From assembly GCA_016220175.1 (NCBI GenBank), contig JACRHZ010000059.1:1-33333 (forward strand): a DNA stretch of 33,333 nt. The letters run 5' to 3'. Of the stretch, positions 1 through 33,333 are shown in pieces (position 1 is the first letter of the stretch; each line of letters opens with the position of its first letter). This DNA comes from Candidatus Peregrinibacteria bacterium (lineage in GTDB: Bacteria; Patescibacteriota; Gracilibacteria; CAIRYL01). The notes beneath the pieces are model-generated. The model was given only the letters and a program-made list of their open reading frames with translations, ran no database searches and was not told the DNA's origin. A program made the translations under genes and the position numbers.

Positions 1-13
1 TATACATAGTGTC

Positions 14-607
14 TTAATTTATTGCGCATAATTTTCTTAAAGTTTCATGACCAGAATTCCAGTTTTTAAATTGTTGTTCAACGCTGGTAATCATATCGTT
101 CAATGTCGGGAAATAAATATTGTGTAGACACAATCGTCGTGTTAATTTCCAGACCCGCTCAATTGGATTCAGCTCTGGACTATATGGTGGAAGAAAAAGT
201 AATGAAAAAGATTCTTCATATTTTTTTCTCCATTTTTTATGCAAATTTGCATGATGATATCGGGCATTATCAGTTATCAAAACAATCTTTTTTCCTTTTT
301 TGGAAGATATTTTCCTTAACTTTTTTAAAAATGAATAGAAGCTCAATCCGTTAAACTTTTCTTTTTCAGATTGATACACAAATTTTCCATCAGAAATTCT
401 CACTGCACCAAAATACCCAACACTTTTTCTGGTCGGTTTATGAAGCAGAACAGGATCTTTTTCTTCTGGTGGAATCCACATGCGACAACGCGAACCGTGC
501 TGTTGGAAATGAACTTCGTCAGTTGCCCAAAGTTCTACATTCGGATCTTTTAAAAGTTGCTGGAGTTTTTTTAAATTCTTTTTGTTTTGAAGGATCGGCA
601 TGAGCAA
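14..607 (-). CDS. IS630 transposase, C-terminal frame (DDE catalytic part)
   Basis: This frame encodes the DDE_3 catalytic domain of the IS630 transposase. The three acidic residues are visible as D in LWATDEVHF, D in VLITDNARYHH and E in PELNPIERVWK, so the catalytic core looks intact. Its ATG at 607 is probably not a real start, because meaningful homology begins only at about LKKLQQLLKDPNVE, just after the seven-A run shared with the N-terminal frame. The stop lies about 14 bp from the left end of the element. Some IS630 members are known to make a fused protein by frameshifting; here the required shift is +1. A simple inactivating indel cannot be excluded. Confidence 0.85.
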   Translation of the reverse strand: MLMPILQNKKNLKKLQQLLKDPNVELWATDEVHFQQHGSRCRMWIPPEEKDPVLLHKPTRKSVGYFGAVRISDGKFVYQSEKEKFNGLSFYSFLKKLRKISSKKGKKIVLITDNARYHHANLHKKWRKKYEESFSLLFLPPYSPELNPIERVWKLTRRLCLHNIYFPTLNDMITSVEQQFKNWNSGHETLRKLCAIN

Positions 608-1055
608 TGAGAGGACGTGGCTTTCTTAAGCGGAACCCAAGTTGGCGAAAAAGCCGTTGGCATTGCCGAACTCCAAGTGTAATAACGTATTTATTTTTAA
701 TAAAAAGAGAAAGAGTTTTTCCATCCCATAAATTTCCTTGAAGCCCTGCATCTGCCGGTGATTTTCGCAACATCAAATTAATTTCTTTCAGTTGGATTTG
801 GCTTATGCGTCTTGGTCGACCGACATGATCAGCATCAGCAAGCCCAGAAAATCCATCGTCTTCAAAACGATGAACCCAATATTGAACTGTTCGAGTCGAA
901 TCCCCAAGTTTTTTAGCAACTTCAGGGCAGGTCATTCCCTGCGCAACAAGTAAAATAGAATGAAGCCGATGATCGTATCTTGCTTCATCTGAACGGCGAA
1001 TTTCATCTTGAAATGCCAAAATAATATGTGGATCAGAAATACTTAATGGTTTCAT
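519..1055 (-). CDS. IS630 transposase, N-terminal frame (HTH part)
   Basis: This 178-aa frame carries the DNA-binding half of an IS630-family transposase. Residues about 25-80 form a helix-turn-helix (VAKKLGDSTRTVQYWVHRF), and a second winged-helix-like region follows with SPADAGLQGNLWDGKTLSLF. It begins about 55 bp inside the right terminal repeat. The natural continuation (the DDE domain) lies in the +1 frame. The two frames meet at a run of seven A residues (plus-strand T run at 566-572), where EFKK continues sensibly into LQQLLKDPNVELWATDE. Beyond that point this frame reads nonsense until its stop. Expression as one protein would need +1 frameshifting, RNA polymerase slippage on the A run, or a one-base correction. 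Confidence 0.85.
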   Translation of the reverse strand: MKPLSISDPHIILAFQDEIRRSDEARYDHRLHSILLVAQGMTCPEVAKKLGDSTRTVQYWVHRFEDDGFSGLADADHVGRPRRISQIQLKEINLMLRKSPADAGLQGNLWDGKTLSLFIKNKYVITLGVRQCQRLFRQLGFRLRKPRPLIAHADPSKQKEFKKTPATFKRSECRTLGN

Positions 1056-1109
1056 GAAATCATCATGCCAGAAGCCTTCATTATACGCAAATATTTATGA
1101 CGCTATGTA

Positions 1110-2144
1110 TATCTTGATCTGGAGCTTCCTTCGGATCTCAATAAGCTTGAAGATGCGGAGCTGTATTTTCGTGAGCATACTCAAAAACTGATTATTATAG
1201 ATGAAATACAACGAATGCCATCACTCTTTCCCATTTTGAGAGCGGTAATTGATCAGGACAGGAGAAACGGGCGATTTCTTTTACTCGGCTCCGCTTCGCC
1301 TGATCTTCTGAAGCACACTTCCGAGAGCATGGCAGGAAGAATTGTGTACCATGAACTCTTTCCATTTTCGTTAGCAGAAGTGAAAAATGCTACTGAGAAT
1401 GTGCGGAATTTATGGCTCAGGGGAGGGTATCCAGAAAGTTTTCTTGCTGAAGACGAAGAAAAGAGCTTCAGATGGCGCGAGGCATTTCTTCAAACATATC
1501 TGGAGCGTGATATTCCGCAACTCGGAATTCATATTTCTTCCATTCAAATGAGGAGATTTCTTACTATGGTGGCTCACTCCCATGGTCAGCTGTGGAATGC
1601 GAGCAAAATTGCAAATAGTTTGGGAGTTTCTGCCCCTACAATACGAAGTTATATGGATATATTTGAAAAAACTTTTCTCATCCGTAAAGCAGAACCATAC
1701 CATATAAATATCAAAAAAAGATTGGTAAAATCTCCGAAAATCTTTCTTTGTGATAGTGGAATTCTTCATACTCTCCTCGGAATTCATACTTTTGAAGATG
1801 CTTTCTCCCATCCAGCGCTCGGAAGTTCATGGGAAGGTTTTGTTCTCGAACAACTTTCATCTCTCTCTTCAAGAAATCGCCAGGAAATATACTTCTTCCG
1901 AACAAGCGCTGGAGCGGAAATTGATTTTCTTCTCCTTTCTCGAAAAAAACGATTGATTGCGATAGAAGTAAAGTATTCGCTCAGCCCAAAACTGACAAAA
2001 TCATTCTGGAATGCGTTTCGTGATCTTTCCTGTGGAAAGGGATACGTGGTATATCCGGGAGATGAAATATATCCCCTTCAAAAAAATGTTTTTGCTCTGC
2101 CAATCGCACAGATCTCTGAAATATTCAAACAAAAAATACCTTGA
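1110..2144 (+). pseudogene. AAA_14/DUF4143 ATPase, 5' end cut off by IS630
   Basis: The frame is open from the IS junction (YLDLELPSDLNKL) to the TGA at 2142-2144. It shows the Walker B segment LIIIDEIQRMPSLFPILRAV, the sensor-like FLLLGSASPDLL, and the C-terminal DUF4143 region with a PD-(D/E)xK-like signature (GAEIDFLLL, then IAIEVKYS). These are features of the AAA_14 plus DUF4143 family, often found in accessory DNA. The N-terminal Walker A part is absent and should lie on the far side of the IS, outside the window. The first internal ATG (1215) falls inside Walker B, so a protein started there would lack ATP binding. Most likely inactive. Confidence 0.85.
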
Positions 2145-2198
2145 AGAAAAAACTAAAATCACCTATTCTAAATCTTGCTTTCTCAGGATATTTAAGTT

Positions 2199-3743
2199 AT
2201 GTCAAGCACCATCAAAAATCTTCCCATCACTGTAGAAAAAAGCCATCTCGTAACGATTGGAGAAAAATTATATTCTGAAAAAATTGATTTCATCCGGGAA
2301 CTCGTAAATAACTCTTACGATGCCGATGCGACGATTGTGCAAATTACCTGCGCTGCTGATCGTATTCTCATTGAAGATAATGGTTCGGGAATGGACGAAA
2401 AAGGACTGCTCCAATACTTTACGATCGGTTCGGAATTTAAAAAGGAACACCGCTTTTCTTCCCGGTTTCGTCGCGAGCGCATTGGAGAATTTGGAATTGG
2501 AAAATTTGCAGCTCTTGCTGCTGCAAAGAGTTTTATCATTGAAACCCATCGGGGGGAGTGGAGTTATCGCGCTGTGTTCTCTAAAAAAGAGTGGCATGAA
2601 AAAAACTCTTGGGAATTGCCCGTGGAAGTTCTTCCAAAGAGTCCGCTTCGCACCGATGGAACTATCATTACCATTCTGAATCCAGATCGAAGTTTTGATG
2701 TGAAAGACATTATTCGTCATTTGCGAGAAAAAGTTCCCTTGGGAAGCGAGAGTTTTCAGATTTTTCTCAATGGAAAAGAAATTCTCCCCTATGCCATTCC
2801 AGGACAACGAATCCCTGTTAATCTCAAAACAAAATATGGAACAGTAATTGGTGAAATAATTCTCGTGAGTCCTCATATCGCGAGTATTCAAAAAGCAGGT
2901 CTGGAAATACGCGTAAAAGGAATTATGATTCGAAGAAGCATTTTTGGACTTGAAAGCTCAAAAGGAATTGCTCGAATACGTGGTGAAGTGAAGGCTGATT
3001 TTCTCCCTATTACGTCTAATCGCGATGATTTTATTCGCGACGATGAACGATATGAATTTTTTACAGAACTCATACAGAGAGAAATTCGGAAAGCTCTTAA
3101 AAAGCTTTCCGATATTCAGATGGGAAAATTTAATCAACAGGCATCACATGTCCTCAAAGAAGCCTTAACTCTTGTGGGAAAAGCGATTCGAAAGAATCCT
3201 GGAATGGCCGAAGCAATCAGGAAAGAAGCTCCTCTTGGTCAAGAAATACAGAGTGGAGAAGAAGTCTATGGGCTCAGTGAAAATTCTGAGAAAGACCTCG
3301 TGGAAGGATTTCATGTTTCTCGTCCAACATTTGAAGTGCCAAACGACCCGTCTCTTTTTGGGAATGAACCCGAAAAAGACCATTTTGGAACTCTGAAACG
3401 AAAACCAAGAATGTTGGCGCTCGCGGAAAAGACGATTATTCGGCGACTTCGCTTTAAAGATTTTGGGATTGTGTGCCGTATGGAACATCTCGGGAGAGAT
3501 GAAGAGGAGAGTCTTTCTTCGGAAGGGATTATTTACCTGAATATTGACCATCCGCTCTACCATCGTTTTGCGCGTGAAGAGAAAACACTCATTTTTCATA
3601 TTGTCCGCCTTATTGCTCAGGAAATGGCTCTTTCTCACACTCCAAAAAGCCCGCGAGAAGCATTTGAACTCCAGAGCGAGCTCATGACGGAATCATTTGG
3701 AAAGAGAAGGCATGAAGAAACTGAAACAACTGTAGAAAATTAG
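2199..3743 (+). CDS. GHKL (Hsp90/MutL-like) ATPase of unknown role
   Basis: This 514-aa protein has an N-terminal GHKL ATP-binding fold. Motif N is FIRELVNNSYDAD (residues 32-43), motif G1 is EDNGSGM (59-65) and motif G2 is IGEFGIGKFA (95-104), resembling Hsp90, MutL and MORC. A second domain (about 190-310) would correspond to the S5-like transducer region. The C-terminal third contains IIYLNIDHPLYHRF and a helical HIVRLIAQEM segment, also seen in stand-alone GHKL proteins of unknown function. There is no histidine-kinase phospho-acceptor domain. It lies next to a disrupted ATPase and a toxin-antitoxin pair, in what looks like accessory DNA. The specific role is not known. Start codon ATG; no Shine-Dalgarno motif. 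Confidence 0.8.
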   Translation: MSSTIKNLPITVEKSHLVTIGEKLYSEKIDFIRELVNNSYDADATIVQITCAADRILIEDNGSGMDEKGLLQYFTIGSEFKKEHRFSSRFRRERIGEFGIGKFAALAAAKSFIIETHRGEWSYRAVFSKKEWHEKNSWELPVEVLPKSPLRTDGTIITILNPDRSFDVKDIIRHLREKVPLGSESFQIFLNGKEILPYAIPGQRIPVNLKTKYGTVIGEIILVSPHIASIQKAGLEIRVKGIMIRRSIFGLESSKGIARIRGEVKADFLPITSNRDDFIRDDERYEFFTELIQREIRKALKKLSDIQMGKFNQQASHVLKEALTLVGKAIRKNPGMAEAIRKEAPLGQEIQSGEEVYGLSENSEKDLVEGFHVSRPTFEVPNDPSLFGNEPEKDHFGTLKRKPRMLALAEKTIIRRLRFKDFGIVCRMEHLGRDEEESLSSEGIIYLNIDHPLYHRFAREEKTLIFHIVRLIAQEMALSHTPKSPREAFELQSELMTESFGKRRHEETETTVEN

Positions 3744-3763
3744 AACCTGTACTTACCGTTATT

Positions 3764-4064
3764 TTAAAACCAATATTTCGCTCCTCTCTTCTCAAGTTCC
3801 GTCGAGTCTGCGAAGACACTGCCTTCGGCTCTGAGGTCTAGCGGTCTCGTCGTTCCGTTCGACCCGAGCTCACGACCGAGGGCAGGCTCGAAGAGAGTAA
3901 GTCGAAGTGCGAGGATGATTTTAAAAATCTCGTTGCGCTCCTCATCCGTTTCCGCGAAAGCTTCGGCGGACGTCGCATCTATGTGTTTTTCCTTCTGCGA
4001 ATTCCATAATCTCCTTGCAGGGAAGCTCCATCCGTAAGCGTGCGCTCTTCTGCGCAGAAATTAA
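3764..4064 (-). pseudogene. decayed duplicate of the pheT 3' end
   Basis: Three blocks match the last codons of pheT (about 5650-5755) in the same orientation. Block 3766-3801 differs at 5 of 36 bases, 3910-3948 at 7 of 39, and about 4035-4064 at roughly 6 of 30. Read on the minus strand they encode EERTLTD, then DEERNEIFKIIL, then ELEKRGAKYWF and a TAA stop, against EERTLTDEERDEIFKILLAELEKRGAKYRF in PheT. Two GC-rich inserts split them. 3802-3909 is flanked by CGAG on both sides; 3949-4032 is flanked by CATCCG and contains a near-palindrome TCCGCGAAAGCTTCGGCGGA. Homology stops at the pheT stop codon and about 35 codons before it. Confidence 0.8.
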
Positions 4065-4139
4065 TTTTTACTCACTCAAGATCATGATCTCATACCGATT
4101 CGCTTTAGAAATATTGCGGATATATTTCTTCAATTAAAA

Positions 4140-4201
4140 AGCAGTAAGCAGTAAGCGGTAAGCCAAATTTTTACAATACTTATTGCTTACTGCATATTGC
4201 T
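4140..4201. repeat. AGTAAGC-type intergenic hairpin repeat
   Basis: The left arm 4140-4162 (tandem AGCAGTA units) pairs with the right arm 4179-4201; 19 of 23 positions are complementary across a 16-nt AT-rich loop. It lies just downstream of the AbiEii gene (minus strand) and could act as a terminator. Related sequence occurs at 24876-24906. The rest of 4065-4257 shows no gene. Confidence 0.6.
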
Positions 4202-4257
4202 TTCCTATTCTTATTTGCACATAAGAAAATACGCAGCATTTTTATCGAGAATTGGTA

Positions 4258-5028
4258 TCATCCTCCAACGCGCTGGAGTTCATCCCGCAAAAGACGAATG
4301 ATTTCTTCCTTGAGTATATTCCGAACAGCGCGAAATTCTGTAAGCGGAAGCAGAACGTTCAAATCCTGATCAATGAGAGTTCTCGTGACATTTTTTTCTA
4401 CAAAATTTATAAGATCACGAAAGAAAACCTGAAGCGAACACTGCCGTAACTCAGGAATTATTTCAGTATTATACGAGTAGCCCTGCAGGAGAAAGTGATG
4501 GACATCAAACAGATCTCTTCCTGCTATTTTTCCAGTTCGTTCAGAACGCGCAATGAGCGCGACAAATTTATTGGCGACCATTGTTTCCCGTGTTTGACAC
4601 TTCATTACTCGGTCTATTTCGGGAAGGCGCACCATTTCATATTCATTTTTTTTTGGAGGAGGAAAGAGCATATCTATTTTTATCGTGTTTCGACTCTGGG
4701 GATTCTTCACTGGATATTGAACAAAATATTGCGGAATCTTTTTACTGGAATCCTTTATGGTGAGGTTCAGATTGGTAAAAACAGTCTCCAGAGCTTTTCT
4801 GAGAGAAGGTATGTCTTGTTCCTCCGCAAGAATATCGAAATCAAGATCAACAGAAAAACGGTCTAAAAACCCGCGCATGGCGGCACACGTTCCTCCTTTA
4901 AAAGCAAGGCTGCGGGCACATATAGGATGTTCACAAATGGCGGTGAGAAGCCTGAGGAGCCATGCCTTGTGAATGGCATCTTCTTTACGCGGAATCAGCA
5001 TGATGGTCTGGGGTGAAAGGATAGCCAA
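4258..5028 (-). CDS. AbiEii-type nucleotidyltransferase toxin
   Basis: This 256-aa protein matches the AbiEii/AbiGii nucleotidyltransferase family, the toxin of type IV AbiE systems. Residues 42-65 show the polymerase-beta-like core FKGGTCAAMRGFLDRFSVDLDFD, with GGT and the metal-binding DxD. A later KIDM strand could supply another acidic residue, and VANKFVALIARSERTGKIAGRDLFD (about 180-205) fits the family's C-terminal helical part. Family members NTP-modify cellular targets such as tRNA acceptor ends; that is family knowledge. The start overlaps the 3' end of the AbiEi gene by 44 bp, so the two are one operon, antitoxin first. Confidence 0.85.
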   Translation of the reverse strand: MAILSPQTIMLIPRKEDAIHKAWLLRLLTAICEHPICARSLAFKGGTCAAMRGFLDRFSVDLDFDILAEEQDIPSLRKALETVFTNLNLTIKDSSKKIPQYFVQYPVKNPQSRNTIKIDMLFPPPKKNEYEMVRLPEIDRVMKCQTRETMVANKFVALIARSERTGKIAGRDLFDVHHFLLQGYSYNTEIIPELRQCSLQVFFRDLINFVEKNVTRTLIDQDLNVLLPLTEFRAVRNILKEEIIRLLRDELQRVGG

Positions 5029-5560
5029 TTTCTTTTTGAAGAGCTTGAAATTTCTTCATATCAATCGTATGGATACTGTCCAAATACACTTTTGGATTGA
5101 AATAGAAAAGATCAGCGAGAGCTCTTTCAGGAGTCGCTTTTAGTACCCCGTTTTTCTCAATAATTCCTGCAGGATTATAGAGGTATTTTTCTTGAAGCTG
5201 GCGGCTTTTGAATGTATACGGTCCAATGCGAAAAGAACGAGAAAAAGCGCTGACAAGCGTATATTGATGCTGTATTTGCATGATAAACCCTTCCCGAACG
5301 AGAATTGTTTCAGTGCTGATATACGCATATCCATGAATCGCTTTGATACCGAGGAGGAGCGGATCCAGCTTCTCCAGGGGAAGAAGAGAATAGAGTCCTT
5401 TATAAATTCGAAAAAGAAGCCCTTTTTTCGTATACCGCTTGAGAAGGGTGTAGAGCGTATTTGAATTGTGAACATCCCAAAGACGCGCTAAATCTCCAGA
5501 ATGGAAGATTGGCTCTGCCTGACGAGCAAGAAGCACGATACGGTCGGATGCGGATTGCAT
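4985..5560 (-). CDS. AbiEi-type antitoxin/transcriptional regulator
   Basis: This 191-aa protein lies directly upstream of and overlaps the AbiEii toxin. Residues about 1-65 form a winged helix (SGDLARLWDVHNSNTLYTLLKRYTKKGLLFRIYKGLYSL), matching the N-terminal HTH of AbiEi proteins. The remainder contains the family pattern YISTETILVREG, then ATPERALADLFYFNPK. AbiEi antitoxins bind inverted repeats in their own promoter and repress the operon. Here an inverted repeat (CTGTAC, 6 bp, GTACAG) sits 16 bp upstream of the ATG, consistent with that. The gene follows pheT on the same strand with 89 bp between, but has its own promoter-like sequence. Confidence 0.8.
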   Translation of the reverse strand: MQSASDRIVLLARQAEPIFHSGDLARLWDVHNSNTLYTLLKRYTKKGLLFRIYKGLYSLLPLEKLDPLLLGIKAIHGYAYISTETILVREGFIMQIQHQYTLVSAFSRSFRIGPYTFKSRQLQEKYLYNPAGIIEKNGVLKATPERALADLFYFNPKVYLDSIHTIDMKKFQALQKEIGYPFTPDHHADSA

Positions 5561-5565
5561 TTTCT

Positions 5566-5594
5566 ATTATATTATTCTGTACTGATATGTACAG
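5566..5594 (-). promoter_or_regulatory. AbiE promoter -10 and operator palindrome
   Basis: On the minus strand a perfect TATAAT (5566-5571) lies 5 bp before the AbiEi ATG. An inverted repeat CTGTAC-N6-GTACAG (5577-5594) covers the spacer and the position of the -35, whose hexamer is poor. A start about 7 bp after the -10 would make the mRNA leaderless. The operator role is inferred from known AbiEi autoregulation. Confidence 0.55.
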
Positions 5595-5649
5595 GATACC
5601 ATAACAAATTAGTTTTAGGAAGGGGAAATTTTTTTACAAGGAGACTTCC

Positions 5650-8406
5650 TCAAAACCTATACTTCGCCCCTCTCTTCTCGAGCTCCGCGAGGAGAATTTT
5701 GAAAATCTCATCGCGCTCTTCATCGGTGAGCGTGCGCTCTTCTGAACGGAATTCAAATGAAAGCGTGACCGATTTTTTTCCTTTGGGAACGCCTTTTCCT
5801 TCCCACGCTTCCATAATTGAGCTCTTATAAATTCTCGTATCGAGTTTTTCGAGACCCTGAATAATATCCGCTACTGGCATTTTTTGATCGCAGAGAACAG
5901 AAAAATCAAATGGAATTTCCTGATATTTTGGCAGCGGCAATATTTTTTTCGCTTTTTGAGGGATTTCTGCAAGTTCTTTTGTATTGAGACATAGTATCGT
6001 GGAAGGAATCGGAAGATCGAATTCTTTTGCTACTTTCGGATGGATTTCAAAAATCTTTATGTATCCTTTTTTCCCAATTCTATAGAGCGCTGATTTTGCC
6101 GGATGTGCGAATGGAATTCCTAAGTCTGAAGCCTCAAAATGATATTTCCAGCCTTCGCTCGCGAGTATTTCTTCCGCAATGCCTTTTGCCGTAAGAAAAT
6201 CATCTCCGACAAAAAGCCCGGTCATTCGAAGTTCTTCAATTTTTCGATCACCTTCCATTCGAAATACATTTCCACTTTCAAAAATTCGAAATTTTTCTCG
6301 ATGTCTTCTATTTCTTTCGGCGACTTCAAAAAGCCGCGGAGAAAGTGATGGACGCATAATGCTGAGATCAGCAGAAAGAGGATTCGCGAGTTTTATATTC
6401 GCTTCTGAAAGTGAAAGTTGGCAGCGTTTTAAGAGATCTTCCCCCAAAAATGCGAGTGTGACGATTTCATAAAATCCATTTTTTACAAAAATATTTGCGA
6501 GCTTCTTTTCGAGCACGCGATGTGGTGCGGAAACAATCGGCAAGAGGCGAACATCTGGAGCTTTTTCAGGAATGGCATCGAGTCCATAAATACGAATAAT
6601 TTCTTCCACGAGATCTTCTGGAATGCGAATATCGCCAGTTCTCCATGCGGGAACCACAACATCAAAAATTCCTCCTTTTGTCTCCACAAGAAAAAATCCG
6701 AGATCTTCCAGAATTTCCTTCATGCGATCTTTCGGAATTTCAATTCCCGCCATTCGATCTACGAGTTTTGGATCGAGCTCAATGGTGCGAGGTTTTTCAT
6801 CAAACGCTTTTTTATCGAGAATTTTTGAAGCGACTTTTGCATTCGGGAAGATTTCGAGAAGAAGTTCTATAACACGCAAAATCCCTTCTTCTACGAGATG
6901 GGGAGGAACTCCCTTTTCAAAAATTGTCGCGGCTTCGGTTCGATGTGTCAGCGCAAGCGCACTCCTCCTAATTTTCACCGCATCATATACAGAAGTGTGC
7001 AAAAGAATACTTTCTGTGGATTCTTGAATTCCTGAATTTTTTCCTCCCATAATTCCACAAAGATCAAAAATTCCATTTTTTTCATCTTCAATAATAATCG
7101 TATCTGCCGACATTTTTCGCTCGATTCCATCGAGAGTAACCATTTTTTCGCCTGGTCTCGTGACGCGCATAACCCATTCCTTTCCGACAAGATCCATATC
7201 AAACGCGTGCATTGGAGTTCCTCGCTCGAGCATCACATAATTTGTCGCATCAATAATTGCGTTGAGTGGTCTGATCCCGCAGAGTTCTAATCTCTTCTGC
7301 ATCCACTCAGGCGACGCAGTTTTCCCATCGATTCCCGTGATATAGACTGCCATATATCTCGGACAAATTTCTTCCTGATTTCGAATCGTAATACTAATTG
7401 GCAATGGATTTTTGGACTCCATTTTTGGTGAAGGATAGGTTTCATTTTTCATTTTCGCAACTCCAGAAGCGACGCATTCCCGCGCAAATCCGGTATGAGA
7501 AAAAAGATCCGGACGATTTGTGAGCGCGGTATTTTCAAAATCGAAAACAATTTCAGAAGGAAATACATAATCAAAAAATGCTGTTCCGACTGGCGCGTCA
7601 TCCGGGAGAAGATAAATCTCTTTATTTTGCGATGGCGCGACATGAAGTTCTTCAGTCGAACAAATCATTCCATTGCTTTCTACATCTCGAATGGTCGAAA
7701 TTTTGATAGGAATTTCATTCCACAAATTTGCTCCAGGAAGCGCAATCGGAACTTTTGCACCGACGTGTAAATTCGATCCACCACAAACAATTTGTTGTAC
7801 AGACGCGCTATAGCGCGTCTCCACATTTTCGTGAGACGCGATGAATCGCGTCTCTACCGATACCGACACAACCGACAATTTATCCGCATTTGGATGTTTT
7901 TCAATTTTTTCAATTTTTCCAACAACTACATTTTTCAGATATTCTCGGAGAAGATGAAGAATTGGTCTTCCGAGCGGCGTTTTTTCCGAAAATCGAAAAA
8001 GACCTTCTTTGGTATACGAAGTACTGAGCTCTTCCTCGGAACATACCATTCCATTACTTTCCACTCCTCGTATTTTTGCACTTTTCACATGAACTCCAGA
8101 CGGAAGCTCAGTTCCGGGAAGGGCGATAGGGTAGACTTCACCAACTTTAAGTTCGAACACCGATCCGAAAATAATTTTTCGAGGAGATGATTCTCCTACG
8201 TCGAAAACTCCTAAGTGGAGTTTGTCACTTCCCTCAATTTTTTGAAATTCCAAAAGTTTTCCGGTGAGAACCGTATCAAACACGCTCAGCGAGTTCACCA
8301 CTTTGTCCACTTCTGCGGATTTTTCTGTAAGAGCGTCGGCGATACGCATTGGATCTTTTTCGGTGAATTCCACAAAATCCGAAAGCCATTTGAGAGAGAT
8401 TTTCAT
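5650..8406 (-). CDS. pheT: phenylalanyl-tRNA synthetase beta subunit with two tRNA-binding OB domains
   Basis: PheT pairs with PheS to charge tRNA-Phe in the cytoplasm. At 918 aa it is longer than the usual roughly 800. The order is: N-terminal strand region (1-43); a diverged EMAP-II-like OB domain (44-156, KIRGVESNGMVCSEEEL); a second, more canonical OB domain (160-283, KIEKHPNADKLSV and TIRDVESNGMICSTEEL); B3/B4 editing region (about 300-490, with EICPRYMAVYI and NAIIDATNYVMLERGTPMHAFD); B5 (about 520-600); the catalytic-like core; and the C-terminal FDX-ACB domain (SLSFEFRSEERTLTDEERDEI). Residues about 185-202 are encoded by two small palindromes inserted in the second OB domain. It stands alone; pheS is 22 kb away on the other strand. 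Stop TGA. Confidence 0.95.
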   Translation of the reverse strand: MKISLKWLSDFVEFTEKDPMRIADALTEKSAEVDKVVNSLSVFDTVLTGKLLEFQKIEGSDKLHLGVFDVGESSPRKIIFGSVFELKVGEVYPIALPGTELPSGVHVKSAKIRGVESNGMVCSEEELSTSYTKEGLFRFSEKTPLGRPILHLLREYLKNVVVGKIEKIEKHPNADKLSVVSVSVETRFIASHENVETRYSASVQQIVCGGSNLHVGAKVPIALPGANLWNEIPIKISTIRDVESNGMICSTEELHVAPSQNKEIYLLPDDAPVGTAFFDYVFPSEIVFDFENTALTNRPDLFSHTGFARECVASGVAKMKNETYPSPKMESKNPLPISITIRNQEEICPRYMAVYITGIDGKTASPEWMQKRLELCGIRPLNAIIDATNYVMLERGTPMHAFDMDLVGKEWVMRVTRPGEKMVTLDGIERKMSADTIIIEDEKNGIFDLCGIMGGKNSGIQESTESILLHTSVYDAVKIRRSALALTHRTEAATIFEKGVPPHLVEEGILRVIELLLEIFPNAKVASKILDKKAFDEKPRTIELDPKLVDRMAGIEIPKDRMKEILEDLGFFLVETKGGIFDVVVPAWRTGDIRIPEDLVEEIIRIYGLDAIPEKAPDVRLLPIVSAPHRVLEKKLANIFVKNGFYEIVTLAFLGEDLLKRCQLSLSEANIKLANPLSADLSIMRPSLSPRLFEVAERNRRHREKFRIFESGNVFRMEGDRKIEELRMTGLFVGDDFLTAKGIAEEILASEGWKYHFEASDLGIPFAHPAKSALYRIGKKGYIKIFEIHPKVAKEFDLPIPSTILCLNTKELAEIPQKAKKILPLPKYQEIPFDFSVLCDQKMPVADIIQGLEKLDTRIYKSSIMEAWEGKGVPKGKKSVTLSFEFRSEERTLTDEERDEIFKILLAELEKRGAKYRF
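7801..7854. repeat. pair of palindromes inserted in frame in pheT
   Basis: 7801-7820 is a perfect 20-bp palindrome (AGACGCGCTATAGCGCGTCT). 7833-7854 is a second one with 10-bp arms (GAGACGCGAT, 2 bp, ATCGCGTCTC), followed by TAC. Both carry the core (GTA)GAGAC...GTCTC(TAC). Read in the pheT frame they give VETRYSAS and VETRFIAS, an 18-residue insertion in a surface region of the second OB domain that leaves the frame intact. A related palindrome is in ribD at 22031-22054. Confidence 0.8.
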
Positions 8407-8429
8407 TTTTTCGGCATAAAATCAGCCGA

Positions 8430-8458
8430 ATTGTAGTGGAAGCCAAGAAAAATGTGAA
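8430..8458 (-). promoter_or_regulatory. pheT promoter
   Basis: On the minus strand TTCACA (8453-8458) and TACAAT (8430-8435) are separated by exactly 17 bp. The predicted start is near 8423, giving a leader of about 17 nt. A small hairpin (TTCGGC-N9-GCCGAA, plus coordinates 8411-8429 approximately) ends just before the ATG at 8406. Confidence 0.65.
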
Positions 8459-8469
8459 GACCACTCTTA

Positions 8470-8628
8470 GAGCCTGTTCAAAATCTCCATATCCTACTGC
8501 AAAGCTCATATTTTGGCTGCAAAACATTCAGATTTCGTCGGCTTATTCCCGATAAACCTCCTCAATCTTCATGTTTTTCGCTCAAAATCTGAGCTTTTCG
8601 TCACGAAAGAGAGATTCTGAACAGGCTC
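8470..8628. mobile_element. fold-back MITE flanked by TA
   Basis: Outer ends GAGCCTGTTCAAAATCTC (from 8470) and GAGATTCTGAACAGGCTC (to 8628) are inverted repeats. Complementarity continues inward, for example AAAGCTCATATTTTG against AAAGCTCAGATTTTG on the other strand, so most of the 159 bp folds back. TA lies directly outside each end (8468-8469 and 8629-8630), consistent with a TA target duplication as in IS630/Tc1-type MITEs. No coding sequence is visible. The right junction supplies the stop codon of the neighbouring minus-strand gene. Confidence 0.75.
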
Positions 8629-9311
8629 TAGGACGCGAGATCGAGGAAGTACTTTCCATCAAGATTCTGGAAAAAGAGCACATCATCTTCGGCATCCGTA
8701 ATAAATTTCACGATTTTGCCAGTTTCAATTTCTGCATTCTCAGATTCTACCTGAATATTTTTCCCAGCAAAATTTACCCATGTATCCGCTCTGCTCCAAG
8801 GAACGTAGGAATCATTTTGAATTTCGAGAATTTTTTTCTTTCCCTCGATGGTCTCAGAAATAATTTTTCCTTTTGGTGCCTGCCCCCAAAATACTCGCTG
8901 AATCTTGTTTTCCCGAAGTGCGAAAAATCCAAAATACGGATGAAGCACATTATCATTTTCGGCACAGTTGAAACTAAGCCAAAATCCAGAAGAAAAATTC
9001 TGCTGATCGACATCCTCAAAAAAAGTGCACTTTCTCAAATCCTTCAAAAGTTCTTCATTTCCAGGAATACCGTAAAGCTCTCCATGAAGGGCATCAACAT
9101 CTCTCGTAAGAATAAGATCAGAAAAATTCACAAGTGGTATCGATGCTTCGACTTTCTCTTCGTTTTCTTGAATTTTCGGCGCAATATTCGCGAAAAAAGG
9201 ATCTCCTTCTTTCTGGAAATACAGGAAGAAGACGATGAGAAAACCTGCTGCAAGAGAGAAGCAAGAAAGGGAGAGTATTTTTGAAATGCTGGTTTCCTGA
9301 GGATATTTCAT
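8628..9311 (-). CDS. hypothetical single-pass membrane protein
   Basis: This 227-aa protein (starting at MKYPQETSIS, ATG 9309-9311) has one membrane segment, LSCFSLAAGFLIVFFLYF (about residues 13-32), and an extracytoplasmic domain of about 190 aa. That domain has two cysteines (LRKCTFF, SFNCAEN) that could form a disulfide. I recognise no family. An upstream in-frame ATG at 9350 would overlap the preceding gene and adds a non-hydrophobic stretch, so the later start is preferred. It follows two triple-module pilin-like genes on the same strand with a 16-bp gap and is probably co-transcribed with them. The stop TAG is formed at the MITE junction (TA plus the first base of the element), so the original C-terminus may have been trimmed. 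Confidence 0.6.
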   Translation of the reverse strand: MKYPQETSISKILSLSCFSLAAGFLIVFFLYFQKEGDPFFANIAPKIQENEEKVEASIPLVNFSDLILTRDVDALHGELYGIPGNEELLKDLRKCTFFEDVDQQNFSSGFWLSFNCAENDNVLHPYFGFFALRENKIQRVFWGQAPKGKIISETIEGKKKILEIQNDSYVPWSRADTWVNFAGKNIQVESENAEIETGKIVKFITDAEDDVLFFQNLDGKYFLDLAS

Positions 9312-9327
9312 GAGAAAAAACAAAAAA

Positions 9328-9954
9328 TTAGAGAACTTTTCCGGTAGCAAGACTGTTTACGAGAATATACGACATCGCAATAATAAGAAATCCAATTCCT
9401 GCCGTGATGAGAATCTTTTTTCCTTTTTCCTGATTTTCCTCGCTCGCGTAATTTGTAATCATGAGAACTCCTCCGTAAATAATCATGGCGAATCCAATTG
9501 CTGCTAAAAATTGCAAAAAATATTTCATAATTCCCACGGCTTCCAGAATTCCTCTGCTCGGATTCTGTTCGAAATACACTTTGTTTGCACTTCCGAGAAT
9601 CGCTTTATAGAGGATTTCTTCGATGAGAATCTGATCTACAGCAATGACGATAAAGCCCACTGCCATCCAGGTGAGAACAGTTTTTTGCTTGCCCACTTGT
9701 TCTTCTCCGCCAAAATCACGCATAAATTGTGCGGCAGAGAAAATGAGAAATGCCACTCCTAAAAATACAGTGAGGGCTTTTATCCACTCAATAACGGCAA
9801 GAACTTGAAGCCTTCCTGCAGAAATTGCTTTCGAAATATTTTCTCTGACCAATTCTTTTCCTGGGTCAAAAGAACCTCCTCCCCCATATAAGGTATCCAA
9901 AATAAGTGGTTCAACGAGGACAATAAGCATGAGCGCAATGACAGAATAAATCAC
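9328..9954 (-). CDS. T4SS pilin-like membrane protein, modules 2-3 (distal part of split gene)
   Basis: This frame starts at a GTG (9952-9954), but the frame is open upstream to the in-frame TGA at 9991-9993, where it joins the 99-aa frame 9991-10290. It contains two repeated units of membrane helix, polar loop with GGEEQVGKQK or SEENQEKGKK, then a second helix. This is the pattern of VirB2/TrbC-like T4SS pilin proteins common in Patescibacteria. Reading through the TGA gives a 320-codon protein with three units, the same architecture and nearly the same length as the adjacent 319-aa paralog (10451-11410). It is either a pseudogene, a readthrough product, or two separately translated pieces. 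Confidence 0.7.
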   Translation of the reverse strand: MIYSVIALMLIVLVEPLILDTLYGGGGSFDPGKELVRENISKAISAGRLQVLAVIEWIKALTVFLGVAFLIFSAAQFMRDFGGEEQVGKQKTVLTWMAVGFIVIAVDQILIEEILYKAILGSANKVYFEQNPSRGILEAVGIMKYFLQFLAAIGFAMIIYGGVLMITNYASEENQEKGKKILITAGIGFLIIAMSYILVNSLATGKVL

Positions 9955-9990
9955 TCCATCAAGGGATTTTTTTGCTTGATCTTCATTACT

Positions 9991-10290
9991 TCACGCGGAT
10001 ACCATTCGTATTCCTGACCAAACTGCCCACACAAATGCTAAAATTCCCGCAAAATATTTGAGCAAAGTCGTGATCGTTCTGATAATTCCGACGATTTGAT
10101 TCGTCCCCGCATCAACTCCTTCAGTACTTTGTACATTCGGTGGTTCTATTTTGACACCATGAATTGGTCCATAAGGAATTGCAGCGAAAAGATTTTCTGA
10201 AACGAAAAAAAATGAAATAGCTGCTGCGAGAAGAACACCAATGATACTCGTCCAGAAGAGCCGAGGATATTTTTTCTTGAGGGGGAACAT
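9991..10290 (-). CDS. T4SS pilin-like membrane protein, N-terminal part ending at in-frame TGA
   Basis: This frame is 99 aa, with a signal-peptide-like N-terminus (KKKYPRLFW then about 20 hydrophobic residues, ending near ENLFA) and a second helix LLKYFAGILAFVWAVWSGI. It stops at MVSA-TGA. The next codons in the same frame read SNEDQAKKSLDGVIYSVIAL, exactly the polar loop and second helix expected of the module. In the 319-aa paralog the equivalent place is SAGDDGATTKAKK, so the TGA sits where a Gly is expected. A single G-to-T change from GGA would explain it. Confidence 0.7.
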   Translation of the reverse strand: MFPLKKKYPRLFWTSIIGVLLAAAISFFFVSENLFAAIPYGPIHGVKIEPPNVQSTEGVDAGTNQIVGIIRTITTLLKYFAGILAFVWAVWSGIRMVSA

Positions 10291-10300
10291 TGTTGAGTAA

Positions 10301-10448
10301 GAATTTTTAATTTTAAAATTTTGTAATTTTTAAATAAATCTTAATTTCTAATTTTTAAACATTTTATTTTTTGCCAGTTGTGAACTCCATTTTAAACATT
10401 AAAAATTATAATTTATTTAGAAATTTAAAATTTTAAAATTAAAAATTC
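10301..10448. repeat. AT-rich fold-back element between the pilin paralogs
   Basis: The left arm 10301-10339 and right arm 10411-10448 are near-perfect inverted repeats (about 38 bp, starting GAATTTTTAATTTTAAAATT). The interior is partly complementary too. It fills the gap between the two pilin-like genes and contains no gene. It may be a MITE or a strong RNA hairpin between the two coding regions. A similar AT-rich inverted repeat lies at about 17180-17222. Confidence 0.7.
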
Positions 10449-10450
10449 TC

Positions 10451-11410
10451 TCATCCTCCTCCCGGAACAAGCGCAATAACGAGAATATATGAACTGATAA
10501 TGATGACAATGGCGATAAGGCTCATTATAATATTTTTCTTAGCTTTTGTTGTAGCTCCGTCGTCTCCTGCCGAGAGAATGTACATTACTCCAGAAGCAAC
10601 AAGTGAAATTACCGCAGCAATTCCAACAAATGAAAGGAAGAATTTTAGCGTCGCTGTTCCTTCAGAAAGAAATTTTTGTACTTCTTTTGCACCAAGACCT
10701 TTCTCTCCGTCGTACGGATAAAAAACAACATTGATCATCGGATCGGCGAGCATGATGAGAATGAGACCAACAAATCCCCATTTGAGGTGAGCTTTCTGCG
10801 TGCTTAAGGTTTCTTCTTCTCCGTGAGACGTAATCATTCGAAATCCAGCAAAAAATATGTAAAAAACAGCAATCACGCCAGCAAGAAGCTGTCCATAGCT
10901 TACGACGCGATACGTGGTGTCCTCTATACGGGATTTCACCACGATGTCTCCAGAACTGGCATTCACCCAAGGGTCAAAAGCCTCAGCAAGATCGGAAGCA
11001 ATGGCAATCACGAGAAATCCCAAAACTGCCCAGAGCATTCCTGTTTTTGCTGAAGAAATATCCTCTTCTTCTCCAGAAGATACAATCATTTTGAGAAGAT
11101 AGACGGTGAACATCAAAATAGAAAGTCCTGCGAGGATATATTTCACCATCGGTACGATATTGTGCCAGACCAAAATTTTGATTTTATCTACAGCATTTCC
11201 CTCTGGCACATTCACAAGAACTCCTTCACTCACGGGTTTTTTAAATACATGATCCCATCCTTCAGGAAAAATTCCCGCCTGCACTGCTCCGGGAAGCGAT
11301 GTTATGAGGAAAACTCCAATAAAAAATACGAATATGCTGAAAATAACACAAAAAATTACATTTTTTTCAGCTTTTTTTAGAAAATGATGAATTTGAGAGA
11401 AAATATGCAC
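10451..11410 (-). CDS. T4SS pilin-like membrane protein, three tandem modules
   Basis: This 319-aa protein has an N-terminal membrane/signal segment (VIFCVIFSIFVFFIGVFLI, about 19-38) and three repeats of helix, acidic glycine loop, helix. The loops are VSSGEEEDISSAKT (about 110), TSHGEEETLSTQKA (about 195) and LSAGDDGATTKAKK (about 290). This matches the hydrophobic hairpin pattern of VirB2/TrbC-type pilins, here fused in triplicate. A structural or channel role in an envelope type IV secretion or pilus apparatus is inference; no VirB4, VirD4 or other T4SS gene is in the window. Start is GTG (11408-11410). A good promoter lies 27 bp upstream. The downstream neighbour is a paralog of matching length split by a TGA. 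Confidence 0.8.
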   Translation of the reverse strand: MHIFSQIHHFLKKAEKNVIFCVIFSIFVFFIGVFLITSLPGAVQAGIFPEGWDHVFKKPVSEGVLVNVPEGNAVDKIKILVWHNIVPMVKYILAGLSILMFTVYLLKMIVSSGEEEDISSAKTGMLWAVLGFLVIAIASDLAEAFDPWVNASSGDIVVKSRIEDTTYRVVSYGQLLAGVIAVFYIFFAGFRMITSHGEEETLSTQKAHLKWGFVGLILIMLADPMINVVFYPYDGEKGLGAKEVQKFLSEGTATLKFFLSFVGIAAVISLVASGVMYILSAGDDGATTKAKKNIIMSLIAIVIIISSYILVIALVPGGG

Positions 11411-11436
11411 AGATACGTTTTAAAAGAATTCTCCAT

Positions 11437-11465
11437 ATTATCTCATAGATCTGGCTTATTTTCAA
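11437..11465 (-). promoter_or_regulatory. promoter of the pilin-like operon
   Basis: On the minus strand TTGAAA (11460-11465) and GATAAT (11437-11442) are separated by 17 bp. The predicted start is near 11430, about 20 nt before the GTG at 11410. Confidence 0.6.
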
Positions 11466-11474
11466 TGGATTTCC

Positions 11475-11502
11475 TTGTTTTTTTCTTGAAAATACATACA
11501 AT
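11475..11502 (+). promoter_or_regulatory. possible tRNA-Val promoter
   Basis: TTGTTT (11475-11480), a 16-bp spacer and TACAAT (11497-11502) lie 28 bp before the tRNA. The -10 matches the TACAAT seen upstream of several other genes here; the -35 is weak. Confidence 0.4.
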
Positions 11503-11529
11503 TCTGACACTGTGCCAAAAAGAGATAAT

Positions 11530-11606
11530 GCGCGCGTAGCTCAGTTGGCTAGAGCGCCTGCTTGACTCGCAGGAGGTCCCCAGTTCGAATCCGGGCGCGC
11601 GCACCA
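11530..11606 (+). tRNA. tRNA-Val (anticodon GAC)
   Basis: The cloverleaf is acceptor GCGCGCG/CGCGCGC, D arm GCTC/GAGC, anticodon stem CCTGC/GCAGG with loop TTGACTC (anticodon GAC at 11564-11566), T loop TTCGAAT, and encoded CCA. Two oddities are visible. Position 37 is T, where a purine is normal. The T stem CCCAG/CCGGG has an A-C mismatch at 52-62. Both could lower function, or reflect lineage-specific variation. The CCA is also the first three bases of a tandem repeat. Confidence 0.85.
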
Positions 11607-11692
11607 CTCGACAAGCTCGTGGTCTTCGACCATTCGGTAAACTTATGGTTTTTGACCATTTGACAAGCTCATAGTCTTTGACCATTCGACCC
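11604..11692 (+). repeat. 26-bp tandem repeat abutting the tRNA 3' end
   Basis: Three full units (11604-11629, 11630-11655, 11656-11681) and a partial fourth (11682-11692) share the pattern CCAYTCGACAAGCTCRTGG followed by TCTTTGA. The first unit begins with the CCA of the tRNA. Nothing else is visible between the tRNA and the next gene at 11766. Confidence 0.8.
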
Positions 11693-11765
11693 GTCTCTCG
11701 ATATTTTCTCTCTCCTCCCGCCTCAAAAAATATGATATTCTCCTCACGCTCTTTCTTAAAGTAGC

Positions 11766-13349
11766 GTGTCTTTTTCCAAGCGGAATCTTCGGCAATCTCT
11801 CCGAAAAAAAGAAGCAAAGAGAATTTTGATTTTATTCCTTTCTTCACTTCTCAGCGGAATAAAGAAATTCGGAGCTCAAAGTGTTTCATTTTTGAAAAAA
11901 TCGATTTCATTCCTTCGTCATCCAATTGAATTTACAGAACGAAAAAAGAAAAAAGAACGCCGGTTTCGATGGCTTCTCGGAGGAGTTATGATTATTTTTG
12001 GTGCTTTTGTGGTATTTGAGTCGAGTATTCGGATGCTTGGATTTTTACAGAATTTTTCATTTTCTGATCTCCTCTGGGTTGCCGGCTCAGAACTTCCGAA
12101 AGATCAAAATGGATTCACCAATATTTTGCTTTTGGGAGTGGGAGGAAAAGAACACGAATCTTGGGATGGAGGAGAACTCACGGATACAATCATTGTCGCG
12201 AGTATCGATCAAAAAACAAAAAGTGTCGTCATGCTCTCCATCCCCCGTGATTTTTATGTCGAAACGGACGTAACATCTGGAAGAATTAACGAAGTCGTCC
12301 AACTCGCTTCTGAACATTATAAAAAACTCGGAGATCCGGATCCTCGTCGCCGAGGAATAGAAACTCTTGAGAAAGAGATTGAAGAGATTTTTCACATTCA
12401 GATTGATCGATTTCTTCAGGTTGATTTTCGTGCTTTTGTGGAGACGATTGACGCACTCCAAGGTATTGATATTGATGTCGAAAAAACAATTGATGACCCC
12501 GAATATCCCACTCCGGATTGGAAATATGAGCGGTTTTATCTTCCCGCCGGAAAACAACACTTGGATGGCGCAACTGCACTCAAATTTGCGAGATCAAGAC
12601 ACAGTTCATCAGATTTTGATCGCTCTCGGCGTCAGCGACAAATTATTTCTGCAGTTTTGGAAAAAGCAGGTTCTCTTCATATTCTCACCTCACCCGGCAA
12701 ACTCCAGGAAATGTATCACATTGTGGAGGGAAATATTCACACCAATTTTTCATTTCGAGAAATGATTTCGCTCGCGAATATTGGCTATACTTTCCCGAGA
12801 GAAAATCTCCTTTCTTTTGGCCTCAATGACGATCCTAAAACCACAGGAGGATTTCTTGTGACTCCGGCTCGGGAACTCTTTAGTGGAGCATTCGTCCTCG
12901 TTCCATTTTTAAATCTCACAAAAGATAAGTATGAACACATTCGTGTATTTGTGGATGTGATTTTGCATCATCGCGATCTAAATCTTCAAAAAACAAAAAT
13001 TCATATTTCTAACGCTTCTCAAAGTTCTGGACTCGCCGCAAGTACAAAAGCACATTTGGAGCGATTCGGGATTCCCGTAGAAACCACAGCAACATCAGAT
13101 GAAAAACTCGAAAAAACAGAAATCAGATATGAAAATTCTCTAGAGAATAATGAAACTGCAATGTTTCTTACGAGATTTTTGTCGGGAACACTTCGTCCTT
13201 ATGATCCTGAATCTCAGCAGATTCTAGCCAAAAACACCGAAAACGAGAAAATCACTTCATCGGATATTTCGATTTTTTTGGGGAAAAATCATCAGAATTT
13301 TCGAATACCGCTTTCTCAAAATCCAGACTCTTTCTCAAGCTCCCCATGA
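11766..13349 (+). CDS. LytR-CpsA-Psr (LCP) family envelope phosphotransferase
   Basis: This 527-aa membrane protein has a basic cytoplasmic N-terminus, a membrane helix (about 70-90, LLGGVMIIFGAFVVFE) and an LCP domain. The domain begins at NILLLGVGGKEH and includes LTDTIIVASIDQKTKSVVMLSIPRDFYVE, GRINEVVQLA, and the C-terminal AGKQHLDGATALKFARSRHSSSDFDRSRRQ with the conserved Arg-rich active site. A small LytR_C-like domain follows (about 415-470, IHISNASQSSGLAASTKAHLERFGI). LCP enzymes transfer lipid-linked glycans to cell wall or surface protein. The start is GTG at 11766; no better upstream option exists. The stop overlaps the yggT-like start (ATGA), and a sugar transferase follows, so this looks like an envelope polysaccharide operon. 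Confidence 0.9.
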   Translation: MSFSKRNLRQSLRKKEAKRILILFLSSLLSGIKKFGAQSVSFLKKSISFLRHPIEFTERKKKKERRFRWLLGGVMIIFGAFVVFESSIRMLGFLQNFSFSDLLWVAGSELPKDQNGFTNILLLGVGGKEHESWDGGELTDTIIVASIDQKTKSVVMLSIPRDFYVETDVTSGRINEVVQLASEHYKKLGDPDPRRRGIETLEKEIEEIFHIQIDRFLQVDFRAFVETIDALQGIDIDVEKTIDDPEYPTPDWKYERFYLPAGKQHLDGATALKFARSRHSSSDFDRSRRQRQIISAVLEKAGSLHILTSPGKLQEMYHIVEGNIHTNFSFREMISLANIGYTFPRENLLSFGLNDDPKTTGGFLVTPARELFSGAFVLVPFLNLTKDKYEHIRVFVDVILHHRDLNLQKTKIHISNASQSSGLAASTKAHLERFGIPVETTATSDEKLEKTEIRYENSLENNETAMFLTRFLSGTLRPYDPESQQILAKNTENEKITSSDISIFLGKNHQNFRIPLSQNPDSFSSSP

Positions 13350-13648
13350 TGTCATCATTCGCGAATTTCGGCGCCGTATTCACCCTCTTTTTTGTCGGAC
13401 TTTTAGAGTTCTTCATTTTTTTGCGAGTGGTTCTGTCTTGGTTCCCTGTTCCTCGAAACAGATTTACAAATTTTTTGCAGAACATCACGACGCCCATCCT
13501 GAGAAAAGTCGCAATGATTCCTTTTGCGCGGATCGGAATACTGGATTTAAGTCCGATATTCGCACTCTTTGGTCTTCAGATTTTGGAGTTTATTTTGAGA
13601 ATTATTTTTCTGAACCTCGGAGCGAATCCAAGTATTTATACTTTTTAG
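13346..13648 (+). CDS. YggT family small membrane protein
   Basis: This 100-aa protein has two or three hydrophobic helices and the YggT pattern FLRVVLSWFPVPRNRFTNFLQNITTPILRK followed by GILDLSPIFALFGLQILE. The family's function is poorly defined; members sit in the inner membrane and are linked to envelope or division functions. The start overlaps the LCP stop by 4 bp (ATGA) or starts three bases later, indicating translational coupling. The sugar transferase begins 24 bp downstream. Confidence 0.85.
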   Translation: MMSSFANFGAVFTLFFVGLLEFFIFLRVVLSWFPVPRNRFTNFLQNITTPILRKVAMIPFARIGILDLSPIFALFGLQILEFILRIIFLNLGANPSIYTF

Positions 13649-13672
13649 CTCAGAGCCTCCTTAGCGCAGCTT

Positions 13673-15040
13673 ATGAATCCATCACTCATTCGCCAAAAAC
13701 TCTTCTTTTTTCTTGTGGATATTCTCCTCGTAATGCTTGCATTTCTCCTCGCATACTATTTTCGACTGTGGAGTTTTTATCGGTCAGATTTTCCATTCTT
13801 TCCCTATCTCTTGACCGCACTTATCACGGCTCCCATTTGGATGCTCTTCTTGGCATGGGGAGGAAAATACGCTCTTCGCGAACAGAGCCATTTAGAAGTT
13901 CTCCGCAGTACTTCGCTTTCTGCCATTGCTGGGGCAATGCTCTTTGTTCTTATTTTTTTCTTTCGGCGTGAGATATTTTTTTCTCGTCTCATCGTAACTT
14001 ATATTTTCTGTTTTGGAACACTTTTCACTCTTGGTTCGCATATTTTGGAAAAAAAATGGCAGGCGTGGAAAGTTCGGAAAGGAAAAGATATTTTTCGAGT
14101 GCTTTGCATCGGAACAAATCGTAGTGCGGAGGAAATTATTGCACGTCTCAAGGTCTCATCTTCGCAGCATGTTCCCGTTGCGCTTCTTTCTCCATTCGGA
14201 GGAAGTGTAAAAGAGATCTTGGGAGTTCCTGTCCTCGGGAAACTGAATGAGCTCGAAAATGTCGTTGATACACACCACATTCATGAAATTATTTTATGTG
14301 ATGGGAGTGAGCAGATGATGAATCTCCTCTCATTTGCAGAAGGAAGATTTTTGAATTTTCGTGTTTCCCCTGAGATTTTTGGAGTATATCGAGAAAATAT
14401 TCATCCAGAAATTCTCGCTGGCAAAACTCTTCTCACCCTCAAACACTCTCCGCTTTTTGGGTGGGGACAGTTTTGGAAAAGGGGATTTGATGTCTTTTTT
14501 TCTGCACTTCTTCTGATTCCTGTTTCGATTCTTTTCTTGTTTCAAAAAATATTTCGAGGAGGTTTTGTGTCTGAGAAAAGAATTGGTGCCGGAGGAAGAG
14601 AATTTTGGATGTATCGCTTTTCCAAAATAAAAGCGAATTCCTTTTGGCGCGACCTCCCGAATCTTCTCAATATTTTTCATGGAGAAATGAGCTTTGTTGG
14701 TCCGCGCCCAGCGCTTCCAGACGAATGGGCATCTCTTGCTCCGCATTATAAAAGGCGTATGACGCTTCGTCCGGGAATGCTCGGACGTTGGCAGATTCGC
14801 AAGCTCCATGGAGAAGCAGATAATTTTGAAAAAATGTTTGCGGAAGACATGGAATATATTCTCCGCTGGAGTTTTTGGGGAGATGTGAGAATTATTTTGC
14901 AGAGTATTTGGGCAGCGAGAGAAAGAAGAAAATCTCTTGTCGGTTCTTTTTCAAAATCAGTGGATGAGAATCAGATAGAAGCAAATTTCCACCACACTCC
15001 CCGTCATTCCGACCGCAGGAATTCAGCTTCAGAAAGGTAA
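13673..15040 (+). CDS. polyprenyl-phosphate sugar-phosphate transferase-like protein, atypical catalytic region
   Basis: This 455-aa protein has the layout of WbaP/WcaJ-type initiating glycosyltransferases. Four N-terminal membrane helices (about 8-125) precede a nucleotide/CoA-binding-like domain (about 140-260, VLCIGTNRSAEEII) and the PGT domain with its re-entrant helix (WKRGFDVFFSALLLIPVSILFLF, about 275-297). The domain ends NLLNIFHGEMSFVGPRPALPDEW and LRPGMLGRWQI. Compared with the family, about 40 residues between KFRSM and the catalytic helix are missing, and the usual LDELPQ (Asp-Glu dyad) reads WRDLPN. Activity is therefore uncertain. The last dozen codons (RHSDRRNSASER) derive from an inserted palindromic element. 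It is probably co-transcribed with the LCP and YggT genes. Confidence 0.8.
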   Translation: MNPSLIRQKLFFFLVDILLVMLAFLLAYYFRLWSFYRSDFPFFPYLLTALITAPIWMLFLAWGGKYALREQSHLEVLRSTSLSAIAGAMLFVLIFFFRREIFFSRLIVTYIFCFGTLFTLGSHILEKKWQAWKVRKGKDIFRVLCIGTNRSAEEIIARLKVSSSQHVPVALLSPFGGSVKEILGVPVLGKLNELENVVDTHHIHEIILCDGSEQMMNLLSFAEGRFLNFRVSPEIFGVYRENIHPEILAGKTLLTLKHSPLFGWGQFWKRGFDVFFSALLLIPVSILFLFQKIFRGGFVSEKRIGAGGREFWMYRFSKIKANSFWRDLPNLLNIFHGEMSFVGPRPALPDEWASLAPHYKRRMTLRPGMLGRWQIRKLHGEADNFEKMFAEDMEYILRWSFWGDVRIILQSIWAARERRKSLVGSFSKSVDENQIEANFHHTPRHSDRRNSASER

Positions 15041-15200
15041 AAAGGAGTGTGGGATTTGTGAATGGGAGGAATCTCTTGTCACCAATCTTTGTATGCTTCG
15101 ATCAGTGTTCATTTCTGGTGAAGTGAGATCCCTCCTGTTCGTTACATTCAGTCTTTCTCGAATATCGCCTGATGCTGCACGTCTGCAGTCGGGATGACGG
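15001..15200. repeat. nested palindromic element at the 3' end of the sugar transferase gene
   Basis: Outer arms 15001-15018 (CCGTCATTCCGACCGCAG) and 15183-15200 match as inverted repeats at 16 of 18. Inner arms 15064-15083 (GGGAGGAATCTCTTGTCACC) and 15117-15135 match at about 16 of 19. The element supplies the last codons and stop of the upstream gene. No gene is visible from 15041 to 15289. Confidence 0.7.
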
Positions 15201-15289
15201 TTTTAAGAGGAGTCCGACGAGCATCTCAGCTTTTCTTTACAAAACACAATGGAGTCGCTAAAGAAAAATTCCCCACTGGTTTTGCCCCT

Positions 15290-16111
15290 CTATTTCACCT
15301 CAAACGATAATCCCAGCCGAATTGTTACCTCTTGTTCTCTCGGTTCTGGAATAATGTACGGCTCATTTTCAAGAGAAATCGTTTGACGTTGACCAAAATC
15401 AAAACTACTACACCCTTTTCCATCACACTGCCCCATGCCCACCGCGTTTATGTTGAGTTCTCCATATGGATAATATTCATCGTAATAACTGACGACTCTT
15501 CCAAATCGAAGACCGGTCAATTCTGAAATTTGGCGGGATTTTTCCATAATGTCTTCGAGCGCTAACCTTCTTCCCAATTGCTTTTTTTCCGCAAGTTCTT
15601 CATCACTCACTGCATAGGAAAAATCAACATTTTTTATTCCAAGATTTTTGAGTTTTTGAAAAGCCAATTTTATTTTTGAAGCGTCAGAATTTACAATAAC
15701 AATTATAATATCAGCAGATGTCATAAATCCATGTTGTTCCGGTGCTTTTTGTTTCGGAGAAGATTCAAAGTTCTCAAATGTATTCACATAGCCTTGTCCT
15801 ACATCCGCTGGCTTAATACCAATTTCTTGAAGAACGGCTCTCACAGCAGCCATTTTTTCTTTACTTTTTTGTGTAGCTATTTCGGATGTTTCTCCCGATT
15901 CATTCAGATTCCAATATATTTTCCCAATATTGGGAACAATCGTAAATTTCCCGTCTCCGTTAATATTGATTGGCTGCTGAAAATTCCCGCCATGTGCAGT
16001 ATTCCAAATTTCATACATTCGAAATCCAAAATAGCCAAAAAGCCCAACAAGAAAAAGACAGAGAAGCACAAAAATGCGTCCAGAAACTTCTAATTTTTTT
16101 GATGATTCCAT
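15290..16111 (-). CDS. SIMPL (DUF541) domain protein, membrane anchored
   Basis: This 273-aa protein has an N-terminal membrane anchor (about 8-30, IFVLLCLFLVGLFGYFGF) and a SIMPL/DUF541 domain. Visible family features are GDGKFTIVPNIGKIYWNLNE, repeated A/K-rich helix, VGQGYVNTFENF, TSADIIIVIVN, LKNLGIKNVDFSYAVSDE and the helix LGRRLALEDIMEKSRQISELTGLRFGRVVS. Family function is mostly unknown; these proteins are exported or periplasmic. The chosen start is MESSKK (16109-16111), directly before the anchor; an upstream in-frame ATG at 16159 would overlap toward the previous gene. It ends a minus-strand series running from 21108. Confidence 0.85.
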   Translation of the reverse strand: MESSKKLEVSGRIFVLLCLFLVGLFGYFGFRMYEIWNTAHGGNFQQPININGDGKFTIVPNIGKIYWNLNESGETSEIATQKSKEKMAAVRAVLQEIGIKPADVGQGYVNTFENFESSPKQKAPEQHGFMTSADIIIVIVNSDASKIKLAFQKLKNLGIKNVDFSYAVSDEELAEKKQLGRRLALEDIMEKSRQISELTGLRFGRVVSYYDEYYPYGELNINAVGMGQCDGKGCSSFDFGQRQTISLENEPYIIPEPREQEVTIRLGLSFEVK

Positions 16112-16181
16112 AAATAAGAAAGGAAAAAAGCGAGAAAATTCTAATCTCGCTTCGCTCAAAAGAAAAGGAGAAAAATTTCTC

Positions 16182-17153
16182 TCACCGCATCAAAAAACTT
16201 TCATCCCGTATCACTTTTCGTTCGAGATCCACATTTGCCACAAAAGTATTCTTTCCTAAAACAGAATCAGTAATTCGACAATTTTGAAGCGTACATCCTT
16301 CAAAAATACATGAATTTTGCACGGAAACATTTTCGAGAAGAGTCACATTTGATCCGAAAAAAACCGAACCAGAAATGTTCGCATCACCAGCGATGGAAAC
16401 ATCGAATTCTTTGTGAACTTTCCCATCAAGCAAAAAAACATTCGCCTCGAGATAGGCGTCAAAAGAGCCGACATCAAACCATTTTTCTGAAAATGAAAAA
16501 TATCGGACATCCTTTCCGTTTTCAAGAAAATATTCAAAAATTTTTCCGAGATCATCGCGTTTTTTTTCAGCGAATTCCTGAATATCCGCAAGGTATTTTT
16601 GAGGAAATGCAAAGCATCCGGTGGAAATAAGTGTTGAAAGCGGACGGACCGGTTTTTCCTGAAAACTCTCAACGAGAGAGGTATTTTCTTTTTTGGGGAC
16701 AATAACTCCGAACTGTTTTGCTTTTTCAAAACTTTGAATATCATACGCAGCAAGAAGTGGCAGATGTTTGTCTTTTGCAAACTCTTCTAGAAATTTTGAG
16801 AGAGAAAATCCAAAATAATTATCTCCAGCAAGAACGAGGAGATCTTCCGCAATTTTTTTATGCTGCAAAACCAAAGAAATTGCAAAGAGCGCTCCTTTTT
16901 TGTCATTTTCTCCAAAACTGTCCTCCACGAAAACTTCAATATTTCGATCCGGAAAATATGTCTTTCTCCATTTTTCAAAATCATTCGCGAATACGGCATT
17001 TGTAGAAATAATCACCTCCATTTCTGGCGGAAGCGATTCTAAAATCCACGAAATAATTGGCTTTCCCGCGAGAAGAATGAGCGGTTTTGCCGTTTTTTCC
17101 GTGAGCGGCCAAAGGCGCGTAGCAAATCCGCCGGCGAGAAGAATCGTCTTCAT
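16182..17153 (-). CDS. sugar-phosphate nucleotidyltransferase (NTP_transferase family)
   Basis: This 323-aa protein starts with MKTILLAGGFATRLWPLTEKTAKPLILLAGKP, the nucleotide-binding signature of glucose-1-phosphate thymidylyl/uridylyl or mannose-1-phosphate guanylyltransferases (GGxxTRLxPLT...KP). LLVLAGDNYFGFSL provides the metal-binding Asp. FQEKPVRP and the Phe/Gly-rich ISTGCFAFP fit the sugar-binding half. The C-terminal about 80 residues (VSIAGDANISGSVFFGSNVTLLENVSVQNSCIFEGCTL) form hexapeptide left-handed beta-helix turns. It activates a sugar for surface glycan synthesis; which sugar cannot be told. A GGAG lies 8 nt before the ATG, within a hairpin (17161-17176). Confidence 0.85.
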   Translation of the reverse strand: MKTILLAGGFATRLWPLTEKTAKPLILLAGKPIISWILESLPPEMEVIISTNAVFANDFEKWRKTYFPDRNIEVFVEDSFGENDKKGALFAISLVLQHKKIAEDLLVLAGDNYFGFSLSKFLEEFAKDKHLPLLAAYDIQSFEKAKQFGVIVPKKENTSLVESFQEKPVRPLSTLISTGCFAFPQKYLADIQEFAEKKRDDLGKIFEYFLENGKDVRYFSFSEKWFDVGSFDAYLEANVFLLDGKVHKEFDVSIAGDANISGSVFFGSNVTLLENVSVQNSCIFEGCTLQNCRITDSVLGKNTFVANVDLERKVIRDESFLMR

Positions 17154-17160
17154 AATTCAA

Positions 17161-17222
17161 CTCCGCTAAAGCGGAGTAAAAATTTAAAACTTAAAATTCG
17201 GAATTTAAAATTTAAAATTTTG
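17161..17222. repeat. hairpin plus AT-rich inverted repeat
   Basis: CTCCGC-TAAA-GCGGAG (17161-17176) is a perfect 6-bp hairpin in the leader of the nucleotidyltransferase gene. Next to it, 17181-17222 holds AAAATTTAAAACTTAAAATTC and an imperfect inverted copy, similar in character to 10301-10448. Confidence 0.5.
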
Positions 17223-17227
17223 AATTT

Positions 17228-17584
17228 CTACGCTCCTGCTTTTTCGATTGCCTCTTGGAGCGTGGGATAATGTTTTACCAAATTCGTGAATCCCACAAGA
17301 GTAAGAATATCGAGAATATGAGAGTTCCCCTCTGCGATCACAAGTTTTTTCCCTTTTGCATGAAGATCAGAAAAAACACCAGCAAAATATCCGATCACCA
17401 TAGAATTGATAAACTGCAAATCTCTCAAATGGAGCACATATTCCTCTATTCCTTGAGTCTCCAAAAGCGGGGAAAAATCACGCTTGAAGTCCTCAAGATT
17501 CGATTCATCAATATCTCCTGAAATATAGAGGACCTTCGTTTTTTCTTTTTCAGGAACATCGAGAAGTGATACTTGGTAGCTCAT
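17228..17584 (-). CDS. STAS-domain protein (anti-sigma factor antagonist-like)
   Basis: This 118-aa single STAS domain reads VLYISGDIDESNLEDFKRDFSPLLE, then YVLHLRDLQFINSMVIGYFAGVFSDLHAKGKKLVIAEG, then ILDILTLVGFTNLVKHYPTLQEA. This matches SpoIIAA/RsbV-type proteins, in which a Ser at the start of helix 2 is phosphorylated; the FINSMVIGYF Ser sits in that place. No partner anti-sigma kinase or sigma factor gene is in the window. The start used is MSYQVS (ATG 17582-17584); an ATG at 17620 in frame is possible but adds unrelated residues. It lies 66 bp downstream of ftsH on the same strand. Confidence 0.8.
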   Translation of the reverse strand: MSYQVSLLDVPEKEKTKVLYISGDIDESNLEDFKRDFSPLLETQGIEEYVLHLRDLQFINSMVIGYFAGVFSDLHAKGKKLVIAEGNSHILDILTLVGFTNLVKHYPTLQEAIEKAGA

Positions 17585-17650
17585 ATTGCGGGAGAAATCG
17601 ACTGTAAATGCGATTTTCAAAAAAAATGCTACTCGCTTTTAAAATACACG

Positions 17651-19585
17651 TCAAATTTTCGGCTTACTTTCAGGAGATACTTCTTTTGTCTTTCCATTTT
17701 GCTGAGATATTTTTTTTGGAGTTTTTGAATTTTTCTTCGGCATTTTCTTTTTGAAGAATGCCTCAAATTCTTTCTGATTCAAAGTCTCCTTTTTGAGGAG
17801 TGCTTCTGCAACAAGGTGGAGTTCGTGTGAATGTTCTTTCAAAATTTCTTCCGCCTTTTCCATTGCTCTTTGTAAAAGTTTTTGAACTTCTTCATCAACT
17901 TTTGCGGCAAATTCTTCTGAATATGCCTTGTTCATGTCTCCCATATCAAACATTCCGAATTCAGTCTGCGCAAATTCCATAGGTCCAAGTAAGCTCATTC
18001 CGAATCGCATTACCATATTTCTCGCAATGATAGTCGCATGATGAATATCATTTGCCGCACCAGAAGACACATCTCCAAAAATATATTTTTCCGCTGCTCT
18101 TCCACCCATAAATATACACATTTCTGTGAAATATTTCTTCGTATATTGCGTAAATGACTCCTCATCGGGAGCATTGTAAGTAACTCCCAAAGCTCGTCCG
18201 CGCGGAATAATGGTCACCTTTCGTACGGGATCAGCTTCCGGCATGACATAAGTAATAACAGCATGACCAGCCTCGTGGTACGCAGTATTTTTTCGTTCTT
18301 TTTCATTCATGATGAGCGATCTTTTTTCAGGTCCAAGAATAACTTTTTCATGAGATTTGTGGAGGTGTTCTTTGGTGATAGTTTTTTGATTTTCTCTCGC
18401 CGCAAGAATTGCGGCTTCGTTGAGGAGATTCTCGAGGTCAGCTCCAGAAAATCCTGGAGTAACTCGAGCGATTTCTTCCAAATCTGCGTTTGCATCAAGC
18501 GGTTTTCCTATCGCATGTACCGCAAGAATTTCCTTTCGTGCTTTCATTTGCGGAAGATCAATGGTGACACGTCTGTCAAATCGTCCCGGACGGAGGAGGG
18601 CTTTGTCGAGAATATCAGGTCTATTCGTTGCTGCCATGACGATAACATTCGTCTCATTATCAAAACCATCCATTTCTGTGAGAATTTGATTCAGCGTCTG
18701 CTCCCTCTCATCATGTCCGCCTCCCATGCCTTGTCCTCGTTGCTTTCCCACAGCATCAATTTCGTCAATAAACACGATTGATGGTGAATTCTTCTTCGCT
18801 TTCGCAAATAGATCACGAACACGACTTGCTCCTACTCCTACGAACATCTCCACGAATTCTGATCCAGAAATGGAGAAAAAAGGCACATCAGCTTCTCCCG
18901 CAACCGCTCTTGCGAGGAGCGTTTTCCCCGTTCCTGGAGGACCGATAAGAAGAACACCTTTTGGAATTTTTGCGCCCATTTTCGTAAATTTTTTCGGGCT
19001 TTTCAAAAATTCCACAACCTCAGAAAGCTCAAGTTTTGATTCTTCACATCCGGCGACATTCGCAAAAAGCGTCTTTTTCTTGCCCTTTTGAAACAATTTG
19101 TCTCGTGATTTTCCAAAAGAAAAAGCGCCATTTGCTCCCTTAGAAAACGCTCGCATCATGAAAAAGAAAACAAGAATAATGAGCACAAAAGGAAGCAATC
19201 TGCTCGCAATTTCAGCCCAGAATTCACTCGATTTCGTCGAAATATACTTCACTTCAGTCGCTTTATTCACGCTTTCATCGTCAAATCCAAGTTCTCGGAG
19301 AGAAAGTGATGGAGGAATGACGGCAAAATATTGTTTTTCCTCCTCCTTTTTCGCCACCGTAACAGTGTCATCTTTAATATCTACTGTTTGTAATTTATTC
19401 TCGCGATACCAGTTTTGGAGTTCCGAAAAAGAAATTTCCTCGGGCTGGACTTGCTCCGCAAAAAATTGATCACTGAATGTCAGAAAAAATGCGGTGAGAA
19501 CAAATACAACGATCAAAAAAATCCGCCAACTGCTTCGAGAAGAAGATGGCTTTTGCGGGTTTTGCTGAGGAGAGAATTGATCCAT
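17651..19585 (-). CDS. ftsH: ATP-dependent zinc metalloprotease FtsH
   Basis: This 644-aa membrane protease degrades misfolded membrane proteins and short-lived regulators. Two membrane helices (about 21-38 and 127-146) flank a periplasmic domain. The AAA module has Walker A GPPGTGKT (215-222), Walker [10 protein letters not shown] (270-278) and the second region of homology [19 protein letters not shown]. The pore motif FVG is in [11 protein letters not shown]. The peptidase motif HEAGH is at 437-441, with the third ligand Asp in [12 protein letters not shown]. The C-terminal tail is basic and Lys/Ser-rich. Length and order are normal. The ilvN gene ends 15 bp upstream, so both are probably on one transcript. 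Confidence 0.97.
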
Positions 19586-19600
19586 AAGAAAAGTGGAGAA

Positions 19601-20092
19601 TTATTCTTCTTGATTTAAAACAGTGGCGCCTGTTCGCACCATCTCTATGATACCAAAATCTTTCATAACTGCGAGAAAATCGTCAATCAGGTCGGGAGAA
19701 TCCGTGAGTTCTATCACCAAAGATTTCCGATACACAATATGAATTTTTGCTTGAAACGCTTCTAAAAACTGAAGAATCTCCTCTCTGCTCTCTTTATTCG
19801 CAAAAACTTTGAGGAGAAGAAGTTCACGAATAATGAGTTTCTCTGGAGTTGCGTCCCATACCTTTATTACGTTTATGAGTTTGTCGAGTTGTTTCACAAC
19901 TTGCTCCGTGTTCGTGGTTTCTCCATCCACGACGAACGTGATGCGAGAAAGTCCCGGGGTATCGATTTCACTCACGGTAAGAGATTCGATATTGAAGTTT
20001 CGTTTTCGAATTTGCGATGCGACCCTATTCAAAACGCCCAATCTATTCTCCACAAGTACGACAATGTATCTCCGAGATATTGAGGAAACCAT
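19601..20092 (-). CDS. ilvN: acetolactate synthase small (regulatory) subunit
   Basis: This 163-aa protein has an N-terminal ACT domain (RRYIVVLVENRLGVLNRVASQIRKRNFNIESLTVSE, then GLSRITFVV) and the ALS_ss_C half (TPEKLIIRELLLLKV, then ELTDSPDLIDDFLAVMKDFGIIEMVRTGATVL). It matches IlvH/IlvN, which binds the large subunit and gives valine feedback control in branched-chain amino acid synthesis. No large subunit or other ilv/leu gene lies in the window. The neighbour ftsH is functionally unrelated. A promoter (TTGTTT-17-TACAAT) lies 62 bp upstream. Confidence 0.9.
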   Translation of the reverse strand: MVSSISRRYIVVLVENRLGVLNRVASQIRKRNFNIESLTVSEIDTPGLSRITFVVDGETTNTEQVVKQLDKLINVIKVWDATPEKLIIRELLLLKVFANKESREEILQFLEAFQAKIHIVYRKSLVIELTDSPDLIDDFLAVMKDFGIIEMVRTGATVLNQEE

Positions 20093-20153
20093 AAAAATAC
20101 AAAGAAATTACGAACAGAGAAACCGTGTGTTTCAAAAAAAGCAAACGGTCTCT

Positions 20154-20182
20154 ATTGTAGGAAAGAGGAAGGGAAAAAACAA
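20154..20182 (-). promoter_or_regulatory. promoter of ilvN-ftsH
   Basis: On the minus strand TTGTTT (20177-20182), a 17-bp spacer and TACAAT (20154-20159). The leader of about 55 nt contains a bulged hairpin (GAGACCGT against ACGGTTTCTC). No leader peptide is seen. Confidence 0.6.
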
Positions 20183-20205
20183 CTCAGTCTCGAGAAAATT
20201 CCCTT

Positions 20206-21108
20206 CTAATTTCCTTTTCCCCTGTATCCTACGACCTCAATTTTCTTCGGAAATGTTGCGGGAAGAGAAGAATATTTTGCTTTTGTAGCTTTTGATATTG
20301 AGTCCCCAATCCCTATTTTTGTAGAATCCCACGGTCTTGGGACCATATTTTCATCAGCATTTCCGGTCTGAAATTCCACTCCTCCGAAAACTTCATTTTT
20401 GAGAAATTCGTATTTCTTTGAAAGAGCTTTGTTTTTTGAAATCACCGCTCGAAAAACATTTCCATGAACGATATAGAGATGAAACGATTCCGCAAAATCC
20501 TCAAAAGGATTTGATGCTGCATATCCACTCACAAAATCCTCCGAGAGAGAAATACTCTTTTTTTGCTCGCTACTTTCCCAAGAAATGCGGTAAAAAACGA
20601 GACTTTCATCATCTTGAAACACCGGAATATCTCCATCATAGAACTCACTTATCCCACCTTGTGGACTTCCATAGATACCTCCAATATCGGTAACATGTCC
20701 GAGTTCATGGATGAGAACAGATTCAAATTCTGGCTTTTTTGAAGCGTCCTTTCGTATTTTAATAGTGTATTTTCCTCCAAGCGCCCGTGGCATATTTGGA
20801 TCATCCACTATTTCAACACTTCGAAGCGTTTGAAGTAAGTTGCATGGAGCTTTTTGTACTGCTCGCTGAAACACAATTTGTATTTCATAAGGAAGAGTTG
20901 AAGTATCGGCAGAGAGCTTACATTCGGATTCGATTTTTTTTGCAGGAGGAGTCTTGGCGATATTTGGAAGAAATGTCTTATCCTTCTCTTCAGCAGAAGC
21001 CCGAGAGATTTCTGAAATTCCCTGAGAAATATATTCTCGAGAAGCTTCAGCGGGGAAAAAGAGTGCGCTCCAAATGCCGAGAGAAATGAGAAATATCAAT
21101 TTTTTCAC
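20206..21108 (-). CDS. secreted zinc metallopeptidase-like protein
   Basis: This 300-aa protein has an N-terminal signal peptide (MKKLIFLISLGIWSALFFPAEAS). It carries a gluzincin-type motif VLIHELGHVTD (HELGH at 134-138) and a downstream FEDFAESFHLYI (about 202-212) whose Glu could be the third zinc ligand, as in HExxH peptidases with an ExFAE-type helix. Two cysteines (63 and 89) could form a disulfide. The substrate is unknown and no family name is certain. It is transcribed divergently from ribD, with a promoter TTGACA-17-TAAAAA. A 113-bp gap and a separate promoter set it apart from ilvN. Confidence 0.65.
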   Translation of the reverse strand: MKKLIFLISLGIWSALFFPAEASREYISQGISEISRASAEEKDKTFLPNIAKTPPAKKIESECKLSADTSTLPYEIQIVFQRAVQKAPCNLLQTLRSVEIVDDPNMPRALGGKYTIKIRKDASKKPEFESVLIHELGHVTDIGGIYGSPQGGISEFYDGDIPVFQDDESLVFYRISWESSEQKKSISLSEDFVSGYAASNPFEDFAESFHLYIVHGNVFRAVISKNKALSKKYEFLKNEVFGGVEFQTGNADENMVPRPWDSTKIGIGDSISKATKAKYSSLPATFPKKIEVVGYRGKGN

Positions 21109-21130
21109 AAACGGATTTTAAAAGGGATGA

Positions 21131-21159
21131 TTTTTACCATAAATAGCAACTATTGTCAA
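21131..21159 (-). promoter_or_regulatory. promoter of the metallopeptidase-like gene
   Basis: On the minus strand a perfect TTGACA (21154-21159), 17 bp, then TAAAAA (21131-21136). The predicted start is about 15-20 nt before the ATG at 21108. Confidence 0.6.
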
Positions 21160-21172
21160 TACATTTCCTGCG

Positions 21173-21199
21173 ATTCCTTTCGCCAAAAAAGGAATTTTT
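21173..21199 (+). terminator. terminator-like hairpin upstream of ribD
   Basis: An 8-bp stem ATTCCTTT/AAAGGAAT with a 7-nt loop is followed by TTTT. It lies 17 bp before the ribD ATG, between divergent genes. It could be an attenuator or chance; no FMN riboswitch is recognisable. Confidence 0.3.
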
Positions 21200-21215
21200 A
21201 TTGAAAATAGAAAAT

Positions 21216-22319
21216 ATGAAATCAGAAGAATTCATGAAGCGGGCTGCAAAACTTGCTACGAGAGGCATGGGATTCACGAAAACAAATCCTCTCGTTGGCG
21301 CTCTTTTGGTGAAAGATGGCGTGATTCTTGGAAAAGCGTGGCATGAGCGATTTGGAGGTCATCATGCAGAGGTAGAGGCTGTGTATGATGCGGAAAAGAA
21401 GGGATATTCCGTATTAGGAGCGCATCTCTTTGTCACGCTAGAACCCTGCTTTCATTATGGAAAAACGCCACCATGCGTCGATTTTCTTCTTGAGAAGGGC
21501 ATTTCAAAGGTTTCGGTGCTTTTTCGGGATAAAAATCCACTTGTTTCCGGAAAGTCTATAAAAAAATTGCAATCGAGTGGCGTTGAAGTTGATGAAAATT
21601 TTTTAGAACTCCGCGAAAAATACGCAGATATGTATGAAATATTCTTCTTTTCTGTTCAAAAAAAACTTCCGTTTACGGCTTTAAAACTGGCAATGAGTGA
21701 AAATCTCTGTATTTCAGATGGCGCTCATACTCAGACAAAAATAACGGGAAAAGAAACAGACAAACACGTCCATTTTCTTCGCCAAAAATACGATGCTATT
21801 CTCGTCGGAGCGCGTACAGTGTTCATCGATAATCCGCATCTCGGTGTGAGGTATGGGGAATTTTTTCAGGGAAAAAGAGATCCCCTGCGAATTCTTCTCG
21901 ATCCACATCTCCGCATTCCGATAAATTCGCAGGTGTTTCGGGATGAAAATTTCCTCGTGGTCGTTTTTCCGGAAAATGAAAAAATCGCGAGGAAAAAATT
22001 TGGGAAGAGAGTCTTAGTAATTGAACAAGGAGAGACAAGGCATGCCTTGTCTCTACGACAATTTGATCTCCGTTTGCTGCAAAAAGAATTATATGCTCGT
22101 GACATCGGAAGCATTCTCGTAGAAGGAGGGAAAAGAACGGCAGAAGAATTTCTTTCCCAAAAATGTGTTCAAAAAGGCTATTTTTCAACTTCGCCCAAAA
22201 CGATTATTGGAGAAAAGACAATTTCTGTGGAAGAAATTTTTAAGAATCCAGCATTTCATCTCCAAAAAGAGCGAAAGTTCGGAGTAGATACGCTTTTTGA
22301 AGGGAAATATGTTTTCTAG
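21216..22319 (+). CDS. ribD: riboflavin biosynthesis deaminase/reductase RibD
   Basis: This 367-aa bifunctional enzyme performs the deamination and side-chain reduction steps of riboflavin synthesis. The deaminase domain (1-140) has the zinc motifs HAE (50-52) and PCFHYGKTPPC (77-87). The reductase domain (about 150-367) shows FTALKLAMS, then YDAILVGARTVFIDNPHLGVR and ILVEGGKRTAEEF. The usual SxDG after LAMS reads ENLCISDG, slightly diverged. The start is ATG 21216, because the frame upstream (TTG 21153) adds only unrelated residues. A palindrome at 22031-22054 is inserted in frame and encodes ETRHALSL. No other rib gene is in the window. Confidence 0.92.
   Translation: MKSEEFMKRAAKLATRGMGFTKTNPLVGALLVKDGVILGKAWHERFGGHHAEVEAVYDAEKKGYSVLGAHLFVTLEPCFHYGKTPPCVDFLLEKGISKVSVLFRDKNPLVSGKSIKKLQSSGVEVDENFLELREKYADMYEIFFFSVQKKLPFTALKLAMSENLCISDGAHTQTKITGKETDKHVHFLRQKYDAILVGARTVFIDNPHLGVRYGEFFQGKRDPLRILLDPHLRIPINSQVFRDENFLVVVFPENEKIARKKFGKRVLVIEQGETRHALSLRQFDLRLLQKELYARDIGSILVEGGKRTAEEFLSQKCVQKGYFSTSPKTIIGEKTISVEEIFKNPAFHLQKERKFGVDTLFEGKYVF
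22031..22054. repeat. 24-bp palindrome inserted in frame in ribD
   Basis: A perfect 24-bp palindrome with arms AGAGACAAGGCA, followed by AC. It has the same GAGAC...GTCTC(TAC) frame as the palindromes in pheT, and encodes GETRHALSLR in the reductase domain. Confidence 0.8.
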
Positions 22320-22379
22320 AAGTTGTAAAGAGTGTTTGCCTCTGAAAACTCAAAAAATCAAAAAAAATCAATACTTTCA

Positions 22380-22408
22380 TTGCTCTTTTTCCAAAATCGC
22401 GATATACT
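22380..22408 (+). promoter_or_regulatory. promoter of the aromatic attenuator and tyrA-pheA
   Basis: TTGCTC (22380-22385), exactly 17 bp, then TATACT (22403-22408). The expected start near 22415 is only about 2 nt before the leader-peptide ATG (22417), so the leader would be translated from a nearly leaderless mRNA. Confidence 0.65.
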
Positions 22409-22416
22409 TTTTCTCG

Positions 22417-22497
22417 ATGAAAACAATTCGATCATTCATTCAGGCCTTTTTCTTTTACTTTTTTTGGGCGTCAGCCGAGAAGGTGCCTGTGATGTAG
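22417..22497 (+). CDS. aromatic leader peptide (PheL-like)
   Basis: This 26-residue frame reads MKTIRSFIQAFFFYFFWASA followed by EKVPVM. The run Phe-Phe-Phe-Tyr-Phe-Phe-Trp (codons 22447-22467) is the mark of an attenuation leader peptide; E. coli PheL has a comparable Phe run. It lies directly upstream of the prephenate dehydrogenase/dehydratase gene and is followed by a terminator hairpin. Codons GAG AAG GTG (22477-22485) form the RNA segment that can pair with the terminator's first arm. When charged tRNA-Phe (or Tyr, Trp) is scarce, a stalled ribosome would favour the antiterminator. No Shine-Dalgarno; initiation is probably leaderless. Confidence 0.75.
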   Translation: MKTIRSFIQAFFFYFFWASAEKVPVM

Positions 22498-22552
22498 GAT
22501 ATTTCTTTTTCTGAATTTCACGCACTTTCTCGAGAGAGAAGGTGTTTTTTTT
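22441..22552 (+). promoter_or_regulatory. transcription attenuator of tyrA-pheA
   Basis: Four RNA segments can be read. Segment 1 (22441-22451, CAGGCCTTTTT) pairs with 22479-22489, covering segment 2. Segment 2 (GAGAAGGTG, 22477-22485) pairs with segment 3 (CACTTTCTC, 22523-22531), extended by a C-G pair on each side to 11 bp, as antiterminator. Segment 3 also pairs with segment 4 (GAGAAGGTG, 22536-22544), followed by eight T, as terminator. Segments 2 and 4 are identical, so the two states are mutually exclusive. The Phe/Tyr codons overlap segment 1. Confidence 0.75.
22523..22552 (+). terminator. Rho-independent terminator (attenuator)
   Basis: A 9-bp stem CACTTTCTC/GAGAAGGTG (one G-U), loop GAGA, then TTTTTTTT. 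It ends 19 bp before the tyrA-pheA ATG at 22572. Confidence 0.8.
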
Positions 22553-22571
22553 ATCTTTTTATTCTTCGTGT

Positions 22572-24293
22572 ATGAATGCTCGGCAGAAAGAAATTGTCGG
22601 AATTGTCGGAGGAAAAGGAAAAATGGGAAGATTTTTTGCACACATGTTCCAAAAACAGGGCTTTGAAGTTTTTATTTCCGATAAACGGAGCAAGATTTCG
22701 AATACAGAACTTGCCAAAAAATCTGACATCGTTCTCATCTCTGTGCCGATAGATGTCACCACATCCGTAATTCGTGAGGTTGGACCGCATATAAAAAAGG
22801 AAGGACTCATCATGGATGTTACTTCTCTGAAAGCTCCGATTGTGCAGGAAATGATGAGGAGCACGAACTGCTCTGTTCTTGGATGTCATCCGATGTTTGC
22901 GCCATCAAATTCCATGGAAGCGCAGGTGTGTATATTTTGTGAGGGGCGAGGAAAAAAATGGCAAAAACGTATTGTTGATATTTTTGAAAAAGAAAACGCA
23001 CTTGTTCGCTTTCTTGATGCAGAAAAACATGATGAGCTTATGACCGTAATTCAGGGTCTCATGCATTTTCTCGATGTTACCGCAGCAAGAACTCTTCAGA
23101 GTACGGGAATTCCGATTGAGAAATATTTTGAATTTAGATCGCCTTCATACCGTCTCAAGCTTGATCTTATGGGACGAACTCTCTACCAAGATGCGCGTCT
23201 CTACGGTCATATTCAGATGCAAAACCCAAAAACCAGTAAAATTTTGGAGAAGTTTTTAGAAAATGCGCGCGAACTTACGAATGTTATCGAAGAAAAAAAT
23301 TTCCGAAAATTTTCCGAATTTTGGGAATCATGTCGAGAGTATTTAGGAGATTTCGCTTCTGTATGTCAGAACGAATCTGATGAAGTGATTAATTTTCTTT
23401 CTGCTGCGAAAACTCATGCAAAAACATCGTGGGGGCGTCAACAGCAAAAAAAGAAAGGAGGGCTCGGACTTCTTGGTCCAGAAAATACTTTTTCCCATTT
23501 AGCAGCAAAAAGATTTTTGCCAGAGGAAGAAGATATTGTTTTTTACAGAACTCTTCCGGAAATTTTTGACGCATTTTCTCAAAAAGAATGTCGTCATATT
23601 CTGGTTCCTATGGAAAATAGAATTGAAGGAAGCATCGGACAGACACTCGATGGACTCTTTAACAGTCATCAGATGATTCAAGCGCTTTTTCGGATGCCAA
23701 TTCATTTTGTACTCGCAGGACTTCCGGGAAGCCGGATAGAACTCATTCAGCAAATTTCATCTCATTCGCAACCCCTCGCGCAATGTTCAAAATTTCTCTC
23801 AAAATCAGTTCCGAATGCCGATCTCGTGCCGGTGACTTCTACTGCGTATGCTATTCAGGAACTCCTGAGAAGCGGAAAAAAACATCATGCCGTGATTTGT
23901 TCTGAAGAAGCAGTAGAAAACGCTGGACTTCAAATTTTGTCGCGCGATATCTCCAATCTTACCGAAAATGAAACACGCTTTGCGTTTCTCTCTTCCCAAA
24001 AAATGAATTTTACTCCCAAAAAAAGCTTTCCCATAAGTTCTATTGTGTTCTATTTTGATCAAGATGCGCCGGGAACACTCGCTTCTGTTTTGGAAGAATT
24101 CAGTAAAGCGAATATTAACCTGACAAAAATCGAATCCCGTCCTGCAGGACATATGTTTGGAGAGTACGTCTTTTTCCTTGATTTTGAAGGGAGTATTTAT
24201 AATGCGAGGACTCAGGATGTTCTCCAAAAAGTTTCAGAAAAAGGCGCTCATGTAAAAATGCTGGGATCGTATCCGGTGATATCGGAGGTGTAG
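22572..24293 (+). CDS. fused prephenate dehydrogenase / prephenate dehydratase (TyrA-PheA)
   Basis: This 573-aa protein has two enzymes in tandem. Residues 1 to about 275 match the dehydrogenase of E. coli T-protein: IVGGKGKMGRFFAHMF (NAD site), VLISVPIDVTTSVI, VLGCHPMFAPSN, QGLMHFLDVTAARTL and SPSYRLKLDLMGRTLYQDARLY. Residues about 290-470 match prephenate dehydratase: LLGPENTFSHLAA, VPMENRIEGSIGQTLDGLF, TSTAYAIQEL and NLTENETRFAFL. An ACT domain follows (APGTLASVLEEFSKANINLTKIESRP), the usual site of Phe feedback. There is no chorismate mutase domain. It makes both Tyr and Phe precursors from prephenate. The start at 22572 is chosen because the earlier ATG (22542) lies in the terminator. 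Confidence 0.93.
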   Translation: MNARQKEIVGIVGGKGKMGRFFAHMFQKQGFEVFISDKRSKISNTELAKKSDIVLISVPIDVTTSVIREVGPHIKKEGLIMDVTSLKAPIVQEMMRSTNCSVLGCHPMFAPSNSMEAQVCIFCEGRGKKWQKRIVDIFEKENALVRFLDAEKHDELMTVIQGLMHFLDVTAARTLQSTGIPIEKYFEFRSPSYRLKLDLMGRTLYQDARLYGHIQMQNPKTSKILEKFLENARELTNVIEEKNFRKFSEFWESCREYLGDFASVCQNESDEVINFLSAAKTHAKTSWGRQQQKKKGGLGLLGPENTFSHLAAKRFLPEEEDIVFYRTLPEIFDAFSQKECRHILVPMENRIEGSIGQTLDGLFNSHQMIQALFRMPIHFVLAGLPGSRIELIQQISSHSQPLAQCSKFLSKSVPNADLVPVTSTAYAIQELLRSGKKHHAVICSEEAVENAGLQILSRDISNLTENETRFAFLSSQKMNFTPKKSFPISSIVFYFDQDAPGTLASVLEEFSKANINLTKIESRPAGHMFGEYVFFLDFEGSIYNARTQDVLQKVSEKGAHVKMLGSYPVISEV

Positions 24294-24303
24294 TCCGTTG
24301 TAA

Positions 24304-24367
24304 GTTGTCAGTAGTCAGCAATCAATGATCAATTTTTCCTGACAATTTATAACTGACTACTGACTAC
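24304..24367. terminator. hairpin repeat between convergent genes
   Basis: GTTGTCAGTAGTCAG (24304-24318) is complementary to 24353-24367 at 14 of 15 positions. It sits between the convergent tyrA-pheA and ruvC genes, and the right arm includes the ruvC stop codon. It is probably a bidirectional terminator built from a repetitive AGTCAGT sequence. Confidence 0.5.
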
Positions 24368-24867
24368 TTTTCCTTCCCTGCTCCGCACAAAGCTATCGCA
24401 ATCGCATCTGCGGCGTCATCTGGAGTAGGAGCCTCGGCAAGATGCAGTATTTTTTGTACCATTTTCTGCATCTGTATTTTTGGAGCTCGTCCATTGCCCG
24501 TAATATTTGCTTTTACTTCCGTTGGCATAAATTCAAGGATTTGCATTCCTCTCGCTACTGCATTTTCAAGAATAATTCCTCGGGCCTGCGTCACAAGAAG
24601 ACCATTCGTAACATTTTTAACAAAAATAAGTTTTTCTATTGATAAAACGTGGGGATTCCATGTATCGCATATCTCGGCAACATCTTTCGAAATCTGATGG
24701 AGCCTTTCTGCAAGAGGATCTCCTTTCCTTGTCAAAAACACTCCAAAATCCTTGAGCTCAATTTCAGAATTCTTTACTTCAAGAATGGCAAATCCAGTGG
24801 TCGCAAGCCCCGGATCAATACCAAGAATCCGAGAAATACGCCCGTTTTTTGGAAAATTATGTTGCAT
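24364..24867 (-). CDS. ruvC: Holliday junction resolvase RuvC
   Basis: This 167-aa endonuclease resolves Holliday junctions with RuvAB. The acidic catalytic residues are seen in RILGIDPGLATTGFAI (Asp at about 18), VLSIEKLIF (Glu) and the C-terminal PTPDDAADAIAIAL (two Asp). The family pattern ARGIILENAVARGMQILEFMPTEVKANITGNGRAPKIQM is present. The start is ATG at 24865-24867; the frame stays open a further 68 codons upstream, but that stretch includes a repeat and the divergent promoter region. Stop TAG lies in a hairpin repeat. Confidence 0.93.
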   Translation of the reverse strand: MQHNFPKNGRISRILGIDPGLATTGFAILEVKNSEIELKDFGVFLTRKGDPLAERLHQISKDVAEICDTWNPHVLSIEKLIFVKNVTNGLLVTQARGIILENAVARGMQILEFMPTEVKANITGNGRAPKIQMQKMVQKILHLAEAPTPDDAADAIAIALCGAGKEK

Positions 24868-24875
24868 GAGGAGGG

Positions 24876-24906
24876 ATAAGCAGTAGGCAATAAGCAATAA
24901 GTAGGC
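24876..24906. repeat. AATAAGCAGTAGGC-type repeat
   Basis: Tandem variants of AAGCAGTAGGCAATAAGC directly upstream of the ruvC start, related in sequence to the hairpin at 4140-4201. Nothing else is seen up to the promoter at 24973. Confidence 0.5.
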
Positions 24907-24972
24907 GATGGAATCAATCTCCTTGCCAAACTTTCCAGTATGTATTATGGCAGGAAAATGCGGAAAATGGCA

Positions 24973-25001
24973 TTGACTAGCGATTTTGTTTGTTTTACAA
25001 T
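24973..25001 (+). promoter_or_regulatory. promoter of the 879-aa protein gene
   Basis: TTGACT (24973-24978), exactly 17 bp, then TACAAT (24996-25001). The start near 25008 gives a leader of about 52 nt before the ATG at 25060. This is one of the best promoter matches in the window. Confidence 0.7.
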
Positions 25002-25059
25002 AGTATGATGCGCAAAAATTATACCTCAAAAAAACAAAAACATATCCGCTGAAATACCA

Positions 25060-27699
25060 ATGGAAGATCAAGAGAACACACTGCAGGCCAACTTAGAAAC
25101 AGAAGAGAATTCTTCTTCATCTCATGAAGAGTATCACTCTCACATCGCGAGACATTTCTCTATCGCGGGAGCACTTTTTGGATTTCTCCTACTTTTTAGT
25201 ACTGTTTTTGCAAATACTCCTTCCCCAGTTCAATACACAGAGTTTCCCGAATTAGATGTTCGCGAGGGAAGTATTCTCAAGCAAGAAGCTTTTGACAAGG
25301 AATATGTGTCTGTTACAAAAACAGCACTCCTTTCTGGAAACACCTTGCTTTTCTCCGACTCAAATTCGGAAAGTACCATAAGTATTCCGGATATTGGAGA
25401 AGTGCGTATAAAAGGTGAAACTGTTACGAACACGCATTTTTCTTCTCAAATTCCACTTTTCGAGTTAGAGAAAGGAGAGATGTGGGTATTTGGGTTTCAA
25501 AAAATTAATGTGGCATTTCAAAAGTATATTTTTCAAGTCGAAAATGGGTCCGCAGATTTCGTAAATGATGGTGACCACATTACGGTGACGACGTGGGAGA
25601 ATACCCTGAGTGTTCGTATTCTCGGAAATCGCGGAGAAAATGATGTAGAAACCTTCCTTCCGCCAATGAGTAAAGCTGTTTTTTCTCTTCAAAATCCACT
25701 CAAAAATGAAATTTTAGCAAAACTGAGATATTCAAAACTCCTGCGAGAATTTCGTGTTGAGGCAAATCAAGAAAGTTACGAAAGCTCACTCAATCTTGAA
25801 AGGGATAATGCGCTTCGAAAAGAATATTCAGAAAAAATATTCCAGAAAAAAGAAGATGGAGAATGGGTCGTAAAAAAGGCTCTGCAATACCTTTCGCTTT
25901 TCCCAGAGAAGAGAAAAGTTCGAGATGAAGAGATGTGGAAGACGCAGAAAAAAATATTTTTCACGGCGCTTCAGGAAAATGATCGACTGGGAATACAACA
26001 ATTTTTTCTTGAAAATGAGCCTACGCAGAACGAACTCGCGGATCTCCTCAAAGACATCAAGTTTGTAGAAAAGTTTTTGCCAGATAAAACCATCAGGCAC
26101 ACTCTTGAAGATAAATTGGGAGTATCTTTCGTTTCATCCGCTGCACGAGATTTTGAATTAGAAATTCTCAAAAGCGCGTTTTATGGACTTCAGCAATCTT
26201 TTGAAAAATCAGAAAAATTTTGGCGGAACATGGAGATTCAGCGTATTCAAGATATTTGGAATTGGCAGGAACATCGGAGGAATACATGGAACAGCTTTCA
26301 TCCACACCTTCTCACGCTGTATCGAGAAACTCTTTTTCGCTTATTTTTAAAAAATTCTTCAGAAGTTACTCAGGAACTCCTCACATTTTTAACATTTTTG
26401 GATGATGAAGAGCTTACGCTCACTTCTGATGAAGAGAGGCAGATTACGGAATTAGAAATTCTTCAGAGAGGTCTCGTGCTCGCGAAGAGTTTTGTGGATA
26501 TAGGAAAACCACTCCTCGCACATTCAGTACTTCAAAATGTCGATGCAAGAATTCGTGATAGGTCTGATACGCTCCTGTCTTTTGTGGCATTTCAGAATAT
26601 TACACAAACGAAGAAAGAAATCGAAACGCGTCTGCACGTGTGTGAATTTTACGGAAATTGTTCGTACGATGCCTATCAAAAATGGATTCAAACGAGACGA
26701 CTTATGGCCTGTGAACTTTCCGGAGTGTGTGATGAAAATGGATTTCAAGAATGGCTTGATGCTTCAGTAAAGAATGGACCAGCTTTTACGGCACCGCCAG
26801 AAGTTTCCCCAGAGAATTCTCCAGAATCTCCGAAGGATAATTATGAAGAAGCACGAAAAATTCTTGAACTCGCAGATATTCGACTTGAAAATGGAAAACG
26901 AATTGATGAAGAGTTTTTCCAAATTCAGAAAGCGGTAATGGCTGATGGTACCGTATTCACGGGGCTATTGTCACTTCCATACCGATACATCAAAGAAGTT
27001 GAACTCGAAGATACAACAAAAATCCAAGGAACTCATTCTCTTCCTTCCCTCAAAAATGCTATCTATAGAACACTTCATCCAGAAGTAACAGTTCCTGAAC
27101 CCAAGACAAAAGAAGGTCAAGAAGCCGTGCAGAAGACAGAAGAGATGGATCCCGTCATTGCAGATCTCGTTATCAGAAACCTTCAGCCTGCTCTCCTAGA
27201 AGCTGGTCTTACTGTGCTCAGAACAGATATGTTTCCCATGAGCATTACTGCGGTACATGTGGAATACGCGACTGTGGGAACTGAAAAAGTAGAGGTAAGT
27301 TTTGACTATACGATGAAGAAAGAGACCGGAGAAAAAATTCTCGAACACGTAAAATTTAAAGAGTACCCGAGCATATCTCTTGAGGAAGTTTCGCTCATTG
27401 AGGCAGCTAAAAAAATCAGAGATCTGGCAAAAGAAGCAGCGTCTCGTGAGGATGTAAAAGGCGAAATTATTTCTTTTTTCAAAGCACATGATATAAAGGT
27501 CGATGCTGGAAGTTTGAGATTTTCTGATGATGAGATGGGGATTATTTTTACCGGAGCGACAGATTCACAAAAAGAAGTTCAGCTTTCGGGGATTATTGAT
27601 ATCAAAACACAGATACTTCTTGAGGTTTCCGATGCGAATGGCATCCTCAAAGATGCGGCGAATATTTCCTTAGAAGAATACCTGAAGCAAAAAAAGTAG
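25060..27699 (+). CDS. large membrane-anchored protein with FecR-like region, function unknown
   Basis: This 879-aa protein has a short acidic cytoplasmic N-terminus, one membrane helix (about 33-52, FSIAGALFGFLLLFSTVFAN) and a long extracytoplasmic part. Residues about 70-210 resemble a FecR-like beta domain (IGEVRIKGETV, ELEKGEMWVFG, YIFQVENGSADFVNDGDHITVTTW, FLPPMSKAVF); this is a tentative match. The middle (220-520) is helical. A cysteine pair motif occurs twice, CEFYGNC and CELSGVC (about 528 and 551), followed by a Pro/Ser/Glu-rich linker. I do not recognise the C-terminal 300 residues. It begins a plus-strand group with a small membrane protein and a DUF4012 protein, suggesting an envelope function. 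Confidence 0.65.
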   Translation: MEDQENTLQANLETEENSSSSHEEYHSHIARHFSIAGALFGFLLLFSTVFANTPSPVQYTEFPELDVREGSILKQEAFDKEYVSVTKTALLSGNTLLFSDSNSESTISIPDIGEVRIKGETVTNTHFSSQIPLFELEKGEMWVFGFQKINVAFQKYIFQVENGSADFVNDGDHITVTTWENTLSVRILGNRGENDVETFLPPMSKAVFSLQNPLKNEILAKLRYSKLLREFRVEANQESYESSLNLERDNALRKEYSEKIFQKKEDGEWVVKKALQYLSLFPEKRKVRDEEMWKTQKKIFFTALQENDRLGIQQFFLENEPTQNELADLLKDIKFVEKFLPDKTIRHTLEDKLGVSFVSSAARDFELEILKSAFYGLQQSFEKSEKFWRNMEIQRIQDIWNWQEHRRNTWNSFHPHLLTLYRETLFRLFLKNSSEVTQELLTFLTFLDDEELTLTSDEERQITELEILQRGLVLAKSFVDIGKPLLAHSVLQNVDARIRDRSDTLLSFVAFQNITQTKKEIETRLHVCEFYGNCSYDAYQKWIQTRRLMACELSGVCDENGFQEWLDASVKNGPAFTAPPEVSPENSPESPKDNYEEARKILELADIRLENGKRIDEEFFQIQKAVMADGTVFTGLLSLPYRYIKEVELEDTTKIQGTHSLPSLKNAIYRTLHPEVTVPEPKTKEGQEAVQKTEEMDPVIADLVIRNLQPALLEAGLTVLRTDMFPMSITAVHVEYATVGTEKVEVSFDYTMKKETGEKILEHVKFKEYPSISLEEVSLIEAAKKIRDLAKEAASREDVKGEIISFFKAHDIKVDAGSLRFSDDEMGIIFTGATDSQKEVQLSGIIDIKTQILLEVSDANGILKDAANISLEEYLKQKK

Positions 27700-27716
27700 T
27701 TTTTCTCATCACATTT

Positions 27717-27745
27717 TTGCGAAATTCCACGAAGTAGACTAAAAT
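27717..27745 (+). promoter_or_regulatory. possible promoter of the 124-aa membrane protein gene
   Basis: TTGCGA (27717-27722), 17 bp, then TAAAAT (27740-27745). It lies 24 bp before the ATG at 27770. Confidence 0.5.
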
Positions 27746-27769
27746 CCGGTCTGATTTTTTTCGAAATTC

Positions 27770-28144
27770 ATGTCACCCAATACAAAAGAGAAAGTAGAAG
27801 AAATTCCGGCGGATGAAGTGGAAGTATTGACCGGAGAAGAAAAAAAAGAGGAAGAAGCAAGAATTACGAAAATTCGCGCAGATGATCCTCTTCCGGAATC
27901 ATTCCAAGGAAATCCGGTGCAGAAAATGGTTGAAGGGATCGAAGAAATAAAAAAAATTCGCATCTTCGGACCGGCGGCGCTTATCATCAGTTTTTTTGGA
28001 CTGAAGTTTTTTCCATTTTATTTTGAACCGATCGCTATTTGTCTCGCAATTCTTGATTTGTGGATGGGGAGCAAGTACACGAAAAAAATATCAATTGCCG
28101 CAATAATTTTTGCGATACTTTCTCTCCTCAACGCTTGGACATAG
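27770..28144 (+). CDS. small two-helix membrane protein, unknown
   Basis: This 124-aa protein has a charged, Glu/Lys-rich N-terminal half (1-65, with VEEIPADEVEVLTGEEKKEEEA) and two or three hydrophobic helices (about 68-122, FGPAALIISFFGLKFFPFYF, IAICLAILDLWMG, ISIAAIIFAILSLL). No family is recognised. It sits between the 879-aa anchored protein and the DUF4012 gene on the same strand. Start ATG; possible own promoter. Confidence 0.6.
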   Translation: MSPNTKEKVEEIPADEVEVLTGEEKKEEEARITKIRADDPLPESFQGNPVQKMVEGIEEIKKIRIFGPAALIISFFGLKFFPFYFEPIAICLAILDLWMGSKYTKKISIAAIIFAILSLLNAWT

Positions 28145-28187
28145 AGAGTATTTATGATTTTGGAAACAACGATACAATTTCTTCCAC

Positions 28188-30194
28188 ATGAAAAAGACCT
28201 CACTCGATATGTTTCAGCGGTCAGAACAAAAAATATCTTGCGAAAAACACGAAACATTTCACTTTTCTGCATCTCCGAAAAACTTCTTCTTTTTTGCCGA
28301 GTCTCGCCGAATGATTTTCCTCGGGCTTATTTTTTTTCTGACACTCTTTGCTGGAAATGCATGGGGAAAAGTGCAATCATTTGAAACAAACCTCAAAGAA
28401 ATACAAAACTCTCTTTTTTCCGATCTTCAAAATATTCATGAAGAAGTTCAGCAAAAAGGTTGGAGCGGGATTCAAAGAGCATTTTCTGATTTTGAAAAAG
28501 AGCTGAGTGAAATCGCATTTTTTTTAGAAAAAACGCCTCAGGAAAATACATTTTTTACAAACATAACAAGCGGATTTTCCTCGGCGCACCTCTTTTTTGA
28601 AGTGTCTGATATTCTTTTTGAAATGGGAAATATTCTCTTCGAAGAGCATACATATCTCGAAAAGATTTCTCCAAAAATCCTAAAAGGAGAAGAATCCCTC
28701 CTTCCTCTTTTTGAGAGGGAAAAAGAGAACATAGAGAAGCTCATGAATCACATGGAAAATGCAAAAAGCCTCATAGCGCGAATTCTCTCAAGCCCACTTC
28801 CAGAAGGGATAAAATCAAAACTTGAACAGGGAAAATCACTTCTCGAAAAAGCACAAATACAAATGGAAAATATTACAAAATATACGATCTCAATTGAAAC
28901 TTTTTTGGGAAAATATCATCCACAAACAATTCTCGTTTTGCTTCAAAATAAAGATGAAATTCGTCCAACAGGAGGATTTATCGGAAGTCTTTTGCTTCTC
29001 GAGATTTCTCAAGGGAAAATTCTTTCTTCAAAATTTTCTGATGTATACGATTTTGATGGACAACTCGCAAAAAATATTCCTCCTCCGAAAGAACTTTCTC
29101 GTCTTACGAAAAGATGGGCGCTCAGAGATGCAAATATTTTCCCAGATTTTCCCGAATCTGCAGAACTCATTCGGTGGTTTTTGGAAGAAGAAAAAGGTCC
29201 TACGGCAGATACAATAATTGCCATTCATCAGGGGATTTTAGAAGATATTTTGCAAGAAATCGATCCCGTTCCACTTCCGGGAGTGAACGATGATCTTTTC
29301 CTCACTCGAGAAAATGTCTCATTTCTTCTTTCCTATATCGTTGAAGGAAAATTTTTGAAAGAAGAAGAAGGAATTTCTCCAAAAATAATTCTCGAAAGAC
29401 TTCTTCCTGTTCTTCAGCAAAAGATTGAAGAGAAAGAGAATCCAGAAGTTTTCTTTGCATACGCTCAGTCATGGATTCAAAAAAAGGATATTCAGATATA
29501 TTCACGTTATAGAGAACTCGAAAAACTTTGGGATGATCTCGGCATTTCAGGAAAATATCTCCCCGAAAAATCTGGCAAAAAAACAGATTTTCTTGGAGTT
29601 GTGCAAATGAATGTAGGCGGCAACAAAAGCGATGCTTTTATGACGCAGAATATTTCTGAAAAAACCCTTCTCAATCTTTCCGGAGAAATGTTTCACACCC
29701 TGAAAATCTCAAGAAAACACACATGGGATAAAAACGCGGAACAGATGTTTAGTACTATTTTTTCTGTACTCGGAAGTCCATATATTCCGAAAGAAAAAAT
29801 AGAAAGTACTCTCGGAAAGGGGAATAATGTCGTCTCGACCACCGTGTATTTTCCAAAAGGGACGAGACTTCTCACGAGCAAAAACATATCTTTTTCCGAT
29901 ATTAAACGTCTTGATGAAGCGGAATATACCGCATTTCGATTCCTGTTTCCGAAGGTTCCTGCAGGAGAAGAACGAGATATTGAACTCTTTGTAGAATCAC
30001 CGCTCAAAATCAATGTTTTCCAGGGGGAAGTTTTTGAGTTTTATGCGCTTCATCAAGCGGGATCAGAGAGAGATACATTTTCAAAAGACTTTTTGTATGA
30101 AACAGGAATTTCGGTGAAGGGAGAAGTGTTCCACGATCAGGAATTTTCGCAGAATATTTCTACAGCGTATTTGGCAGAGCTTAAGGAGGACTGA
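28188..30194 (+). CDS. DUF4012 family membrane-anchored protein
   Basis: This 668-aa protein has one N-terminal membrane helix (about 42-60, MIFLGLIFFLTLFAGNAWG) and a helical stalk (about 65-240, rich in Glu/Lys/Gln). The DUF4012 core follows, starting at ILVLLQNKDEIRPTGGFIGSLLLLEISQGKI and including DVYDFDGQL and RDANIFPDFPESAELIRWFLEEE. The NxxExRPTGGFIGS signature is diagnostic of the family. DUF4012 proteins are common in Patescibacteria and Actinobacteria and often lie near polysaccharide genes, but their function is unknown. The region before the helix is long and basic; an ATG at residue 42 (MIFLG) is an alternative start. Confidence 0.85.
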   Translation: MKKTSLDMFQRSEQKISCEKHETFHFSASPKNFFFFAESRRMIFLGLIFFLTLFAGNAWGKVQSFETNLKEIQNSLFSDLQNIHEEVQQKGWSGIQRAFSDFEKELSEIAFFLEKTPQENTFFTNITSGFSSAHLFFEVSDILFEMGNILFEEHTYLEKISPKILKGEESLLPLFEREKENIEKLMNHMENAKSLIARILSSPLPEGIKSKLEQGKSLLEKAQIQMENITKYTISIETFLGKYHPQTILVLLQNKDEIRPTGGFIGSLLLLEISQGKILSSKFSDVYDFDGQLAKNIPPPKELSRLTKRWALRDANIFPDFPESAELIRWFLEEEKGPTADTIIAIHQGILEDILQEIDPVPLPGVNDDLFLTRENVSFLLSYIVEGKFLKEEEGISPKIILERLLPVLQQKIEEKENPEVFFAYAQSWIQKKDIQIYSRYRELEKLWDDLGISGKYLPEKSGKKTDFLGVVQMNVGGNKSDAFMTQNISEKTLLNLSGEMFHTLKISRKHTWDKNAEQMFSTIFSVLGSPYIPKEKIESTLGKGNNVVSTTVYFPKGTRLLTSKNISFSDIKRLDEAEYTAFRFLFPKVPAGEERDIELFVESPLKINVFQGEVFEFYALHQAGSERDTFSKDFLYETGISVKGEVFHDQEFSQNISTAYLAELKED

Positions 30195-30197
30195 GGC

Positions 30198-30226
30198 TTG
30201 CATCTTTCGTGGTGTTCTGGGAAAAT
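30198..30226 (+). promoter_or_regulatory. weak possible pheS promoter
   Basis: TTGCAT (30198-30203), 17 bp, then GAAAAT (30221-30226), 24 bp before the pheS ATG. Both hexamers match consensus at 4 of 6, so this is tentative. Confidence 0.35.
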
Positions 30227-30249
30227 CACGGTCGATATTTTTAGTACTC

Positions 30250-31251
30250 ATGGAAAAGGAAATTCAAGATATTCTCAAAAAAGCGATAAAAGAAATTTCT
30301 CAAGCGAAATCTGAGGAAGATCTTCAGAATACTCAAAAAAAATATCTCGGAAGAAAAGGAGAACTCACGCTTCTCCTCAGAAATGTCTCTTCTCTTCAGG
30401 AAAAAGAAAGAGCGGAAGCTGGGAAAGCCGCGAATATTGCGAAAAAAGATTTTGAGGCAAAAGTTGCAGACCGATATTTTTCTCTCGAATCAAAAGGAGG
30501 GGATGATATTCTCAAGGATGAGTGGATGGATGTGACACTTCCGGCAAAGCCAACTTTACGAGGAAAGCGGCATCCACTTCATGCCACAATTGAAGAAATC
30601 GAAGATGTTTTTGGGAGAATGGGATTTGAAGTTGCGGAAGGTCCAGAAATTGAAGACGACTGGCATAATTTTACTGCGCTGAATATTCCAGAAGATCATC
30701 CCGCGAGGGAGATGCAGGACACATTTTGGCTCGAAGAACGGATGAAGGGATATGTTCTCAGAACCCAAACTTCTGGTATTCAAATTCGATATTACGAAAC
30801 ACGAAAACCGCCGATCAGAATTATTGCTCCAGGAAAAGTGTTCCGAAAAGATTCCGACGCGACACATTCTCCGATGTTTCATCAGTATGAAGGATTTCTG
30901 ATCGATCGAAATGTTTCTCTTGCGCACCTCAAATTTATTCTTGCAAACGCTCTTCGCCAGCTCATTGCTCCAGATGCAGAAATCCGATTCCGTCTCTCCT
31001 TTTTCCCATTTACAGAACCTTCACTCGAAGTTGATGCGCTCCTCAATATCGATGGAAAAAAGAGATGGCTCGAAATTGCCGGTGCGGGAATGGTGCATCC
31101 AAATGTCCTGAAAAATGGAGGACTCGATCCAAAAGAATGGAATGGATTTGCGTTTGGACTCGGAATTGAACGCCAAATCATGATCAAACATGGAATTTCT
31201 GATCTGCGGCTGTTTTATGAGAATGATTTGAGATTTTTGGAGCAGTTCTAG
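30250..31251 (+). CDS. pheS: phenylalanyl-tRNA synthetase alpha subunit
   Basis: This 333-aa class II synthetase subunit has an N-terminal coiled coil that binds tRNA (1-90, KKYLGRKGELTLLLRNV). The catalytic domain follows with HPLHATIEEIEDVFGRMGFEVAEGPEIEDDWHNFTALNIPEDHPAREMQDTFWL, motif 2 (IRIIAPGKVFRKDSDATHSPMFHQYEGF) and motif 3 (GFAFGLGIERQIMIKHGISDLRLFYENDLRFL). Length and order are typical. Usually pheS and pheT form one operon; here pheT is about 22 kb away on the opposite strand. It follows the DUF4012 gene by 55 bp and may have a weak promoter of its own. Confidence 0.96.
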   Translation: MEKEIQDILKKAIKEISQAKSEEDLQNTQKKYLGRKGELTLLLRNVSSLQEKERAEAGKAANIAKKDFEAKVADRYFSLESKGGDDILKDEWMDVTLPAKPTLRGKRHPLHATIEEIEDVFGRMGFEVAEGPEIEDDWHNFTALNIPEDHPAREMQDTFWLEERMKGYVLRTQTSGIQIRYYETRKPPIRIIAPGKVFRKDSDATHSPMFHQYEGFLIDRNVSLAHLKFILANALRQLIAPDAEIRFRLSFFPFTEPSLEVDALLNIDGKKRWLEIAGAGMVHPNVLKNGGLDPKEWNGFAFGLGIERQIMIKHGISDLRLFYENDLRFLEQF

Positions 31252-31362
31252 AATCAATTATGAATTACGGAATTACGGATCACGTTTTTCTAAGCGAATA
31301 ATTAATATTAATTGACAATTTTTTATAAAATATTAAGGTTTCTATCTTATAGTCTTTTTTTC

Positions 31363-32049
31363 ATGGAACAATCGAAGGTTTTGCCAGAACTAGGGTTCGC
31401 CGAAAAACCATCCAACAGAGGAGCTCTTTTCGTGAGAATACTACAAAAACTACAACTTCAACAGTCGTGGGTACATGTTCAGTTTACGAAAGAAGAAGGT
31501 GTTCTCATTCGGGAGCTCTTAAATAAGGGCAGATCGTGTGATGATAGCTCCAAAAGGACAGCACCTGCTGAGACTTTAGAAATCGGTACGAGTGTTGCTC
31601 CAGAAAGTTCTGAAACCGCGCCAATTCCTCCGGGAGATGGACTGCGTTCAGCCGGTAAGGACGGAATTCTGCGTCCAGAAAAACCTTCAGATGCGGAAAA
31701 AGAAGAAGTCCTCAGAATTTTACGAGAAGCAAAACAAGACACTCATTTGAAGTTCAGCAAAGAACAAGTGATCGCTCTTTTGAAAATACTCGGAGATGAG
31801 GGACTCGAAAAATTATCAGAACGCCCATCTTTGCAGCGAAGGTTACAAGATGCAAGGCATCATCCTGGAGAGATTATGATTAACTGGATTAATGCACCAA
31901 TTGAACTCAATCTCCTTTGGCGCGTTCTTGGGTTAAGACCAGAACCGATAGCTCAAGAGTCTCCATCGACAAATGGTCAGAATGCAGGATTTTTTTCTTT
32001 TTTTACAGATTTTATAGCAAAAATAAGGAGTAAAGTTTCTCACGTCTGA
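31363..32049 (+). CDS. hypothetical protein with an internal duplication
   Basis: This 228-aa protein has no recognised family. It contains two similar segments: RILQKLQLQQSWVHVQFTKEEGVLIRELLNKG (about 25-56) and RILREAKQDTHLKFSKEQVIALLKILGDEG (about 118-147). A Ser/Pro/Glu-rich linker separates them. The second is followed by a helical region (LSERPSLQRRLQDARHHPGEIMINWINAP) and a C-terminal amphipathic end. No signal peptide or membrane helix is seen. The start is ATG 31363; the frame upstream to 31312 is AT-rich and unlikely to be coding. It stands between pheS and the convergent trxB gene. Confidence 0.65.
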   Translation: MEQSKVLPELGFAEKPSNRGALFVRILQKLQLQQSWVHVQFTKEEGVLIRELLNKGRSCDDSSKRTAPAETLEIGTSVAPESSETAPIPPGDGLRSAGKDGILRPEKPSDAEKEEVLRILREAKQDTHLKFSKEQVIALLKILGDEGLEKLSERPSLQRRLQDARHHPGEIMINWINAPIELNLLWRVLGLRPEPIAQESPSTNGQNAGFFSFFTDFIAKIRSKVSHV

Positions 32050-32107
32050 AAATTCTTGAAATGCTTTTCCGGTCGATCTCATTTTTCGGAGTTATGAGAA
32101 GGCTGAC

Positions 32108-33145
32108 TTAATCTTGAGAATTCAAAATATACTCATGCGCTTCCAGCGCTGCAATTGCGCCTTGTCCTGCGGCAACGATAATTTGTTTGTGGAGTTCTGT
32201 CGTTGCATCTCCAGCAGCAAATACGCCGGGAATATTCGTTCTACAGCGAGCATCGGTGAGAATTTCCCCGTGAGTATTTCGTTTCACAAAATCCTCCAAA
32301 AAACTCGTAGCGGGAATATTCCCAATTTCCTCAAATATTCCTGTGCAGGAAAATTCTTGAATCTTTCCTCCATTCTCAGTATATCGAATTCCGCGTACAT
32401 GCTTTTTTTTATCGAGGAGGATTTCCTTTACGGCAATGGAATATTTCACCGAAATAAATTTACTTTTTTTAATTTTTTCCATAAGCACATTTTCTCCCAT
32501 GAGATCATCAAGATCAGTAAAAATGGTGATGTCATCGGTATATTTTTCGAGCTGAAGCGCTACATCCATTGCAGAATTTCCTCCGCCGAGAATCGCCATT
32601 TTGCAGTCTTTATAGAGCGGTGCATCGCAAGTTGCGCAAAAAGAAAGTCCATTTCCTTTCATTGCAATTTCTTCGCCAGGAATTCCGAGTGTCCTTGGGA
32701 TTTTTCCCATCGTCAAAAGAATCGTTTTTGATCGAAAAACATTTTTTTGATCAGTGTGAATTTCAAAAATATTTTTTTTCTTTCCAATTTTTCTTGCGCT
32801 TTCTTTCGTTCTGACCCAAACATCAAAATGTTTTGGATCTTCGGAAATTTTTTGAACATGATCAAAAAATCGGTCGGTAAGCGCCGGACCGGTAATTTTT
32901 TTCACTCCGGGATAATTTTCAATATCAGACGACCATTTCATTTGTCCTCCAACTTTTGGTCCGCAAATGAGGAGAATCGACATTTTTCTCCTGGCACCAT
33001 AAATCGTCGCGGTCATTCCCGCGGGACCAGCTCCAAGAATAATACAGTCAAAAATATTCGGATATCTTGATTTTTTATGCCGAACTCTTATGCTTTGCCG
33101 TGTCCAATCTTTTGAACGCATAGAATTTGCTGAAACTGGCAACAT
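32108..33145 (-). CDS. trxB: thioredoxin reductase (NADPH)
   Basis: This FAD/NADPH enzyme reduces thioredoxin in the cytoplasm. The FAD site is CIILGAGPAGMTATIYGAR (about 34-52). The redox-active pair is CATC (170-173), followed by DAP. The NAD(P) site is ILGGGNSAMDVAL (185-197), and the C-terminal FAD motif is NIPGVFAAGDATTELHKQIIVAAGQGAIAAL. The usual GVFVxIG segment reads GIFEEIGNIPATSFL. The protein carries about 30 residues before the first strand, more than usual; an ATG at 33121 (MRSKDW) is an alternative start. The gene is convergent with the preceding unknown gene. From 33146 to 33218 nothing is seen apart from AT-rich upstream sequence. Confidence 0.93.
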   Translation of the reverse strand: MLPVSANSMRSKDWTRQSIRVRHKKSRYPNIFDCIILGAGPAGMTATIYGARRKMSILLICGPKVGGQMKWSSDIENYPGVKKITGPALTDRFFDHVQKISEDPKHFDVWVRTKESARKIGKKKNIFEIHTDQKNVFRSKTILLTMGKIPRTLGIPGEEIAMKGNGLSFCATCDAPLYKDCKMAILGGGNSAMDVALQLEKYTDDITIFTDLDDLMGENVLMEKIKKSKFISVKYSIAVKEILLDKKKHVRGIRYTENGGKIQEFSCTGIFEEIGNIPATSFLEDFVKRNTHGEILTDARCRTNIPGVFAAGDATTELHKQIIVAAGQGAIAALEAHEYILNSQD

Positions 33146-33218
33146 GGTAGCGGAAAAATTGATTATTTCACATGGTCTGTATATCTTCTATTCCTAGTAT
33201 AATTTCCAATAAATAATT

Positions 33219-33333
33219 TCATGTATAGTGTCTCTGTAGTTTTTGGTCAGCATCTTGCTTTGTGAATTTCCATTGAATTGTTGATAGACTTTGATTGCGT
33301 TGTTTTTGCCAGGCAGATAACTCCTTTTTGAGA
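33219..33333 (-). CDS. IS630-family transposase, C-terminal end (partial, runs off the window)
   Basis: The last 37 codons read ELSAWQKQRNQSLSTIQWKF, then TKQDADQKLQRHYT and a TGA. This matches the conserved end of IS630-family transposases (W..RN......I.W.FT..DA..KL.R.Y). The rest lies beyond 33333. The element's end is probably at the TA of 33224-33225 (TATAGTGTCTCTGTAG), so the stop codon falls just outside the element. Its end resembles the left-edge IS (both contain ATAGTGTCT), but the transposases differ. Confidence 0.7.
   Translation of the reverse strand, partial: LKKELSAWQKQRNQSLSTIQWKFTKQDADQKLQRHYT
33224..33333 (-). mobile_element. second IS630-type element, partial
   Basis: Left end of an IS630-like element starting with TA TAGTGTC and containing the transposase C-terminus; the remainder is outside the window. 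Confidence 0.6.

Follow-up and report, generated by a model that had tools for sequence, protein, structure and literature searches.

A predicted ribosome-mediated attenuator in front of a tyrA-pheA fusion gene of a Candidatus Peregrinibacteria bacterium

Most Patescibacteria lack amino-acid synthesis, and to our knowledge almost nothing is known about gene control in this phylum. The locus considered here, which forms part of a window of 33,333 nucleotides (the whole stretch of DNA that was analysed), contains a gene for aromatic amino-acid synthesis that is preceded by a short, phenylalanine-rich reading frame and a series of competing hairpins. It raises the question of whether transcription of this gene depends on the progress of a ribosome through the leader, as in the pheL and trpL systems. 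We consider it highly probable that a ribosome-mediated transcription attenuator is encoded here, through which the charging state of tRNA-Phe (and of tRNA-Tyr) governs expression of the TyrA-PheA fusion. That the element is a genuine attenuator is argued by the switch predicted by a ribosome-footprint model, a sister element before aroG in the same genome, the recurrence of similar elements in other genomes and a test of antiterminator pairing. The type of mechanism is known; what is new is its occurrence in a phylum for which the initial annotation knew of no described attenuator. A literature search, covering mainly open-access journal articles, likewise found no description of an attenuator in Patescibacteria.

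The gene at issue lies on the forward strand (22572 to 24293) and encodes, in one chain, a prephenate dehydrogenase (N- and C-terminal domains), a prephenate dehydratase and an ACT domain (Pfam PF02153, PF20463, PF00800 and PF01842). The initial identification as a TyrA-PheA fusion is thus borne out, and the gene makes the amino acids that the leader is predicted to sense; a chorismate mutase domain was not detected in the fusion protein. The start codon is the ATG at 22572, and an alternative, longer GTG start at 22542 falls within the terminator described below. Further upstream on the same strand, a putative promoter can be read from the sequence (22380 to 22408), composed of a -35 element TTGCTC (22380 to 22385), a spacer of 17 nt and a -10 element TATACT (22403 to 22408). 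It is followed by a leader peptide reading frame of 26 codons, MKTIRSFIQAFFFYFFWASAEKVPVM (22417 to 22497), which ends with a TAG stop codon at 22495 to 22497 and is rich in codons for the products of the pathway. Its codons 11 to 17 (22447 to 22467), assigned as regulatory by footprint folding, read Phe-Phe-Phe-Tyr-Phe-Phe-Trp. The promoter sequence, the leader and the FFFYFFW run are therefore all found where the initial annotation had placed them. The -10 element of the promoter agrees with the consensus at 5/6 positions whereas the -35 element is poor (3/6), and a consensus promoter scan did not detect the TTGCTC-17-TATACT promoter of the window leader.

Between the leader and tyrA-pheA, a terminator scan located an intrinsic terminator (22522 to 22552, forward strand) of the form GCACTTTCTC-GAGA-GAGAAGGTGT (22522 to 22545), followed by eight T residues (22545 to 22552), with a folding energy of -14.1 kcal/mol and a z-score of -3.3; the fold of the whole leader region likewise has a z-score of -3.3. 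The 3' arm of this terminator constitutes segment 4 (22536 to 22545), and a 9-mer from it, GAGAAGGTG (22536 to 22544), recurs on the same strand inside the leader at 22477 to 22485, an exact repeat that only 11 of 20000 dinucleotide shuffles reproduce. Its complement CACTTTCTC (22523 to 22531) lies in segment 3 (22513 to 22532), the antiterminator 3' arm, which includes the terminator 5' arm (22522 to 22531). Segment 2, the antiterminator 5' arm as defined by its duplex with segment 3, is situated in the leader frame directly before the stop codon (22476 to 22492), so that the antiterminator overlaps the end of the leader and excludes the terminator. The 2:3 duplex reaches -22.2 kcal/mol, with the lowest p value attainable with 100 shuffles, and the window leader pairs with its own terminator better than do all 45 other leaders swapped in. 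Segment 1, a protector identified with RNAfold (22437 to 22452), contains CAGGCCTTTTT at 22441 to 22451 and finds its pairing partner at 22477 to 22494; the corresponding fold of 22417 to 22500 comprises 16 pairs (-21.4 kcal/mol).

A rival reading would regard the hairpin as a plain terminator of ribD, which ends at 22319, 200 nt upstream, with tyrA-pheA transcribed from an independent promoter and the Phe-rich frame arising by chance, since the intergenic region is rich in T and such DNA translates into Phe. Yet FFFYFFW is the sole 7/7 run of Phe, Tyr or Trp codons that this T-rich background yields: a survey of 326 kb of the window genome, with 4206 short ATG frames, gave no second one. The gap of 26 nt between terminator and ATG, moreover, contains no evident promoter. 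Together with the precise recurrence of the terminator 3' arm inside the leader, the collinear copy of the element before aroG of the same genome and the strong enrichment of aromatic leaders with terminators before aroG and trpE (see below), these observations render chance a very improbable explanation, even though the other tyrA-pheA fusions of the class, which lack a leader, would be in keeping with it.

Folding in both states, which the initial annotation had proposed as a check, gave the terminator in free RNA and the antiterminator in RNA without segment 4. In the free, untranslated RNA, the 1:2 and 3:4 helices form together and produce the terminator state, whereas in an RNA that ends before segment 4 segments 2 and 3 pair. 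The four-segment logic of the pheA and trp attenuators is thus present and thermodynamically consistent, both in these folds and in the footprint model. From this arrangement, we infer how the leader may regulate tyrA-pheA. RNA polymerase would begin at or just upstream of the leader ATG, with a ribosome trailing behind it. With Phe-tRNA or Tyr-tRNA in short supply, this ribosome would stall on codons 11 to 16 and cover segment 1 while leaving segment 2 free, such that 2:3 pairing would block the terminator and allow tyrA-pheA to be transcribed. Conversely, with ample Phe and Tyr, the ribosome would reach the stop codon and cover segment 2, so that segments 3 and 4 would pair and transcription would stop at the T tract. 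If the leader were untranslated, the protector helix would form alongside the terminator (1:2 + 3:4) and transcription would end as well.

The geometry of the leader agrees with this scheme. In the footprint model, the RNA downstream of the ribosome was folded codon by codon, with the footprint extending to 12 nt past the first base of the A site, and the energies presume textbook footprints and 37 °C. The antiterminator has a probability of 0.70-1.0 with the A site on codons 11 to 16 (F, F, F, Y, F, F), of 0.51 on Trp17 and of at most 0.02 from codon 18 onward, while a ribosome at the stop codon gives a terminator probability of 0.99. The predicted switch from antiterminator to terminator is therefore located at codon 17/18, directly after FFFYFFW, and shuffling positions 22468 to 22518 alone abolished it in 299 of 300 trials, with a comparable switch kept in 1. 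Across 46 attenuators, the predicted switch lies at a median of 1 codon past the last regulatory codon. Since codons 11 to 16 would support antitermination and Trp17 is borderline, the element appears to be tuned to Phe and Tyr, the products of the fusion enzyme, which would act as its signals. The proposal of Phe/Tyr/Trp sensing in the initial annotation is accordingly best narrowed to Phe and Tyr, with Trp as a marginal signal in the model that varies with the assumed footprint.

A second element of this kind is found in the window genome itself. The DAHP synthase (aroG) gene (locus L293, G000:C26) is preceded by a leader, MNLHVAFWAFYFFPEHRV, and a terminator, GCACTTTCTTGAGACACCGGGAAGTGC-TTTTTT, downstream of a promoter TTGACT-16-TATAAT whose -10 element is separated from the leader ATG by 8 nt, as in the window. 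The two leaders are collinear from the promoter/-10 region to the terminator. Their local alignment scores 62; none of 1000 shuffles exceeded 50, and the attenuator of the class that came next reached 43. Moreover, footprint folding again predicts a switch directly past the last aromatic codon of the run. Judging from their sequences, the two attenuators appear to be paralogues, and the pair before tyrA-pheA and the DAHP synthase gene would thus probably have originated by duplication. A DNA search for extra copies of the element in the window genome returned only short matches, the aroG copy itself being too diverged for such a search.

Some 40-odd further genomes in the class, all from outside the genus of the window genome, encode a full-length TyrA-PheA fusion, the closest being 47% (G144) and 44% identical (G001, a member of the same family as the window genome; contig CAIRYL010000055.1, uncultured Ca. 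Peregrinibacteria bacterium). A leader is absent before every other tyrA-pheA fusion of the class, all of which are at most 47% identical to the window protein. Because this absence, taken alone, would fit the outcome that the initial annotation had named as speaking against an attenuator, the remaining genes of the aromatic pathway were examined, and these did yield leaders. For this purpose, upstream regions were scanned for terminators preceded by a short ATG frame (6-45 codons) in which at least 4/6 codons are aromatic or Trp pairs occur. Upstream of tyrA, pheA and fusion genes, where 71 regions and then 20 more were scanned, this gave 4/91 matches versus 7/455 in shuffled regions. Of these four, the window is accepted, and perhaps also L060, which has MNSLPQKSVTQKRSFFGWGFYFF before a tyrA. 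The matches at L048 and L066 were dismissed as chance.

In contrast to these numbers, an aromatic-rich leader with a terminator is found in 32/70 upstream regions of aroG in the class, as against 5/350 shuffled regions (1.4%), and the corresponding counts for trpE are 13/70 and 8/350 (2.3%); as the compared genomes are related, these counts do not equal numbers of independent events. Examples are MQSNNFFFGFYYQAR, MKINNFYYFGFYFEAR and MLEESQKIRPLLKENSFGWAFFYFYFS for aroG and MNIASKMWWWNEDLM and MTRNNKNWWWINTSEQLRR for trpE, and an additional batch from the class contained more leaders from the same families. In other classes of Patescibacteria, 8/12 DAHP synthase loci have a leader and a terminator, e.g. 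MQNSSHNFYFYFYFTNPGGARG, which suggests a phylum-wide device. These eight loci (L374, L381, L387, L391, L392, L393, L395 and L396) carry Phe/Tyr leaders. In several families of the class, trpE is preceded by a leader with WW or WWW and a terminator (L183, L189, L202, L205, L207, L211, L212, L213, L215, L223, L230 and L238). No Trp-leader attenuator was detected upstream of trpE in the window genome.

The detection of these elements relied on the leader and the terminator, and pairing between segments 2 and 3, which was kept out of the search, could be tested afterwards in 46 cases, in which segment 2 sits around the leader stop codon. This pairing is stronger than in dinucleotide shuffles (p≤0.05) in 80% of the 46 cases, and in 76% the own leader ranks within the best decile when compared to leaders swapped in from other genomes; the pairing in the window is the strongest of the 46. 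For the leaders from other classes, p≤0.02 was obtained in 7/8. The terminator sequences vary by lineage (GTCCGC/GCGGAT, AGCCTC/GAGGCT, CTCAGC/GCTGAG and others), so that segments 2 and 4 have changed together, and the two segments indeed co-vary strongly between lineages at aroG and trpE. Within an aligned aroG family of 10 sequences, pairing is high, at 98% for the terminator and 83% for the antiterminator, as compared to 22-44% and 38-59%, respectively, in slid versions. Covariation within this family is too weak to establish the pairing, with one compensatory pair in the terminator, and compensatory changes in the antiterminator of the 10 aligned aroG leaders did not exceed those in shuffles. 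In many aroG and trpE attenuators, segment 2 is (T)GAGG or a near variant, which often overlaps or adjoins the leader stop codon (L281, L286, L287, L295, L297, L298, L330, L212, L213, L215 and others).

These comparisons also bear on the idea that the leader controls the translation of tyrA-pheA, by sequestering its start region, or acts as a ligand-sensing stalling peptide. The tyrA-pheA ATG follows the terminator by only 26 nt, translation-level attenuators exist in other bacteria, and the hydrophobic leader peptide resembles a membrane or arrest peptide. However, the hairpin is followed by eight T residues and leaves the start codon outside, and what relatives share is the terminator and antiterminator logic and, within the peptide, nothing but the aromatic codons. 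In many aroG cases, moreover, a distance of 100-260 nt between terminator and gene is too great for the start to be masked. Control at the level of translation or by a sensed ligand is therefore hardly to be expected here, and transcription attenuation driven by tRNA charging remains the preferred reading. A T-box, riboswitch or protein-dependent attenuator accompanied by an incidental short frame can be set aside with near certainty: such devices are common controls of aromatic genes in Firmicutes, but they do not explain why the switch sits at the codon run, and an Rfam search at the gathering threshold found only a tRNA gene elsewhere in the window, with no match to a T-box, a known riboswitch or anything else relevant at E values up to 10.

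Rfam families of amino-acid-operon leaders, including the enterobacterial Phe leader, likewise gave no match at E values up to 10. The element shows all those hallmarks of ribosome-mediated attenuation that can be assessed at this locus and is thus predicted to function like E. coli pheL-pheA (and also pheST), without detectable sequence homology. The E. coli system, which senses Phe-tRNA charging (PMC11802643), similarly combines a Phe-codon leader, protector, antiterminator and terminator before a prephenate dehydratase gene. Unlike its E. coli counterpart, the window element precedes a TyrA-PheA fusion, contains a mixed Phe/Tyr(/Trp) run and has a promoter that abuts the leader ATG, in a genome without a Shine-Dalgarno signal. 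The sister element and the class-wide aroG leaders resemble Corynebacterium glutamicum aroR-aroF, where a Phe-Tyr-Phe leader lies before a DAHP synthase gene (PMC11802643, PMC3890552). They differ in belonging to another phylum and in having longer runs (4-6 aromatic codons), and the window genome is predicted to use the device for tyrA-pheA as well. Similarly, trpE of E. coli and C. glutamicum is preceded by trpL, a leader with tandem Trp codons, and by a terminator, like the 13/70 trpE regions of the class; trpL-like elements thus occur in other class genomes and are absent before trpE of the window genome.

The start of the window transcript, which the 8 nt between the -10 element and the leader ATG would place at or within 1-2 nt of that ATG, makes a leaderless leader peptide plausible. 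Where a promoter can be recognised before aroG leaders, the spacing from its -10 element to the ATG is bimodal, mostly 6-10 or 20-26 nt; transcripts in the 6-10 nt group, which includes the aroG copy of the window genome and, by inspection, the window, would begin at or very near the ATG. In the window and loci L153-L172, which make up the 326 kb of the window genome used for these statistics, a Shine-Dalgarno signal precedes 9/176 genes versus 10/176 in the control, and it is this near-absence, in combination with the 8-nt gap, that lends credibility to leaderless translation of the leader peptide. As a sign of general leaderlessness, -10 boxes were also sought ahead of ordinary starts in this genome, where their positional enrichment is weak. 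The initial annotation had presented a leaderless leader peptide as a further novelty, a claim that has to be withdrawn, because the transcript of Sinorhizobium meliloti trpL begins at the ATG of its leader frame (PMC7298713), a start that is known there and predicted here. In start regions of the window genome, positions -15 to -11 are rich in T, and G is strongly avoided at -1. Its 16S rRNA retains the anti-Shine-Dalgarno sequence CCTCC, and the 16S rRNA gene (L401, G000:C17:17927-19934) has 2008 bases versus 1533 model positions, which indicates an insertion of ~475 bases.

Such attenuators upstream of aroG, trpE and tyrA-pheA point to sensing of tRNA charging in those Patescibacteria that can make aromatic amino acids. 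Transcription and translation would then have to be coupled in these organisms, and metatranscriptomes could be used to read the regulation of the genes thus flagged. As a self-contained DNA module, the element could be transferred to E. coli or a cultivated Patescibacterium as a tool for studying coupling and leaderless translation. We lean slightly towards a still broader picture, in which Patescibacteria (CPR) would run aroG, trpE and tyrA-pheA as a phylum-wide regulon, chiefly by tRNA-charging attenuators and without dedicated repressors, often using leaderless or near-leaderless leaders and ribosomes that ignore Shine-Dalgarno sequences, with the window copy representing an aroG attenuator duplicated onto tyrA-pheA.

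Two minor observations concern neighbouring subjects. Upstream of hisG at L355, L347 and L364, short GTG or TTG frames with clustered His codons (e.g. SSHRHAHHHSHTREERMAS) are followed by terminator-like hairpins and are possible His attenuators. In addition, among the matches listed, which are mostly distant pheA genes, TyrA-PheA fusions of like layout occur in Methanomicrobiales and a Woesearchaeote (L077, L078, L079, L081, L085 and L097); these are 32-35% identical to the window protein and possibly reflect an old gene transfer with CPR bacteria.
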